A stretch of 64,000 nt of DNA, from NCBI RefSeq assembly GCF_002564005.1, contig NZ_PDJG01000001.1, positions 1,736,001 to 1,800,000 on the forward strand. The letters run 5' to 3'. Origin of the DNA: Sanguibacter antarcticus (lineage in GTDB: Bacteria; Actinomycetota; Actinomycetes; Actinomycetales; Cellulomonadaceae). The notes below the pieces were generated by a model. It searched no databases and was not told the DNA's origin. It saw only the letters and a program-made list of their open reading frames with translations. Every line of letters begins with the position of its first letter. Position 1 is the first letter of the stretch. The position numbers and the translations under genes were made by a program. Shown one piece after another: positions 1-64,000 of the stretch.

Positions 1-96
1 CCGGTGCCGCTCTCGCACGCTGAGGTCATCGAGGCTGGACAGGCCGCTGGTCCGCGCATCAGCGCGCTCCTGGCCGAGATCACGAAGAGGGTATGA
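1..96 (+). CDS. purine nucleoside phosphorylase, C-terminal end (partial)
   Basis: Only the last 31 codons are inside the window, ending with TGA at 94-96. The tail (PLSHAEVIEAG, then PRISALLAEI) looks like the C-terminus of actinobacterial trimeric purine nucleoside phosphorylases, which release purine base and (deoxy)ribose-1-phosphate from inosine or guanosine. The next gene begins 1 base after the stop, so the two are almost certainly co-transcribed. The assignment rests on a short tail plus the nucleoside-salvage context; the catalytic part lies outside the window. Confidence 0.6.
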   Translation, partial: PVPLSHAEVIEAGQAAGPRISALLAEITKRV

Positions 97-97
97 G

Positions 98-1897
98 ATG
101 AGCACGCACAACCTGCACCAGCTGATCGAGCAGGCAGAACGGTGGATCGCTGACGACCCCGACGAGAAGACCCGCGCCGACCTGACCACGCTCCTGCATA
201 CCGCGGGGTCGCCAGACGACGAGCTCGACGAACCGCGCGCCCAGGCGTTCCTCGAGCTCGAGGACAGGTTCTCGGGGTTGCTCCAGTTCGGCACAGCAGG
301 GCTGCGGGGCGCGATGGCGGCCGGCCCGAACCGGATGAACCGCGCAGTCGTCATCCGCGCTGCAGCCGGCCTGGCTGCGTACCTCCTCACCGAGGTCCGC
401 ACCGTGACCGGCGACGAGGACGCCGTGCCTCGCGTCGCGATCGGCTACGACGCACGGCACAACTCGCACGCGTTCGCGATCGACACCGCTGCGGTGCTCA
501 CGGCTGCCGGGATCGAGGCCCTGCTGCTCGACCATGCGCTGCCGACACCTGTCCTGGCGTTCGCTGTGCGGCACCTCTCCGCCGACGCGGGCGTCATGGT
601 GACTGCGAGCCACAACCCTCCGGCCGACAACGGCTACAAGGTGTACCTGGGCGGACGCGTGGTCGTCGGCTCCGGCCGGGGAGCCCAGATCGTGCCTCCG
701 TTCGACGCTCAGATCGCCGAGCGCATCTCGGCCGTGGACTCCGTGGCGTCGGTCCCGCGCTCCACCGACGGGTGGACGGTCGTCGGACCAGACCTGCTCA
801 CCGACTATCTCGCGTCTGTCGGCCGGCTCGCGGACGATGCCGCTCCGCGCAACCTGTCGATCGTCGCGACCCCGCTGCACGGTGTCGGCGGCGCCGTCCT
901 CCAGAGCGTGCTGCACACCGCCGGGTACCGCGAGCTCGTGCTCGTCCCTGAGCAGGCAGAGCCGGACCCGGACTTCTCGACGGTCGCGTTCCCCAACCCC
1001 GAGGAGCCTGGTGCGATCGACCTGGCCCTCGCCTACGCCCAGACGCTCGACGCTGATCTCGTCGTCGCGAACGATCCCGACGCGGACCGCTGCGCGATCG
1101 CTGTCCGGGACCCGCGTGCCGCCCAGGATCTCAAGAAGAACTCCGGCAGCGACACCGCGCGTGCTGAGGGGTGGCGGATGCTCCACGGCGACGAGGTCGG
1201 TGCGCTCCTCGGTGAGCTGGTCGCTGCCGAGGCCGCGAACACCCCGGGCGCGTTCCTCGCGAGCTCGATCGTGTCGTCGCGCCTTCTCGCGCGGATCGCC
1301 GAGTCTCACGGGCTGCAGTACGCGTCGACGCTGACCGGCTTCAAGTGGATCTCGCGGGTCGACGGCCTGGTCTTCGGCTATGAGGAAGCCCTCGGGTACT
1401 GCGTCGACCCAGGTTCCGTCCGTGACAAGGACGGGCTGAGCGCCGCGCTGCTCCTCGTGCAGCTTGCCGACCGGCTCAAGGCCCGTGGACGCACGCTCGT
1501 CGACGAGCTGGACCGGCTGGCACGCATCCACGGCCTGCACCTCACCGACCAGCTGTCGCTGCGCTTCGCCAACCTCGCGAGGATCCCTGAGACGATGGCC
1601 CGGCTGCGCGAAGCGCCGCCCACCACCCTCGCAGGCTCACCGGTGACGGAGATCGTCGACCTGGCCGAGGGAAGTGCGCTCCTCCCCCCGACGGACGGTC
1701 TGCGCCTGGTCGCGGAGGACGGCACCCGGGTCATCGTGCGTCCGAGCGGGACAGAACCGAAGGTCAAGTGCTACCTCGAGGTGATCGTGCCTCTCGAAAC
1801 GACCGCGACCGACGAGCAGGTCGCGTCCGCACGGCACACGGCACGAGCCCGCCTCGACGCGGTCCGCGCCGACATGTCTGCCGCGCTCGAGGTCTAG
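98..1897 (+). CDS. phospho-sugar mutase (phosphomannomutase/phosphoglucomutase family)
   Basis: A 599-residue alpha-D-phosphohexomutase. The phosphoserine loop TASHNPP places the catalytic Ser at about residue 171. The metal loop NDPDADR lies near 326-332, the sugar loop GYEEALGY follows, and the phosphate-binding loop RPSGTEPK is near the C-terminus. Length matches the long bacterial PGM/PMM subgroup (550-600 residues). The start codon lies 1 base after the stop of the purine nucleoside phosphorylase gene, and the ribosome site sits inside that gene's end. This coupling suggests it moves phosphate between C1 and C5 (or C1 and C6) of the sugar phosphate made by its neighbour, that is, a phosphopentomutase-like role; this is inference. 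A strong hairpin follows the stop codon. Confidence 0.9.
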   Translation: MSTHNLHQLIEQAERWIADDPDEKTRADLTTLLHTAGSPDDELDEPRAQAFLELEDRFSGLLQFGTAGLRGAMAAGPNRMNRAVVIRAAAGLAAYLLTEVRTVTGDEDAVPRVAIGYDARHNSHAFAIDTAAVLTAAGIEALLLDHALPTPVLAFAVRHLSADAGVMVTASHNPPADNGYKVYLGGRVVVGSGRGAQIVPPFDAQIAERISAVDSVASVPRSTDGWTVVGPDLLTDYLASVGRLADDAAPRNLSIVATPLHGVGGAVLQSVLHTAGYRELVLVPEQAEPDPDFSTVAFPNPEEPGAIDLALAYAQTLDADLVVANDPDADRCAIAVRDPRAAQDLKKNSGSDTARAEGWRMLHGDEVGALLGELVAAEAANTPGAFLASSIVSSRLLARIAESHGLQYASTLTGFKWISRVDGLVFGYEEALGYCVDPGSVRDKDGLSAALLLVQLADRLKARGRTLVDELDRLARIHGLHLTDQLSLRFANLARIPETMARLREAPPTTLAGSPVTEIVDLAEGSALLPPTDGLRLVAEDGTRVIVRPSGTEPKVKCYLEVIVPLETTATDEQVASARHTARARLDAVRADMSAALEV

Positions 1898-1902
1898 CAG
1901 GC

Positions 1903-1935
1903 GCCCTCCCTGAGGCACGCCACCTCAGGGAGGGC
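1903..1935. terminator. bidirectional terminator hairpin between convergent genes
   Basis: A perfect 13-bp inverted repeat (1903-1915 with 1923-1935) with a 7-base loop lies between the convergent mutase gene and the siderophore-interacting protein gene. It starts 6 bases after the mutase stop codon. There is no clear T run, as is common in GC-rich actinobacteria. Confidence 0.75.
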
Positions 1936-1983
1936 GTGCTGCCCCCGTGCCTCAGGCCGACCAGAGACCCGCCGGTCAGCCGG

Positions 1984-2817
1984 TCAGCCGGCGGAGCCTG
2001 CCTCGTCCGCTTCGACCGCAGCCTTCCAGGCACTCTTCTCACTGCGCCACGTCTCTTCGCTGCGCCCCCGCCGCCAGTACCCAGAAGCCGACAGGCGTGC
2101 CGCAGGGACTGCGCGCTCGACGCGCAGGTGCCGTCGGAGATCACGGACCATCCCGGCGTCACCGTGAAGAAAGACGTCCGGGACACCGGCGGGGAGCTCC
2201 CACGCCGACACGCTCTCGACGATCCCCGGCTCTGTCCCTGCGCCGGGCAGGCTGGCGTCCCTGTGCACCCACGTGACGAGATCACCGTCGACGGCCTCCG
2301 CGGGCGTCCTCAGCGGGACCTCGTCCGCGGTCGTCGCGACCTCGACGAACGCCTTCGCGCGCGCACCCGCCGGAAGAGCCTCGAGCGCTGCCGCTATCGC
2401 TGGCAGAGCACTCTCGTCACCGATGAACAGGTACCACGGAACGTCGAGCGCCGGTGCGTACGCACCACCGGGACCGACGAAGGAGATCTCGTCCCCCGGC
2501 GTCGCCCGGGCAGCCCACGGCCCGGCGATCCCCTCGTCGCCGTGCACGACGAAGTCGATCGTGATCTCACCCCGAACCGTGTCCCAGGTACGGACCGTGT
2601 ACGTCCGCAACCGGGCACGCTGCCCCTCGATCTCAGGAGCGAACTGCAGCTTGACGTATCGGTCGGTGAACTCGGTCGGGTCGAGCCTCGCGAGCGCCTC
2701 TCCGGTCAAGACGAGACGCACCATGTGCGCGGCGATCCGCTCGGTGCGGACCACCGTCACCCGGGTGACAGGCCGTTCCTTCTTCGGAGGTACCGGGCTC
2801 GAGGGTGTGGACGTCAC
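1984..2817 (-). CDS. siderophore-interacting protein (FAD-binding ferric-siderophore reductase family)
   Basis: A 277-residue cytoplasmic flavoprotein of the SIP/ViuB family, which reduces or removes iron from imported ferric siderophores. The FAD-binding barrel covers about residues 17-125, with the signature RTYTVR at 71-76. A NAD(P)H-binding half follows with GDESALPA, and the family's C-terminal YWRRGRSEE comes near 248. A low-complexity Pro-rich N-terminus precedes the first domain. The GTG start is chosen because a strong GGAGGAG lies just upstream. It follows deoC by 24 bases on the same strand, so it may be read from the nucleoside operon, although no functional link is obvious. Confidence 0.88.
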   Translation of the reverse strand: MTSTPSSPVPPKKERPVTRVTVVRTERIAAHMVRLVLTGEALARLDPTEFTDRYVKLQFAPEIEGQRARLRTYTVRTWDTVRGEITIDFVVHGDEGIAGPWAARATPGDEISFVGPGGAYAPALDVPWYLFIGDESALPAIAAALEALPAGARAKAFVEVATTADEVPLRTPAEAVDGDLVTWVHRDASLPGAGTEPGIVESVSAWELPAGVPDVFLHGDAGMVRDLRRHLRVERAVPAARLSASGYWRRGRSEETWRSEKSAWKAAVEADEAGSAG

Positions 2818-2841
2818 CAGATCTCCTCCGTACGCGCCGCC

Positions 2842-3609
2842 TCAGTAGGCGCCGTCACTGACCTTGACGTCCCCGGGACCGGCCGGTGTCTCGCCGTCAC
2901 TGCGTCCGCCACCGCCCAAGAGCTCCGCCGTGTCGAGACCGTCCAGGCCTGCCAAGACGGCTGCCGTACCGGACAGTCCGAGCCGTGTGGCGCCGGCGGC
3001 GACCATCGCGAGCGCGTCTGACGCCGTCCGGACGCCACCGCTGGCCTTGACGCCCAGCCGGTCCCCGACGGTTCGTGCCATGAGCGCCACGGCGTGCACG
3101 CTGGCGCCTCCGGCGGGGTGGAAGCCTGTCGACGTCTTGACGAAGTCTGCACCTGCGGACTCGGCGGCCTGGCACGCAGAGACGATCTCCTCGTCGGTCA
3201 GTGCAGCAGACTCGATGATCACCTTGAGGACGATCGGGCTCGGCGCTGCGCCACGGACGGCGGCGATGTCGCCTTCCACGTACGCCCAGCTGCCGGCCTT
3301 GACCGCACCGAGGTTGATGACCATGTCGACCTCGTGCGCACCAGACGCGACCGCCTGCGCTGCCTCGGACGCCTTGGCCTCGCTCGTGTGCGCACCGGAC
3401 GGGAAACCGCAGACCGTGGCGATCTTCACGCTGCTTCCGGCCGGCAGCGCCAGCGGGAGCATCGAGGGAGACACGCAGATGGAGTAGGTCCCCAGCTGGG
3501 TCGCCTCCTCCGCGAGCGCGGCGACCTGCGCGGAGGTCGCTTCGGGCTTGAGCAGCGTGTGGTCGACGAGCTGAGCCAGCTCGTCAGCATCCATGGTGGT
3601 GTGGCTCAT
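2842..3609 (-). CDS. deoC: deoxyribose-phosphate aldolase
   Basis: A 255-residue class I aldolase that splits 2-deoxyribose-5-phosphate into acetaldehyde and glyceraldehyde-3-phosphate. Visible catalytic residues are the Schiff-base Lys158 in VKTSTGF, Lys188 in KASGGVRT and Asp95 in EVDMVIN. The reading frame is open further upstream, but the start at 3609 is chosen for the GGAGA ribosome site 6 bases before it and because it gives the usual family length. Slightly longer C-terminus than typical. It lies downstream of adenosine deaminase and completes the deoxynucleoside degradation route encoded by this block. Confidence 0.93.
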
Positions 3610-3642
3610 GTTCTTCTCCATCGGTCGGGGCATGCTGGGTAG

Positions 3643-3664
3643 GGCGTGCAGGTCACCGCACGCC
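3643..3664 (-). promoter_or_regulatory. small hairpin between add and deoC
   Basis: A 7-bp stem (3643-3649 with 3658-3664) with an 8-base loop sits in the 71-base gap between the add stop and the deoC ribosome site. It may act as an RNA processing or attenuation element. There is no T run, so a true terminator is unlikely. Confidence 0.3.
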
Positions 3665-3680
3665 GAGGGGGTGGTTCTGC

Positions 3681-4757
3681 TCAGAGCGCGGCGTGCGCGG
3701 CGAAGGCCTCGATGATCCGCTCGCCGAGCGCGTGGCGCTCGTCGTGGTGGATGAACGCGCTCCAGGCGGCAGCGAGCGTCGCGTCCCGCAGGTCGTCGAG
3801 CGTCCATCCTGCCTCGTCGACGAGGAGGGTCATCTCACGAGTCATCGAGGTTCCCGACATGAGCCGGTTGTCGGTGTTGATCGTGACAGCGAAGTCGAGG
3901 TCGCGCAGACGCGAGATCGGGTGCTCAGCGATCGAGACGGCTGCTCCGGTCTGGAGGTTCGACGAGGGGCAGAGCTCGAGCGGGATCTGGTTGTCCCGGA
4001 TCCAGTGGGCGAGGCGCCCGAACACCGGGCTGTCCGTGCCGAGGTCCTCGATGTCTTCCACGATGCGCACGCCGTGGCCGATGCGGCTCGCCTGGCCGAG
4101 GTGCACGGCTTCGGCGATCGAGTCGACACCGGCGGCCTCGCCCGCGTGGATGGTCACGGGGAACGACGCGTCGTTGAGGGTTCGCCACGTGCCCGGGAAC
4201 CGTGAGGGCAGGAAGCCGTTCTCCGCGCCGGCGATGTCGAATCCGACGACGCCGCGGTCGCGGTTCGCGAGCGAGAGCTCGACGATCTCTTCCCAGCGGT
4301 CAGCGTGCCGCATGGCTGTGAGGAGCTGCCCGACGCGGATGTCCTGGCCGCGCTCGGCGGCGAGCGCGACGCCTTCGTCGAGCCCCGCCTGGACGGCGTC
4401 GACCGTCTCTTGCAGCGTGAGGCCACCGGTGAGGTGCTGCTCGGGCGCCCAGCGCTGCTCGGCGTAGACGACGCCGTCGGCGGCGAGGTCGAGGACGGCC
4501 TCGCGGGCGACCCGCTGGAGGGCCTCGGCCGTCTGCATGACGGCGATCGTGTGGTCGAAGGTCTCGAGATAGCGCACGAGAGAACCTGAGCTCGCTGCAT
4601 CGACGAACCACTCTGCGAGAGCGTCAGCGGTCGTCGCAGGCAGCTCGTGACCGATCTCGAGCGAGAGATCGATGAGGGTCTGGGGCCGCAGGCCACCGTC
4701 GAGGTGGTCGTGCAGGAGGACCTTGGGCAGTGTTGAGATGGGGAGCTGAGACGTCAT
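3681..4757 (-). CDS. add: adenosine deaminase
   Basis: A 358-residue zinc amidohydrolase-fold enzyme converting adenosine and deoxyadenosine to inosine forms. The N-terminal metal ligands His16 and His18 sit in LLHDHLDGG. The motifs [22 protein letters not shown] and [11 protein letters not shown] follow in the family order. The last motif has NTDN in place of the NTDD of the E. coli and mammalian enzymes; I recall the same variant in mycobacterial Add, so it looks like an actinobacterial subgroup trait. It precedes deoC on the same strand and follows two DUF202 genes with a 45-base gap. Confidence 0.93.
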
Positions 4758-4802
4758 AGGTCAACGGTACCGCCGGAGGCTGCAGCATCAGGCCGACTCT
4801 CC

Positions 4803-5153
4803 TCAGCGGGTCCCTGAGGTGGCGTGCACGAGCGCCATCGCCGCTCCGAGCAGCGCCAGCGCGACGACGACCCCGACGATGCGCACGAGCCCGTCGGAGA
4901 TCGCTGTGCGGCGCCCGCCACGCAGCTCGTGCGCGGGACCGCGGTGCCCGAGCCGCCACGCGACGTAGACGACGAGCGCACCGGAGGCGCCACCGATGAG
5001 CGTGGCGTCGGTCCGGATAGCCGTCAGGGTGAGGAGGATCCCGCCCAGGGCTGCCGACATGAGGGTGCGCTGCCAGGCGAGCGCGGTGCGCTCGTGCTGG
5101 GCGCCCGGCGGGAGCGGTGCCGACGAGGCTGCGTCGTCCGGGACGGCGTTCAT
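4803..5153 (-). CDS. DUF202 family membrane protein
   Basis: A 116-residue protein with the DUF202 signature HERTALAWQRTLMSA near residues 20-34 and about three predicted membrane segments (roughly 32-48, 52-67 and 88-110). The soluble N-terminus is short and acidic. DUF202 proteins have no firmly established function. It is the second of two adjacent DUF202 genes (9-base gap) placed between deoA and add, so it is probably co-expressed with nucleoside catabolism. The pair may form a hetero-oligomer; this is inferred from adjacency only. Confidence 0.8.
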   Translation of the reverse strand: MNAVPDDAASSAPLPPGAQHERTALAWQRTLMSAALGGILLTLTAIRTDATLIGGASGALVVYVAWRLGHRGPAHELRGGRRTAISDGLVRIVGVVVALALLGAAMALVHATSGTR

Positions 5154-5162
5154 CGAACGCCC

Positions 5163-5534
5163 CTAGAAGGCCGACGACACGGCGTACACGGAGAGGAACA
5201 GAGCCATGACCACGACGCCTGCGACGAGGGCCGGGAGCGCCGTCGGCGCAGGCAACGGGGTACCCGTTCGCAGAGCCAGCTCGTTGCGGCGCCACGTGTG
5301 CATCGCGTACAGAGCGAGCGCTGCGCCCGCGAGGCAGGCGATCGCCGCGATGAGGTCGAGGACGAGGGGCAGCTCGGCGAACGTCGCGAACGACGTCAGC
5401 GCCACTCCACCTGCGACGAGCCCCAGCCCGGTGCGCACCCACGCGAGCGCCGTGCGCTCGTTGGCGAGCGAGAAGCGGATGTCAGGCTCGTCGCCGTGGC
5501 TGTACACCGAGCGTGGTCGGCGATCGTCGGACAT
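5163..5534 (-). CDS. DUF202 (YidH-like) membrane protein
   Basis: A 123-residue protein. The motif RFSLANERTALAWVRTG near residues 21-37 is typical of YidH/DUF202 proteins. Three hydrophobic segments follow (about 34-50, 54-74 and 98-118). The start at 5534 (MSDDRR) lies 1 base after the deoA stop codon, so translation is probably coupled to deoA; a longer frame upstream exists but would overlap deoA. Function unknown. The head-to-tail arrangement with a second DUF202 gene is discussed as a finding. Confidence 0.8.
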   Translation of the reverse strand: MSDDRRPRSVYSHGDEPDIRFSLANERTALAWVRTGLGLVAGGVALTSFATFAELPLVLDLIAAIACLAGAALALYAMHTWRRNELALRTGTPLPAPTALPALVAGVVVMALFLSVYAVSSAF

Positions 5535-5535
5535 G

Positions 5536-6858
5536 TCAGTCCACGCGAGCCAGGACGATGTCACGAGGAACCACGGGCCCGTCGCTGATCGTCACGGCCG
5601 AGCGCGCGGACTCGAGCGCCCGAGCGAACCGCTCAGGGGTGTCCGTGTGGAGCGTGAGGAGTGGCTGTCCCTTGACGACCCGGTCACCAGGGCGAGCGTG
5701 GATCTCGACGCCTGCGCCTGCCTGCACCATGTCTTCCTTGCGGGCTCGGCCTGCACCGAGGCGCCATGCGGCGACCCCGACGTCCATCGCGTCGAGCGTC
5801 GCGAGGACGCCGTCGGACTCGGCGAGGATCTGCTCGGACTCGGTCGCGACAGGCAGCGGCGCGTCGACGTCTCCGCCCTGGGCGGAGATCATCGCGCGCC
5901 AGCGGTCCATGGCGCGGCCGTCGCCCAGCGCTGAACGCACCTCGTCCGCACCGATCTCACGGCCTGCAGCAGCAAGCATCTCGACCGCCAGCGCGACGGT
6001 CAGCTCGACGACGTCGGCCGGTCCGCCGCCAGCGAGGACCTCGACGGACTCACGGACCTCGAGGGCGTTGCCTGCGGTGAGCCCGAGCGGTGTCGACATG
6101 TCCGTGATGAGGGCGACCGTGCGGACGCCTGCGTCGGTGCCGAGGTCGACCATCGTCCGTGCGAGCTCGCGGGCCTGCGCCTCGTCCTTCATGAAGGCGC
6201 CAGAACCGACCTTGACGTCGAGCACCAGCGCGCCGGTTCCCTCGGCGATCTTCTTGCTCATGATCGACGACGCGATGAGGGGGATCGCCTCGACGGTGCC
6301 CGTGACGTCGCGCAGCGCGTAGAGCTTGCGGTCGGCGGGCGCGAGCCCGGAGCCTGCCTGGCAGATGACTGCGCCGACGCTCTCGAGCTGAGCCATCATC
6401 TCGGCGTTGCTCAGCGCGGCGCGCCAGCCCGGGATCGACTCGAGCTTGTCGAGGGTCCCGCCGGTGTGCCCGAGCCCACGGCCCGAGAGCTGCGGGACAG
6501 CGACCCCGAACACGGCGACGAGCGGAGCGAGCGGCAGCGTGATCTTGTCACCGACACCACCGGTCGAGTGCTTGTCCGACGTCGGCTTGGACAACGACGA
6601 GAAGTCCATCCGCTCGCCCGAGGCGATCATCGCTGAGGTCCAGCGCGCGATCTCGGCGCGGTCCATCCCGTTGAGCAGGATCGCCATGTTGAGCGCGGCC
6701 ATCTGTTCTTCGGCGACGACACCACGGGTGTACGCGTCGATGACCCAGTCGATCTGCTCCGGGGTCAGGGTGCCGTGGTCACGCTTGACGCGGATCACGT
6801 CGACCGCGTCGAAGGCCTCGGCCCGGTTGGTGGTGTGCTTGCTCGTCATGTCGCTCAT
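5536..6858 (-). CDS. deoA: thymidine phosphorylase (pyrimidine-nucleoside phosphorylase)
   Basis: A 440-residue enzyme that phosphorolyses thymidine, deoxyuridine or uridine to the base and (deoxy)ribose-1-phosphate. The conserved phosphate/base-binding segments KHSTGGVGDK and GRGLGHTGGTLDKLE are intact. The alpha helical domain, glycosyltransferase-3-like core and C-terminal PYNP domain appear in order. The start at 6858 is chosen for the GAGG site about 8 bases upstream; the upstream open frame is shadow over cdd. It follows cdd by 17 bases, so deoxycytidine can be deaminated and then cleaved by products of the same transcript. Confidence 0.93.
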   Translation of the reverse strand: MSDMTSKHTTNRAEAFDAVDVIRVKRDHGTLTPEQIDWVIDAYTRGVVAEEQMAALNMAILLNGMDRAEIARWTSAMIASGERMDFSSLSKPTSDKHSTGGVGDKITLPLAPLVAVFGVAVPQLSGRGLGHTGGTLDKLESIPGWRAALSNAEMMAQLESVGAVICQAGSGLAPADRKLYALRDVTGTVEAIPLIASSIMSKKIAEGTGALVLDVKVGSGAFMKDEAQARELARTMVDLGTDAGVRTVALITDMSTPLGLTAGNALEVRESVEVLAGGGPADVVELTVALAVEMLAAAGREIGADEVRSALGDGRAMDRWRAMISAQGGDVDAPLPVATESEQILAESDGVLATLDAMDVGVAAWRLGAGRARKEDMVQAGAGVEIHARPGDRVVKGQPLLTLHTDTPERFARALESARSAVTISDGPVVPRDIVLARVD

Positions 6859-6875
6859 CGTCTCGTCCTCATCGT

Positions 6876-7322
6876 TCAGGCTCGCTCGACGAGGTCGTCC
6901 GGGCCGAAGGCGTCGGGCAGCACCTCGCTCATGGGTCGGATACCGCGCGTCGTCTCCACCTGCAGGTTCGGGCCACCGTGCTCCCAGAGGAGCTGGCGGC
7001 ACCGCCCGCACGGCATGAGGGTGTTTCCGTGGCCGTCGACGCAGGTGAACGCCACGAGGCGACCGCCCCCTGTCGCCGCGAGCGACGACACGAGTCCGCA
7101 CTCAGCGCAGAGGACGACGCCGTAGGCGGCGTTCTCGACATTGCACCCGACGACCACACGGCCGTCGTCGACGAGCGCTGCTGCGCCCACGGGGAAGTGT
7201 GAGTAGGGCGCGTACGCGCGAGTCATGATCTCTCGCGCGGCGGTCCGCAAGGCCGACCAGTCGATCTCGACCGGCGCCCCGTCGCTGAGTCCCTGCGGAG
7301 GTCCCTGTGAGGTGTCAGCCAT
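6876..7322 (-). CDS. cdd: cytidine deaminase
   Basis: A 148-residue tetrameric-type cytidine deaminase that makes uridine and deoxyuridine. The zinc site is complete: Cys72 and Glu74 in LCAECGLV, then Cys105 and Cys108 in PCGRCRQ. The substrate motif NVENAAYG precedes it. About 20 extra N-terminal residues exceed the usual 130. The start ATG at 7322 lies 2 bases before the stop of the upstream permease gene, suggesting translational coupling to the transporter. It links uptake (upstream genes) with catabolism (deoA downstream). Confidence 0.95.
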   Translation of the reverse strand: MADTSQGPPQGLSDGAPVEIDWSALRTAAREIMTRAYAPYSHFPVGAAALVDDGRVVVGCNVENAAYGVVLCAECGLVSSLAATGGGRLVAFTCVDGHGNTLMPCGRCRQLLWEHGGPNLQVETTRGIRPMSEVLPDAFGPDDLVERA

Positions 7323-7324
7323 GG

Positions 7325-8622
7325 TCACTCCTTCACGTAGGGCAGGCCGGACGCACCGGGTGCCCGCGAGCGTCCGACGAGGCCCGCGACAGCGAGCAGG
7401 GTCACGACGTACGGGAGCATGAGCATGAACTGGCTGGGGACGGGCGCTCCGACGATGCTCAGCGCACCCTCGAGGTTGGACGCGAAGCCGAAGAGGAGCG
7501 CCGCCAGCGCTGCACGGACAGGGTCCCACTTGCCGAAGATCACCGCAGCGAGCGCGATGTACCCTGCGCCTGCGGTCATGCCCTTGCCGAACGACGACAC
7601 CGAGACGACCGTGTAGAAAGCACCGCCGACGCCGACGATCGCGCCAGCGATGACGAGGGCGCGGTAGCGGACGAGCTGGACCTTGATACCGACCGTGTCT
7701 GCGGCCTTCGGGTGCTCTCCCACCGCGCGGACGCGCAGACCCCACCGGGTCCGGTACATCGCGAACCAGACGGCCGGGACGGTGACGTACATGAGGTAGA
7801 CGAGGATCGACTGGTCGAACAGCGCCGGGCCGATGATCGGGATGTCCGCGAGGAACGGGATGTGGACCGTCGGGAACCGGGTCGTCCTGTTGAGCGTGGA
7901 CGCCTGTGGGACGAGCACCTGGGAGTAGAGGAATCCTGTGAGCCCGACGACGAGCACGTTGAGGACCACACCGACGATCACCTGGTTGACGCGGTACGTG
8001 ATCGTGAAGACACCGAGCACGAGGGCGACGAGCGCCCCAGCGGCGATCGCGGCGACGAGGCCCATCCACGGGCTGTGGGTGATCGACCCGACGATCGCGG
8101 CGCAGAAGGCTCCGGCGAGCAGCTGGCCCTCGATAGCGATGTTCACCACGCCGGCCTTCTCGCCGATGGCGCCGCCGAGAGCACCGAAGACGATCGGCAC
8201 GGAGAGGAGCACAGCACCGCCGATGAGGCGGACGACCGGGAAGTCGCGCAGCGAGCCAGCGCCTGCCCAGGAGAGGAAGGCGACGAGAACGAGAACCGCG
8301 AAGAGGACCGAGACGAGCACGGGGACCGGCTTGTTCGTGCGCACCCTGACGAACGCGAGGAGCGTGAGGACGACGAGCACGACGATGCAGGCCCAGGCGA
8401 CTCCCGTGCCAGGGACCGCGATGTCGGGGATCTGGAAGAAGTCTCCGTCCGAGGAGAAGCGGAACTTGGTCTTTCCTTCACGCGGAGAGAGAGCGACGAG
8501 CAGCACCATGAGCACGGTGACGATGGAGAAGGCGATCGGTGCCTTGTTGCTCGTGACGACGACTCGCCTGGGCTGGTCGGAGACCGACCCTGCGCTGGGG
8601 ACCAGTGCAGCATGGACGGCGG

Positions 8623-8626
<4 letters not shown>
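7325..8626 (-). CDS. ABC transporter permease, nucleoside/BMP type (second permease)
   Basis: A 433-residue multi-pass membrane protein of the BPD_transp_2 family (relatives YufQ/NupQ and RbsC). About ten membrane helices are seen, with the family motif IAIEGQLLAGAF and the loop RTRWGLRVRAVGEHPKAA that contacts the ATPase. It overlaps the preceding permease by 4 bases (ATGA) and ends 2 bases before cdd. The two permeases would form the heterodimeric channel for nucleosides. Confidence 0.88.
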
Positions 8627-9959
<1,333 letters not shown>

Positions 9960-9963
<4 letters not shown>

Positions 9964-11477
9964 GCCGCGTCCATCCCTTCAGGTGCGATGCCGGCCATCA
10001 TCAGGCCGAGCACGTCGCGGGGCGTCGTCGACGGCACGATGCCGACGACGCGTCCGCGGTACATCACGAGGATGCGGTCGCCGAGAGCGACCGCCTCGTC
10101 CAGCTCTGTCGCGACGACGATGACGGGCACGCCCGAGTCACGCGTCGCGACGATACGTTTGTGAATGAACTCGATCGATCCCACGTCGACGCCGCGCGTC
10201 GGCTGCGAGGCGACGAACAGCCGGAGGTCGCGCGAGAGCTCACGGGCCAAGACGACCTTCTGCTGGTTTCCACCGGAGAGCCTGCCGGCAGGCGCGTCGA
10301 TCCCTTGCGTGCGGATGTCGAACTCCTCGACAGCATGACGCGCGAACTCGTCGCGTGCCTTGAGCTGGAGGATGCCGTGCCGCACGAAGGGGGGTCCGTC
10401 GGTACGGTCGAGCATGAGGTTCTCGGCGACGGAGAACGATCCCACGAGCCCGTCGACGTTGCGGTCCTCGGGGACGAAGCCCACACCTGCGTCGAGGAAG
10501 CTGCGGACCGACCCGCCGTCGAGTGCTGCACCGTCGAGCCGGATGCTCCCGCCGGACGGTTGGACGAGCCCGAGGAGCGCGTCAGCGAGCTCGGTCTGGC
10601 CGTTGCCCTGGACACCGGCGATGACGAGGACCTCGCCGCCGCGCACAGTGAAGCTCACGTCGTCGACGAGGACCGAGCCTGCGGGGTCGGTGATCTCCAG
10701 GTGATCGACCTCGAGCGCCGCCTTGCTGTACTGCGGCGCGTCCTTGTGGACGGTGAGCTCGACAGCGCGTCCCACCATGAGCGCAGCGAGCTCTGCGTCG
10801 GTGGAGGTCGGCTCGGCCTCACCGACGACGGCACCGCGGCGGATGACCGTGATGCGGTCAGCGACCGCGCGGACCTCACGAAGCTTGTGCGTGATGAAGA
10901 CGATCGCCGTGCCCGCGTCGCGGAGCTGGCGCATGATGCCCATGAGCTCATCGGTCTCCTGCGGTGTCAGGACGGCCGTCGGCTCGTCGAACACGAGGAC
11001 CTTTGCGTCGCGCGAGAGTGCCTTGATGATCTCGACGCGCTGCTGCACGCCGACCGGCAGGTCTTCGACGACGGCATCGGGGTCGACATGGAAGCCGAAC
11101 CGAGCAGCGATCTCGACGACCTTCGTCCGTGCGCTGTCGAGGTCGAGCCGGCCGAGACCTCGGGTCTGCTCGTGGCCGAGCATGACGTTCTCGGCGACTG
11201 TGAAGACAGGGACGAGCATGAAGTGCTGGTGCACCATCCCGATCCCTGCCGCCATCGCTTCGCCGGGGCCGTTGAAGTGCTGGACCACCCCGTCGAGGAG
11301 GACGTCGCCCTCGTCTGCGGTGTACAGGCCGTAGAGGACGTTCATCAACGTCGACTTCCCCGCACCGTTCTCACCGAGGAGGCAGTGCACCTCACCGGGC
11401 TCGATGGTGAGGTTGATGTTGTCGTTGGCGACCAAGGCGCCGAAACGCTTGGTGATGCCACGGAGCTCGAGCTTCAT
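9960..11477 (-). CDS. ABC transporter ATP-binding protein, nucleoside/sugar type (two NBDs)
   Basis: A 505-residue tandem ATPase of the RbsA/YufO family. The first domain has a full Walker A (GENGAGKST, about residues 35-43), and a Walker B with VLVFDEPTAVL. The second domain has a degenerate Walker A (GVQGNGQTE) and the signature LSGGNQQKV, the usual asymmetry in this family. It powers import with the two permeases encoded just downstream. A hairpin lies between it and the binding-protein gene upstream, which would lower its expression relative to the receptor. Confidence 0.92.
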
Positions 11478-11518
11478 TGACCGCGATCCTTGCGAGCAGA
11501 AATGTATGGAGACACGAC

Positions 11519-11563
11519 GACGCTCTCCCCGTTGAGGATCAGGTCCTCCACGGGGAGAGCGTC
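11519..11563 (-). terminator. hairpin between binding-protein and ATPase genes (attenuator)
   Basis: A perfect 13-bp inverted repeat (11519-11531 with 11551-11563) with a further 5-bp inner stem (11534-11538 with 11544-11548) begins 7 bases beyond the binding-protein stop codon. No T run follows. It likely stabilises the upstream mRNA or terminates part of the transcripts, so that the receptor is made in excess over the transporter core. Confidence 0.65.
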
Positions 11564-11569
11564 AGACGG

Positions 11570-12661
11570 TCACTGGTTGAGGTAGGAGGTGACTGTCACG
11601 TCACCGTTGATGATCGATTCCTTGAGCGCGTCAACCTCTTCGACGAGGGCAGAGTCGACCTTGCCTTCGAAGTTGTGCAGGTCGGCGAGGCCGACGCCAC
11701 CGTTCTCGAGGGTTCCGACGTACGGCTCGGAGTCGAAGGATCCGCTGCCCGCGGACATGATGGTGTCGTAGACCGACACGTCCATCTCCTTGAGGATCGA
11801 GGTGAGGATCATGTCCTCCGTGCTCGGGTCCGTCACGAAGACGTCAGCGTCGACGCCGATGAGTGCGATGTCGCGGCCGGAGTCGTCGATCGCGTCCATG
11901 GCCGACTGGTAGATGGGTCCACCGACGGGGAGGATGACGTCGACGCCCTGGTCGATGATGCCCGCTGCGATGCCCTTAGCGGTGTCGTTGGCCTCGAAGC
12001 CACCCGTGAAGGAGCCCTGGTCGGCGCCGGAGTAGCCGACGACCTCGACCGCGGTGCCCTTGACCTCGTTGTAGTAGTCGACGCCCTGCTTGAAGCCGTC
12101 CATGAAGATCGTCACTGTCGGGTACGGCTGTCCGCCGAACGTTCCGACCTTGCCGGCCTCCGAGTAGCCCGCCGCCATGTATCCAGCGAGGAACGCTGCC
12201 TGCGCGGTGTCGTAGAGGAGCGGCTTGATGTTCGCCGCGTCCTTCTCGCCGTCGAAGTCGTTGTCTGCGCCGTCGTCGACGAGGACGTAGTCGATGTCCG
12301 GGTTCGCGAGTGCCGACTCGACCGTCGCGGCGGAGAGCGCGAAGCCGACCGCGACAACCGTCTCGCAGCCTTCGGACACGAGGGACTCGAGGTTGTTCTT
12401 GAAGTCTGTCTCAGAGTCGGACTGGACCTCGGCGTGCTCGGCACCGAGCTCGTCGGACGCCCGGACCAGGCCGTCGAAGCTCAGCTGGTTGAAGCTCTTG
12501 TCGTCGAAGCCACCGGCGTCGGAGACGATGCAGGGGCGGTAGTCGGAGCCGAGGGCTGCCGTCGCGCCGCTGTCGGTCGTCTCGTCCGGTGCACTGCCAC
12601 AAGCGGTCAGCGCCAGGGCCGCGATGGCGCCTGTCGCCGCAAACTGAGCAACTCTCTTCAC
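11570..12661 (-). CDS. BMP-family nucleoside-binding lipoprotein
   Basis: A 363-residue secreted receptor of the Bmp/Med family (PnrA/BmpA-like), which binds purine and pyrimidine nucleosides outside the membrane. The lipobox LTAC places the lipidated Cys at residue 21. Conserved segments include DAGGFDDKSFNQLSFDGL, the hinge VGFALSAATVES and VILPVGGPIYQ. The GTG start at 12661 follows AGGAG by 6 bases. It heads the block that continues with ATPase, two permeases and catabolic enzymes, which supports nucleosides as the ligand over other BMP ligands. Confidence 0.9.
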   Translation of the reverse strand: MKRVAQFAATGAIAALALTACGSAPDETTDSGATAALGSDYRPCIVSDAGGFDDKSFNQLSFDGLVRASDELGAEHAEVQSDSETDFKNNLESLVSEGCETVVAVGFALSAATVESALANPDIDYVLVDDGADNDFDGEKDAANIKPLLYDTAQAAFLAGYMAAGYSEAGKVGTFGGQPYPTVTIFMDGFKQGVDYYNEVKGTAVEVVGYSGADQGSFTGGFEANDTAKGIAAGIIDQGVDVILPVGGPIYQSAMDAIDDSGRDIALIGVDADVFVTDPSTEDMILTSILKEMDVSVYDTIMSAGSGSFDSEPYVGTLENGGVGLADLHNFEGKVDSALVEEVDALKESIINGDVTVTSYLNQ

Positions 12662-12784
12662 GTGAAACTCCTGTTGATCTCGATGAGGTACCAGCCCGGT
12701 GAAACCGGATCGGGCGAGTGCCCTTGGCTAGCGGTCGGACGGGTCGTGTTCCCACGAGAATACGGTTCGTTCGGTCACGTCGAG

Positions 12785-12800
12785 GTTACTAGGGCGTAAC
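12785..12800. promoter_or_regulatory. GTTAC-N6-GTAAC inverted repeat upstream of the binding-protein gene
   Basis: A 5-bp perfect inverted repeat with a 6-base spacer sits about 125 bases upstream of the BMP lipoprotein start, with a further GTTAC half-site at 12812-12816. The spacing fits a dimeric repressor site. An arrangement with the same half-sites and spacing occurs upstream of a peptide-binding protein gene at 58518-58533. The remaining intergenic sequence (12662-12870) shows no other clear signal. Confidence 0.35.
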
Positions 12801-12870
12801 AGCGTCGCTTCGTTACCAAAGCGCAAACCTCGGTCTGATCCCTGGGACTTGGGGGTCCACGCCTCGGGAT

Positions 12871-14118
12871 CTACGGTGCTCGAGCGTCGCGGACGGTCGC
12901 CGTGGCATCCTCTCGAGGTTTGAGGACCCCGCCGCTCGTGGCGACCCGTGACAGCAGCGCCACCCCCACCGAGATCGCCGTCTCGTCGATCTGCAGGTCT
13001 CCTTGATGGATGTCGAAGGTGTGCCCGCCCGGCGACCGTGTCCCGAGACGGGCCAGCGCTCCGGACACCTTCGTGAGGTACCAGGCGAAGTCCTCGCCCC
13101 CGAGAGACTGCTCGGTGAGGACCACCGAGCGGTCACCGAGCACTGCGTGCGCCGCCGCCTCGAGCACACCTGTGCAGCGGCCGTCGTTCTCCACGGGCGG
13201 CACCCCGCGCTGGTGGTGGACCTCGACCTCGACGCCGTACGGCTCGGCGACCTGCGCGACAGCATCATGGAGGACCTGTGCGGCGTGCTCCCAGGCGCGT
13301 ACGTCGAGGCACCGCAGGGTTCCCTTGGCCGTGCCCGTCGTCGGGATCGCGTTGTGGGCCGCCCCCGCGTGCACGGCACCCCAGGTGAGGTTGACCCCGG
13401 ATCGTGGGTCGAGACGCCGTCCGAGGATCGCGGGCACCTGGGTGATCACCTGACCGAGCGCGAACACCACGTCACCGGTGAGGTGCGGCCTAGACGTGTG
13501 CCCTCCGCTCGACGTGACCGTCACCGTCACCTCGTCTGACGCGGACGTGATCGGACCGATCCGGGTGCCGATGGTCCCGACGTCGACCTTCGGGTCGACG
13601 TGCAGCGCGTAGATCTCGCCCACGCCGTCGAGCACGCCCTGGTCGAGGAGATCGAGCGCTCCCCCGGGCTGGACCTCTTCGGCCGGCTGGAAGATCAGGC
13701 GGACTGCACGGTTCAGATCACCTGCGGAGTGCAGCTCGGCGAGGACGAGGCCGACGCCGAGCAAGATCGTCGTGTGGACGTCGTGCCCGCAGGCGTGCGC
13801 GACGCCACGGACCGTCGACGCGAACGGGACGCCGGACGTCTCAGCGAGCGGCAGCGCATCGATGTCCGCGCGCAGCGCTAGCCTGCGCTGACCGGTCAGC
13901 GCAGCGCTGGGGCCGATGTCGCACGTGAGCCCCGTGCCGGTCAGCAAGCGAGGCTCGAGGCCCGCGCGCCGGAGACGGTCCGCGACGAGCGCGGTCGTCC
14001 GGGTCTCGGTGCGCGCAGTCTCCGGGTGAGCATGGAGGTCACGACGGATCTCGACGAGCTCGTCGTGGAACCCGTCGACGAGCCCTCTGATGCGCTCGGC
14101 CGTGACGGACGAGCTCAC
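12871..14118 (-). CDS. M20D-family amidohydrolase
   Basis: A 415-residue metallohydrolase of the M20D group (N-acyl amino acid or hippurate hydrolase-like). The metal-binding ACGHDVHT holds Cys110, His112 and His115, and QPAEEV provides the catalytic Glu pair near 149. A dimerisation domain covers about residues 185-300, and a late His (GHTFDIHQGDL) completes the site. The start is GTG and overlaps the manC stop (GTGA), so the two genes are coupled. The natural substrate cannot be read from sequence; members cleave N-acetyl amino acids, hippurate or indole-acetyl conjugates. Confidence 0.88.
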   Translation of the reverse strand: MSSSVTAERIRGLVDGFHDELVEIRRDLHAHPETARTETRTTALVADRLRRAGLEPRLLTGTGLTCDIGPSAALTGQRRLALRADIDALPLAETSGVPFASTVRGVAHACGHDVHTTILLGVGLVLAELHSAGDLNRAVRLIFQPAEEVQPGGALDLLDQGVLDGVGEIYALHVDPKVDVGTIGTRIGPITSASDEVTVTVTSSGGHTSRPHLTGDVVFALGQVITQVPAILGRRLDPRSGVNLTWGAVHAGAAHNAIPTTGTAKGTLRCLDVRAWEHAAQVLHDAVAQVAEPYGVEVEVHHQRGVPPVENDGRCTGVLEAAAHAVLGDRSVVLTEQSLGGEDFAWYLTKVSGALARLGTRSPGGHTFDIHQGDLQIDETAISVGVALLSRVATSGGVLKPREDATATVRDARAP

Positions 14119-15254
14119 AGCAGCTCTTCCATCCCGCGCTCGCGCAGCTCGGTCACGATGTCCTTGACCTGCTGCGCCCGGGCACGTGTCGTGACGAGGA
14201 GCGCGTCCGGGGTGTCGACCACGACCACGTCGTCCAGCCCGAGGATCGTCACCACACGACCGCTCGCGGGGACGACCACCGAGCCGGCGCTCTGCACCCG
14301 CACGACTGAGCCCGCGTCGCCCAGGACCTTCGACCCCGACTCGTCGGCTGCGGGCAGGAGCGCCGCGAGGGAGTTGAAGTCGCCGACGTCGTCCCAGCCG
14401 AAGTTGCCGGGCACGACGACCACGCCGCCCGCGTCCGCCACCGGCTCGGCCACCGCATGGTCGATCGCGATCTTCTCGAGGCCCGGCCAGACCTCTGCGA
14501 GAACCTCGTCACGCTCGGGCGTGTCCCAGGCCTTGGCGATGGTCCGGAGCCCGGCGTGCAGCGTCGGACGCTGGGTCGCGAGGTGGTCGAGGAGCACGGA
14601 CACCCGCGTGATGAACATCCCCGCGTTCCAGCGGTACTCCCCCGTCGCCAGGTACCGCTGTGCAGTCGTCGCGTCGGGCTTCTCCGTGAAGCCGACGACG
14701 TGCCGCGCGCTCTGTGCGCCCTCGAGCCCGAGCGGCTCGCCGCTGTGGATGTACCCGAACGCGGTGGACGGCCGCGACGCCGCGATGCCGATCGTCACGA
14801 CGTACCCCTCCTCGGCGGCTCGGACCCCCTCGCGGACGGCCTGCTCGAAGGACTCCTTGCCCGCGATGACCTGGTCCGCCGCAAACGACCCGATGACGAC
14901 GTCGCCGTGACGCTCTGACAGCACCGCGGCAGCAAGACCGATGGCAGCCATCGAGTCTCGCGGCGACGGCTCGGCAAGGAGGTTCTGCGCATCGATCTCG
15001 GGGAGCTGCGCGCTCACGGCGTCGACGTGCGCGACACCCGTGACGACGACGACCCCGGACTCTCCGGCCAGAGGCACGATCCTGTCCATGGTCGCCTGGA
15101 TGAGCGAGCGACCGGATCCGGTGAGGTCATGGAGGAACTTCGGCGCACCGGAGCGCGACAGCGGCCAGAGCCTCGTCCCCGCTCCGCCAGCCGGGATGAC
15201 CGCATAGAAGTTGGGCACACGGGCGGAGGAGGTCGATGACATACCTCTGAGCAT
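14115..15254 (-). CDS. manC: mannose-1-phosphate guanylyltransferase
   Basis: A nucleotidyltransferase of about 379 residues making GDP-mannose for glycans and glycolipids. The N-terminal pyrophosphorylase motif PAGGAGTRLWPLSR and the following PKFLHDLTG are intact, as are FTEKPD and WNAGMF (sugar-binding region). It lacks the fused isomerase domain of type II enzymes, as is usual in actinobacteria. Two starts compete: ATG at 15254 (MLRGM) with AGGCGG about 10 bases upstream, and ATG at 15242; the open frame further upstream is unlikely to be used. It overlaps the amidohydrolase gene downstream by 4 bases. Confidence 0.9.
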   Translation of the reverse strand: MLRGMSSTSSARVPNFYAVIPAGGAGTRLWPLSRSGAPKFLHDLTGSGRSLIQATMDRIVPLAGESGVVVVTGVAHVDAVSAQLPEIDAQNLLAEPSPRDSMAAIGLAAAVLSERHGDVVIGSFAADQVIAGKESFEQAVREGVRAAEEGYVVTIGIAASRPSTAFGYIHSGEPLGLEGAQSARHVVGFTEKPDATTAQRYLATGEYRWNAGMFITRVSVLLDHLATQRPTLHAGLRTIAKAWDTPERDEVLAEVWPGLEKIAIDHAVAEPVADAGGVVVVPGNFGWDDVGDFNSLAALLPAADESGSKVLGDAGSVVRVQSAGSVVVPASGRVVTILGLDDVVVVDTPDALLVTTRARAQQVKDIVTELRERGMEELL

Positions 15255-15341
15255 AAACAACGAACCGCCTGTGGATTGCGTCACAAAACGGAAACACACC
15301 TGCCGAAGGAGGTCCGCCCGGGCGCAACCACCACCGAACAC

Positions 15342-15353
15342 TCACTAGAGTGA
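15342..15353. promoter_or_regulatory. short palindrome in the manC/sdhC divergent region
   Basis: A 5-bp inverted repeat with a 2-base spacer (TCACT-AG-AGTGA) lies 98 bases upstream of sdhC in the 196-base divergent gap. It could be an operator or part of a promoter (TAGAGT resembles a -10 box). No convincing -35 box was found, so the assignment is weak. Confidence 0.3.
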
Positions 15354-15450
15354 ACAGTGACAAACGGTCTGGGCAACGATGCCTGGAACTTCAACGGGAG
15401 CACCGGACTCGCTAGTTCCGCCCCCCTGACTCGCCACAGGAGGCGCCAAA

Positions 15451-15831
15451 GTGCCCAGTGCACCTGCTGGCACGCTGTACCGCGGCCGCGAAGGTATGTG
15501 GTCCTGGGTTGCGCATCGCGTAACCGGCGTGCTGATCTTCTTCTTCCTGCTCGTCCACGTGCTGGACACCGCGCTCGTGCGAGTCTCGCCCGAGGCCTAC
15601 AACGCGGTGATCGGTACCTACCAGACCCCCGTCATGGGACTCGGCGAAGCCGGCCTCGTCGCGGCGATCGTGTTCCACGCCTTCAACGGTATCCGCATCA
15701 TCCTGGTCGACTTCTGGGTCAAGGGTCCTAAGTACCAGCGCGTCATGCTCTGGGTCGTCGTCGGCCTCTTCGTCGTGACCATGGCCGGGTTCCTGCCGCG
15801 CCACCTCATGCACGTCTTCGGGGGGAACTGA
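15451..15831 (+). CDS. sdhC: succinate dehydrogenase cytochrome b subunit
   Basis: A 126-residue membrane anchor with three hydrophobic helices (about 20-42, 62-84 and 96-118). The N-terminal motif SWVAHRVTGV is typical of SdhC, and conserved His residues in HRVTG, LLVHV and FHAFNG are candidate heme ligands. The GTG start at 15451 follows a strong AGGAGG. It is the first gene of sdhCDAB; its stop overlaps the sdhD start (TGATG). It binds heme b and quinone together with SdhD and holds the catalytic subunits on the membrane. Confidence 0.92.
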   Translation: MPSAPAGTLYRGREGMWSWVAHRVTGVLIFFFLLVHVLDTALVRVSPEAYNAVIGTYQTPVMGLGEAGLVAAIVFHAFNGIRIILVDFWVKGPKYQRVMLWVVVGLFVVTMAGFLPRHLMHVFGGN

Positions 15832-16283
15832 TGAGCTCGGCACCAACGATCGCGAACCCGCGTGACTCCTACAAGCGGAACGCGGCCAGCCGCTCGAACT
15901 TCGAACTCTACGGCTGGGTCTTCATGCGCGCCTCAGGCGCCGTGCTCCTCGTCCTGATCTTCGGTCACCTCTTCGTCAACCTCATGGTCGGCGAGGGCGT
16001 CAACGCGATCGACTTCGCGTTCGTCGGTGGCAAGTGGACCTCCTTGTTCTGGCGGCTCTGGGACCTCCTCATGCTCTGGCTGGCGATGACCCACGGCACC
16101 AACGGCGTGCGGACGATCATCAACGACTACGCCGAGCGCCCCGCCGTCAGGCTCACGCTCAAGCTCTCGCTCTACGTGGCGTTCGTCCTCGTCACCGTGC
16201 TCGGCACGCTCGTGATCTTCACGTTCACCCCGTGCCCGGCCGGCGCTCCGGCAGACCTGCTGCCGTCCATCTGCACGGCCTGA
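15831..16283 (+). CDS. sdhD: succinate dehydrogenase hydrophobic membrane anchor subunit
   Basis: A 150-residue protein with a soluble N-terminus of about 30 residues and three membrane helices. The segment [19 protein letters not shown] contains a candidate heme-ligand His, and [14 protein letters not shown] is the typical SdhD helix-2 end. Its start overlaps the sdhC stop by one base, indicating coupled translation. sdhA begins 38 bases downstream with its own GAGGAGG site. Confidence 0.92.
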
Positions 16284-16321
16284 CCCACCTTCCTACTCGC
16301 CTCGAGGAGGCATCGCCCACG

Positions 16322-18157
16322 ATGCAAACCCACCAGTACGACGTCGTCATCGTCGGCGCGGGCGGCGCAGGCATGCGCGCCGCCCTCGAGTCATCCGGCG
16401 AGGTGCGCACCGCCGTCATCTCCAAGCTCTACCCGACGCGCTCGCACACGGGTGCTGCGCAGGGCGGGATGTGCGCCGCGCTGGCCAACGTCGAAGAAGA
16501 CAACTGGGAGTGGCACACGTTCGACACCGTCAAGGGTGGCGACTACCTCGTCGACCAGGACGCTGCCGAGATCATGGCCAAGGAAGCGATCGAGGCGGTC
16601 CTCGACCTCGAGCGCATGGGCCTGCCGTTCAACCGCACGCCTGAGGGCAAGATCGACCAGCGCCGCTTCGGCGGGCACACCCGCAACCACGGCGAGGCGG
16701 CCGTCCGTCGCTCCTGCTACGCGGCGGACCGCACCGGACACATGATCCTCCAGACGCTCTATCAGCAGTGCGTCAAGCAAGAGGTCGAGTTCTTCAACGA
16801 GTTCTACGTGCTGGACCTCCTCGTCGACCACGACCTCTCGGCCGGGCACGTCCCGGACGGCGAGGCCGTCAACGTCACCGGCGTGGTCGCCTACGACCTC
16901 GCGAGCGGTGAGATCCACGTGTTCCAGGCAAAGTCGGTCATCATCGCGACCGGCGGCGCCGGCAAGATCTTCAAGACGACCTCGAACGCCCACACCCTCA
17001 CCGGTGACGGGATGGCGCTCGCCCTGCGGCGCGGGTTCCCGCTCGAGGACATGGAGTTCTTCCAGTTCCACCCGACAGGCCTCGCCGGCCTGGGCATCCT
17101 CCTCTCCGAGGCAGCCCGCGGAGAAGGTGGGATCCTTCGCAACTCCGACGGCGAACGTTTCATGGAGCGTTACGCCCCGACCATCAAGGACCTGGCCCCG
17201 CGCGACATCGTCGCCCGCTCGATGGCGCTCGAGGTCCGTGAAGGTCGTGGGTGCGGACCGAACAAGGACTACGTCCTGCTCGACCTCACGCACCTGGAAC
17301 CCGCGCACATCGACGCCAAGCTCCCTGACATCACCGAGTTCGCGCGCACGTACCTCGGCATCGAGCCCTACACGGAACCGATCCCCGTCTACCCCACCGC
17401 GCACTACGCGATGGGTGGCATCCCGACGAACGTCGACGCCGAGGTCCTGCGCAACAACACTGACACCGTCCGCGGCCTGTACGCAGCCGGTGAGGTGGCG
17501 TGCGTGTCCGTCCACGGGTCGAACCGTCTCGGCACCAACTCGCTCCTCGACATCAACGTGTTCGGCAAGCGCGCCGGGCGGGCCGCGGCGGCGTACGCCA
17601 AGACGGTCGACTACCTCGATGTCCCGGAGAACGCGACCTCCGCGGTCGTTGCACAGCTCGACGAGATGCGCGAGCGTCCGACCGGCGAGCGCGTCTCCGA
17701 CCTGCGGACGGCACTGCAGGAGTCGATGGACCTCAACGCCCAGGTGTTCCGGACCGAGACCTCCCTGCGCCAGGCCCTCGCCGACATCAGGGAGCTCCAG
17801 GCACGCTACGAGAACGTGTCCGTCCAGGACAAGGGCAAGCTCTTCAACACCGACCTCCTCGAGGCCCTCGAGCTCGGCTTCCTCCTCGACATCGCGGAGG
17901 TCGTCGTGATCGGTGCGCTCAACCGCAAGGAGTCGCGCGGCGGACACTTCCGAGAGGACTACCCCGACCGGGACGACGCGAACTGGATGCTGCACACGAT
18001 GGCGTACCGCCGACCGATCGGCGACACCACCGTCGTGAGCGCGGACGGCACCGAGGGCTCTTTCTCCGAAGAGAGCGTCTTCGAGAACTACAAGGTCGTG
18101 CTGGGCGGAAAGCTCGTCACACAGACGAGGTACGAGCCGATGGAGCGTAAGTACTGA
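16322..18157 (+). CDS. sdhA: succinate dehydrogenase flavoprotein subunit
   Basis: A 611-residue catalytic subunit oxidising succinate to fumarate in the TCA cycle. The FAD dinucleotide motif [10 protein letters not shown] is at 11-20. His42 in SHTGAAQGG is the likely covalent FAD attachment site. The substrate-site elements HPTG, RGEGG and the HGSNRLG segment are present. The start at 16322 (MQTHQYD) is chosen for GAGGAGG 11 bases upstream; the frame is open for another 290 bases through sdhD but that part is shadow. It overlaps sdhB by one base (TGATG). Confidence 0.97.
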
Positions 18158-18921
18158 TGACTGCAACCATAGAACAGGCACCTCAGGCAGAGATGGGCGC
18201 GATCCCGAGCTTCGAGGTCACGATCCGGCTCCGCCGGTACCTTCCCGAGTCGTCGCACGGCGACGAAGCGTACTGGGAAGACTTCACGGTCACGGCCTAC
18301 GGGACCGACCGCGTCCTCGACGCGCTCCACAAGATCAAGTGGGAGCACGACGGCTCGCTGACCTTCCGCCGTTCCTGCGCGCACGGTGTCTGCGGCTCGG
18401 ATGCTGTCCGCATCAACGGCCGCAACAGGCTCGCGTGCAAGACGCTCCTCAAGGACGTCAACCCGGACAAGCCCATCACCGTCGAACCCATCAAGGGTCT
18501 GCCTGTGATCAAGGACCTCGTCGTGGACATGGAGCCGTTCTTCGCGTCCTACCGCGAGATCATGCCGTTCCTCATCACGACAGGCAACGAGCCGAGCAAG
18601 GAGCGCATCCAGTCTGCTGAGCAGCGCGAGCGCTTCGACGACACCACAAAGTGCATCCTGTGCGCCGCGTGCACGTCCTCGTGCCCGGTCTTCTGGACCG
18701 ATGGCCAGTACTTCGGTCCGGCGGCGATCGTCAACGCGCACCGCTTCATCTTCGACTCCCGCGACGACGGCGCAGAGCAGCGGCTCGAGATCCTCAACGA
18801 CAAGGAAGGCGTGTGGCGCTGCCGCACGACCTTCAACTGCACCGAGGCCTGCCCTCGTGGCATCGAGGTCACCAAGGCCATCCAAGAGGTCAAGCGAGCG
18901 ATGATCACGCGCGCGTTCTGA
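18157..18921 (+). CDS. sdhB: succinate dehydrogenase iron-sulfur subunit
   Basis: A 254-residue electron-transfer subunit. The 2Fe-2S cluster motif SCAHGVCGSDA is followed by a later Cys (LACKTLL). The 4Fe-4S cluster motif CILCAACTSSCP and the 3Fe-4S Cys residues (FNCTEACPRGI) follow. It passes electrons from SdhA FAD to the heme/quinone site in SdhC and SdhD. It is the last gene of the operon and is followed within 11 bases by a very strong hairpin. Confidence 0.97.
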   Translation: MTATIEQAPQAEMGAIPSFEVTIRLRRYLPESSHGDEAYWEDFTVTAYGTDRVLDALHKIKWEHDGSLTFRRSCAHGVCGSDAVRINGRNRLACKTLLKDVNPDKPITVEPIKGLPVIKDLVVDMEPFFASYREIMPFLITTGNEPSKERIQSAEQRERFDDTTKCILCAACTSSCPVFWTDGQYFGPAAIVNAHRFIFDSRDDGAEQRLEILNDKEGVWRCRTTFNCTEACPRGIEVTKAIQEVKRAMITRAF

Positions 18922-18931
18922 CCACCTGCAC

Positions 18932-18977
18932 GACGACGAAGGCCCCCAGGCCCGTGAGCCTGGGGGCCTTCGTCGTC
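18932..18977. terminator. terminator of sdhCDAB (20-bp perfect stem)
   Basis: A perfect 20-bp inverted repeat (18932-18951 with 18958-18977) with a 6-base loop lies between sdhB and the convergent 2'-5' RNA ligase-like gene. It is the strongest hairpin in the window and should stop transcription from both sides. Confidence 0.88.
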
Positions 18978-19001
18978 TCCAGCTCGTGGAGGACGGAGCA
19001 G

Positions 19002-20599
<1,598 letters not shown>

Positions 20600-20631
20600 T
20601 CAGCTCCGCGCCGCTGGGCAGGGCCCCTGGA

Positions 20632-21051
20632 TCAGGTCGCCTCGGCGTCGAACGGGGCAGGCGCTCCGGCCTCGAGCCGCTGCTCAGGCGCAGGCCGCGC
20701 CGCAGCCTTCGTCAGTCCGACGCCCGTCGCCGCCGCGGCTGCTCCCCCGGCGGGACCCGCACCGGTCTTCGTCTTCTTGGTCCGCGGATCGAGGACTGTG
20801 TCCTCGAGCAAGGCGTCTCGGACGATGCGCCGCGGGTCGTAGCGGCGCGGGTCGAGCTGGGCCCAGTCGACGTCACCGATCTCGGGGCCGAGCTCCTCGG
20901 TGACCTTGACCTTGGCCTCGGCCAGGAAGCCTTTGCCCCTGCGCACGAGGGTCGCAAGCTGCTCCGCGTACCCGGGGAGCCGTTCAGGCCCGATCACGAG
21001 CACTGCGAGGACGAGGATGATGATGAGCTCGCCGCCGTTGATTCCGAACAC
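20632..21051 (-). CDS. tatB: Sec-independent protein translocase subunit TatB
   Basis: A 139-residue protein with the classic Tat A/B N-terminus: a membrane helix at about 6-21, the GPERLP hinge, then an amphipathic helix and a charged, Ala/Pro-rich cytoplasmic tail. The negatively charged Glu at residue 8 (GGELIII) and the length favour TatB over TatA. It lies downstream of htrA, as in the mycobacterial sigE region, and would receive folded, twin-arginine substrates with TatC (not in this window). Confidence 0.85.
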   Translation of the reverse strand: MFGINGGELIIILVLAVLVIGPERLPGYAEQLATLVRRGKGFLAEAKVKVTEELGPEIGDVDWAQLDPRRYDPRRIVRDALLEDTVLDPRTKKTKTGAGPAGGAAAAATGVGLTKAAARPAPEQRLEAGAPAPFDAEAT

Positions 21052-21101
21052 GGTTCGTCCACTTCTCGTCGTCAGGCACTGGGTGGGCTGGTCTCGCGCC
21101 G

Positions 21102-22391
21102 CTAGCTGCTCGTCGCACTGTCGAGGACGATCGAGACGTCACGGTCATCGCCCCCTGAGCGTACGCGCAGGACGACCGTGTCACCGGGGGCCTTGGCACG
21201 GATCGCGACGATGAGCTCGTCCGGTTGTGTCACAGGACGTCCGTCGATCGACACGATCACATCACCCGACTCGACCCCGGCCCCGTCAGCAGGCCCGCCG
21301 GGGGTGACCGCAGCCTGGCCTGCCTGGTCGTCCTCAGACACGCGGACGCCTTCGCCGTCGTACGTCGAGTCGAGGAGGACGCCGATGATCGGGTAGCTCG
21401 CGACGCCCGTCTCGATCAGCTCCTCCGCCGTGCGGCGTGCCTGGTTGGACCCGATGGCGAAACCGAGCCCGATGCTCCCGGACGCTGAGAGCTGTCCTGG
21501 CGGCTGGGCGATCGCCGAGTTGATGCCGATGACCTCGCCGGCCCCGTTGACGAGCGGGCCACCAGAGTTGCCGGGGTTGATCGCTGCATCGGTCTGGAGC
21601 GCGTTGATGAAGGCCGTGTCCGTCACGTCCCCCGCCGAGACAGGCCGGTTGAGCGCGCTGATGATCCCGGACGTCACGGTCCCGTCGAGCCCGAGGGGTG
21701 CCCCGATCGCGATGACAGGATCGCCGACCACGACACCGTCGGAGTCTCCCAGGACCAGCGGGACCAGGCCCTCGCGCTCGACCCGCAGCACCGCCAGGTC
21801 GTAGTCCGCCGTGCGCCCCACGAGCGTCGCGTCGTCTTCGGTGCCGTCGGCGAACGTCACCCGGATCCGGCCGTCGGGCACCGCGCCGGCGATGACGTGG
21901 TTGTTCGTGAGGATGTACCCGTCCTCCCGCAGGACGAAGCCGGAACCTGTTCCTTGACCGTCCGCACCAGAGACCTGGATCGACACGACGCTCGGAGCGA
22001 CCGTGGCCGCGATGTCGGCGATCGAGCCGTCCGGCCGGGTGAGGTCGTCCGACGGCACGACCGTCGGAAGGCTCGCGTCGTCCGGACGACCCGCCACCGC
22101 GTCCAGCGCCACGGGTGCGAGCACGCCGCCGAGCGCTCCGACCACGAGAGCTCCCACGAGGAGGACCACCACGAGACCTGGCCCCAGCCCACGCACAGGT
22201 TCCCGAGCAGGACGGGGCAGCGGCTGCCACGGAAGCACGAACGCGTCGGCGTCCGGGAGGTACCCGTCTGGCTCCGGCAGCTGAGCCTCCTGGCTGGACG
22301 GGGCGGCGACCGGGACAGCAGCGTCGTCACCAGGAGGCGGGGGAACAGGACCGTGCCCGGGGACCAAGCCCTCGGGGGCGTTCTCATGCAC
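21102..22391 (-). CDS. htrA: HtrA-type membrane-anchored serine protease with PDZ domain
   Basis: A 429-residue trypsin-like protease. A Pro/Ala-rich cytoplasmic N-terminus of about 70 residues precedes one membrane helix (71-96). The protease domain carries His165 (TNNHVIAG), Asp198 (YDLAVLR) and Ser276 (NPGNSGGPL). One PDZ domain covers about 320-425, with the carboxylate-binding loop YPIIGV. It degrades misfolded or signalling proteins outside the membrane. It follows the anti-sigma gene without a gap, which ties it to the SigE envelope-stress response. Confidence 0.93.
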   Translation of the reverse strand: MHENAPEGLVPGHGPVPPPPGDDAAVPVAAPSSQEAQLPEPDGYLPDADAFVLPWQPLPRPAREPVRGLGPGLVVVLLVGALVVGALGGVLAPVALDAVAGRPDDASLPTVVPSDDLTRPDGSIADIAATVAPSVVSIQVSGADGQGTGSGFVLREDGYILTNNHVIAGAVPDGRIRVTFADGTEDDATLVGRTADYDLAVLRVEREGLVPLVLGDSDGVVVGDPVIAIGAPLGLDGTVTSGIISALNRPVSAGDVTDTAFINALQTDAAINPGNSGGPLVNGAGEVIGINSAIAQPPGQLSASGSIGLGFAIGSNQARRTAEELIETGVASYPIIGVLLDSTYDGEGVRVSEDDQAGQAAVTPGGPADGAGVESGDVIVSIDGRPVTQPDELIVAIRAKAPGDTVVLRVRSGGDDRDVSIVLDSATSS

Positions 22392-23351
22392 CTAGAGGAC
22401 TCCTGTCAGAGTGGACCAGCCGCGCTCGACACGCGCCTGGAATCCGGTGTCGAACTCATCGACGGTGAACGTGGAGACAAGTTGTAGCACGTCCTCGAGG
22501 TCCATCTCCGAGACGACGTCGATGACGGTGTCCGAGGACTGCCACACGAGGTGGACCGGCGTCTCGGAGACGACATAGACCGGGTTGCCCCCGATGCTCT
22601 GCGCGGTGCCGTCGAGCGCGGTCGAGTCGAGCCTGCCCTTCTGCTCGCGCACGACCACGCGTCCGAGCGGGCTCTCGAGGTCGACCTCGAGGATTCCGTC
22701 GTTGTCTCCGGCGAACCGCACCTGAGTCAGTCGGACGCCGTCGGGGAGTGTCGCCGGCCGTTCCCAGCCGTGCTCGCCCAACCACCCGAAGACGTCGTCC
22801 GTGGGTGCTGCTCCGACCGACGTCGGGATCTCCAGGACGACGGGTGCCGGGCCGTCGGTCGATCGGAGCGGAAGCGGCGCGGACGCCAGGACAGACAGCG
22901 CGTCGGTCGTCGCGCGGGACGGCACGACCACAGGGCGCGCACCGAGCACGAACAGACCGGCTGCCGCGATCCCCGTCACTGCGAGTGCGCTGAGCGCGCC
23001 CGCGCGGGCCCACCGAGGCAGGCCACCGTCGCGAAGGTCACCGCAGAGCGCGAGCGAGCGGGGCGGCAGGTCTTCGCCCGACCACGAGGACGACGCTCCC
23101 GGCGGGCACGGGATCCGCTGTGCGCCCGGCCCGTCGTCGACGCTCAGCGCGAGGAGCCGCGACACAAGCTCCGGGGCCGGCAGAACCTCGGTCAGCTGCC
23201 CCCGGAGGGACTGTCGTGCATCACGCGCAGCCACGAGATCACCCGCACACCGCGAGCACCCGGCCACGTGGACGAGCGCCCGGTCGCGCGCCGCCGCGTC
23301 CAGCTGGCCGTCGACCAGAGCGCTCACCTGCGAGCCGAGATGGGGGCTCAC
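22392..23351 (-). CDS. rseA: anti-sigma-E factor with zinc-binding N-terminus
   Basis: A 319-residue protein. The zinc-associated anti-sigma motif is seen as His28, Cys32 and Cys35 (HVAGCSRC). A membrane helix follows at about 116-135, then an extracytoplasmic domain of about 180 residues. The cytoplasmic part should hold SigE inactive. The outer domain is much larger than in mycobacterial RseA and may sense signals itself. The GTG start overlaps the sigE stop (GTGA), the classic coupling of a sigma factor with its inhibitor, and the stop abuts the htrA start. Confidence 0.87.
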
Positions 23352-24010
23352 GAGGCCTTCTCGGTCGCGAGGGCCTCGAGGAGCGCGAGCGATCCCGTCC
23401 CGGTGACGTCACCGGCTGGACGACGTGACCGGTGCGCCAAGAGCACCCGCAGCTGGGACCGCGCACGGTGGATCCGCGACCGGACGGTCCCCAGCTTGAT
23501 ACCGAGGGTGACGGCGATCTCCTCGTAGGACAGCCCTTCGATGTCGCAGAGCACGACAGCGGCGCGGTACTCGGGCACCAGCGAGTCCAGCGCACGCTGG
23601 ACATCGTGATCGAGGTTGGCGTGCTCGTAGCCGCGCTCGGGATCGTGCAGCTCACCGCTCGCGGCATACTGCACGTCGCTCTCCCCCATCGCGTCCATGC
23701 GGATGCGCTGCTTGCGTCGGACCTGGTCGAGAAAGAGGTTCGTCGTGATCCGGTGCAGCCAGCCTTCGAAGGTGCCCGGTGTGTACCCCTTGAGGGAGCG
23801 GAACACGCGGACGAAGACGTCCTGGGTGAGATCTTCGGCATCGTGCTGGTTGCCGGTCAACCGGTATGCGAGCCGGTACACGCGTGCGGAGTGGTCCTGA
23901 ACGATCGACTCCCAGCTCGGCGCTTCCCACGCGGGGGCTCCCGCCTCGGGCGCAGCGGCGCGCACAGGCTCAGGAGAGAGGGACGAGGCCGGATGGTCAG
24001 AGTCGCGCAT
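23348..24010 (-). CDS. sigE: ECF RNA polymerase sigma factor SigE
   Basis: A 220-residue ECF sigma factor. Region 2 covers about 36-100 (with [14 protein letters not shown] for core binding and -10 recognition) and region 4 about 138-190 (helix-turn-helix [20 protein letters not shown]). About 35 extra N-terminal residues precede region 2. The start at 24010 is supported by GGGAGA about 8 bases upstream; a longer frame upstream overlaps the divergent promoter. It would direct genes for envelope stress and is controlled by the anti-sigma factor encoded directly downstream. Confidence 0.93.
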
Positions 24011-24134
24011 CGCGCCATTCTCCCAGGATCGCCAGCGTGATGTCGCCTCCGTGACGGAACATTCACGCAGAGCGGACACCGCCGGTCGGTCGTCCGGTCT
24101 CGATCAGGTCTCAGCGGTACCATCGGCTCAGACC

Positions 24135-24797
24135 ATGACGACCGCACGACCCCTGGAGGGCACCATCTCCGCTGACACGTCTCAGAGTTGGGCGTACGCC
24201 GAAGACTTCATCGACGAGGACGACGTCCTGCTGCGCGCCCGCGAGAGAGCCGCGCAGCTGGGCTGCTCGTCGATCCTGCCCGGCGCTGGTGCTGCGCTCA
24301 GCGTCCTGGCTGCAGCGGTGGCCGCCCGCTCCGTGGTCGAGATCGGGACGGGGACGGGTGTCGCGAGCCTCTACCTCCTGCGCGGGATGCAGCCCGACGG
24401 CGTCCTCACCACCATCGACATCGAGATGGAGCACCAGCGTGCTGCGAAAGAGGCGCTCGTCGAGGCAGGCATCCGGCTGACACGTGCCCGGGCGATCTCT
24501 GGCCGCGCGCTGGACGTCCTGCCCCGCCTGACCGACGGAGCCTACGATCTCGTGCTCATCGGTGCCGACACGGAGAGCTACCCCGCCTACGTCGAGCAGG
24601 CACTGCGGCTGCTGCGGCCCGGCGGCGTCCTCGTGGTCGACGATGCCCTCTGGCACGGGCAGGTCGCCGACCCCGCACGCCGTGACGCGATGACGACGAC
24701 CGTACGAGACGTCGGCCGTCACCTCCGTGACGACGACCGGGTCGTCACGGCGCTGCTGACCTCAGGGACCGGCCTGCTCGTCGCTGTCCGCCGCTGA
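24135..24797 (+). CDS. O-methyltransferase (catechol OMT-like family 3)
   Basis: A 220-residue SAM-dependent methyltransferase. The SAM-binding motif VEIGTGTGVASL, the acidic DIEMEH after strand 2, and metal-binding-type VVDDALWHG are present. It is read divergently from sigE, exactly as Rv1220c is next to sigE in M. tuberculosis (recalled synteny). Substrate is unknown. The frame is open upstream to 24051, but MTTARP at 24135 gives the usual length of about 215-220 residues. Confidence 0.88.
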   Translation: MTTARPLEGTISADTSQSWAYAEDFIDEDDVLLRARERAAQLGCSSILPGAGAALSVLAAAVAARSVVEIGTGTGVASLYLLRGMQPDGVLTTIDIEMEHQRAAKEALVEAGIRLTRARAISGRALDVLPRLTDGAYDLVLIGADTESYPAYVEQALRLLRPGGVLVVDDALWHGQVADPARRDAMTTTVRDVGRHLRDDDRVVTALLTSGTGLLVAVRR

Positions 24798-24841
24798 CCC
24801 GCTGCCCGCGAACACGTCGCGCGGGCGGCGGCCAGCACGAG

Positions 24842-26443
24842 TCAGCGCAGCTTCTCGAGGAACCGCAGGACGAGGCGCGCACCGTAGCCGGTCGCGCCCT
24901 TGGGCACCTCGTGCGCCGTCGTCGTCGAGCGTGCCGGCCCGGCGATGTCCAGGTGCACCCACCGGCGCTCCCCCGCGAACTCTCGGAGGAAGAGCGCCGC
25001 GGTGATCGACCCGCCGCCAGGCGCGTCGATCGGTACGTGGCGCAGGTCCGCGACGGTCGATCTCAGCGCCGACCGGTACTCCTCCACCAGCGGCATGTGC
25101 CAGACCTTCTCCCCGCTCACCTGAGCCGCGGCCTCGAACCCGGCGAGAAGCCGCTCGTCCGCCGAGTACAGCGCGCCGTGCCCGCGGCCGAGACCTTGGC
25201 TCGCAGCCCCGGTGAGCGTCGCGACGTCGATGAGGATGTCCGGGTCGAGCGAGTCGTCTGCGTACGCCATCGCGTCCGCGAGAACGAGCCGGCCCTCGGC
25301 GTCGGTGTTCGCCACCTCGACGGTCGTTCCTCCACGGAGCGTGAGGACGTCACCGGGACGGTAGGAGCTGGCTCCGAAGTGGTTCTCAGCGAGCGGCAGG
25401 ACTGCCGTCACCCGGTGCTTGGAGCGTGCACGCGACGCACCGACGACGACGGCGAGTGCGACCGCCGCTCCCGCCATGTCGGTCTTCATCGGGATCATCG
25501 CCTCACGAGGCTTGATCGAGAGCCCACCGGTGTCGAAGGTGATGCCCTTGCCGACGACCACGACGTGCTTCGACCCGCGGGCGGGCTCCTCCTCGAACGG
25601 CGTATAGGTGACGGTCACGAGCCGCGGCCCGTCGACCGATCCGCTGCCGACGGCGAGCAGGCCGCCGAACCCTTCAGCGGTCAGCTCCTCGGGACCGCGG
25701 ACCGACAACTCGAGCCCTTCCGCGTCAGCCAGCTCGGTGACGCGACGCGTGAACCACTCGGGCGTCTTGATGTTCGACGGGACGGACGTGAGGTCGCGGA
25801 CGAGCCACGTGGCCCACGCGCTGCGCGACGCTGCCTCGACCACGCTCTCGGGAGTCGAGCCGAGGAGGACGAGCTGGTGTGCGGGGCGCGGCCCTGCGCC
25901 GGAGCGCGAGAGAGCGGGCTGCCGGTAGGCGCCGAGGAGATACCCCTCGACGAAGCCGCGCGCAGTCTCTGTCTGCGTGCCCGCTGCGACCGTCGTGACG
26001 ACCCGACCGAGCCCCACCGTCGCGCGTGCGAGTGCCGCGCCTGCTCGGCGCAGGTCTTGCGCCGAGCCGTGCCCGGTCCCCACGAAGATGATGCGGTGAG
26101 GCAGGTCTGACCACGGGAGCGGACCGACGGCTCGGCCGTGGGAGCGAGGGAGGTCGACCGTGTGGCTCGTGCCGGCCGCACCTGTGAACGACGCACGCTC
26201 AGCGAGCTCAGCAAGGTCGATGCCGTACCGCGCCGAGGCGTCTACGGCACCTGCACGAGGCTGGAGCTCGTCGTCCCCTTCGACGGGCGCGCCGACTGCC
26301 ACAGCGATGGCATCGACGTCACCGTCTTCGAGGAAGACACACTGTGCGATCCGGCCGCGAGAGACCACGACCTCAGGGACATCACGCCCGATCGCGGCTG
26401 TCGCAGCGTCACCGACCGAGGCTCGAACAGTCCGAGGAGGCAA
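24842..26443 (-). CDS. pepA: leucyl aminopeptidase (M17)
   Basis: A 533-residue cytosolic aminopeptidase releasing N-terminal residues from peptides. The M17 signature NTDAEGRL is intact; metal and catalytic residues are seen in KGITFDTGGLSIKP and MKTDMAGAA. An N-terminal regulatory domain of about 170 residues precedes the catalytic half. It ends the minus-strand group DUF3117-pepA (2-base gap) and is convergent to the methyltransferase gene. Confidence 0.93.
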   Translation of the reverse strand: MPPRTVRASVGDAATAAIGRDVPEVVVSRGRIAQCVFLEDGDVDAIAVAVGAPVEGDDELQPRAGAVDASARYGIDLAELAERASFTGAAGTSHTVDLPRSHGRAVGPLPWSDLPHRIIFVGTGHGSAQDLRRAGAALARATVGLGRVVTTVAAGTQTETARGFVEGYLLGAYRQPALSRSGAGPRPAHQLVLLGSTPESVVEAASRSAWATWLVRDLTSVPSNIKTPEWFTRRVTELADAEGLELSVRGPEELTAEGFGGLLAVGSGSVDGPRLVTVTYTPFEEEPARGSKHVVVVGKGITFDTGGLSIKPREAMIPMKTDMAGAAVALAVVVGASRARSKHRVTAVLPLAENHFGASSYRPGDVLTLRGGTTVEVANTDAEGRLVLADAMAYADDSLDPDILIDVATLTGAASQGLGRGHGALYSADERLLAGFEAAAQVSGEKVWHMPLVEEYRSALRSTVADLRHVPIDAPGGGSITAALFLREFAGERRWVHLDIAGPARSTTTAHEVPKGATGYGARLVLRFLEKLR

Positions 26444-26445
26444 CG

Positions 26446-26613
26446 TCAGCCCACGACCGCTTTGAGCGCCTCGCCCAATTCGCTCGCCTCGACCGCGTTG
26501 AGCTCGACAACCAGACGGCCGCCACCCTCGAGGGGGACGCGCATGACGATGCCGCGCCCTTCTTTGGTGACCTCAAGTGGGCCATCACCCGTCCGTGGCT
26601 TCATCGCAGCCAT
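26446..26613 (-). CDS. DUF3117 small conserved protein
   Basis: A 55-residue protein beginning MAAMKPRTGDG and carrying GRGIVMRVPLEGGGRLVVE, which matches the actinobacterial DUF3117 family (Rv1211-like, from memory). Function is unknown. It is placed 2 bases before pepA and has a GGAGA ribosome site. A longer upstream open frame is not supported. The gene is one of the most conserved small genes of the sigE-folP2 neighbourhood in actinobacteria. Confidence 0.9.
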   Translation of the reverse strand: MAAMKPRTGDGPLEVTKEGRGIVMRVPLEGGGRLVVELNAVEASELGEALKAVVG

Positions 26614-26660
26614 TGGTGGCTCTCCATTTCCGTCGATACCGCCGATAGTCTTCGATGAAT

Positions 26661-26666
26661 ATTCTA
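26661..26666 (-). promoter_or_regulatory. candidate -10 box upstream of DUF3117/pepA
   Basis: TAGAAT on the minus strand lies in a short AT-rich patch 48 bases upstream of the DUF3117 start, in the 163-base gap behind the giant surface protein gene. No good -35 box is seen at the right distance. The rest of the gap holds only a weak 6-bp stem (26735-26740 with 26753-26758) that may help end the surface-protein transcript. Confidence 0.35.
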
Positions 26667-26776
26667 GTTCACCCCAGGTGTTGCTCGTGCCGCACATAGA
26701 GCGCCCGCAAATACACAATTCACGCGGGGCAATGGAGGCGGACGGCGCTGCGCGCCTCGGCCCTCCACGGTGGGTG

Positions 26777-29700
26777 TCAGGCGGTGCGGGTTCCCAGGAC
26801 CCAGACCCGTCGGCGCAGGTACACACCCGTGCCCAGAAGGATCAGCGCGACCGCCACGACACCACCGATCGTGGCACCCGTGAGAGCCAACACGCTCGAG
26901 CGCAGCACCAGATCCACGTCCGTACGATCCTGCCCAGCCCCCAAGGTCACCGACGCCACCAACAGATCACCACCATCAAGATCCGAGTACGCCACCGTCC
27001 CCTTCGGGAACGTCGACCTGTCGAACGCCACCACATACTCCCCCGCAGGCAACCCCTCCACGAGATAGACGCCGTCAGCATCGGTACGCACCTCGACGAC
27101 CAGATCATCACCGCCACCGAGCACACCATCACCACCCAGCCACGTCACCACCACACGCACCCCAGGAGCACCCACGTCACCAGGACCACGCACCCCGTCC
27201 TCGTTCACATCAACCCACACCAGATCACCGATCGACCCCGTCCCCATGACCGCCGTATCGATGTCCGAGATCACCTCACCAGCACCCAACGACCCCACGA
27301 ACACACCATCAGGACCACTCACCCCGTTCGACCGGTCCCACACCACCGACGTCCCCGCCGGCACCGTCGAAGAATCCACCACCGCAGTGAACGCACCCGG
27401 CGGCATGTCCTGAACCGACCACACACCACCAGCACCCGTCACCGCCGAGATCACCACATCATCACCAGAACCCACAACACCATCCGGACCACCCCACGTC
27501 ACCACGACGACAACCCCAGGCAACCCCACCTCAACCCCAACCTCCAACACACCATCCACAGCCCGCTCCAACCAGACCGTCCCACCCACAGCACCCGTCC
27601 CCGCAAACCCGAAGTCCGCAGTGCGGTAGTCCTCAGGCCCGTCCGAACCCAGACCGTCGACCACAGAGAACCGGTCCAGCCGACCGGTCTCGTCAAAGCT
27701 CTCGTCATAGCCCGCCGGCACACCACCCGTGACAGCTACCTCGTAGCTGCCGTCAGGAAGGCCACCGACCAGATACCTGCCGTCGCCGTCGGTGACCGCG
27801 ACGAACACGATGTCGTCGCCCCCACCTCTGACGCCGTCCTGCCCGAGCCAGAGGATCTCGACCGTGACGTCACGCAAGCCCGGTTCTCCGGCGTCCTGCA
27901 CACCGTCCGCATCGACATCGACCCACACCCGGTCACCGATGCTGTTCGCACCCACATACCCGAAGTCCTGCAGACTGTTGAAGGCGTCGAGCAGGAGGAC
28001 GGTCTCGCTCGAGCCCACCGACCCGATGCCGTCGGCGTCGTAGGTCTGTGTCAGGCCGCCGGGCAGGCTTCCCGAGATCTCGACACGGGTCTCCCCCGCC
28101 GGAAGACCGAGAACCTGGTAGTGCCCGTCAGAGTCGGTCGTCGTGACCACCGTGAGGTTGTCGTCGGGCGTCGAGAGCAGACCGTCCGGGCCACCTGAGG
28201 TCACAGTGACCTCGACACCGGCGATCCCCGGCTCGCCCGGATCCTCTGAGCCGTTCCCGTCGAGGTCGAGGAAGACGGTGTCTCCCACGCCGGTCTCGGC
28301 AACATAGCCGAAGTCAGCGTTCGGCTCGTCGGGGCGCAGCTCCGTCAGGGAAACCACGGTCGTCCCGTTCGGGGTGTCGACGCCGCCGTCGAGGTCGTAC
28401 GTCGGCGCGAGCGCCGTCGGCAGCGAGATCACCGCGACGGTGTAGTCACCGAGCGGGAGGTTCCCGACGGCGTACTCGCCGTCCGGACCTGTGGTCACCG
28501 TGAACACGGCGCCTGTTCCGCCGTTCGGCGCCGTCCACACGACCTCGACGGTCGCGCCGGCGATACCTGGCTCGGTTCCGTCGGTCGCCTGGGTGCCGTC
28601 GCTGTCGACGTCGAGCCAGACGAGGTCGCCGAGCGAGCCTGCGCCTCGCAGACCGAAGTCGTAGTCGAGGTCTTCGACGCCGTCGAAGGTCAGGTCCACC
28701 GAACCGTCGACCGTGGCGTCCCGCTCGGAGACGGGAGTCACACCGAGCGGGAAGGTCGCTGCGTCGAGAGAGACCGTGAGGTCACCCGCCGGCACGGTAG
28801 GCAGGGACCACGAGCCGTCCAGACCGGTGGTCGTCGTGAACGTGACGTCGCCGTCCGGACCGTGCCAGAGGACGGTGACGCCGATCCCGGCCAGGCCGGG
28901 CTCGGAACCGTCGACAGCCTGCGCCCCGTCACCGTCCGAGTCGAGCCAGACCAGGTCGCCGACCGTGCCCGTGCCGGCGATGGCGAAGTCGGCGTCGAGA
29001 TATTCGGGGGCTGTCTCCGTGAGAGTCACCTCGGTCCGGCCGTCCGGGCTCACGCGCCCGTCGTCCTCGTCGAAGACGACGCTCGTCCCTGCCGGGAGCG
29101 TTCCGAGGACGACGGAGTACTCCCCCTTGTCGAGCCCCGTGGCCAGGTAGATGCCGTCTGCGTCCGTCGTTCCGGCGAAGACCTCGACGTCATCAAGGGT
29201 TCCGAGATTTCCATCCGGCCCTGCAGAGAACACGGTCACCGGGATGCCCGAGACACCGAGCTCCGAGGCGCTCTGCGTGGAGTCGCCGTCGAGGTCGAAC
29301 CAGACGGTGTCACCGATCACGCCAAGGTCTGCCTCGAGGCCAACGGTGTCCTCGACGACGTCGTCGTACTGACGCTCGCCCGTAGGCGTGCCCGGGAGCG
29401 AGGAGTATGTCGCGTCCGCCGTGTTGACGACCTCAGGGCCGACGACCTCGTCGTCCGGGCCGAGCTCAGGGGCGGTGAGCGTGTACGTGATCGTCACCGA
29501 TGAACCGACCGCGAGCGGGTCGAGGAGCGTGAACGTCGCACTGTCTGTGTCGGAGGTCGCGGTCACGACCGCGCCCTGCCCAGGGGTGAGTGCGAAGTCT
29601 GTCATCCGCGCATCAAAGGCATCGGAGACGACCACGTTGTTGGCCGCCGAGGTGCCGTCGTTCGTCACGGTGACCCGGTAGGTCACCGTCTGCTCGGACG

Positions 29701-32700
29701 CGATGTGACGAGACTCGAGCCAGCTCCCGTCGTCTTCGACCTCCTTGGTCAGGACGACGTGCGGCTCGAGGACTCCGACGTCTACGGCGACAGGGTCGCT
29801 CTCGACGTCGAAGGGAAGGACGTCGGTCACATCGACGGGCGTCGTCAGGACCGTGTCGAGGAGGTTCGAGTCGATCGTTGCCGAGTTGGTCAGCGTCGCA
29901 CCGTCAGCGGCCGCTGTCACGTCTGCGACACGAACCCTGTAGACGATCGTCACCCGGCGATCGAACGCCGTCGACGTCTGGACGTCGCCGATGAACCATC
30001 CAACCTGCTGGCCATCGGGAGCAAGCGCGATGATCGATGCCTGCGGACCTTCAGGAAGCCCGCACGCCGGCGTGGGCGCCGGCCCTGGCACGGTGCACAC
30101 CGCAGGATCTGCGTCCACGAAGACCATGCCTGCTGGCAGCGTGTCCAAGATCGTCGCATCGAAGGTCGTCACGTTCGCCGGGATGGTCCCCACGAGCGTG
30201 TAGGTGACGATCTCGCCGATCGTCGCCTCGGTCTTGTCTGCTGACTTCGTGATGGGTGCCGCTGGGCCGTCGAGGGTCACCTCAGCGTTCGCGGTATACC
30301 TGGTCGGGCTGAGCCCGCCGGGACCACGCTCCCCGGCGACGCTCGTGTCGAGGCTCCGGGTCGTGGCCTCTGCCGTGTTGGTGAAGTCGGTCGGAGCCGG
30401 GATCGGGCTGGCGACCTTCACCTCGTAGGCGAGCGAGACGGTGGATCCAGGATCGATCGTCTCGAGTGCCAGGGTGGCGACCGAGGTCCACGTCAGCGTC
30501 CGAGCAGAGCTGTCCCAGAGGCCCCCGCTCGGGACGGAATCACCGTCCGTGAGAACGGTGCCCGCGCCGTCGGTCGGAGACATCGAGGACGGGAGCGTGT
30601 CGACGACCACGACGTCGTGCGCGGTGGATGCGCCCGCGGCGTTTCCGGCTGTGACAGTGAAGTCGATCAGGTCGCCCGGATCGACGACGCCATCGACGTC
30701 TGCATCCGTCTTGGTGATCGTGACCTGCGGCTCGACGATCCTTGTGGTCACGCGGTCCGAGACGTTCGACATCCCGGTCGCTGTCAGGAACGCCCTGTTG
30801 GGCACGTTGTCTCCCGCGACAGGTCCGTCAACGTCCTTGACCGTCACGTCGTAGGTGACCGTGATGACCGCCCCTCCGGTAGGGACCGTGTAGGGGCTCG
30901 GGAGCGTCACGGTGATGTCGTCCGCATCCGTCACGATCGTCCAGCCCACAGGGAGCGAGGCAGACAGTCCCGCTCCGACCGTCAGCTCGCCTTCGACCGT
31001 CGACTCGTCGAGCAGGAGCTGGGAGTCGATGCTGTCTGTCACCGTCGCGTCAGTGAGGGTCGTTCCCTCGGGGAGGGTGGTCACCACCGTGTAGCTGACG
31101 ACCTCACCGATGGTCGCCCGTGCCAGGCTGTTGCCCGCTTCGTCGACGTTGGTCGTGTACGACTTGGCGACCGTCGCAGACTCGATGTCCACTGCCGCCG
31201 TGTCTCCGGCGGGACCCGTGTTCGGCACCGCCGTCGGGTCGATGTTGTCCTCAGGAACGTACGGGAACGGGGTCCCGTCGTTCGCCGCGCCGGTATATGC
31301 GCGCACGCCGGCAGTGTTGGTCAGCGTCGCTCCTGGGACGGCTGTCACGGGCACGACGACGGTGAAGACCACCGTTGCCGAACCATTGGCGGGGACACCG
31401 TCCAGGGTCCCGTCGATCACACCACCCGCACAGCTGAACGGCGTCGTTGCGGTGGTTCCTGTCACCGTGTAGCTCGCGGCGACGACATCGGTGCATGCAA
31501 GCTGTGAGGGCAGGATGTCCCGGACCGCCACGTCGTTCGCAGCGACGGAACCGTCGTTGAGCACCTCGATCGTGTATGTGAGCGTCTCGCCGCCCAGAAC
31601 CGGTCCAGCAGGGCTGACCGACTTCGCCAGCGTCAGCTGCGGCTCTGCCCAGCTCACGTCGACGCTGTCCCGGAGCTGATAGACGTCACCGGAGGTGTTC
31701 TCATAGGCAAGCTTGGCAAGGTTTCCGACGACGTCCCCGTCCTGCGCGACGCTCTCGTCCACGACCTGCGTCCGCAGGACCACCGACCCGGTCGAGCCGC
31801 TCACGAGGTCTCGGTCGCCTGCACCGAAGGTCCAGGTCACTGCGGCCCCGTCCACCGTCGGCGTCGGGAACGTGATCGCGCTGGACGCACCGTCCTCCGC
31901 GCTGACGAAGACGTAGCCAGGCGGGAGGAAGTCGACGAGGGACCCGTTGGAGGTGTCGAGCCCAGCTGGTGTGACGATGTCGATCTTCCAGCAGACGTAG
32001 TCACCGGGAGCGAACCCGCCGACAGGTGGCGTCGACGACCAGCCGAGACCTGATCCATCCCCGCACGTTCCCGCCCCGCCCGTCGGCGCTGCGACAGTCT
32101 TCACGAGCCCGATGGCGCCGGCAGACTGCCCTGCGGAGGACGAGTCCTGCACGTCACGGTCCGTACCGTCGCGGTCGATGGTGCGCGCCTGCAGCTCGAC
32201 GGCGTTCGTCCACGCGTCGTTCGCACGGACCGGGTTGCCGGTGTCGTCGGCCAGGTTCTCACGATAGAAGTTCCGGGTGAGCGTGTCGACCTCGTACGTC
32301 GAGGTGCCGTTCGCCAAGAGGTCGTCCGCAGCGGCGCCTGCCCAGGTGACGACCGTCGTACCGTCGGCCTGCTCGACGACCGTGGCCGCCGGGCGGGTGG
32401 CAGTGACCTGGAGGCCGTCCGGGACAGTGTCCGTCACGACGACCCCGGTCGCTCCCGTCGAGTACTCGCTGGCCTCGACCAGCATCGTCCAGGTGCTGGT
32501 CTGGCCCTGCGAGATGACGCTCGTGTCAACCGTCTTGTGGATCGACACGTCTTCGAGATAGGTCTGCTCGGTGCCGCTGTCTGAGTAGGACTGGACTCCA
32601 CCACCGGCGTTCGGGTCGTCATAGCTGCCCGTGAGGATCGCGAGATTGGTCACGCTCTGCTCGTCGGCATCGAGCTCGATGGTCGAGCCACCGGTGTTGT

Positions 32701-33832
32701 TGTCGAGGTTCGAGGCCTGCTCGCCCACCTGGTCGACGGTGCCGGCGAAGGTGTCGGTGTTCGCGTTCTCCGGGATGCCGACGACATAGGAGATGGTCGC
32801 CGACCCACCGGCGCCCAGGCCCCCGCCCGAAGTGAGGTTCGTCCCAGCAGCCGTACCGAGAGCCGCGCTGCTCCACGTGACGACGGTGTAGACAGCGTCA
32901 GGCAGCGGCCCCGCAGGCCCGTCGGGGTCGAGAGTCTGCGTCACGACGGACGACGGCTCCGGGCAGGTGCCCGCAGCAACGCCGAACGAGGAAGCGTTGA
33001 GACGTCCGGATCCCGCGTACTCCTCAGTCCCGGCAGCCGAGTTGTCACCGTCGATGTCAGTGTCGCCGTCGACGCCGGGTTCACCGCAACCGAGGAACTC
33101 TAGGCCCGCCGGGATGTAGTCGACGATCTCGAAGTCGGTGGATCCTGCGACCAGGTTGTTGTCGAGGGTCAGGTCGACCCGTGCGCGGTGCTCGTGAACG
33201 CCACGCAAGAGCTCGTTCTCATCGGTGTCGAGCGCCTTGGTGACAGTGAACGGCACCAGCGCGACGACAGCGGAGATCTGCTCCGACGCAGTGTTGGCTC
33301 CGGTCGCCACCCCGGCGGCGTCGAACTCAGACATGTCGCGCGCCTCGGTGCTCGCGTAGGCCTGGCCGTTCAACGTGATGTCGCCGAGCGCTACGGACCC
33401 GGCCACGTTCAGTGTCACCGGCAGCGAGACGAGCGGACCAGGCGTGCCCCCCAGCAGGTCGGAGACGTTCTCCCACACGACCGTCGTCTCGCCCGCACCC
33501 GGCCCTGGTGTCGACGACGTTGCGCCCGGCGTCGACGTCCCGAACGACACCCCCGCCGGCAGCACCAGCCGGAACGACGTGTTGTATGCCGGCGTCGCGC
33601 CCGGGTTCTGTGCCGTCAGCGTCACCTCGATCGGCGCTCCTTGGAGCGAGGATGCCGGTGCATCGATCGATGCGGTGAACTCCAGGACCCCGTCCGCGTG
33701 GGCGGCCGGCGCGACCACCAGAGCTCCGAGCACCGCCAACGCGAAAGCGGTGACGAGCGCGACGAGGCGTGCGGACAATGTCCGTAGCGCCGGGTGAACG
33801 ACCGTGGACCGCGCAGCAGCGGGGTGGAGCAT
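26777..33832 (-). CDS. giant secreted surface protein: DUF11-like domains, SdrD B repeats, LAxTG anchor
   Basis: A 2351-residue protein. A signal peptide ends at AHA (residues 44-46). The N-terminal two thirds hold about eight DUF11/isopeptide-type beta-sandwich domains, each starting with a pattern like LTLAKSV or VTITKTD and containing a YTV..N.G element and DTLP. Seven SdrD-type B repeats follow (GD.VW.D.D.DG.Q, with GEPG and DG.Y). Near the end, LALTG (residues 2315-2319), a hydrophobic helix and the basic RRRVW tail form a sorting signal of the LAxTG type used by class E sortases. It is probably a wall-anchored adhesin or stalk. The ATG at 33832 is chosen; an earlier in-frame start at 33907 would add 25 residues. 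No sortase gene is in the window. Codon use of the 3' tenth differs from the rest. Confidence 0.9.
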   Translation of the reverse strand: MLHPAAARSTVVHPALRTLSARLVALVTAFALAVLGALVVAPAAHADGVLEFTASIDAPASSLQGAPIEVTLTAQNPGATPAYNTSFRLVLPAGVSFGTSTPGATSSTPGPGAGETTVVWENVSDLLGGTPGPLVSLPVTLNVAGSVALGDITLNGQAYASTEARDMSEFDAAGVATGANTASEQISAVVALVPFTVTKALDTDENELLRGVHEHRARVDLTLDNNLVAGSTDFEIVDYIPAGLEFLGCGEPGVDGDTDIDGDNSAAGTEEYAGSGRLNASSFGVAAGTCPEPSSVVTQTLDPDGPAGPLPDAVYTVVTWSSAALGTAAGTNLTSGGGLGAGGSATISYVVGIPENANTDTFAGTVDQVGEQASNLDNNTGGSTIELDADEQSVTNLAILTGSYDDPNAGGGVQSYSDSGTEQTYLEDVSIHKTVDTSVISQGQTSTWTMLVEASEYSTGATGVVVTDTVPDGLQVTATRPAATVVEQADGTTVVTWAGAAADDLLANGTSTYEVDTLTRNFYRENLADDTGNPVRANDAWTNAVELQARTIDRDGTDRDVQDSSSAGQSAGAIGLVKTVAAPTGGAGTCGDGSGLGWSSTPPVGGFAPGDYVCWKIDIVTPAGLDTSNGSLVDFLPPGYVFVSAEDGASSAITFPTPTVDGAAVTWTFGAGDRDLVSGSTGSVVLRTQVVDESVAQDGDVVGNLAKLAYENTSGDVYQLRDSVDVSWAEPQLTLAKSVSPAGPVLGGETLTYTIEVLNDGSVAANDVAVRDILPSQLACTDVVAASYTVTGTTATTPFSCAGGVIDGTLDGVPANGSATVVFTVVVPVTAVPGATLTNTAGVRAYTGAANDGTPFPYVPEDNIDPTAVPNTGPAGDTAAVDIESATVAKSYTTNVDEAGNSLARATIGEVVSYTVVTTLPEGTTLTDATVTDSIDSQLLLDESTVEGELTVGAGLSASLPVGWTIVTDADDITVTLPSPYTVPTGGAVITVTYDVTVKDVDGPVAGDNVPNRAFLTATGMSNVSDRVTTRIVEPQVTITKTDADVDGVVDPGDLIDFTVTAGNAAGASTAHDVVVVDTLPSSMSPTDGAGTVLTDGDSVPSGGLWDSSARTLTWTSVATLALETIDPGSTVSLAYEVKVASPIPAPTDFTNTAEATTRSLDTSVAGERGPGGLSPTRYTANAEVTLDGPAAPITKSADKTEATIGEIVTYTLVGTIPANVTTFDATILDTLPAGMVFVDADPAVCTVPGPAPTPACGLPEGPQASIIALAPDGQQVGWFIGDVQTSTAFDRRVTIVYRVRVADVTAAADGATLTNSATIDSNLLDTVLTTPVDVTDVLPFDVESDPVAVDVGVLEPHVVLTKEVEDDGSWLESRHIASEQTVTYRVTVTNDGTSAANNVVVSDAFDARMTDFALTPGQGAVVTATSDTDSATFTLLDPLAVGSSVTITYTLTAPELGPDDEVVGPEVVNTADATYSSLPGTPTGERQYDDVVEDTVGLEADLGVIGDTVWFDLDGDSTQSASELGVSGIPVTVFSAGPDGNLGTLDDVEVFAGTTDADGIYLATGLDKGEYSVVLGTLPAGTSVVFDEDDGRVSPDGRTEVTLTETAPEYLDADFAIAGTGTVGDLVWLDSDGDGAQAVDGSEPGLAGIGVTVLWHGPDGDVTFTTTTGLDGSWSLPTVPAGDLTVSLDAATFPLGVTPVSERDATVDGSVDLTFDGVEDLDYDFGLRGAGSLGDLVWLDVDSDGTQATDGTEPGIAGATVEVVWTAPNGGTGAVFTVTTGPDGEYAVGNLPLGDYTVAVISLPTALAPTYDLDGGVDTPNGTTVVSLTELRPDEPNADFGYVAETGVGDTVFLDLDGNGSEDPGEPGIAGVEVTVTSGGPDGLLSTPDDNLTVVTTTDSDGHYQVLGLPAGETRVEISGSLPGGLTQTYDADGIGSVGSSETVLLLDAFNSLQDFGYVGANSIGDRVWVDVDADGVQDAGEPGLRDVTVEILWLGQDGVRGGGDDIVFVAVTDGDGRYLVGGLPDGSYEVAVTGGVPAGYDESFDETGRLDRFSVVDGLGSDGPEDYRTADFGFAGTGAVGGTVWLERAVDGVLEVGVEVGLPGVVVVVTWGGPDGVVGSGDDVVISAVTGAGGVWSVQDMPPGAFTAVVDSSTVPAGTSVVWDRSNGVSGPDGVFVGSLGAGEVISDIDTAVMGTGSIGDLVWVDVNEDGVRGPGDVGAPGVRVVVTWLGGDGVLGGGDDLVVEVRTDADGVYLVEGLPAGEYVVAFDRSTFPKGTVAYSDLDGGDLLVASVTLGAGQDRTDVDLVLRSSVLALTGATIGGVVAVALILLGTGVYLRRRVWVLGTRTA
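26888..29330 (-). repeat. seven SdrD-type B repeats plus LALTG sorting signal inside the surface protein
   Basis: Repeat starts (GD.VW-like core) fall near 29318, 28965, 28640, 28290, 27945, 27595 and 27232, a period of about 325-365 bases. Each unit has an acidic calcium-site-like core (DLDGD, DSDGDG, DVDADG), a G.PG.AG turn and a DG.Y strand. Units 6 and 7 are the most divergent in codon use. In Staphylococcus Sdr proteins such B repeats bind calcium and stiffen a stalk; the same role here is inferred. Confidence 0.8.
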
Positions 33833-34032
33833 GGGATGAGCGCCTTTCGCCAACGACCGCGCAGGTGAGAGAGCATGTGGCACGTCGGGAAGCCACGATG
33901 CGGTCACGTCGACGCTACGTGCACGGGCTTCCGAGATCGAGGAACGGCAAAGACTTCATCCACTGATGTCCGATTAGCGGCTTTTCTTCACCCGCAGACG
34001 TGCTCAAGCCATCCGAGCAACGAGACCCACGT

Positions 34033-35028
34033 TCACTCCATCCCGCGCACCGCGAGCAGCGGCGCAAGGTCCCCCCGGACCGCCGCCACCATGTCCAGCA
34101 CCCTGCGCGTGGCGAGGACGTCGTGCGCGCGGAAGACGCTCGCTCCCATCCAGGCCGCGAGCGCGGTCGCCGCGAGCGTGCCTTCCAGCCGTTCCTCCGC
34201 GGGGAGCCCGAGGGTCTCGCCGACGAAGTCCTTGCGCGAGAGCGCCATGAGGAGCGGGTACCCGAGCTCTACGAGACGTTGCGTGCTCCGGACGAGGTGG
34301 AGGGAGTGCCACGTGTTCTTCCCGAAGTCGTGCGTCGGGTCGACGAGGATCGACTCCGGCGGCACACCGCACGCCCGGGCGCGCTGCGCAGCGCGCAGGA
34401 GTGTCGCGATCACGTCGAGAACCACCCCGTCGCGCGGGTCGGTGCCCTGGGGGGCGTCGCCGGAGAGCGGGTACGCGACGCGGAACGGGTCCGTCCGGGG
34501 GATGGCTCCCCCGGTGTGCGAGCACACGATCCCCGCGCCGGTCTCGGCTGCGACCTCGACGACCTTCGGGTCGTGCCCGGCCCACGTGTCGTTGATGAGG
34601 TCGGCGCCGGCGAGCACCGCCTCACGGGCGACCTCGGAGCGCCAGGTGTCGATGCTCACGAGCACCTGAGGGAATGCCTCACGCACGTGCGCGACGAACG
34701 GCACCGTGCGTCGGATCTCCTCGCTCACCGTGACCGGCTCGCCTGTTCCCGCACGGACACCGCCGACGTCGACGATCTCGGCGCCGTCGGCCACCGCGCG
34801 GGCGACCGCCTCGAGCGCGACGTCCTCGTCCATCTGTCGGGCGCCGGCGAAGAACGAGTCGGTGGTCCGGTTGATGATCGCCATGACGGCCGGTGAGCTG
34901 GCGCCGACAGCCCGCCCGCGCAGGACGAGCGCAGGAGCCCGTGGTGGGACGGGGTCGCCGCGCACGCCGGGGTCGGTGCTCGCTCCGGGCTCTGCCTCGG
35001 TCCGGCCGTCGGGCCCCGCTGGTCTCAC
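34033..35028 (-). CDS. folP2: dihydropteroate synthase-like protein, FolP2 type
   Basis: A 331-residue TIM-barrel protein of the pterin-binding family. It reads MAIINRTTDSFF near residue 50, where true DHPS has a GILNVTPDSF pattern, and DVGGVRAG where true DHPS has a GESTRPG-type loop. The C-terminal DPTHDFGKN and ALSRKDFVGE are present. It closely resembles Rv1207 (FolP2) as I remember it, a paralog that is doubtful as a real DHPS. The GTG start overlaps the LOG-gene stop (GTGA). The canonical folP is expected elsewhere in the genome. Confidence 0.8.
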   Translation of the reverse strand: MRPAGPDGRTEAEPGASTDPGVRGDPVPPRAPALVLRGRAVGASSPAVMAIINRTTDSFFAGARQMDEDVALEAVARAVADGAEIVDVGGVRAGTGEPVTVSEEIRRTVPFVAHVREAFPQVLVSIDTWRSEVAREAVLAGADLINDTWAGHDPKVVEVAAETGAGIVCSHTGGAIPRTDPFRVAYPLSGDAPQGTDPRDGVVLDVIATLLRAAQRARACGVPPESILVDPTHDFGKNTWHSLHLVRSTQRLVELGYPLLMALSRKDFVGETLGLPAEERLEGTLAATALAAWMGASVFRAHDVLATRRVLDMVAAVRGDLAPLLAVRGME

Positions 35029-35801
35029 GCCTCGGCGTCTGCGGCGGCTCGGAGCGCCTCGTTGTGGGTGCACACGATCCGCACCGCCTCGTCGGGGTCG
35101 TCGACCACCTTGAGGAGCTCGAGGTCGATGGGGTTGATCATGCCGCGGTCGACGACAGCGGTCTTGATCCAGTCCAGCAGGCCTCCCCAGTACGCCGCTC
35201 CCACGAGGACGATCGGGAACTCCGTGACCTTGTGCGTCTGGACGAGGGTCAGCGCCTCGAACAGCTCGTCGAACGTGCCGAACCCTCCAGGCAGCACGAC
35301 GAAGCCGCTCGAGTACTTCATGAACATCGTCTTGCGGGCGAAGAAGTAGCGGAAGTTCACGCCGAGGTCGACCCACTCGTTCATGCCCTGCTCGAAGGGG
35401 AGCTCGATCCCGAGACCGATGGACAGCCCGCCGGCCTCCTTGGCGCCCTTGTTCGCGGCCGCCATGACGCCGGGGCCACCACCGGTGATCACCGCATACC
35501 CGTTCTCCACGAGACCGCGCCCGACCTGCTCGCCCAGCGCGTAGTCCGGGTGGTCCGGCTGCGTGCGCGCCGAACCGAAGACGCTCACGGCGCGCCCGAC
35601 CTCGGCGAGCGCGCCGAACCCCTCGACGAACTCGCTCTGGATCCTCATGACGCGCCAGGGATCGCCGTGCACCCAGTCGGTGTCGTCCTGACGGTCGAGC
35701 AACCGTTGGTCGGTCGTCTCCTTCGGGATCTGGTGCCCTCGGAGGATCACCGGACCCTTGCGGTAGCCCTTGCCGACCTGTGCGATTCCCTCGTCTGTCA
35801 T
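35025..35801 (-). CDS. LOG-family protein (TIGR00730, lysine-decarboxylase-like fold)
   Basis: A 258-residue Rossmann-like protein. The nucleotide-phosphate motif GGGPGVMAAANKGA and the PGGFGTFDE motif (PGGxGTxxE in LOG enzymes) are intact. LOG proteins hydrolyse nucleoside monophosphates such as AMP or cytokinin nucleotides to the base and ribose-5-phosphate. An N-terminal extension with WVHGDPWRVMRIQSEF marks an actinobacterial subgroup. The start at 35801 is chosen because the upstream open frame is only shadow over dapE. It is coupled to folP2 by overlap. Confidence 0.88.
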   Translation of the reverse strand: MTDEGIAQVGKGYRKGPVILRGHQIPKETTDQRLLDRQDDTDWVHGDPWRVMRIQSEFVEGFGALAEVGRAVSVFGSARTQPDHPDYALGEQVGRGLVENGYAVITGGGPGVMAAANKGAKEAGGLSIGLGIELPFEQGMNEWVDLGVNFRYFFARKTMFMKYSSGFVVLPGGFGTFDELFEALTLVQTHKVTEFPIVLVGAAYWGGLLDWIKTAVVDRGMINPIDLELLKVVDDPDEAVRIVCTHNEALRAAADAEA

Positions 35802-35860
35802 GGCTCCGAGCCTAGGTCCACATTCATGGGACGGCCTACTCTTTCTCGCTGGTCGCCGGG

Positions 35861-36970
35861 CTACGCCGCGAGCCAGGCCAGCAACGCAGCATGGCAGACC
35901 TCGATCTGGTACGCCGGGCAGCGCTCGTCGTCCTTGTGCGCCAGCAGCGGGTCGCCAGGACCGAAGTTCACAGCAGGGATCCCCAGCTCGGCGAACCGTG
36001 CGACGTCGGTCCAGCCGTACTTCGGTGCGGGGACCCCGCCGGTGAGTCCGAGGACCGCGTCGGCGAACTCGACAGCCATCGGCGCGTCGAGCCCCGGACG
36101 TGCCCCTGCTGCGAGGTCGTCGACCGTCACCTCGAAGCCGTCGAAGAGCTCGAGGACGTGCTCGAGCGCCTCCTCGGGCGTACGCGAAGGAGCAAACCGG
36201 AAGTTGACCGTCACGACGCACTCGTCCGGGATGACGTTCCCGGCGAGACCTCCCCGGATCCCGACGGCGTTCATCCCCTCGCGGTACACGAGGCCCTCGA
36301 CCTCGATCGACCGGGGCTCGTAGTCCGCGAGACGCCGCAGCACCTCGCTCGCGCCATGGATGGCGTTGACCCCGATCCATGCCCGTGCCGAGTGGGCGGC
36401 TACCCCAGGGACACGGACGTGCACCCTCAGCGTGCCGTTGCAGCCGCCCTCGATCCCGGCCGCCGTCGGCTCGCACAAGACGGCGAAGTCGCCCTGGACC
36501 AGCTCTGGGGCCTCTCGCACGAGCCGACCGAGCCCGTTGCGCTCGGACGCGACCTCTTCGTTGTCGTAGAAGATCCACGTGATGTCTCGCGACGGCGCGA
36601 CGAGCTCTGCCGCGAGCGCGAGCTGCACCGCCACCCCGGCCTTCATGTCGACCGTGCCGCGTCCCCACAGCTCGCGGTGGATCCCTTCACCGACGATGCG
36701 GACCGGCAGGTTGTCCGCGATCGGCACGGTGTCGAGATGGCCCGCGACGACGACCCGCTGGGCACGACCCTGGACCGTCCGGGCGACGACCGCGTGAGCG
36801 TTGCGCGTCACCTCGAGGTGCTCGTAGGGACGCAGCGCAGCCTCGACTGCGTCAGCGATCGTGGCCTCGTCCCCGCTCACCGAGGGAATGTCGCACAGGT
36901 CGCGAGCGAGCGCGACGACGTCGCCTGTCAGTCGGAGGACGGGCACGTCGGTGGGATCGGCTGGAAGCAT
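35861..36970 (-). CDS. dapE: succinyl-diaminopimelate desuccinylase
   Basis: A 369-residue M20 metallohydrolase removing succinate from N-succinyl-LL-diaminopimelate in lysine and wall synthesis. The metal motif GHLDTVP and the Glu pair in YDNEEV are visible, and GTVDMKAGVA follows the first. The start MLPADP at 36970 is chosen; upstream open frame crosses the divergent promoter of dapD. The divergent dapE/dapD arrangement is the same as in M. tuberculosis (recalled). Confidence 0.92.
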   Translation of the reverse strand: MLPADPTDVPVLRLTGDVVALARDLCDIPSVSGDEATIADAVEAALRPYEHLEVTRNAHAVVARTVQGRAQRVVVAGHLDTVPIADNLPVRIVGEGIHRELWGRGTVDMKAGVAVQLALAAELVAPSRDITWIFYDNEEVASERNGLGRLVREAPELVQGDFAVLCEPTAAGIEGGCNGTLRVHVRVPGVAAHSARAWIGVNAIHGASEVLRRLADYEPRSIEVEGLVYREGMNAVGIRGGLAGNVIPDECVVTVNFRFAPSRTPEEALEHVLELFDGFEVTVDDLAAGARPGLDAPMAVEFADAVLGLTGGVPAPKYGWTDVARFAELGIPAVNFGPGDPLLAHKDDERCPAYQIEVCHAALLAWLAA

Positions 36971-37065
36971 GAGTCGACCATATCGCTCCTGCCCAGGGTC
37001 CTTCGGCACGTCCAGCGCGATCGTGGGATGCGGTGCTCGCAGCGTGCGCCGCCTAGTGTTGGACC

Positions 37066-38022
37066 ATGACTTCCACGACCTCGCGCCCCGCATGGGGATA
37101 CGGCCTCGCCACCGTCACGACCAGCGGCACCACCCTCGACGTCTGGTACCCCTCCCCCGCGCTGGGGAGCGCGCCCTCCGGAGCAGAGGCACCTGCCGAC
37201 CTGAGTGCACTGGCGGGTTCCGACGCCGCGCGCGACGTCGAGGTCGTCGTCGTGCTCACCCAGATCGACCTCGACGAGGCCCCGGCCGACGCCGCCGACG
37301 CCTACCTGCGCCTGCACCTGCTCTCGCACCGGCTCGTCGCCCCCCACGGACAGAACCTCGACGGACTCTTCGGCGTGCTCGCGAACGTCGTGTGGACCAA
37401 TCACGGCCCGTGCGCGGTCGACGGTTTCGAGAGCGTCCGCGCACGGCTGCGCGCACGCGGCCCCGTCACCGTGATCGGTGTGGACAAGTTCCCGCGGATG
37501 GTCGACTACGTCGTCCCGTCGGGTGTTCGGGTCGCTGACGCCGACCGGGTCCGTCTCGGAGCCCACCTCGCGTCGGGCACCACCGTCATGCACGAGGGCT
37601 TCGTGAACTTCAACGCCGGCACCCTCGGCACCTCGATGGTCGAGGGCCGCATCTCGGCAGGCGTGGTCGTCGGCGACGGCAGCGACGTCGGTGGCGGGGC
37701 CTCGATCATGGGGACGCTCTCCGGCGGCGGGCGTGAGGTCATCGCCCTCGGTGAGCGGTGCCTCCTCGGCGCGAACGCCGGTATCGGGATCCCGCTGGGC
37801 GACGACTGCGTCGTCGAGGCCGGGCTGTACGTCACTGCAGGAACGAAGGTCGTCGTCGTCGGGTCGGGCGTCGGCGACGGTGCAGACCAGGTCGTCAAGG
37901 CGCGCGAGCTCGCCGGCCAGGACAACCTGCTGCTCCGTCGCAACTCGCTCACGGGCGGCGTCGAGGCGGTGTCGCGCGCAGGCGTCGGTATCGAGCTCAA
38001 CGCAGCTCTCCACGCGAACTGA
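37066..38022 (+). CDS. dapD: 2,3,4,5-tetrahydropyridine-2,6-dicarboxylate N-succinyltransferase
   Basis: A 318-residue actinobacterial-type DapD. An N-terminal alpha/beta domain is followed by a left-handed beta-helix of hexapeptide repeats (for example [11 protein letters not shown] and [16 protein letters not shown]). It transfers succinyl from CoA to tetrahydrodipicolinate, the step before DapC and DapE, both also encoded in this window. A further gene starts 8 bases after its stop. Confidence 0.93.
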
Positions 38023-38030
38023 GGCGCGGC

Positions 38031-38948
38031 GTGCCCCGGCGCTCCCGCTCGCGGGGAGCCCTGCGTCGCGTCATCGTCGTGAGCGTGGTGGGAGCGCTCG
38101 CGGTGACCGGGGTCGTCCTGCTGCTGGACCGCACGGTACCGGTGATCCCCCGCCGTGAAGCCTGCTCGGTGGAGGTCGACGGCACCACCTGGTCGTTCTC
38201 AGCGGCGCAGGCCGACAACGCCGCGCTCATCGCCGCGGTCACGGTGAAGCGGACCATGCCTGCCCGGGCTGCCACGATCGGCCTCGCGACCGCGCTGCAG
38301 GAGTCGAAGCTCGTGAACATCGACTACGGCGACCGGGACTCGGTGGGGCTCTTCCAGCAGCGCACGTCCCAGGGCTGGGGAACGATCGCGCAGATCATGG
38401 ACCCGGTCTACTCGACCAACGCGTTCTTCGACGGGCTGGAGCAGATCGCCGGATACACGGAGCTTCCGGTCACCGAGGCGGCCCAGGCGGTCCAGCGGTC
38501 CGGATTCCCCGATGCCTACGCTCAGCACGAGAACCGCTCCCGGGCGTGGGCCTCGGCCCTCACGGGCAACTCGGCGGCTGCCGTGACGTGCACCCTCGAC
38601 CCGCTCGAGGACACCGACCTCACCGACGAGGCGGGTACTGCCTCGGCGCTCGAGGTCGTGCGTGCTCGGATCCTCCGCGACTTCGGTGACCTTCCGGTCA
38701 CTGCCGACCTCGGGACAGGTTCTGTCCTCGTGGAGGTCGCACCGCTCGCGCCGGAGCCCGAGCAGGAGTCCCGCGTCTCGTGGGCTGTCGCGCAGTGGGC
38801 GGTGGCGACAGCTCGTGCCACCGAGGTCGACGCGGTGCTCGTCGGAGACCAGGTCTGGACCCGCGCCACCCGCGAGTGGACCGCGGTCGTGGATCCTGCA
38901 TCCCACATCCCGGCAGGAGCCGTCCGGCTCCGGCTCGCGTCCGCCTGA
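38031..38948 (+). CDS. membrane-anchored lysozyme-like protein of unknown function
   Basis: A 305-residue protein with a basic N-terminus, one membrane helix (13-32) and an extracytoplasmic domain. The segment ALQESKL at 88-94 followed by NIDYGDRDSVGLFQQR and SQGWGT resembles lysozyme-superfamily (transglycosylase SLT-like) domains, with Glu91 as candidate catalytic acid. A C-terminal region of about 120 residues has no recognisable domain. Its GTG start lies 8 bases after dapD, implying co-expression with diaminopimelate synthesis and a role in wall turnover; this is inference. A strong terminator follows. Confidence 0.7.
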   Translation: MPRRSRSRGALRRVIVVSVVGALAVTGVVLLLDRTVPVIPRREACSVEVDGTTWSFSAAQADNAALIAAVTVKRTMPARAATIGLATALQESKLVNIDYGDRDSVGLFQQRTSQGWGTIAQIMDPVYSTNAFFDGLEQIAGYTELPVTEAAQAVQRSGFPDAYAQHENRSRAWASALTGNSAAAVTCTLDPLEDTDLTDEAGTASALEVVRARILRDFGDLPVTADLGTGSVLVEVAPLAPEPEQESRVSWAVAQWAVATARATEVDAVLVGDQVWTRATREWTAVVDPASHIPAGAVRLRLASA

Positions 38949-38985
38949 CGACCCGCCCGCACGCCAGGGCAGTCCCGCCACAGAC

Positions 38986-39036
38986 GACGAGAGACCGACG
39001 CCGGGGACCAGGAGTCCCCGCCGTCGGTCTCTCGTC
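38986..39036. terminator. bidirectional terminator between dapD operon and gltA
   Basis: A 15-bp perfect outer stem (38986-39000 with 39022-39036) encloses a second 6-bp stem (39003-39008 with 39014-39019) and a 5-base loop. It is located between the convergent lysozyme-like gene and gltA, so it can serve both. Confidence 0.85.
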
Positions 39037-39072
39037 AGACGCCGCTCAGGTGCGGCGCGGTTCAATGGTGCG

Positions 39073-40371
39073 CTAGCGGGCCGAGAGGTCCGTGTAGTCG
39101 CGCGCGGTCGCACCCGTGTAGATCTGACGTGGGCGACCGATCTTCGTCTGCGGGTCCCGCATCATCTCGCGCCACTGGGCGATCCAGCCCGGCATGCGGC
39201 CCAGGGCGAACAACGGCGTGAACATGGCGGGCTCGAAGCCCATCGCCTTGTAGATGAGGCCGGTGTAGAAGTCGACGTTCGGGTAGAGCTTGCGCTCGAT
39301 GAAGTAGTCGTCGCTCAGAGCGATCTCCTCGAGCTCCATCGCGATGTCGAGCAGCTCGTCCCGCTTGCCGAGGGTTGAGAGCACCGCGTCGGCGCTCTTC
39401 TTGACGATCGCGGCACGCGGGTCGTAGTTCTTGTAGACGCGGTGGCCGAACCCCATGAGCCGGACGCCGTCTTCCTTGTCCTTCACCTTCTTCATGAAGT
39501 CGTGGACACCGGTCCCCGACCCCTTGATCTCGGTGAGCATCTTGAGGACCGACTCGTTCGCGCCTCCGTGCAGCGGACCCGAGAGCGCGTTGATCCCGGC
39601 CGAGACGGACGCGTAGACGTTCGCCTGGCTCGACCCGACGATGCGGACCGTCGACGTCGAGCAGTTCTGCTCGTGGTCGGCGTGGAGGATGAGGAGCTTC
39701 TCGAGCGCGTCCACGACGGTGGGGTCCGAGTCGTACTGCTGGTACGGGACCGCGAACGTCATGCGCAAGAAGTCGTCGACGTAGCCGCGCGAGTAGTCGG
39801 GGTACAGCAGCGGCTCTCCGACGCGGCGACGGTGCAGGTAGGAGGTGATGGTCCGCGACTTCGCCAGGAGCAGCACCGTCGCGAGCTCGATGGTCTCGTC
39901 GTCGAACGGGTCGAGAGACTCGGGGTAGAAGGTGGAGAGGGCGTTGACGGCAGACGCCATCACCGCCATCGGGTGCCCGGTGCGGGGGAACGTCCCCATC
40001 AGCGTGCGGAAGTCCTCGTGGACGAGGGTGTGACGGTTCACACGCTCCACGAACGCGTCGTGCTCGACCGGGGTCGGTAGCTCGCCGTGGATGAGGAGGT
40101 ACGCGACCTCGAGGAACGTGGACTTCTCTGCGAGCTGGTCGATCGGGTATCCCCGATACCGCAGGATTCCCGCATCTCCGTCGATGTAGGTGATCTCAGA
40201 CTCGCACGACGCCGTGTTCATGAACCCGGGGTCCACCGTGACCATACCGGTCTTGCTGAGCAGCGAGGAGACGACGATCCCGTCGTTCCCCTCGGTAGCC
40301 TGCACGACCGGGAGGACCTGGGACTCGTCGCCAACGCTGAGCGTGACCCTTGCTTGCTGGGTGTCCGGCAT
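39073..40371 (-). CDS. gltA: citrate synthase
   Basis: A 432-residue hexameric-type (GltA) citrate synthase joining oxaloacetate and acetyl-CoA. The active-site His of LHGGANE, the signature GFGHRVYKNYDPR, and the late catalytic Asp (NVDFYTG) are present. The start at 40371 (MPDTQQ) follows AGGAAGGGAAG. The 228-base gap upstream (to dapC) shows no clear promoter box but must hold one, because the preceding gene dapC has a different role. Confidence 0.96.
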   Translation of the reverse strand: MPDTQQARVTLSVGDESQVLPVVQATEGNDGIVVSSLLSKTGMVTVDPGFMNTASCESEITYIDGDAGILRYRGYPIDQLAEKSTFLEVAYLLIHGELPTPVEHDAFVERVNRHTLVHEDFRTLMGTFPRTGHPMAVMASAVNALSTFYPESLDPFDDETIELATVLLLAKSRTITSYLHRRRVGEPLLYPDYSRGYVDDFLRMTFAVPYQQYDSDPTVVDALEKLLILHADHEQNCSTSTVRIVGSSQANVYASVSAGINALSGPLHGGANESVLKMLTEIKGSGTGVHDFMKKVKDKEDGVRLMGFGHRVYKNYDPRAAIVKKSADAVLSTLGKRDELLDIAMELEEIALSDDYFIERKLYPNVDFYTGLIYKAMGFEPAMFTPLFALGRMPGWIAQWREMMRDPQTKIGRPRQIYTGATARDYTDLSAR

Positions 40372-40599
40372 ATCTTCCCTTCCTGCTGCACGTCTCACCC
40401 GGTCGGGTGGAGCGGTGCTCCTCCTGTTCGGCCCTGTCGGCGCCGCGGATGACCACAGTCGATCCTTCAGAGAAGTCGACGTCGGCCCAAGGTGACGGTA
40501 CCGCCTCTACCGGTTCGTGCCCAATTGATGAAGGTTCGGCGACCAACATTCGACAGTGAGACAAATCACACCACATCGACGCGGGGCGTCGTGCACCCG

Positions 40600-41730
40600 T
40601 CAGCGCACGCCCAGCCGCTGTGCCGCCTGGTCGATCCGTTCGTCCGTCGCCGTGAGCGCGACGCGGACGTGCCGCTCCGCGGCCGCGCCGTAGAACGCGC
40701 CGGGCGCGACGAGCACACCGGACTCCGCGAGCTCGGCGGCGATGCTCCAGCCAGAGCGTCCCGGGTCGTCAGCAGACCTCGCCCAGAGATACAGACCCGC
40801 CTCGGAGCCGTCGATCGCGAGACCGGTCGCAGAGAGCGCAGCCACGAGCGCCTCGCGGCGCCTGCGGTAGACCTCTCGTTGGGCGGCGACGTGCGCATCG
40901 TCGGCGAGAGCCGCGATCATCGCGGCCTGGACAGGTGCGGGGACGATCATCCCGAGGTGCTTGCGCAGCCCCACGAGGCGCGTCACGAGAGCGAGGTCAC
41001 CAGCGACGAGCGCAGCCCGGTAGCCCGCGAGGTTGGACTGCTTCGACAACGAGTACGCGGCGAGCAGACCCTCGTGAGACCCACCGTTCACGCGAGCGTC
41101 GAGGATGCTCGGCACGCCCTCAGACGCCCACGGCTCGGTCCACGCGAGCTCGGCGTAGCACTCGTCGCTCACGACGACAGCACCGATCGCGCGGGCAGCG
41201 TCCACGATCTCTCGCAGAGCGTCGACGCCGAGCACCGTGCCTGACGGGTTCCCTGGCGAGTTGACCCAGACGAGCCGCACGTCGGACCTCCCCGCCCAGT
41301 CGTCGACGCCCGCAGCGGGCAGCGGCGTGGCACCGGCGAGCCGAGCCCCGACGTCGTACGTCGGGTACGCGACCTCCGGATGGACCACGACGTCGCCCGG
41401 CCCGAGGGAGAGCAGCGACGGCAGCAGCCCGACGAGCTCCTTCGAGCCGATCGTCGGCATGACTGCCGCCGGGTCCAGCCCCGAGACCGAGCGTCGGCGC
41501 TCGAACCACGCCACCACGGCCTCGCGCAGCGCAGGTGATCCGTGCGTGGTCGGGTACCCGTGCGCGTCAGCAGCCGCCGCGAGAGCAGCCTGGACGACCG
41601 CCGGCGTCGGGTCGACGGGAGTACCGACCGACAGGTCGACGATGCCGTCCGGGTGCGCACGCGCACGGTCGGCCAGCGGCACGAGCGTGTCCCAGGGGAA
41701 GACGAGGTCTGTCAGGTCGGCGAACCCCAC
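40600..41730 (-). CDS. dapC: succinyldiaminopimelate transaminase
   Basis: A 376-residue class I/II aminotransferase using PLP. The Schiff-base Lys is in YSLSKQSNLAGYR and the PLP-phosphate region NSPGNPSG is intact. In actinobacteria a gene of this type next to a ferredoxin gene is DapC, converting N-succinyl-2-amino-6-ketopimelate to the diaminopimelate form. The GTG start at 41730 (VGFADLTD) is 14 bases after the fdxA stop. With dapD and dapE it completes the succinylase branch of lysine synthesis in this window. Confidence 0.9.
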   Translation of the reverse strand: MGFADLTDLVFPWDTLVPLADRARAHPDGIVDLSVGTPVDPTPAVVQAALAAAADAHGYPTTHGSPALREAVVAWFERRRSVSGLDPAAVMPTIGSKELVGLLPSLLSLGPGDVVVHPEVAYPTYDVGARLAGATPLPAAGVDDWAGRSDVRLVWVNSPGNPSGTVLGVDALREIVDAARAIGAVVVSDECYAELAWTEPWASEGVPSILDARVNGGSHEGLLAAYSLSKQSNLAGYRAALVAGDLALVTRLVGLRKHLGMIVPAPVQAAMIAALADDAHVAAQREVYRRRREALVAALSATGLAIDGSEAGLYLWARSADDPGRSGWSIAAELAESGVLVAPGAFYGAAAERHVRVALTATDERIDQAAQRLGVR

Positions 41731-41744
41731 GGCGGGCGAGCTCC

Positions 41745-42062
41745 TCAGACCTGCGGTGGCAGAACAGAGATGACCGCGTGGTCCTTGTCGATCTCGCCCA
41801 TCTTCGCTGCACCACCGGGAGACCCGAGGTCGTCGAAGAACTCGACGTTCGCCTTGTAGTACTCGCTCCACTCTTCGGGGACGTCGTCCTCGTAGTAGAT
41901 CGCCTCGACGGGGCAGACAGGCTCGCAGGCGCCGCAGTCCACACACTCGTCGGGGTGGATGTAGAGGGACCGTTTTCCCTCATAGATGCAGTCGACAGGA
42001 CATTCCTCGATGCACGCCTTGTCCTTGACATCGACGCAAGGCTGAGCGATCACGTAGGTCAC
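41745..42062 (-). CDS. fdxA: 7Fe ferredoxin (FdxA/FdxC type)
   Basis: A 105-residue electron carrier. The Cys pattern Cys9, 17, 21, 25 and Cys40, 43, 46, 50 (with ECVDCGACEPVCP) predicts a 3Fe-4S plus 4Fe-4S ferredoxin. The acidic C-terminal 50 residues are typical of the mycobacterial type. The GTG start precedes TYVIAQPCVDV. It is transcribed with dapC, as in mycobacteria (fdxC-dapC); the reason for this pairing is not known. Confidence 0.93.
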   Translation of the reverse strand: MTYVIAQPCVDVKDKACIEECPVDCIYEGKRSLYIHPDECVDCGACEPVCPVEAIYYEDDVPEEWSEYYKANVEFFDDLGSPGGAAKMGEIDKDHAVISVLPPQV

Positions 42063-42185
42063 TTCGAGGTCCTTCCCGGACTCCAGTCCAGACGATCAGC
42101 ACGCCAGACGGCGTACGGCTCCTATTATCGCCTAGACGACGCGCGCCTGATCCCGCGTGCCCACTGTGTGGAAGGACTACCGGCC

Positions 42186-42449
42186 ATGGTCGACGACATC
42201 ACCCAGCCACGACCGGAGGCTGACGGTCCCCCCTGGCGTTCCTGGGAGACCGGGACTCGCGTGATGATCCGCCGCAGGTTGCCTGCTGACGCGACGCATC
42301 TCTTCAGCGACGTCATCGGCACGATCACGAGGACGGACGTGACAGGAGTCACTCTCGAGACGCGGTCTGGTCCGGTGGACGTCCCAGCGTCCGAGATCGC
42401 GCTGGGCAAGCAGGTCCCCCCACCACCCGTGCGACGCAGCCGGGGGTGA
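42186..42449 (+). CDS. small beta-barrel protein related to the N-terminus of Rv0428c-type acetyltransferases
   Basis: An 87-residue protein. The core WETGTRVMIRRRLP, then SDVIGTITRTD and TLETRSGPVDVPASEI, resembles the small SH3-like domain found at the N-terminus of actinobacterial GNAT proteins (Rv0428c group, from memory), but no acetyltransferase domain follows. The start at 42186 has GGAAGG about 10 bases upstream. Function unknown; the independent existence of this domain is the notable point. It is divergent from fdxA and convergent to tyrA. Confidence 0.65.
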   Translation: MVDDITQPRPEADGPPWRSWETGTRVMIRRRLPADATHLFSDVIGTITRTDVTGVTLETRSGPVDVPASEIALGKQVPPPPVRRSRG

Positions 42450-42470
42450 TCCCACCGGGAGCCCCTGCCG

Positions 42471-43460
42471 TCACACCTGCGGGTCTTCGACGACGAGGCT
42501 CGATGCCTCGCCGATCCCCGTGATCCGACCGCCACGCGCTCCCCAGGACGCGAGGTCCGACTGCCAACGGTCGTCCGCGCGGAGCACCATGGTCCGCAGC
42601 GCCTGAGATCCCAGGTCCGCACCGCCGGAGCGCAGCGCGTCGCCTCGCGAGAAGAACCAGCCTGTCGGCGCGTTCGACTCGAGGTCCTGAGCCAGTCGTT
42701 CCAGGTCACGGGCGGCCAGCAGGAGCGCAGGAGCGACCCAGCCGGCGTTCTCGACGATCATCGCCTCCGTCCGCGCCGGGTCTGTCCGTGCGACGCGCGT
42801 CCCGTCACGGAAGCTGCCCGCCGCGAGCCCGACAGCGACGTCTCTGATGCTCGAGTGCGCCACGATGTTGAGCAGCTCGGTGGCCACCACGTGCGGGACG
42901 TGGCTGATGAGTGCGGCCGCCTCGTCGTGCGCGCTGTCGCTCAGCGGGTGCACCGTCCCCGCGAGGACCTCGACGAGGAGCTCGACCACCGAGCAGAACC
43001 CGTCCAGCGGAGTCGTGTCGTCGAGGGTCACGGCCCAGCGCACCCCCACCAGCAGGTCTGGGTGAGACGCGTGGAAGCCGCTGTGCTCGGTGCCCGCCAT
43101 CGGGTGCGCCCCGACGAACTGCGTGGCCAGACCTGCGGCGACCATCGCGTCACGGACAGGACCCTTGACGCTGCCCACGTCGGTGATGACGGCGCCGGGC
43201 GAGACTGCCAGCGCCACGGCGCGCGCAGTCTGCTCGACGACGACGAGGGGCACGGCGAGCACGATCAGCCACGGCTGCGCCGTGCACGCCTCCTCGATGG
43301 ACTCGACCGCACGGACGCCGGCGGCCTCCGCTGCCACCATCGTCCGAGGGTCCGGGTCCCAGCCGACGACGTCGATCCCTGCGCGGACCAGCGCCCGGGC
43401 CAAGGACCCGCCGATGAGACCGAGCCCGACGACCGCGACGGGCCCCTGCGGAAGCGTCAT
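42471..43460 (-). CDS. tyrA: prephenate dehydrogenase
   Basis: A 329-residue enzyme oxidising prephenate to 4-hydroxyphenylpyruvate for tyrosine. The NAD(P) motif VVGLGLIGGSLARAL is at 10-24. GAHPMAGTEHSG and the helix-rich dimer domain with HDEAAALISHVPH follow. There is no ACT domain. The start ATG at 43460 overlaps the pheA stop (ATGA), so the tyrosine and phenylalanine branches are coupled. Confidence 0.93.
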   Translation of the reverse strand: MTLPQGPVAVVGLGLIGGSLARALVRAGIDVVGWDPDPRTMVAAEAAGVRAVESIEEACTAQPWLIVLAVPLVVVEQTARAVALAVSPGAVITDVGSVKGPVRDAMVAAGLATQFVGAHPMAGTEHSGFHASHPDLLVGVRWAVTLDDTTPLDGFCSVVELLVEVLAGTVHPLSDSAHDEAAALISHVPHVVATELLNIVAHSSIRDVAVGLAAGSFRDGTRVARTDPARTEAMIVENAGWVAPALLLAARDLERLAQDLESNAPTGWFFSRGDALRSGGADLGSQALRTMVLRADDRWQSDLASWGARGGRITGIGEASSLVVEDPQV

Positions 43461-44443
43461 GAGCCGACCACCCCGTCGGTCACGGCGGGCGACCACAAGA
43501 GCCCACGGTCGAGAACTGCATCCGACGCGTCGACGCGCACGCTCCCGGAAGGCACGCGGTGGGCGTCGACCGTGCCGTCGAGCTCGCCACGCGCTGGGAG
43601 GACCCCGAGCGTCTTCAGCGAGTCCCCGGCTGCGAGAAGTCCCTCGAGGACCCCGCGGACCCCGGTGTCCCACGGCGCGCCGTCGATCGTGACGATGAAG
43701 ACGTAGCGTCCTTCGAGCGCTTTCACCGGGCGTGTGATGAGGCTCGAGAGGTTGACGCCGAGCGCGCCGAACGCTTGCGTGATGCGCGCCAGGACGCCAG
43801 GGCCCGTGGCGTGGGGCGTGATCGCGAGCATCGTCCGCCAGGCGTCGCCGTCCAGCGCAGCAGGCCGTGCACGAGCGGCGACGTCTCGGCTCGTCACGAG
43901 GAGGAACCGCGTCCGTGCGCCGTGGAAGTCTTCGACGCCGCGTGCAACGGTCTGGAGCCCGTAGAGCTCGCCGCAGATGCGCGGGCCGAGAGCGAGCTGC
44001 CCTGCCTGCACGTCTCGGCAGGCCGCAGCGTTCGACGCCGCAGGCACGGCGAGGAGGTCCCTCCCGGTGACGAAGGACTGGCACTGGGCCAGACCGTGGG
44101 GATGGCTCGTCACCTGGGTGACTTGCTCGGTCGCCCCTGGCCGTGCGAAGGCGTCGAAGGCGATCTCGACGAAGGTCTCGTCCACCGCCACGACGTTCTC
44201 GGCACTGACGATCGCGTCGAGCGACGGCACCACATATCCCTCGACAGAGCTCTCGATCGCCACGACGCCGTGCGTGAACGCACCTGACTCGACGCCGTCG
44301 TAGACCTCAGCGACCGTCCGGACGGCCTCGAGACCGATACCGTGCGCGCCGGGAGCCTGGGCCCACCGCAGCGCGGCCTCGTGCGTGAAGGTCCCGTCGG
44401 GCCCGAGGTAGGCGAGCCGCGAGCCCGCGTCCGGCGTGGTCAC
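43457..44443 (-). CDS. pheA: prephenate dehydratase
   Basis: A 328-residue enzyme making phenylpyruvate. The N-terminal PDT domain reads LAYLGPDGTFTHEAA and the later VAIESSVEGYV and ARTRFLLV match the family. A C-terminal ACT domain (about 210-285, with GVLARITQAFGALGVNL and SLITRP for phenylalanine feedback) is present, followed by an additional tail of about 45 residues. The GTG start lies 7 bases after the stop of the upstream PheA-like ACT protein gene. Confidence 0.93.
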   Translation of the reverse strand: MTTPDAGSRLAYLGPDGTFTHEAALRWAQAPGAHGIGLEAVRTVAEVYDGVESGAFTHGVVAIESSVEGYVVPSLDAIVSAENVVAVDETFVEIAFDAFARPGATEQVTQVTSHPHGLAQCQSFVTGRDLLAVPAASNAAACRDVQAGQLALGPRICGELYGLQTVARGVEDFHGARTRFLLVTSRDVAARARPAALDGDAWRTMLAITPHATGPGVLARITQAFGALGVNLSSLITRPVKALEGRYVFIVTIDGAPWDTGVRGVLEGLLAAGDSLKTLGVLPARGELDGTVDAHRVPSGSVRVDASDAVLDRGLLWSPAVTDGVVGS

Positions 44444-44450
44444 CGGTCGC

Positions 44451-45317
44451 TCAGCGTCCGACGACCGCAGACGGTGCCCACAACGGGGTCAGTGCGTCAG
44501 GTCCGGGGATGAACTCCTGCCCGGGCAGCACGGCGAGCACCCGCAGCGCCACGCCCCGCGCACGGAACTCGCCCAAGAGCTGGTGCAGAGCGCCAGAGTC
44601 GCTGCACGTGAAGGACGTGAGGAAGACGTGCGGCCCGTCCTGCGACCGCTGGCTGCGCAGGTGCTGCAGGTCGATGCCCGCAGCGGAGATGACGCCTAGC
44701 GTCTCCTGCAGAGACCCGCGGTGGTCGTCCCGCGGGCCGAACGCGAGCCAGACCTGCGCGGGGTTCGAGAACTCCTGCGGCGTCCCTGCGGTCTCGAGCA
44801 GTCCGTACCAGATGAGCGGGATCTGCTGCAGCCGGTCGCTCCCCGCGAGCTCCTGGAAACCGTGAGGGATCGCGGAGCGCTCGACCACGAGCGTGCCGGA
44901 GTCTCCCGCGACCTGGATGCGCTCGGCCAAGGACGTCATGGTCGGGACGAGCCGCGGGCTCAGACCCATCGCACGCAGGACGTGCCTGCAGTCGCGCATG
45001 CCTGCCTCGTCGACGACTGCCGCCCCGTGCGCGTCCGCCGTGCGGCCGACCCACGTCCACTCGGACGGGACAGGGACCGCCTGGGTCAGGACGAGCGACC
45101 GGTCTGCTGACAGGAGCGTGCGCTCGAGCTCGGGTGCAGGCTGCGCCGGGTGCCCGATGTGCACGACTGCTGAGAGGTTCTCGATGCTCGCGACCGTCGC
45201 GAGGGTCTGGCTCGTCGACCCGAGGTCCAGCAGCTCGGATCCTCCCCCTGGCCACCCTCCGACGGACGCAGCGAGGCTTGCGTGGGGTCCGGACTCGCGT
45301 CCGCTCTTGCCGAGCAT
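44451..45317 (-). CDS. PheA-related ACT-domain protein, probably lacking dehydratase activity
   Basis: A 288-residue protein. The C-terminal part (about 195-275: VWLAFGPRDDHRGSLQETL, then GIDLQHLRSQRS and VFLTSF) is an ACT domain arranged like that of prephenate dehydratase, including the end of the preceding domain. The N-terminal 190 residues do not show the catalytic motifs of PheA (no FG..GT.T, no T.RF) but have a similar size and domain order. It is the first gene of the group ending in pheA-tyrA, with a 7-base gap to pheA. It may be a regulatory paralog of PheA or another ACT-regulated protein. Confidence 0.6.
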   Translation of the reverse strand: MLGKSGRESGPHASLAASVGGWPGGGSELLDLGSTSQTLATVASIENLSAVVHIGHPAQPAPELERTLLSADRSLVLTQAVPVPSEWTWVGRTADAHGAAVVDEAGMRDCRHVLRAMGLSPRLVPTMTSLAERIQVAGDSGTLVVERSAIPHGFQELAGSDRLQQIPLIWYGLLETAGTPQEFSNPAQVWLAFGPRDDHRGSLQETLGVISAAGIDLQHLRSQRSQDGPHVFLTSFTCSDSGALHQLLGEFRARGVALRVLAVLPGQEFIPGPDALTPLWAPSAVVGR

Positions 45318-45372
45318 GGGTCTACCTCATCTGGGGGCGTGGATGGGACGGGCATGGATGGGGCGGGGCGAC

Positions 45373-45388
45373 GGGCCGGCACCGGCCC
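45373..45388 (-). terminator. weak hairpin after the VanW gene
   Basis: A 7-bp palindromic stem (45373-45379 with 45382-45388) lies in the 78-base gap between the VanW gene and the PheA-like gene. It has too small a loop as drawn and no T run, so it is a weak candidate only. Confidence 0.3.
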
Positions 45389-45395
45389 CTCGGGG

Positions 45396-48173
45396 TCACG
45401 GGTCGCAGACGACCGCGTTCTGCGGCTTGTAGCGCCACGAGTTCGTCTCGTCGACGACGACCTCGGAGGTCTCGGTCACCGTCACCTTGCGCCACACGGA
45501 CACGGAGAATCCCAACGATCCGGCGCTCTGCGGGCTGCAGGTGGGGCCGCTCTTGTGCTGGGTGGTCGGCTCGACGACGTTAGACCGAGCCGATGTGCTG
45601 GTCTCGACCGTGTAGTACGGGGTGCTCCAGGCTGCGACGTGCACGAGACCGTCCGCTACCCACGACTGCATGAGCACACCGTAGGGCGAGTCGTTGCGCC
45701 ACTGCATGTCGATCGAACCTTCGTACAGCGTCGACTCGCGCCCCTCTGGGTACCGGCTGAACCAGTAGCTGTGCGGGGTGTGGGAGACGTCGATCATCCC
45801 GGCGAAGAATCCGGCGTTGTACGTCGTCGTCGACATCTGGGACAGGCCTCCGCCGGTCCCGTTCGTGATCTCGCCGTCGACGATCACGTGCGCCTGGAGG
45901 TAGCCGTTCGCCGTCGTGATCGGTCCGATGGTGTCGAGCAAGGAGAACGTCTCGCCGGGGCGGACGAGCGTCCCGGTCACCTTTTCGGCGGCGATGCGCA
46001 GGTTCTCCGTCCGGTCCGGCTCGTTGGTGAGCGGGGTCGAGAACTCGCTGACGATCTCTCGGACGCCCAGCTCCTCGAGCGCCGCGGTGGACTGTGCCGG
46101 GTCGCTCGCCGAGAGCTCGAGCGTCGCTGTCCGGTCGTCTCCGAGGGCTGCCTCCTGCACGGCTTCCGCGAGCTCTGTCGGATCGAGCGTGGTCCCAGGC
46201 GTGCCCGGCACGATCTGTGGCACGTCGTTGACGAACTCGAAGCTGGCGTCGGCTGCGTTCGCGAGCAGGTTGTTCGTCCGCGCGACTACGGCCTCGACGA
46301 GCGTCGGTCCGTCGAACGTCAAGACGAGCGCCCCGTCGACCGGGACGTACGTCGCACCAGCCGTGAGCGCGTCGACCGGGAGCTCGGCTACCTGGCCGGA
46401 GACAGCGACCGAGACCGGTGCCGCGGCGACGCGCTGCGCCTCGGTGAAGGCTTCGTCTGTCTCCGCCTGGGTGATCTCAGGCTCCAGCGGGACGGTATCG
46501 AGCTCGATCGGCCGCGTGGCTGTGAGCCATGTCTCGACGATCCGCTCCCGGAGGACGTCGTGGTCCACCGACGTCCCTTCGACGGCAGGGGTCTGGACAG
46601 CGGCTGCGTCGACGAACGACACCGTACCGCTCGTCGCTGGCGTCTCGAGGTCGACGGTGAGCGCCTCTGTCGCGGCGTCGAACAGCGAGTCGTCGACGAC
46701 CGTGACAGGTTCGACGGCGTCGCCGCCGGCGATCTGGGCGATCAGCCGAGCTGGATCGAGCGTGAAGTCCGTGAGCCCAGCGACGGTCTCTTCCGCGTCG
46801 AACGTCAGACCGGCGGTCACGGGGTCGATGGTCCCTGCCGCCTCGCCTGCTGTGACGGGGACGGGCTGGCTCGCGATCCCGCCGAGCTCTGACGTGAGCA
46901 GCGCGGTCGCCTCGTCGGGGTCGAGCCCTCCGATATCCACGCCTGCGACCGTCGTGCCGCGCGCGATCTGGTCAGCGAAGTACCACTGGGTACCGAGGTA
47001 GGCGCCGGCCGCGATGAGGAGACCGAGCCCGGACCAGAGCAGGACCCGAGGCACACGGCTCGGAGCCGCCGGGCCGTCGAAGACGCTGAGCGGTGATCCT
47101 TGCGTCTCGGCCTGCACCGCCTCCGGCTGAGCCGCAGCCACAGGTGCGGCGGGGGCTGATGTGCTCGGCCCCGACGCCTCAGGAGTACCCGCAGGCTCCA
47201 CGCTCGCAGGAGCCGGGGCAGTAGCAGGGATGACGACTGTCGGGTCTCCGGCGTCCGTCTGAGTGGTCTCGGGAGCGAGCTGTTCCGCCACCGGCGAGGC
47301 GTCTGCCGCATCGGTCGACTCGGGGCCCTGCTCACGTGGTGGCAGCATCATCGCGGCGTCCGCAGGTGCGGCATCCGTCGCGTCCGCGTCCGTGTCCACG
47401 TCAGCCGTAGGCGCTGTCCGCAGGATGATCGGGAGCTCTACGGCCGGGGCAGACGAGGCAACAGGCACGACGGTCTCGACCGGTTCTGCGACGTCGACGT
47501 CAGGCTCAGGTGCCTGTTCTGGCTCTGGCTCCACGACTGCAGGCTGCTCAGGAACTGCCACGGACTCCGGCACAGCCTCAGGCTCGGGCGCGACGACAGC
47601 AGCCGCTGCTGCGGCCTCCGGCTCGACCTCAGGCGCCACGACCGCATCTGGCTCAGGCGCGTCTGCGACCTCAGGCTCGGGCGCCGCTGCCACCTCGGTC
47701 TCAGGCTCAGGCTCGGGCACGGCTGCGGCTGCGGCTGCGGCTGCGGGCTCAGGCACGACCTCGGCCGCCACGACCGCATCCGGCTCAGGCGCGTCTGCGA
47801 CCTCAGGCTCGGGCGCCGCTGCCACCTCGGTCTCAGGCTCAGGCTCGGGCACGGCTGCGGCTGCGGCTGCGGCTGCGGCCTCAGGTTCGACGACGGCGGC
47901 TGGCTCCGGCTCGGGCTCATCAGCTGTCGCTGGTTCCGGGGCCACAGGATCGGGCTCGTCCGACGACTCAGCCGAGGACGTGGCCGGAGCCGTGGGTTCG
48001 ACGACCGACTCATCCGGTTCTGATGCCGCCGCACCTGCCGGCTCGACGACTGCTGGTTCGGCAGGCGCGTCGTCTGCTCCCGTGGTCGTGCCGCTCGTCT
48101 CGTGCGGCTCCACCGCGTCCGGTGTCTCCTGCGTCTCGTCAGACGTCTGAGACTTCCCGTCGGTACTGCTCAT
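45396..48173 (-). CDS. VanW-family wall protein with Ala/Pro/Glu-rich cytoplasmic tail
   Basis: A 925-residue protein. The first 370 residues are low-complexity (A, P, E, V rich) and contain a 44-residue duplication. A membrane helix is at about 375-393 (VLLWSGLGLLIAAGAYLG). The outer part holds one or two peptidoglycan-binding-like domains and then a VanW domain (GETFSLLDTIGPITTANGY, GGGLSQMSTTTYNAGFFAG, GRESTLYEG). VanW domains occur in wall proteins and vancomycin-resistance clusters but have no firm enzymatic role. The ATG at 48173 is preferred to a TTG one codon earlier and follows GGAG by 8 bases. Confidence 0.85.
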   Translation of the reverse strand: MSSTDGKSQTSDETQETPDAVEPHETSGTTTGADDAPAEPAVVEPAGAAASEPDESVVEPTAPATSSAESSDEPDPVAPEPATADEPEPEPAAVVEPEAAAAAAAAAVPEPEPETEVAAAPEPEVADAPEPDAVVAAEVVPEPAAAAAAAAVPEPEPETEVAAAPEPEVADAPEPDAVVAPEVEPEAAAAAAVVAPEPEAVPESVAVPEQPAVVEPEPEQAPEPDVDVAEPVETVVPVASSAPAVELPIILRTAPTADVDTDADATDAAPADAAMMLPPREQGPESTDAADASPVAEQLAPETTQTDAGDPTVVIPATAPAPASVEPAGTPEASGPSTSAPAAPVAAAQPEAVQAETQGSPLSVFDGPAAPSRVPRVLLWSGLGLLIAAGAYLGTQWYFADQIARGTTVAGVDIGGLDPDEATALLTSELGGIASQPVPVTAGEAAGTIDPVTAGLTFDAEETVAGLTDFTLDPARLIAQIAGGDAVEPVTVVDDSLFDAATEALTVDLETPATSGTVSFVDAAAVQTPAVEGTSVDHDVLRERIVETWLTATRPIELDTVPLEPEITQAETDEAFTEAQRVAAAPVSVAVSGQVAELPVDALTAGATYVPVDGALVLTFDGPTLVEAVVARTNNLLANAADASFEFVNDVPQIVPGTPGTTLDPTELAEAVQEAALGDDRTATLELSASDPAQSTAALEELGVREIVSEFSTPLTNEPDRTENLRIAAEKVTGTLVRPGETFSLLDTIGPITTANGYLQAHVIVDGEITNGTGGGLSQMSTTTYNAGFFAGMIDVSHTPHSYWFSRYPEGRESTLYEGSIDMQWRNDSPYGVLMQSWVADGLVHVAAWSTPYYTVETSTSARSNVVEPTTQHKSGPTCSPQSAGSLGFSVSVWRKVTVTETSEVVVDETNSWRYKPQNAVVCDP
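47635..47878 (-). repeat. 132-bp tandem duplication in the VanW gene
   Basis: Two 112-base copies (47635-47746 and 47767-47878) differ at one base seen by eye, with a period of 132 bases, equal to 44 codons. The unit encodes an Ala/Pro/Glu-rich stretch containing EPEPETEV and ADAPEPDAVV. Because the period is a multiple of 3, copies can be gained or lost without breaking the frame. Confidence 0.9.
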
Positions 48174-48287
48174 CAATTCGCTCCACTCGCGAAGAAGGCC
48201 GGGGAAGCCCCCGGGACATGAGTTGGATGCGGTAGCCCCCGCAGGCTCAGTCTACGTGGCCCTAGGTCCACGAAAGGGACGACGTGA

Positions 48288-48647
48288 TCAGTCGAGAAAC
48301 CACTTGCGGGGCGCGACCGCGGCGAGACCGATCATCGCTATGCCACCGATCATCCACACGTACGTGCTGGTCTGAGCAGGCAGCAGGATGTCTCCGCCCG
48401 GACCCACCAGCGCCAGCACCTGGACGACGACAAGCCACCCGACGCCGTAGGCGGCGATGCCTGCTCCACCGAGCCATGCACGGACGAGGATCCCAGCGAC
48501 ACCCACGGCGACAAGAGCCACGACGAGGATCCACGGCATCCACTGCCGGTGCGCGACGGAGCCGAGCAGCCCTACGAGAGCACCGGTAGCCAGCGCGCCG
48601 ATGTACGCGAGCACGGTGACGGCTGAGAAGCGGGGACGGGCAGACAT
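48288..48647 (-). CDS. four-helix membrane protein next to mshB
   Basis: A 119-residue hydrophobic protein with about four membrane helices and the end WFLD. It starts at 48647 (MSARPRF), 10 bases after the mshB stop. A similar small membrane protein gene beside mshB is common in actinobacteria (DUF6113-like, from memory). Function unknown. Confidence 0.72.
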   Translation of the reverse strand: MSARPRFSAVTVLAYIGALATGALVGLLGSVAHRQWMPWILVVALVAVGVAGILVRAWLGGAGIAAYGVGWLVVVQVLALVGPGGDILLPAQTSTYVWMIGGIAMIGLAAVAPRKWFLD

Positions 48648-48657
48648 GATCGTGAGG

Positions 48658-49674
48658 CTACCTCTCCACGCTGGGCACAGGCTGTGACGGACCAGCGTCC
48701 GGACCGGTCGCACGGGCGTAGAACTCCGTGCCGAGCCACGGCACGAGGACGTCGTTGCTCAACGCGTACGCACCCACGAGCACGTGGTCGTCGCCCGAGG
48801 CGCTGTGGCGGACGCGGACGAGGCGGTGGACCTGCGTCGCGTGCGCACGCAACGCTCCTTCGACCCGGTCGAGCACCGGTCGAGCGTCGAGGACGGCCAC
48901 GACGGCATGGTCGCCTGCGGCGACGGCAGGCAGCGGGCCGTCGGGGTCGACGAGCGTCGCAGGACCGGCCGGTACCAGGCCCGCGTCCACCGCATCGACG
49001 AGCTGTGCTCTGCCGCGACGCAGCACACCAGCAGGGACGACCGTCCACCACACGTCAGCAGGCTGATGACCCGGCGACGTCTCAGACGGCTCGGACGCCA
49101 GCTCGAGCGCACGCATCGCGATCTGGTGAGCGCGGACGTGGTCCGGGTGGCCGTACCCGCCGCCAGGCTCATACGTCACGACCGTGCTGGGTCGCAGAAC
49201 CCGGACCAGCTCTGCGAGGCGCGAGCCCTGCTCGTCGAGCGCCCCTGCCACGAGCGCGTCTGGCGGGACGACCTCCGCGGCTCCTGCTCGTCCGCTGAGC
49301 CCTGCACCGCCTGCGCCGACCCACGCCATGCCCGAGTCCTCGTAGCGCGCGGCGAGAGCAGCGGGCGGCAGAGCAGGTGGAGGGAGCTCGTCGAGGAACG
49401 CGTGGTCCTGGACGCCGAGCGCTCGGAGCGCCGCAGCAAGCTCGGTCTCGCGGTGTGCCGCGAGACGAGGCCCGTCTCCCTCGAGATGAGCCAGCTCGTC
49501 ACCGATGACCTCGCCGCGCTCGCCGCGCGTGCAGGTCACGAGGGTGACGGGCTCCCCGCTCGCGGCCCAGGCAGCGAGCAGCCCCCCGGTCGCGAGCGTC
49601 TCGTCGTCCGGGTGAGCGTGAACCACGAGCAGCCGTCCGTGGGGCACGACCGGTGCGGGCGACGGGTCTGTCAC
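48658..49674 (-). CDS. mshB: 1D-myo-inositol 2-acetamido-2-deoxy-glucopyranoside deacetylase
   Basis: A 338-residue zinc deacetylase of the LmbE/PIG-L family acting in mycothiol synthesis. The motif AHPDDE at 20-25 and the later YGHPDHVRAH supply the metal ligands. It has a long loop with Gly/Ala-rich MAWVGAGGAG. The GTG start at 49674 follows GAGGAG; the longer upstream frame crosses a gap. Presence of MshB marks the host as an actinobacterium that uses mycothiol. Confidence 0.92.
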   Translation of the reverse strand: MTDPSPAPVVPHGRLLVVHAHPDDETLATGGLLAAWAASGEPVTLVTCTRGERGEVIGDELAHLEGDGPRLAAHRETELAAALRALGVQDHAFLDELPPPALPPAALAARYEDSGMAWVGAGGAGLSGRAGAAEVVPPDALVAGALDEQGSRLAELVRVLRPSTVVTYEPGGGYGHPDHVRAHQIAMRALELASEPSETSPGHQPADVWWTVVPAGVLRRGRAQLVDAVDAGLVPAGPATLVDPDGPLPAVAAGDHAVVAVLDARPVLDRVEGALRAHATQVHRLVRVRHSASGDDHVLVGAYALSNDVLVPWLGTEFYARATGPDAGPSQPVPSVER

Positions 49675-49700
49675 AGGAATCTCCTCGGGGGAAAGACAGA

Positions 49701-49757
49701 CGAGTGCATGACCTGCGGCCGGACCGCCGGAGCGACCAGCCACAGACCATGCACTCG
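49701..49757 (-). other. long-loop inverted repeat between typA and mshB
   Basis: A 10-bp perfect inverted repeat (49701-49710 with 49748-49757) encloses 37 bases in the 109-base gap behind typA. It might fold as a terminator or processing site, or be chance. Confidence 0.3.
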
Positions 49758-49783
49758 GGTGCACTGCTGGGTGAGGTGGTGCG

Positions 49784-51694
49784 TCAGTTCTTCTTCTGGC
49801 GCGAGAACGCGCGGGCACGCTCCGACTGGTCGAGGATGACCTTGCGGATCCGGACGACGTCCGGCGTGACCTCGACGCACTCGTCCTCGCGGGCGAACTC
49901 GAGCGACTCCTCGAGGGTGAGGTGCTTCGGCGGGGTGAGGTTCTCGAACGTGTCGCTGCTCGCAGCGCGCATGTTCGTGAGCTTCTTCTCCTTGGTGATG
50001 TTGACGTCCATGTCCTCGTTGCGCGAGTTCTCGCCGACGATCATGCCTTCGTAGACCTCCTGCGTGGGGTCGACGAAGAAGGAGCCGCGCTCCTGGAGGT
50101 TGATCATCGCGAACGGCGTGACGACGCCCGAGCGGTCGGCGACGAGCGAACCGTTGATGCGCGTGTCGATCGGGCCGAACCACGGCTCGTACCCAGCGGC
50201 GATCGAGGAAGCGATCCCGGTCCCGCGGGTGTCCGTGAGGAAGCGGGTACGGAATCCGATGAGACCGCGAGCCGGCACGACGAAGTCCATGCGGACCCAG
50301 CCGGTGCCGTGATTGGACATCGTCTCCATGCGGCCTTTGCGCTGGGCGAGCAGCTGCGTGATCGCGCCGAGGTACTCCTCGGGGACGTCGATCGTCATGC
50401 GCTCCATCGGCTCGTTTCGCTTGCCGTCGATCGTCTTGGTGACGACCTGAGGCTTGCCGACAGTGAGCTCGAAGCCCTCACGACGCATCTGCTCGACGAG
50501 GATGGCGAGCGCGAGCTCTCCACGTCCCTGGACCTCCCAGGCGTCCGGACGCTCGGTCGGGAGCACGCGGATGGAGACGTTACCGATGAGCTCCTTGTCG
50601 AGGCGGTCCTTCACCTGACGGGCGGTGACCTTGTGACCCTTGCCGCCCTTGCCCGCGAGCGGGGAGGTGTTGATACCGATCGTCATGGAGATCGCGGGGT
50701 CGTCGATCGTGATGAGCGGGAGCGGGCGAGGGTCGTCCGGGTCCGTGAGGGTCTCACCGATGGTGATGTCCTCGATGCCGGCGACGGCGACGATGTCGCC
50801 GGGGCCTGCGGACTCCGTCGGCACGCGGTCGAGCGCCTTTGTCTCGAGCAGCTCGGTGATCTTGACGTTCTGGAGCGTGCCGTCGGCGCGGGCCCACGCG
50901 ACGGTCTGGCCCTTGCGGATCGTTCCGTTGAACACGCGCAGGAGCGCGAGACGTCCGAGGAACGGCGACGCGTCGAGGTTGGTGACGTGCGCCTGGAGGG
51001 GGTGGTCCTCGTCGTACGTCGGCGCGGGGATCTTCTCGAGGATCACCTTGAAGAGCGGCTCGAGGTCTTCGCTGTCGAGCTCTCCGCCCTCAGCGGGCGG
51101 GTTGATGGACGCGCGTCCGACCTTGGCGGCCGCGTAGACGACAGGCATGTCGAGGATCGCGTCGAGGTCGAGGTCGGGGACCTCGTCGTGCAGGTCGCTC
51201 GCGAGGCCCAGGAGAAGGTCTGTCGCCTCGGCGACGACCTCCTCGATGCGGGAGTCGGGGCGGTCCACCTTGTTGACCACGAGGATCACGGGGAGCTTGG
51301 CCACGAGCGCCTTGCGGAGCACGAAGCGCGTCTGGGGCAGCGGGCCCTCGGACGCGTCGACGAGGAGGACGACGCCGTCGACCATGGACAGGCCGCGCTC
51401 GACCTCGCCACCGAAGTCCGCGTGGCCCGGGGTGTCGATGACGTTGATCGTGATGCCGTCGGTCTGACCGGCGGCCAGGGCAGCAGGACCCGAGTAGTGC
51501 ACAGCGGTGTTCTTCGCGAGGATCGTGATGCCCTTCTCGCGTTCGAGGTCACCGGAGTCCATCGCGCGCTCGTCGACGTGCGCGTGCGCACCGAAGGCGC
51601 CGCACTGCTTGAGCATGGCGTCGACGAGGGTGGTCTTGCCATGGTCAACGTGGGCGACGATCGCGACGTTGCGCAGGTCGGAGCGCACAGACAT
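49784..51694 (-). CDS. typA: ribosome-associated GTPase TypA/BipA
   Basis: A 636-residue translational GTPase acting in ribosome assembly and stress. The G1 motif AHVDHGKTT, G3 DTPGHADFGG and G4 NKVD are intact. EF-G-like domains and the TypA-specific C-terminal domain (ARGLIGFRTRFLTDTRG) follow. Two starts are close: ATG at 51694 (MSVRSD) and ATG at 51706 (MSFSM); neither has a strong ribosome site. The shorter form is listed because it gives the usual family N-terminus. Confidence 0.94.
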   Translation of the reverse strand: MSVRSDLRNVAIVAHVDHGKTTLVDAMLKQCGAFGAHAHVDERAMDSGDLEREKGITILAKNTAVHYSGPAALAAGQTDGITINVIDTPGHADFGGEVERGLSMVDGVVLLVDASEGPLPQTRFVLRKALVAKLPVILVVNKVDRPDSRIEEVVAEATDLLLGLASDLHDEVPDLDLDAILDMPVVYAAAKVGRASINPPAEGGELDSEDLEPLFKVILEKIPAPTYDEDHPLQAHVTNLDASPFLGRLALLRVFNGTIRKGQTVAWARADGTLQNVKITELLETKALDRVPTESAGPGDIVAVAGIEDITIGETLTDPDDPRPLPLITIDDPAISMTIGINTSPLAGKGGKGHKVTARQVKDRLDKELIGNVSIRVLPTERPDAWEVQGRGELALAILVEQMRREGFELTVGKPQVVTKTIDGKRNEPMERMTIDVPEEYLGAITQLLAQRKGRMETMSNHGTGWVRMDFVVPARGLIGFRTRFLTDTRGTGIASSIAAGYEPWFGPIDTRINGSLVADRSGVVTPFAMINLQERGSFFVDPTQEVYEGMIVGENSRNEDMDVNITKEKKLTNMRAASSDTFENLTPPKHLTLEESLEFAREDECVEVTPDVVRIRKVILDQSERARAFSRQKKN

Positions 51695-51898
51695 AGAGAA
51701 ACTCATTTCACCGTGGGAGAGGAACGGGCACTGCGCGCGAGCGCGCACCGCTGGTCACCAAGAAGGTACGTCTTCACGAGCATCCGGTGCAGGTCGGAGC
51801 GGGAAGCTCTCGCATTCACGCTCGTACCTACCGGCATGCGGACGACGTTGGCCTAGGCGATCCTACCTCCTCGGTGCACATCCTGGGGCGAAGAGCGC

Positions 51899-53683
51899 CT
51901 AGACGTCTCCTCCCGACCGCTCGCCGAAGAGTGCACCGGCTCCCTTGAGCTCGGTGACCTCGTCGCCCAGACGGGCCAGCAGGGCGTGCCGCGCCTCGCG
52001 TCGCCGACGCTGCTCGACCGGGTCGGGAACCGGGGCTGCGGCGAGGAGCCTCTGGGTGTACTCCTCCTGCGGCGCGTGCAGCACCTCCTCCCGCAGCCCC
52101 TGCTCGACGACCCGACCGTTCTGGAGCACGACCACCCGGTGCGCGAGCGCGTCGACGACGGCGAGGTCGTGGCTGACGAAGAGGCACGCGAAGCGGTAGC
52201 GCTCCTGCAGCGCGGTGAACATCGCGAGGACGCTGGCCTGGACCGAGACGTCCAGCGCGGAGGTCGGCTCGTCGGCGACGAGCAGCTCAGGATCGAGCAC
52301 GAGCGCACGAGCGATGCTCACCCGTTGCCGCTGTCCGCCGGAGAGCTCGTGGGGGTAGCGGTTCGTCGCCGATCGTGGGAGCTCGACGGCATCGAGCAGC
52401 TCGTGCACACGGGCCAGCCGCTTCTGGGCAGACCGCTCGCCGTGGACGACGAGCGGCTCCGCGATGCAGTCTCCTACGGGGAGCCGGGGGTTGAGCGATC
52501 CGGCCGGGTCTTGGAAGACGACGCCGATGCGCTTGCGCAGGGCCTTGAGCGGCCGGCGTCGCAAGGACCCGAGGTCTTCGCCGAACACCGAGACGGTCCC
52601 GCTCGCGGCAGGGATGAGCCCGAGGGTGCAGCGCCCGATCGTCGACTTCCCGGAGCCGGACTCCCCTACGAGCCCGACGATCTCCCCCGGCTCGACGGTG
52701 AAGGACACGGAGTCCACCGCACGGAAGGCTCGCTTGCCGAGGCTCTGGTACTCGATGACGACGTCGTTCAGCGCAAGGACCGGGGGCGAGCCGTCGACCA
52801 CGGGCGCCACCGACGTGGGCTCCCCCGTCGTACGTACCTCTCCCATCCTCGCACCGAGCCGTGGGACAGCCCCCAGGAGCCTGCGCGTGTACTCGTGCTG
52901 CGGGTCCGTCAGCACGGACTGCGCGCTCCCGACCTCGACGATCTCTCCCTCGAGCATGACCGCCACACGGTCGGCCATGTCCGCGACGACCCCCATATTG
53001 TGCGTGATGAGGAGGATTCCCGTGCGCAGCGTGTCCTTGAGCGAGCGCAAGAGGTCGAGGATCTCCGCCTGGACGGTGACGTCGAGAGCCGTGGTCGGTT
53101 CGTCGGCGATGATCACCCGCGGCTCACAGCTGATCGCGAGAGCGATGACCACACGCTGACGCTGCCCGCCCGACAGCTCGTGGGGATACTGCTTGACCCG
53201 ACGCTCCGGCTCGGGGATCCCGACGGTGCGCAGGAGCTCGACGGCCCGGGCCTCGGCCTGTGCACCGAGAGCGATGCCGTGCAGCTCGAGCGCCTCGGTC
53301 AGCTGGAGGCCGATCGTCAAGACAGGGTTGAGCGCCGTCATCGGTTCCTGGAAGACCATCGCGACGTCGTGGCCGCGCATCCGGCGCAGACCTCGCGCGT
53401 CGAGATCGCCGAGAGCCGTGTCCCCGACCCGGACCACCCCGGTCGTGCGCGCGTTCTTCGGCAGGAGGCCGAGCGCCGTCATGGACGTGACGGACTTCCC
53501 GGAGCCGGACTCTCCGACGAGCGCGACCACCTCGCCTGCCCGGACGTCGAGCGTGATTCCTCGCACCGCACGCACGTCGCCGAACTGCGTCGTGAACGTC
53601 ACGGAGAGATCCTCGAAGGCGAGGACCTGCGGGTCCTCGGACTCCGCGCCGATGCCGGCGCGGTCGTCGGCGAGAGTCGTCAT
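51899..53683 (-). CDS. oligopeptide ABC transporter ATPase, fused OppD-OppF type (system 2)
   Basis: A 594-residue protein with two complete nucleotide-binding domains. Each has Walker A (GESGSGKS), a signature LSGGQRQRV and Walker B (DEPTTALD and DEPTSALD). The C-terminal extension after each half (DPQHEYTRRLL, APQEEYTQRLL) is typical of peptide and nickel transporters. It powers peptide import with the two permeases encoded upstream. Start 53683 overlaps the permease gene stop (ATGA). Confidence 0.92.
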   Translation of the reverse strand: MTTLADDRAGIGAESEDPQVLAFEDLSVTFTTQFGDVRAVRGITLDVRAGEVVALVGESGSGKSVTSMTALGLLPKNARTTGVVRVGDTALGDLDARGLRRMRGHDVAMVFQEPMTALNPVLTIGLQLTEALELHGIALGAQAEARAVELLRTVGIPEPERRVKQYPHELSGGQRQRVVIALAISCEPRVIIADEPTTALDVTVQAEILDLLRSLKDTLRTGILLITHNMGVVADMADRVAVMLEGEIVEVGSAQSVLTDPQHEYTRRLLGAVPRLGARMGEVRTTGEPTSVAPVVDGSPPVLALNDVVIEYQSLGKRAFRAVDSVSFTVEPGEIVGLVGESGSGKSTIGRCTLGLIPAASGTVSVFGEDLGSLRRRPLKALRKRIGVVFQDPAGSLNPRLPVGDCIAEPLVVHGERSAQKRLARVHELLDAVELPRSATNRYPHELSGGQRQRVSIARALVLDPELLVADEPTSALDVSVQASVLAMFTALQERYRFACLFVSHDLAVVDALAHRVVVLQNGRVVEQGLREEVLHAPQEEYTQRLLAAAPVPDPVEQRRRREARHALLARLGDEVTELKGAGALFGERSGGDV

Positions 53684-54705
53684 GAGCTCGTGCTCCTGTT
53701 CTGGCGGGGGTCGAAGGCGTCGCGCAGCCCGTCGCCGATGAAGTTGACGGACAGTGCGATCGTGAGGATGAAGAGTCCTGGCCACCAGAACAGCCACGGA
53801 CGGGTGGTGAACGCGCTCTGGTAGTTGCTGATGAGCAGACCGAGCGACACGTCCGGCGGCTTGACGCCGAAGCCGAGGAAGCTCAGCGACGTCTCGAGCA
53901 GGATCGCCGAGGCGATCGCCAGTGTGCCTGAGACGACGATCACCCCGATCGAGTTCGGCAGGATGTGCTTGACGATCGTCCGGGGACCGCTCGTCCCGAT
54001 CGCCCTCGCCGACAGGACGAAGTCGCGCTCACGGAGCGAGAGCACCTCGCCGCGCACGAGTCGCGCGAGACCCGTCCACGTCACGAGACCGAGCATCCCC
54101 GCGAGCGCGAGGACGCCAGACCGGGACGCGATCTGGCCGAGCACCGCCGCGAGGACGAGCAGCGGGATGACGATGAAGAGATCGGTCAGGCGCATGAGGA
54201 CCGCCTCGACGATCCCCCGGTAGTAGCCGGCGAGCGCTCCGACGATCGTCCCGAGGAGCGTGCTGACGATGCCGACGACGAAGGCGATGATGAGCGAGAT
54301 CTGCGTCCCGCGCATCGTCAGCGCGAAGTAGTCCTTGCCGGCGTTGTCCTGTCCGAAGGGGTGCTCTCCCCAGGCGAGCGGGACGAGGGAGAGCGTGGGC
54401 GCGCCGCCGTCGACGAGGTCGGCTGCCCGGCCGAAGTCCTTGTCCCACCACCCGGGGAGGGGTCCGACACCGATCGAGGTGAAGGCGAGCAGGACGACGA
54501 AGAGCAGGACCCCGAGCGAGACCATCGCCCCTGTGTGCCGGAAGAAGCGCCGTCGGACGAGCTGACCCTGGGTGTAGGAGCGTTCTTCCGGGCGCCCGGG
54601 CGCCGCGAGCGGCATGACGTGGCCAGGGACCGGGGAGATCCCGGCGGCTGTCGGTGACGGGACGTAGTCGTCCTGGGACGGTTCTGGCTGGTGCTCATCA
54701 GGCAT
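53680..54705 (-). CDS. oligopeptide ABC transporter permease DppC/OppC type (system 2)
   Basis: A 341-residue permease with an N-terminal cytoplasmic extension, a first membrane helix (MVSLGVLLFVVLLAF) and the C-terminal BPD_transp_1 domain. The EAA-loop reads DFVLSARAIGTSGPRTIVKH, which contacts the ATPase. The HPFGQDNAGKDYF element after helix 1 is the usual OppC motif. It lies 60 bases after the partner permease and overlaps the ATPase gene. Confidence 0.9.
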   Translation of the reverse strand: MPDEHQPEPSQDDYVPSPTAAGISPVPGHVMPLAAPGRPEERSYTQGQLVRRRFFRHTGAMVSLGVLLFVVLLAFTSIGVGPLPGWWDKDFGRAADLVDGGAPTLSLVPLAWGEHPFGQDNAGKDYFALTMRGTQISLIIAFVVGIVSTLLGTIVGALAGYYRGIVEAVLMRLTDLFIVIPLLVLAAVLGQIASRSGVLALAGMLGLVTWTGLARLVRGEVLSLRERDFVLSARAIGTSGPRTIVKHILPNSIGVIVVSGTLAIASAILLETSLSFLGFGVKPPDVSLGLLISNYQSAFTTRPWLFWWPGLFILTIALSVNFIGDGLRDAFDPRQNRSTSS

Positions 54706-54765
54706 GGGTGCCTCCGACGGACGACGGGACGGGCAGGCGGACGGACGACGCGCGCGGCACGGCGC

Positions 54766-56298
54766 TCACCGCCTGATCCTGGGATCGAGGAAGCCATAGG
54801 CGATGTCGGCGAGCAGGTTCATGAGGATCGCCGCTGATCCTGTGACGAGGAAGAACGCCATGACCGGTACGGGGTCGACCTGGGTCAGCCCCGTCTTGAA
54901 GAGCTCACCCATGCCCTTCCACCCGAAGACCTGCTCGGTGATCACGGCGCCTCCGATGAGGCCGGCGAAGTCGAACGCGACGATCGTCGTGATGGGGATG
55001 AGCGCGTTGCGGAAGGCGTGCCGGGTGATGACGGTGCGCTCGCTCAGTCCTTTGGACCGTGCCGTGCGGACGTAGTCCTGCTCGAGCACGTCGAGCATCG
55101 AGGACCGCGTGTACCTGCTGTACGAAGCGACCGAGATGAGGGTGAGCAGGATCGTCGGGAGGAGGAGCTGGGTGCCCTTGTCGATGGCGTCCTCCCAGAA
55201 CGTGCCGACGAACCCTGGGGTCGACGCGCCGATCGTCGAGATGGGGCGCGCCTGGAGGGCGAGGTAGGACCCCCAGTACTCGACGACCTTGCTCGCTCCG
55301 ACGAGGACTGCGAACACTGTCGCGGTGACGAAGGACACCAGCATCGCTTGCTTGCGGGAGTACCCGCCCATGAGCCTGCCGATGACGAGTGCGACACCGG
55401 CCCACAGCGCACCGAGGCCGAGGAGCACGATCGGGTGGGAAGGGTCGTCGATGACGTCGCGCAGCACGAGCGTCGCCACGACACCGACGACAGCGGTGGT
55501 CAGCGACGCTGCCAGCACCCGCTTGTTCGCCAGGCCGCTCACGAGTGCGGTCATGAGCACAGCGCACGCCACCCCACCGACGAGGAGGAGGCCTGTTGCC
55601 GGCACCACCCCGGCCGGCGGTTCGCGGAACCAGCCGTTCGCGCTGAAGACGGCGAGCGTCGTGACGACGTACAGCGCGCCCCCTCCGCCGGTGAGCAGAC
55701 GACGACGCAGCGTTCCTCCGACGATCGCCTGGAGGAGCAGACCGCCGCCCAGGCCCACGAGCACGATCGTCAAGGGACTGATGTCTGGGTCCGCGATCCA
55801 GTTGTTGAACCGGATCGCTCCGTACTCCTTGAGGAGGACGGCCGCCCAGAAGACGGGGAGCGAGAAGAAGAGGAAGGCCAGCAGCGTCACGGCATAGTCG
55901 AAGCCGGAGTACTGCCGGATGGCGGTGAGGATGCCGACCGCGACGCCGACGACGATCGCGAGGAGGGTAGAGAGCACCACGAGCCGCAGCGTCGTCACGG
56001 CGGCGTTGCCCATGAGCTGCACGACGTCGACGCCGTTGCGCGTGGTACCGAGGTCGCAGCTCAGCGCGAAGCAGCGACCGACGCCGAGGAGCCAGCTCCC
56101 GTACCTCGTCCACCACGGGACGTCGAGGTCCATGGTCTCGATCCGCGCGTTCATGAGCGTCGCGCGGTTCTCGGCGTTGGACTCCCGCAGGTCCGCGAGG
56201 GGGTCGCCGGAGAGGGTCACGAGCCAGAACAGCAGCGCGGACGCGCCGAGCATGACGAGGAGCGAGATGCCGACCCGTCGGAGAGTGAATCTGAGCAC
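54766..56298 (-). CDS. oligopeptide ABC transporter permease DppB/OppB type with extra membrane helices (system 2)
   Basis: A 510-residue permease, far longer than the usual 310-330. The normal N-terminal OppB part (LRFTLRRVGISLLVML, residues 1-17) and the C-terminal EAA loop region (DYVRTARSKGLSERTVITRH) are conserved. Between them, about residues 176-345 form an additional hydrophobic segment with perhaps five or six extra helices. I recall such long OppB forms in other actinobacteria. The GTG start at 56298 follows AAGGG by 8 bases. Confidence 0.88.
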   Translation of the reverse strand: MLRFTLRRVGISLLVMLGASALLFWLVTLSGDPLADLRESNAENRATLMNARIETMDLDVPWWTRYGSWLLGVGRCFALSCDLGTTRNGVDVVQLMGNAAVTTLRLVVLSTLLAIVVGVAVGILTAIRQYSGFDYAVTLLAFLFFSLPVFWAAVLLKEYGAIRFNNWIADPDISPLTIVLVGLGGGLLLQAIVGGTLRRRLLTGGGGALYVVTTLAVFSANGWFREPPAGVVPATGLLLVGGVACAVLMTALVSGLANKRVLAASLTTAVVGVVATLVLRDVIDDPSHPIVLLGLGALWAGVALVIGRLMGGYSRKQAMLVSFVTATVFAVLVGASKVVEYWGSYLALQARPISTIGASTPGFVGTFWEDAIDKGTQLLLPTILLTLISVASYSRYTRSSMLDVLEQDYVRTARSKGLSERTVITRHAFRNALIPITTIVAFDFAGLIGGAVITEQVFGWKGMGELFKTGLTQVDPVPVMAFFLVTGSAAILMNLLADIAYGFLDPRIRR

Positions 56299-56340
56299 GT
56301 GAGAACCCTTCGTTGCTACGTGAGAAGGATGGCGCAGCGA

Positions 56341-56376
56341 GAGCGGGACGGAAGGTGGTGACCTCCTGTCCCGCTC
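56341..56376 (-). terminator. hairpin between binding-protein and permease genes (system 2)
   Basis: A 9-bp perfect stem (56341-56349 with 56368-56376) in the 146-base gap between the binding-protein gene and the permease gene. A second hairpin with a 7-bp stem lies next to it (56380-56397). They probably lower permease expression relative to the receptor, as the hairpin at 62610-62647 does in system 1. Confidence 0.6.
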
Positions 56377-56379
56377 CCG

Positions 56380-56397
56380 CACGCCGCGAGCGGCGTG
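56380..56397 (-). terminator. second small hairpin behind the binding-protein gene (system 2)
   Basis: A 7-bp perfect stem (56380-56386 with 56391-56397) and 4-base loop directly upstream of the previous hairpin in transcript order. Alone it would be weak; with its neighbour it forms a double hairpin. Confidence 0.45.
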
Positions 56398-56444
56398 ACC
56401 TGAACCGGCGCTGTCTGACCCGTCAGGGCCAGCAGGTCAGCAGG

Positions 56445-58325
56445 TCAGCGGACCCACTGCTCGGCGTTCCACACGGACTGGTCCTGCGTGGACGTCTTGA
56501 TGACGTTCTGGATCGACGAGTCGAAGCCGACGAGGCCCGGGTGGGCGAAGACGGGGATGCCGTGGAGGTCGTCCCACAGCGCCTTCTCGATGATCTTCGT
56601 CTGCTCGAGGTGCACGGCCGGGTCGACCGACGCCTCGAGCGTCTTCCAGGCGGCGTCGACGTCGCTGTTGGAGTACCAGTTCCAGTTCTGCGGGGCGTCC
56701 GTGGCGTAGATGTTGCCGCCCGAGGCGATCTGACCGGATCCGGCCCACGCGAAGAGCGCGACCTCGAAGTCGCCCTTCGACCGCTCGCCACCTTCGTCGA
56801 AGAAGGTCGAGGAGCTCGCGTCGACGATCGTGAAGCCAGCCTGGTCACAGCTCGACTTGATGAGCGCGACCTCGTCGGCACGACGGGCGTTCCCGGCCGA
56901 GTAGCCGATGCGCACCTCGATCGGCGTCTCGACACCGGACTCTTCGATCTTGGCGCGCGCGCCGTCGAGGTCGACCTCGTCGTAGCGTCCGTCGTACGAC
57001 GTGGCGAGGACCTCGTCGTAGGTGTCCTGGAACGGGAAGACCTCGCGTGCGTTCATGACGACGGCGTCCGGGTTGATCGGCTTGACGAGGTTGTCGACGA
57101 TCTGCTGGCGCGGCACGCACATCGCGAACGCCTCACGGACCGCGAGGTTGTCCGCGAACGGCCCGCTCTTCTGGTTCAGGTCGAGGTGCTCCCAGGTGAG
57201 CGAGTCACCGGTGAGGATCGTCGCGTTCGGGACGGCCTGCAGCTGGGTGAGGGTGTCGACGGTCGGTTGCGGCTCGATGACGTTGAGGTCACCGTTGGCG
57301 AGCGCCTGGACGTGCGTGCTGGGATCAGCGAAACGGAACGTCAGGCGCTGGGTCGCCGCCGGCGTGCCCCAGTACGCGTCGTTCGCCTCGAGGGTGATGG
57401 ACTGCCCTGCCACCCACGTCCCGAACGTGTACGGCCCGGCGACCGGGATGAGCGCTGCGTCCGGAAGGGTTCCTGGTGACGGGTTCTGCCACCCGGTGTT
57501 GAAGAACTCTGCGGCCTTCTGGATGGTCTCGAAGTCCTCGTCGAGGATCGCCTGGGTGAGCTCGTCCTCACCGAGACCGACCTGGTCGGCCACGATGTGT
57601 GCCGGGTACCACTGCCCGAGCCCGCCGACGAGGAGCTTCCAGTCCGCGTACGGGTTCTTGAACGTCACGACGAACTCTTTGCCGCCGAGCTCGCCCTCGG
57701 GGCCGTTCGGCACGTACTCGCCGTAGGAACCGCTCACGCTGTTGAAGAGCTGGCACTCCGGGTTCTCGGCGTAGAGCGTGTTCCCGCTCGTGTACGTCTG
57801 GATCGCCCAGTCGAGGACCATGTCGTCGTAGTCGATCGGGTTGCCGTCCGAGAACACCGCGTCCTCGTTGATCGTGTACCGGACGGTGAGCGGATCGTCG
57901 GCGAGCTTCTCGATGGTGCCGAACTCGGGGTTGCTGTAGATCGTCCCGTCGGTCCCGAAGTACGCGAACGACGTGCTGGTGCGACTGTTGACCACGGAGG
58001 TGTACACGTCATAGTTCTCGGGGATGGAGCCGTTGTAGCCGGCCCACTCGTCCTGCCCGACGGAGTAGAAGATCTCGTCGTCAGCGGTCTCGGCCGCTGG
58101 CAGGTCCAGCTTTGCGGTGCCGCCGGTCGTCGGGAACTCCTCTGGTGTGAGGGGTGCACCCTCTTCAGCTGCCTAGACGGAGTCGTCGTGGGCGCTCATG
58201 GAGCAGACGCCGCTCGCTGCGGTATCGGTCTCGGTGACCTCTTCGGTCCCGCCCGAGCAACCCGAGACCATCAAGATCCCGCTCGTCAGCAGCGCGACGG
58301 GCGCTGCCCTTCTCGTGAACTTCAA
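56445..58325 (-). pseudogene. oligopeptide-binding lipoprotein gene interrupted by in-frame amber codon (system 2)
   Basis: The frame runs from a TTG start at 58325 (GGGGAGGAAC just upstream) to 56445, 626 sense codons plus an internal TAG. Codons 1-50 encode a lipoprotein signal (lipobox SGC, then SGGTEEV) and end MSAHDDSV-TAG at 58175-58173. The same frame stays open on the far side: after 55 further sense codons with no start codon among them, an internal GTG at 58007 leads into a normal SBP_bac_5 protein (NGSIPENYD, IGYSAGN, YSNSDVDAAW, HGIPVFAHPGLVG). No frameshift is needed. Codon use is the same on both sides. Either a recent nonsense change (CAG to TAG fits a single base), a sequencing error or readthrough. 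Without readthrough the system 2 receptor is lost. Confidence 0.85.
58173..58175 (-). other. in-frame amber codon within the binding-protein gene
   Basis: CTA on the plus strand reads TAG at codon 51 of the interrupted gene. The flanking codons are GTC and GCA. There is no local repeat or shift around it, which favours a simple base change. Confidence 0.85.
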
Positions 58326-58594
58326 TGTTCCTCCCCGACCAGATCGGGGGCGCCTGTGCCTACACAGGTATCCCGCCGGCGACGTGAGGCCGTCGGCAGG
58401 TGCCCCCTGCTTGGATCTGACGGTACGCACAGAAAGCGGTGCATTTGTGGAGGAACACCCGATGAGAGAGGATTGTTGCTCTTCTGATACCGATCGGTAA
58501 CATCATGAGACGCGGATGTTACTGACCGGTAACGTCGTGTCGCGCAGCCCTCTCGCTCCCGATATGTCCGAGATCCTGGAGGGCCGGGCAGCAC
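58326..58594 (-). promoter_or_regulatory. promoter region of peptide transporter system 2 with GTAAC/GTTAC sites
   Basis: The 315-base gene-free stretch between the ATPase gene of system 1 and the binding-protein gene of system 2 holds a terminator (58595-58635) and this leader. An 8-bp inverted repeat (58497-58504 with 58515-58522) and an overlapping GTTAC-N6-GTAAC (58518-58533) form a cluster of three half-sites about 170-210 bases upstream of the start. This looks like a repressor operator. No clear -35/-10 pair was identified. Confidence 0.45.
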
Positions 58595-58635
58595 GACGGA
58601 GGGGCGGCGGCACCATGTGCCGCCGCCCCTCCGTC
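58595..58635 (-). terminator. terminator of peptide transporter system 1
   Basis: An 18-bp perfect inverted repeat (58595-58612 with 58618-58635) with a 5-base loop begins 5 bases after the ATPase stop codon. It ends the system 1 operon and separates it from the promoter region of system 2. Confidence 0.87.
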
Positions 58636-58640
58636 ATCGG

Positions 58641-60611
58641 TCACACGTCGGAGTACGAGCCCGGCCCGGACGGCATGATGTCCAGGCGTGAGCCTGGGAT
58701 CGCCCCGAGGAGCTCACGCGTGTACTCCTCTTGCGGGTAGTCGAACACCTCGTCCGTGGACGAGGCCTCGATGATCCGCCCGTTCTTCATCACGCAGACC
58801 TGGTCCGCGATCTGCCGCACGACCGCGAGGTCGTGCGTGATGAACAGGTAGCTCAGCCCAAGCTCGGCCTGCAGATCGTTGAGAAGCTCGAGGATCTGCG
58901 CCTGGACGAGGACGTCGAGTGCCGAGACTGCCTCGTCGCACACGATGAGCTCAGGTCGCAGTGCCAGAGCACGCGCGATCGCGATGCGCTGCCGCTGGCC
59001 GCCCGAGAGCTCGTTCGGGAACCGGCGCATGGTGGCCTGCGGGAGCGCCACCATGTCGAGGAGCTCGCGCACGCGCATCTCCCGCTCCTTCTTCGAGCCG
59101 ACCTTGTGGATCCGCAGGGGCTCCTCGATCGTCCGGAAGATGGAGTACATGGGGTCAAGCGAACCGTAGGGGTTCTGAAAGATCGGCTGGACCCGCCGAC
59201 GGAAGTCGAAGAGCTCCTTCTTGTCGAGCGTGCTCAGGTCGACGCCGTCGAAGAAGATCTTTCCCTCGGTCGGGTCGAGCAGGTTGAGCATGATGTTCGC
59301 GACCGTGGACTTGCCGGAGCCCGACTCCCCCACGAGCGCGACGGTCGTCCCGCTCTTGATCCGGAACGACACGTCGTCGACAGCCTTGAAGTCCTGGTGC
59401 TTGCCGGATCCACGGATCTGGAAGACCTTGGTGAGGTTCTCCACGATGAGGACGTCCTCGCGGTGGTCGTCTCCCTGTCCGCGTGTCGCCGCGAGCAGCT
59501 CCTTGGACTCGATGCCCGCAGCCTTTGCGCTCTGGATGCGCTTCGATGCCAGCGACGGGGCAGCCGCGACGAGACGCTGCGTGTACGGGTGCTGCGGGTT
59601 GGCGAGGATCTCGCGGGACGGACCGGACTCGACGACCCGCCCGCGATACATGACGACCAGCTGCTCGGCACGCTCGGCTGCGAGGCCGAGGTCGTGCGTG
59701 ATGAACAGGACAGCAGTCCCGAGCTCCTGCGTCAGCTCCTCGAGGTGGTCGAGGATGGTGCGCTGGACAGTGACGTCGAGAGCAGACGTCGGTTCGTCGG
59801 CGATGAGGAGCTTCGGGCGCGCTGCCAGGCCGATCGCGATGAGCGCACGCTGGCGCATACCGCCAGAGAACTCGTGCGGGAACTGCTTCGCACGCCGGAC
59901 CGCGTCAGGAAGGCCCGCTTCAGCGAGGAGCCCCGCGACCCGGTCGTCGATGTCGGCTGTCCCGGCCTTCGACGAGACCACCCTCGTCGCGGACGGCACA
60001 CCGGCCTCCGAGAGGATCGTCACCGCCTCGGACCTGGTGGTGGACCCGACGACGAGCCGGTCTTCCACGACCGCCAACGCGGCGGGCAGCGATGCGCGCG
60101 GAAGATTCGACTTCTCACGCACCACCCCGAGGAGGGTCGCCTTCGCACGACGACCGATGAGAAGATCCCCGTCGGACGTTCCCTCACCGCTCGCACCGAG
60201 CCCGTGCTGGGTCCGACGCGTCACGTCGATCTCGTTGGCCTTCAGGCCTTCCTTGACCTGGTAACCGATGCTCCAGACGGGATTGAGGTTGGACATCGGG
60301 TCCTGTGGAACGAGGCCGATGGAGCTGCCGCGCAGAGCGACCATCTCATCGCTAGAAGCCTCGGTGATGTCCACGCCGTCGAACCAGATGGACCCGCCGG
60401 TCACCCGGCCCGTCCCCGGCAGGAGGCCGATGATCGCGTGGGCGCTGGTCGATTTTCCGGACCCGGACTCACCGACGATGGCGACAGACTGGCCCGGGTA
60501 GATGGTGAAGTTCGCACCGCGGACGGCCGGCACCTCACCCGCGAGGGTGGTAAAGCTGACGTCGAGGTCGCGGATCTCGAGAAGTGGCTCTTGGTCGTTC
60601 ACGGCGGTCAT
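58641..60611 (-). CDS. oligopeptide ABC transporter ATPase, fused OppD-OppF type with insertion (system 1)
   Basis: A 656-residue double ATPase. Domain 1 has GESGSGKST (48-55), and FSGGMRQRA with DEPTSALD; domain 2 has a second GESGSGKST, LSGGQRQRI and a Walker B reading VCDEAVSALD, where the usual DEP is DEA. An insertion of about 90 residues (about 130-222) separates the Q-loop part of domain 1 (GLVPQDPMSN) from its signature motif. The start overlaps the permease gene stop (ATGA). Confidence 0.9.
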   Translation of the reverse strand: MTAVNDQEPLLEIRDLDVSFTTLAGEVPAVRGANFTIYPGQSVAIVGESGSGKSTSAHAIIGLLPGTGRVTGGSIWFDGVDITEASSDEMVALRGSSIGLVPQDPMSNLNPVWSIGYQVKEGLKANEIDVTRRTQHGLGASGEGTSDGDLLIGRRAKATLLGVVREKSNLPRASLPAALAVVEDRLVVGSTTRSEAVTILSEAGVPSATRVVSSKAGTADIDDRVAGLLAEAGLPDAVRRAKQFPHEFSGGMRQRALIAIGLAARPKLLIADEPTSALDVTVQRTILDHLEELTQELGTAVLFITHDLGLAAERAEQLVVMYRGRVVESGPSREILANPQHPYTQRLVAAAPSLASKRIQSAKAAGIESKELLAATRGQGDDHREDVLIVENLTKVFQIRGSGKHQDFKAVDDVSFRIKSGTTVALVGESGSGKSTVANIMLNLLDPTEGKIFFDGVDLSTLDKKELFDFRRRVQPIFQNPYGSLDPMYSIFRTIEEPLRIHKVGSKKEREMRVRELLDMVALPQATMRRFPNELSGGQRQRIAIARALALRPELIVCDEAVSALDVLVQAQILELLNDLQAELGLSYLFITHDLAVVRQIADQVCVMKNGRIIEASSTDEVFDYPQEEYTRELLGAIPGSRLDIMPSGPGSYSDV

Positions 60612-61600
60612 CGCTTCCGCGCCTTCGGGTCGAGGGCGTCACGCACGGCGTCGCCCATCATGATGAAGCTCAGGACGGTGATAGCGAGCGCTGCTGAGGG
60701 GTAGAAGAGCACGCTGGCGTTCGTCCGGAGCGAGGTCTGGGCCGTAGAGATGTCATGCCCCCACGACAGGACGCTCTGCGGCAGCCCGATCCCGAGGAAG
60801 GAGAGCGTGGCCTCGGCGACGATGAAGATCCCGAGCGACACGGTCGCGATGACGATGATCGGCGCTGCGGCGTTGGGGATGACGTGGCGCAGGAGAGTCT
60901 CGAACTTCGAGGCACCGAGCGCTTTCGCGGCGGTGATGAAGTCGTTGTTCTTCACGGCGAGCACCGCACCACGGGTGATGCGTGCTACTTGAGGCCATCC
61001 GAACACGGAGAGGATAGCGACGACGTTGAGGACCGTCTTGCTGTCCTGGAACACCTGGCCGAAGACGATCGCTGCGAGCACGAGCGGGATCGCGAAGAAG
61101 ATGTCGGTCACTCGCGAGAGGATCGTGTCGAACCATCCACCGTAGAAGCCAGCGATCGCACCGATCGCGGTTCCGAGGAGCACGACGCCGAGCGTCGTGA
61201 GGATACCGACCGTGACGGAGGCGCGCGCGCCGTAGATCACTCGGGAGTAGACGTCACAGCCCTGCCGGTCGAAGCCGAACGGGTGACCGGACTGCGGCTG
61301 GCCGAGGGAGTTGCGGAGCTCGCAGAACCTGGGGTCGACGGAGGTGAAGAGACCCGGGAAGAACGCCACGGCGAGCACGAGCACGATCAGGACTGCGGAG
61401 GCCCAGAACAGTGCACGGCCACGCAGGTCGCGCCATGCGTCACCCCACAGGCTGCTCGGTGCCTCGTTCTCATTGACCTTGTCGACGACAGCGAGAGGTG
61501 TTTCGCTCAGGTCGGCGACGAAGTGTGCCTGTGAGGGGCGACGCGCGGTGGTGGCCGCCCCGGAAAGGTCTTTGCGCACTGGGTTCACGCTCTCAGACAT
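60608..61600 (-). CDS. oligopeptide ABC transporter permease DppC/OppC type (system 1)
   Basis: A 330-residue permease with a cytoplasmic N-terminus of about 60 residues, first helix near 65-85, and the HPFGFDRQGCDVYSRV motif. The BPD_transp_1 domain carries the EAA loop DFITAAKALGASKFETLLRH. It overlaps the neighbouring permease gene by 8 bases and the ATPase gene by 4. Confidence 0.92.
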   Translation of the reverse strand: MSESVNPVRKDLSGAATTARRPSQAHFVADLSETPLAVVDKVNENEAPSSLWGDAWRDLRGRALFWASAVLIVLVLAVAFFPGLFTSVDPRFCELRNSLGQPQSGHPFGFDRQGCDVYSRVIYGARASVTVGILTTLGVVLLGTAIGAIAGFYGGWFDTILSRVTDIFFAIPLVLAAIVFGQVFQDSKTVLNVVAILSVFGWPQVARITRGAVLAVKNNDFITAAKALGASKFETLLRHVIPNAAAPIIVIATVSLGIFIVAEATLSFLGIGLPQSVLSWGHDISTAQTSLRTNASVLFYPSAALAITVLSFIMMGDAVRDALDPKARKR

Positions 61601-62519
61601 AACGGATCCTCGGGTCGAGGACGGCGTAAAGGAGGTCGACGAGCAGGTTTCCGATGATGTAGACGATCACGAGGATCGTCACGAAGGTCACCACCGTCGT
61701 CGGTTCTCCGCGGATGATGGCTTGGTAGAGAGTTCCACCGACACCCGGGACGTTGAAGATCGCCTCGGTCACGATGGCGCCGCCCATGAGGGCGCCGAGG
61801 TCGGCTCCGAGGAACGTCACCACGGGGATGAGAGAGTTCCTCAGCACGTGGACGTTGACCACGCGCGTCCGGGACAGCCCCTTCGCAGTCGCTGTCCGCA
61901 CATAGTCAGCGGTGAGGTTCTCTGCGACCGAGGTGCGGGTGAGCCGGAGCACGTACGCGAAGGACACTGCTCCGAGCACCGCTGCCGGCATGAGCAGGCT
62001 CACGAAGTCCTCGTTCCCTCCGACTGTCGGAGGGAGCCAGTTGAGCCTCACGCCGAACGTGAACTGCATGACGAAACCGATGACGAACGTCGGGACGGCG
62101 ATGACGATGAGGCTCACGACGAGGACGCTCGCATCGAAGATGCCGCCCTTGCGGAGCCCGGCGATGAGGCCGACGCCGATGCCGAGGACCGACTCGAAGA
62201 CCATCGCGAGGATCGCGATCTTGAAGGTCACGGGGAACGCGCGAGCGATGACGTCCATCACCGGCTGACCCGAGAACGAGTTCCCGAAGTCGAGCGTGAA
62301 GATGCCCTTGAGGTAGAGCAGGTACTGGATGAAGAACGGCTGGTCGAGATTGAACTGCGCGCGGATCTGGTCGGCGACTGCTGGGGAGAGCCCACGCTCG
62401 CCGCCGAGAGCCTGGATCGGGTCTCCAGGAAGAGCGAAGACCATTGCATAGATCAGCAGAGTCGACCCGAGAAACACCGGGATCATCTGCAACAGTCTGC
62501 GTCCGATATAACGGACCAT
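61593..62519 (-). CDS. oligopeptide ABC transporter permease DppB/OppB type (system 1)
   Basis: A 308-residue permease of normal length with six membrane helices. It begins MVRYIGRRLLQMIPV and has the LPGDPIQAL loop and the EAA loop DYVRTATAKGLSRTRVVNVH. The start at 62519 follows GAAGGAAGGA. It lacks the extra helices seen in the system 2 counterpart. A hairpin lies upstream between it and the binding-protein gene. Confidence 0.93.
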   Translation of the reverse strand: MVRYIGRRLLQMIPVFLGSTLLIYAMVFALPGDPIQALGGERGLSPAVADQIRAQFNLDQPFFIQYLLYLKGIFTLDFGNSFSGQPVMDVIARAFPVTFKIAILAMVFESVLGIGVGLIAGLRKGGIFDASVLVVSLIVIAVPTFVIGFVMQFTFGVRLNWLPPTVGGNEDFVSLLMPAAVLGAVSFAYVLRLTRTSVAENLTADYVRTATAKGLSRTRVVNVHVLRNSLIPVVTFLGADLGALMGGAIVTEAIFNVPGVGGTLYQAIIRGEPTTVVTFVTILVIVYIIGNLLVDLLYAVLDPRIRYV

Positions 62520-62609
62520 CAGGTCAATCCTTCCTTCGAGCCGACGGCGAGGAACGCGGCTCGTCCGTCGGCCACTGTAACGGGAGTACATACGAGGAGG
62601 CACACACGA

Positions 62610-62647
62610 CGGTGGGGTGAGGACCCATGAGGGCCCTCACCCCACCG
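62610..62647 (-). terminator. hairpin between binding-protein and permease genes (system 1)
   Basis: A 13-bp perfect stem (62610-62622 with 62635-62647) with an inner 3-bp stem begins 28 bases after the TGA of the binding-protein gene. It probably limits read-through into oppB. Confidence 0.8.
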
Positions 62648-62675
62648 ATGAAGCGGTCAGTCTAAGCGGTGCAGA

Positions 62676-64000
62676 TCACCACTCGTTGATGGCGTTCGCC
62701 TCTGCCCACAGTTCCTTGGCCTTCTCGGGGTTGAACTCGAGAACCTCAGAGCCGGCCAGTGTCTCGTTCCAGCCAGCGATCGTCGGCGACGTGAAGTCCT
62801 TCGCCGGGGTACGTGTGCCCTGGAAGATCGTGTCCGTGATCGACTGACGGTCGATCGCCATAGAGATGGCCTGGCGACGGAGGTTGCCCTCTTCACCCTC
62901 GAAGTGCTCGAGGTTCTGAGCCATCGTGAAGGACTGGAACACTGCGGACGGCTGGTTGACCGCGCGGGTTCCGAGGTCGTCCTCGTAGGTCCCGAAGGCG
63001 CTGTCCGGGACGGCGTCCAGCACGTCGAGGTTGTTCGCGAGGAGGTCGTTGTACGCCGAGTCCTGGTTGTCGTAGAACGTGATCGTCACGCCGGCGTTCG
63101 CCGGCTTACGAACTCCGCTGTAGGACGGGTTCGGCTCGAGGTCGATGCTGACGTTGTGCTCCCACGAGCCGGGGGTGACCATGTAGGGGCCGTTGCCGAT
63201 CGGGTTCTCGCCGAACGCAGCCATGTCCGTGAAGGCGGCGGCCGGGAGCGGCATGAACGCGGTGTAGCCGAGGCGGAGCGGGAAGTCAGCCTCAGGCTGC
63301 TGGAGCTGGACCGTGAACGTCGTGTCGTCGACGACGTTGAGGCCGGTGAGCTCTGACTCCTCGTCGTAGGAGAAGCCTTCGATGCCCTCGAAGAAGTACG
63401 AGGACAGCTGAGCGTTGCTCAGGAGCCCGCCGTACTTCCAGGCGTCGACGAACGAGGCGGCGGTGACCGGCTCGCCGTTCGTGAAGGTGGTGCCGCCCTT
63501 GATCTTGATCGTGTAGAGCTGGTTGTCCGTCGTCTCGATCGACTCGGCCAGCTCGTTCACGGGAGTGCCGTCAGCCTCGTAGGAGACGAGCCCGGCGAAG
63601 ATGAGGTCGGTGATCTTTCCGCCACCGGTCTCGTTCGTGTTCGTGGGAACGAGAGGGTTCGCAGGCTCGGAGCCGTTGACGAGGACCGGGGTTCCGTCAG
63701 CCTTGGTCACCGCGTAGTAGAGCGGGACGCTGTTCCAGCCGAAGGCCACGTCAGCGACGTTCTCCGAGGAGCCGCCGGTGACGTTGGAGTACCAGAGGGG
63801 GATCGCGGGAAGGTCCTGGAACAGGACCTCCTGAGCCTGGTCGAAGATCACGTTGGCGTCTTCGAGCGTCGCTGCGGCCTGTCCCTGGCTGAGGAGGGAG
63901 TCGAAGTCTGCGTTCGAGTAGTCGCCGTCGTTCGAGCCTGCACCCGTGCCGTAGATCGGGCCGAGGAAGTTGTAGAGGCTGGGGTAGTCAGCCTGCCATC
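62676..64000 (-). CDS. fused or permuted oligopeptide-binding protein (system 1, incomplete at the window edge)
   Basis: The minus-strand frame is open from the right edge to TGA at 62676, 440 codons. The first 99 codons (63998 to 63702) encode a normal C-terminal end of an SBP_bac_5 receptor (WQADYPSLYNFLGPIYG, YSNADFDSL, DLPAIPLWYSNVTGG, ending YYAVTK). In frame, without a stop or signal peptide, an N-terminal half then follows (VLVNGSEPANPL, TNTNETGGG, FAGLVSYEADG, later LRRQAISMAIDRQ) and ends at ANAINEW, where normal receptors continue with the second lobe. The order is therefore reversed from the family order. It may be a full receptor followed by a partial second copy, or a permutation; the upstream part is outside the window. 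Confidence 0.85.
   Translation of the reverse strand, partial: WQADYPSLYNFLGPIYGTGAGSNDGDYSNADFDSLLSQGQAAATLEDANVIFDQAQEVLFQDLPAIPLWYSNVTGGSSENVADVAFGWNSVPLYYAVTKADGTPVLVNGSEPANPLVPTNTNETGGGKITDLIFAGLVSYEADGTPVNELAESIETTDNQLYTIKIKGGTTFTNGEPVTAASFVDAWKYGGLLSNAQLSSYFFEGIEGFSYDEESELTGLNVVDDTTFTVQLQQPEADFPLRLGYTAFMPLPAAAFTDMAAFGENPIGNGPYMVTPGSWEHNVSIDLEPNPSYSGVRKPANAGVTITFYDNQDSAYNDLLANNLDVLDAVPDSAFGTYEDDLGTRAVNQPSAVFQSFTMAQNLEHFEGEEGNLRRQAISMAIDRQSITDTIFQGTRTPAKDFTSPTIAGWNETLAGSEVLEFNPEKAKELWAEANAINEW

Follow-up and report, generated by a model that had tools for sequence, protein, structure and literature searches.

At the right edge of the window analysed here (64,000 nucleotides, C1:1736001-1800000 of the one-contig, 3,521,501-bp genome of Sanguibacter antarcticus), a gene for an oligopeptide-binding protein appears to encode its C-terminal half ahead of its N-terminal half, which raises the question of whether it is a true circular permutant, a fusion with an additional half domain or an assembly error. 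The minus-strand frame (62676-63998) continues uninterrupted to the window edge; its translation is WQADYPSLYNFLGPIYG...LYYAVTK, then ADGTP, then VLVNGSEPANPL...ANAINEW and a stop; the order of the halves and the junction at 63701/63702 are as given in a preliminary description of this DNA. The complete ORF continues for 292 bases beyond the edge to a TTG start at C1:1800292, preceded by GGGAGGAACA. The 538-residue protein begins with a lipoprotein signal, KIRKLSRITAFAAVGALALTAC, which is followed by a short tether, the C-terminal piece (residues 41-197), the joint ADGTP (198-202) and the N-terminal part (203-538) (Table 1). The lipobox, ALTAC/G at residues 19-24, includes Cys23, which is invariant in a 34-row alignment of permuted proteins; with a signal peptide, lipobox and cysteine of the Gram-positive type, the protein is a predicted lipoprotein. 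The preliminary description left room for a full N-terminal half with a signal peptide beyond position 64000; the signal peptide is there, but the sequence upstream of 64000 contains no N-terminal half before the permuted ORF, and the complete ORF and the downstream sequence contain no second C-piece after the N-part.

Table 1. Features of the permuted receptor gene and of its operon (positions are those of the window)
Feature	Position	Strand	Evidence or remark
Permuted peptide-binding lipoprotein gene, in-window part	62676..64000	-	whole ORF is L006:3677-5293:-, 538 aa; full-length colinear homologs
Lipoprotein signal (residues 1-23) and residues 41-98 of the C-terminal piece	beyond 64000	-	complete ORF
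Native C-terminal piece, residues 99-197	63702..63998	-	PF00496 277-367; query 42-198 = 8wd9_A 361-517
Joint ADGTP, from former C-terminus (..YYAVTK) to former mature N-terminus (VLVNGSEP..)	63687..63701	-	sequence; joint comparison; AlphaFold pLDDT 95, 93
Native N-terminal part, residues 203-538, new C-terminus ..NAINEW	62679..63686	-	PF00496 2-282; query 202-538 = 8wd9_A 10-357
Stop codon TGA at the cut	62676..62678	-	standard-order relatives continue ..PW(S/D/E)G(T)FTIAYN..
OppB-type permease gene, next in operon	61593..62519	-	ORF list, locus matches
OppC-type permease gene	60608..61600	-	ORF list, locus matches
Fused double ATPase gene (OppDF-type)	58641..60611	-	ORF list, locus matches

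Architecture of the receptor and its relationship to DppA

A profile search with the complete protein identifies PF00496 (SBP_bac_5), the profile of the family-5 or cluster C peptide-binding proteins, with 195.7 bits (cut-off 32.4) in two stretches in swapped order, such that profile positions 277-367 precede positions 2-282 and the linear order of the profile is broken. Scored separately, the N-part reaches 177.1 bits and the C-part 25.8 bits, the latter alone falling below the cut-off. On a standard-order relative, P0022, the same profile forms a single stretch (2-367). The receptor of the second peptide transporter in the window is also in standard order, as the preliminary description held (a single PF00496 stretch, profile 11-349, C1:1792736-1793908); its operon (window 53680-58007, minus strand) directly adjoins the first. 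Both segments of the permuted protein are homologous to the standard protein, swapped, present once each and in one frame, and its homologs are colinear with it over the full length, which is what is expected of a natural circular permutant, one of the possibilities raised at the outset. The gene lies beside two permease genes and an ATPase gene, the typical context of an Opp/Dpp receptor.

By both sequence and fold, the closest solved relative is DppA from Mycobacterium tuberculosis (PDB entries 7jls, 8wd9, 8xfc and 6e3d), to which both pieces align, with 52-55% identity in the N-part. The M. tuberculosis protein, however, has the standard order and a tether at the N-lobe end: query residues 202-538 correspond to 10-357 of the 8wd9_A chain and residues 42-198 to 361-517, so that three DppA residues are missing at the cut and otherwise none. 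Asp102 of the permuted receptor does not vary among the 34 permuted rows and aligns with Asp445 of DppA, which is mutated in 8xfc and serves to hold the N-terminus of the peptide. In E. coli DppA, R383 and D436 hold the peptide N-terminus, and M. tuberculosis DppA is the lipoprotein of a receptor-permease-double-ATPase transporter (PMC12136057). Orthologs from Cellulomonas, Georgenia and Microbacteriaceae occupy the same position before OppB-OppC-OppDF and show up to 73-74% identity per segment, but are unpermuted. At the cut point, standard-order relatives read AISPW-SG-TFTIAYN. Permuted proteins end in W, WE, F or WNG, depending on the lineage, and each has its own signal and tether, after which the chain resumes at the strand FTIAYN. 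The joints between the former termini comprise few residues and are lineage-specific (e.g., ADGTP, ADGSA, TAPGG).

Structure prediction for the complete protein, proposed in the preliminary description, yields one confident fold (AlphaFold, 34-row alignment, pLDDT 86.1, pTM 0.82); the joint is covered by two blocks of 10 residues, with pLDDT of 95 and 93. The top Foldseek match to the model is DppA, and model residues 198-538 superimpose on 8wd9 with an rmsd of 1.6 over 341 residues. Foldseek and VIA-align compare structures in chain order and cover residues 197-538 only, so that the placement of the C-piece rests on pLDDT and pTM. The permuted chain is predicted to fold as the usual two-lobed receptor; it would close into this fold because the old termini lie on adjacent strands, with a turn of five residues between them.

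Distribution, gene context and signs of function

Five of the six genomes of the genus, the source genome included, encode a protein that aligns over residues 1-538 with 74-76% identity; in the sixth (G001), a close copy of the receptor is absent. The nearest named protein, with 84% identity, comes from Sanguibacter sp. 25GB23B1. A search of 200 genomes of the family, with up to seven candidates scored per genome, detects one full-length match in each of eight genomes, and about 70 others show a strong match to the N-part alone, in standard order wherever the DNA was read. At E<=1e-150, the 396 genomes of the order yield 11 full-length or near-full-length rows and nine further permuted genomes. 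The permuted form accounts for 30 of the 219 listed proteins, with the query and its own record counted, and its holders include Sanguibacter, Actinomyces, Microbacterium, Arenivirga, Frigoribacterium and a Bifidobacteriaceae MAG. A list of the 80 best loci, out of 448 in named genomes, contains 27 with the cut of the window gene (cut A), one with another cut and 52 in standard order; drawn with a permuted query, this list gives no estimate of frequency. All receptors at these 80 loci, permuted or standard, precede the same OppB genes; thus, a comparison of orthologous loci, as originally suggested, finds the swapped order recurring alongside standard-order loci in the same operon position. 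Permuted frames are apparently broken by a frame change at L085 (Actinomyces bovis record), L109 (A. oris S64C record) and L060 (G340). Tandem standard-order receptor genes are found ahead of OppB at five Cryobacterium loci (L091, L097, L103, L104 and L106).

At the cut-A loci, OppB and OppC matches are present downstream in 27 of 27 cases and OppDF in 26 (the contig of L074 is 6.4 kb long), and the gene order is that of the standard-order loci. The N-part has a single match at E<=1e-30 in 17 of 18 cut-A genomes. The genome G330 has three receptor matches, all permuted, which indicates that the permuted form itself diverged into paralogs there; these paralogs (L180, L181 and L182) match the N-part of the window protein at 47%, 39% and 56%, respectively. 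The dN/dS ratio is 0.14-0.34 in eight pairs, and purifying selection acts on the permuted gene. The permuted receptor is likely functional and would bind and deliver peptides in the same manner as the standard form.

With the gene cut by the window edge, the window by itself would leave open an artefact of assembly or annotation, in which neighbouring or duplicated genes are joined in the wrong order. The complete data refute the assembly error considered in the preliminary description: in a genome of one contig, no break interrupts the frame between the lipoprotein signal and the stop, and four further genomes of this genus, as well as many other assemblies, show the same order at full length, with 51-84% identity. 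The receptor with an additional half domain that was also envisaged, left behind by a tandem duplication, is likewise refuted for this gene. The tandem Cryobacterium genes are raw material for fusions of this kind, but the sequence past the window edge adds no more than the lipoprotein signal and the beginning of the C-piece, the complete ORF includes every segment a single time, and a 1036-aa double query identifies no fused N-C-N-C protein among 70 matches, the longest in-family protein having 636 aa. Decay into a frame without function, to which the frame breaks in the three permuted relatives would point, is very hard to reconcile with the low dN/dS values, the sole close copy in nearly all cut-A genomes, the intact operon and the invariant ligand aspartate.

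Number of origins and other cuts

For phylogenetic analysis, the segments were restored to standard order before tree building; the main tree includes 85 of 209 rows, with near-copies, L109 and L173 left out. On this tree, the cut-A label requires five changes, at least four of which are forced by well-supported branches, and 0% of 200 bootstrap trees have a single change of the permuted label. The cut-A groups, named after inspection of the tree, are Sanguibacter with g25 and g16; Actinomyces; f20; one f45 genome; and Microbacterium-Arenivirga-Frigoribacterium. In the receptor and permease trees alike, the permuted Microbacterium forms are placed within the standard-order genes of Microbacterium, and the f45 permuted form nests among f45 standard genes in the 85-row tree. 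The N-part alone requires five changes and the C-piece alone six. A tree of the permeases OppB and OppC, which is free of the permuted gene (54 of 82 rows, none of them a standard-order f45 row), requires four changes, two of them forced. The placement of f20 and L087 differs between an earlier quick tree and the careful tree.

Approximately unbiased (AU) tests reject a single clade for all 31 permuted genes (N+C, p 5e-5). On 45 rows, the joined groups rejected are Sanguibacter with Microbacterium (p 5.5e-4), Microbacterium with f45 (p 3.9e-5), Sanguibacter with f45, Sanguibacter with Actinomyces, f20 and f45 (p 3e-8), and Actinomyces with f20 and Microbacterium (p 0.002). The groupings that the tests do not reject are Sanguibacter with f20 (0.49), Actinomyces with f20 (0.18), Sanguibacter with Actinomyces (0.25) and all three together (0.24). 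The best tree shows the Sanguibacter, Actinomyces and f20 forms with separate origins, yet the AU test does not demand this (p 0.18-0.49), and one origin may be common to the Sanguibacter, Actinomyces and Bifidobacteriaceae forms. Given the rejection of the joined groups, cut A likely arose at least three times among these relatives.

A single permutation followed by horizontal spread of the permuted gene between families would account for the cut being in the same loop in every cut-A protein; the AU test leaves room for one origin of three of the groups, and on the C-piece alone a common clade of all permuted genes is not rejected (p 0.10). Nevertheless, this scenario is unlikely in view of the rejection of one clade by the combined segments and of the position of the Microbacterium and f45 forms within the standard-order genes of their own lineages, and the exact ends, joints and signals vary by lineage. 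Repeated permutation in place is the reading preferred here.

The same receptor family has been cut at other sites. In the MAG Micrococcales bacterium 73-13, the gene L087:5643-7292 (plus strand) is cut between LRTEVND and AFRTGW, so that the signal is followed by the C-piece from AFRTGW, the joint VTKADGSPV, the N-part, the start of the C-piece and a stop, and then by the same operon. The model of this protein (cut B, 20-row alignment) is weaker, with pLDDT 78.3, pTM 0.76 and low values in the last 30 residues. A third cut is represented by L175:1396-3258 (minus strand) of G1003 and by P0284 (Nitriliruptoraceae bacterium MAG, listed as partial), which are 76% identical, start at the helix VRRRQAVSMAIN and stop before it; this group has four standard-order relatives (L176-L179). 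The trees suggest that these two further cuts arose in other lineages. On the sequence comparisons, the circular permutation of this receptor is true, conserved and repeatedly evolved.

Route of origin, membrane tether and significance

Taken together, these observations are best explained if the gene encodes, as is very probable, a natural circular permutant of a peptide-binding lipoprotein, which likely originated in place by tandem duplication, fusion and trimming and is predicted to adopt the normal two-lobed fold and to feed the adjoining OppBC-DF transporter. Under this scheme, the receptor gene would have been duplicated in tandem, the former ends of the copies would have fused, and trimming at both sides would have created a new start that kept the export signal; the product would hand peptides to the transporter encoded beside it. 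Permutation by duplication, i.e., tandem duplication, fusion and a new start and stop, has been proposed for DNA methyltransferases and for saposin/swaposin (PMC3320104). The present case differs from these in that no fused or half-trimmed intermediate was found and the new start must retain an export signal. Tandem duplication with in-frame fusion, as offered in the preliminary description, thus stands as the likeliest route, but the fused intermediate that it implies is missing from the proteins searched. An 1119-aa protein was rejected as a candidate; it holds one unrelated standard copy. At 15 permuted loci, tblastn detects no match of either segment, as a remnant of a second copy, in the roughly 400 bases after the stop.

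The position of the cuts bears on the anchoring of the receptor. Model residue 538 corresponds to residue 354 of 1ola; with the borders of domain III at 271-486, all three cuts would, by their position in OppA-like chains, fall in the C-lobe. Because the signal and the cysteine remain at the new N-terminus, the membrane tether should shift to the C-lobe (domain III), away from the N-lobe (domain I). The tether is of similar length in the two forms, with a median of 18 residues from the cysteine to the core in 29 of 31 permuted rows versus 22 in 51 of 52 standard rows.

Natural circular permutations are mostly regarded as single ancient events, the history of which is unclear. Among open-licence PubMed Central papers, no description of a peptide receptor that was permuted repeatedly was found, and the titles and abstracts of such papers on permuted peptide or solute receptors yield only Tp0684 and engineered cases. 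Tp0684 (MglB-2) of Treponema pallidum, designated 'Type Ic / Cluster Bc', is a naturally permuted binding lipoprotein of an ABC importer, and the authors of its structure suggest tethering as a possible cause of the permutation (PMC4990184). Tp0684, however, is a sugar receptor of the type I/cluster B fold in which other strands have moved, is described in one lineage, and is neither a PF00496 protein nor repeatedly permuted at one site. The sequence and fold matches of the receptor analysed here are to family-5 peptide receptors rather than to cluster Bc.

In the present family, one gene of one conserved operon has undergone permutation several times, at no more than three sites, and has standard-order sisters with 60-75% identity. 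Such close natural pairs of permuted and standard forms make both the route and the consequence of the change in topology testable. Profile searches return two weak pieces for genes of this kind, so that more of them may be hidden in current annotation. These natural variants of a Venus-flytrap receptor, with the tether likely on the other lobe, offer a direct test of the role of tether position in peptide import. A bolder and rather doubtful reading is that this receptor family is a permutation hot spot, with cuts in the C-lobe and closure in the N-lobe, five times in one loop and twice elsewhere, among orthologous operons from different families of actinobacteria, where re-anchoring was selected for changed docking or waiting at the transporter. 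If true, this would mean that evolution has repeatedly switched which lobe anchors a Gram-positive peptide receptor to the membrane.
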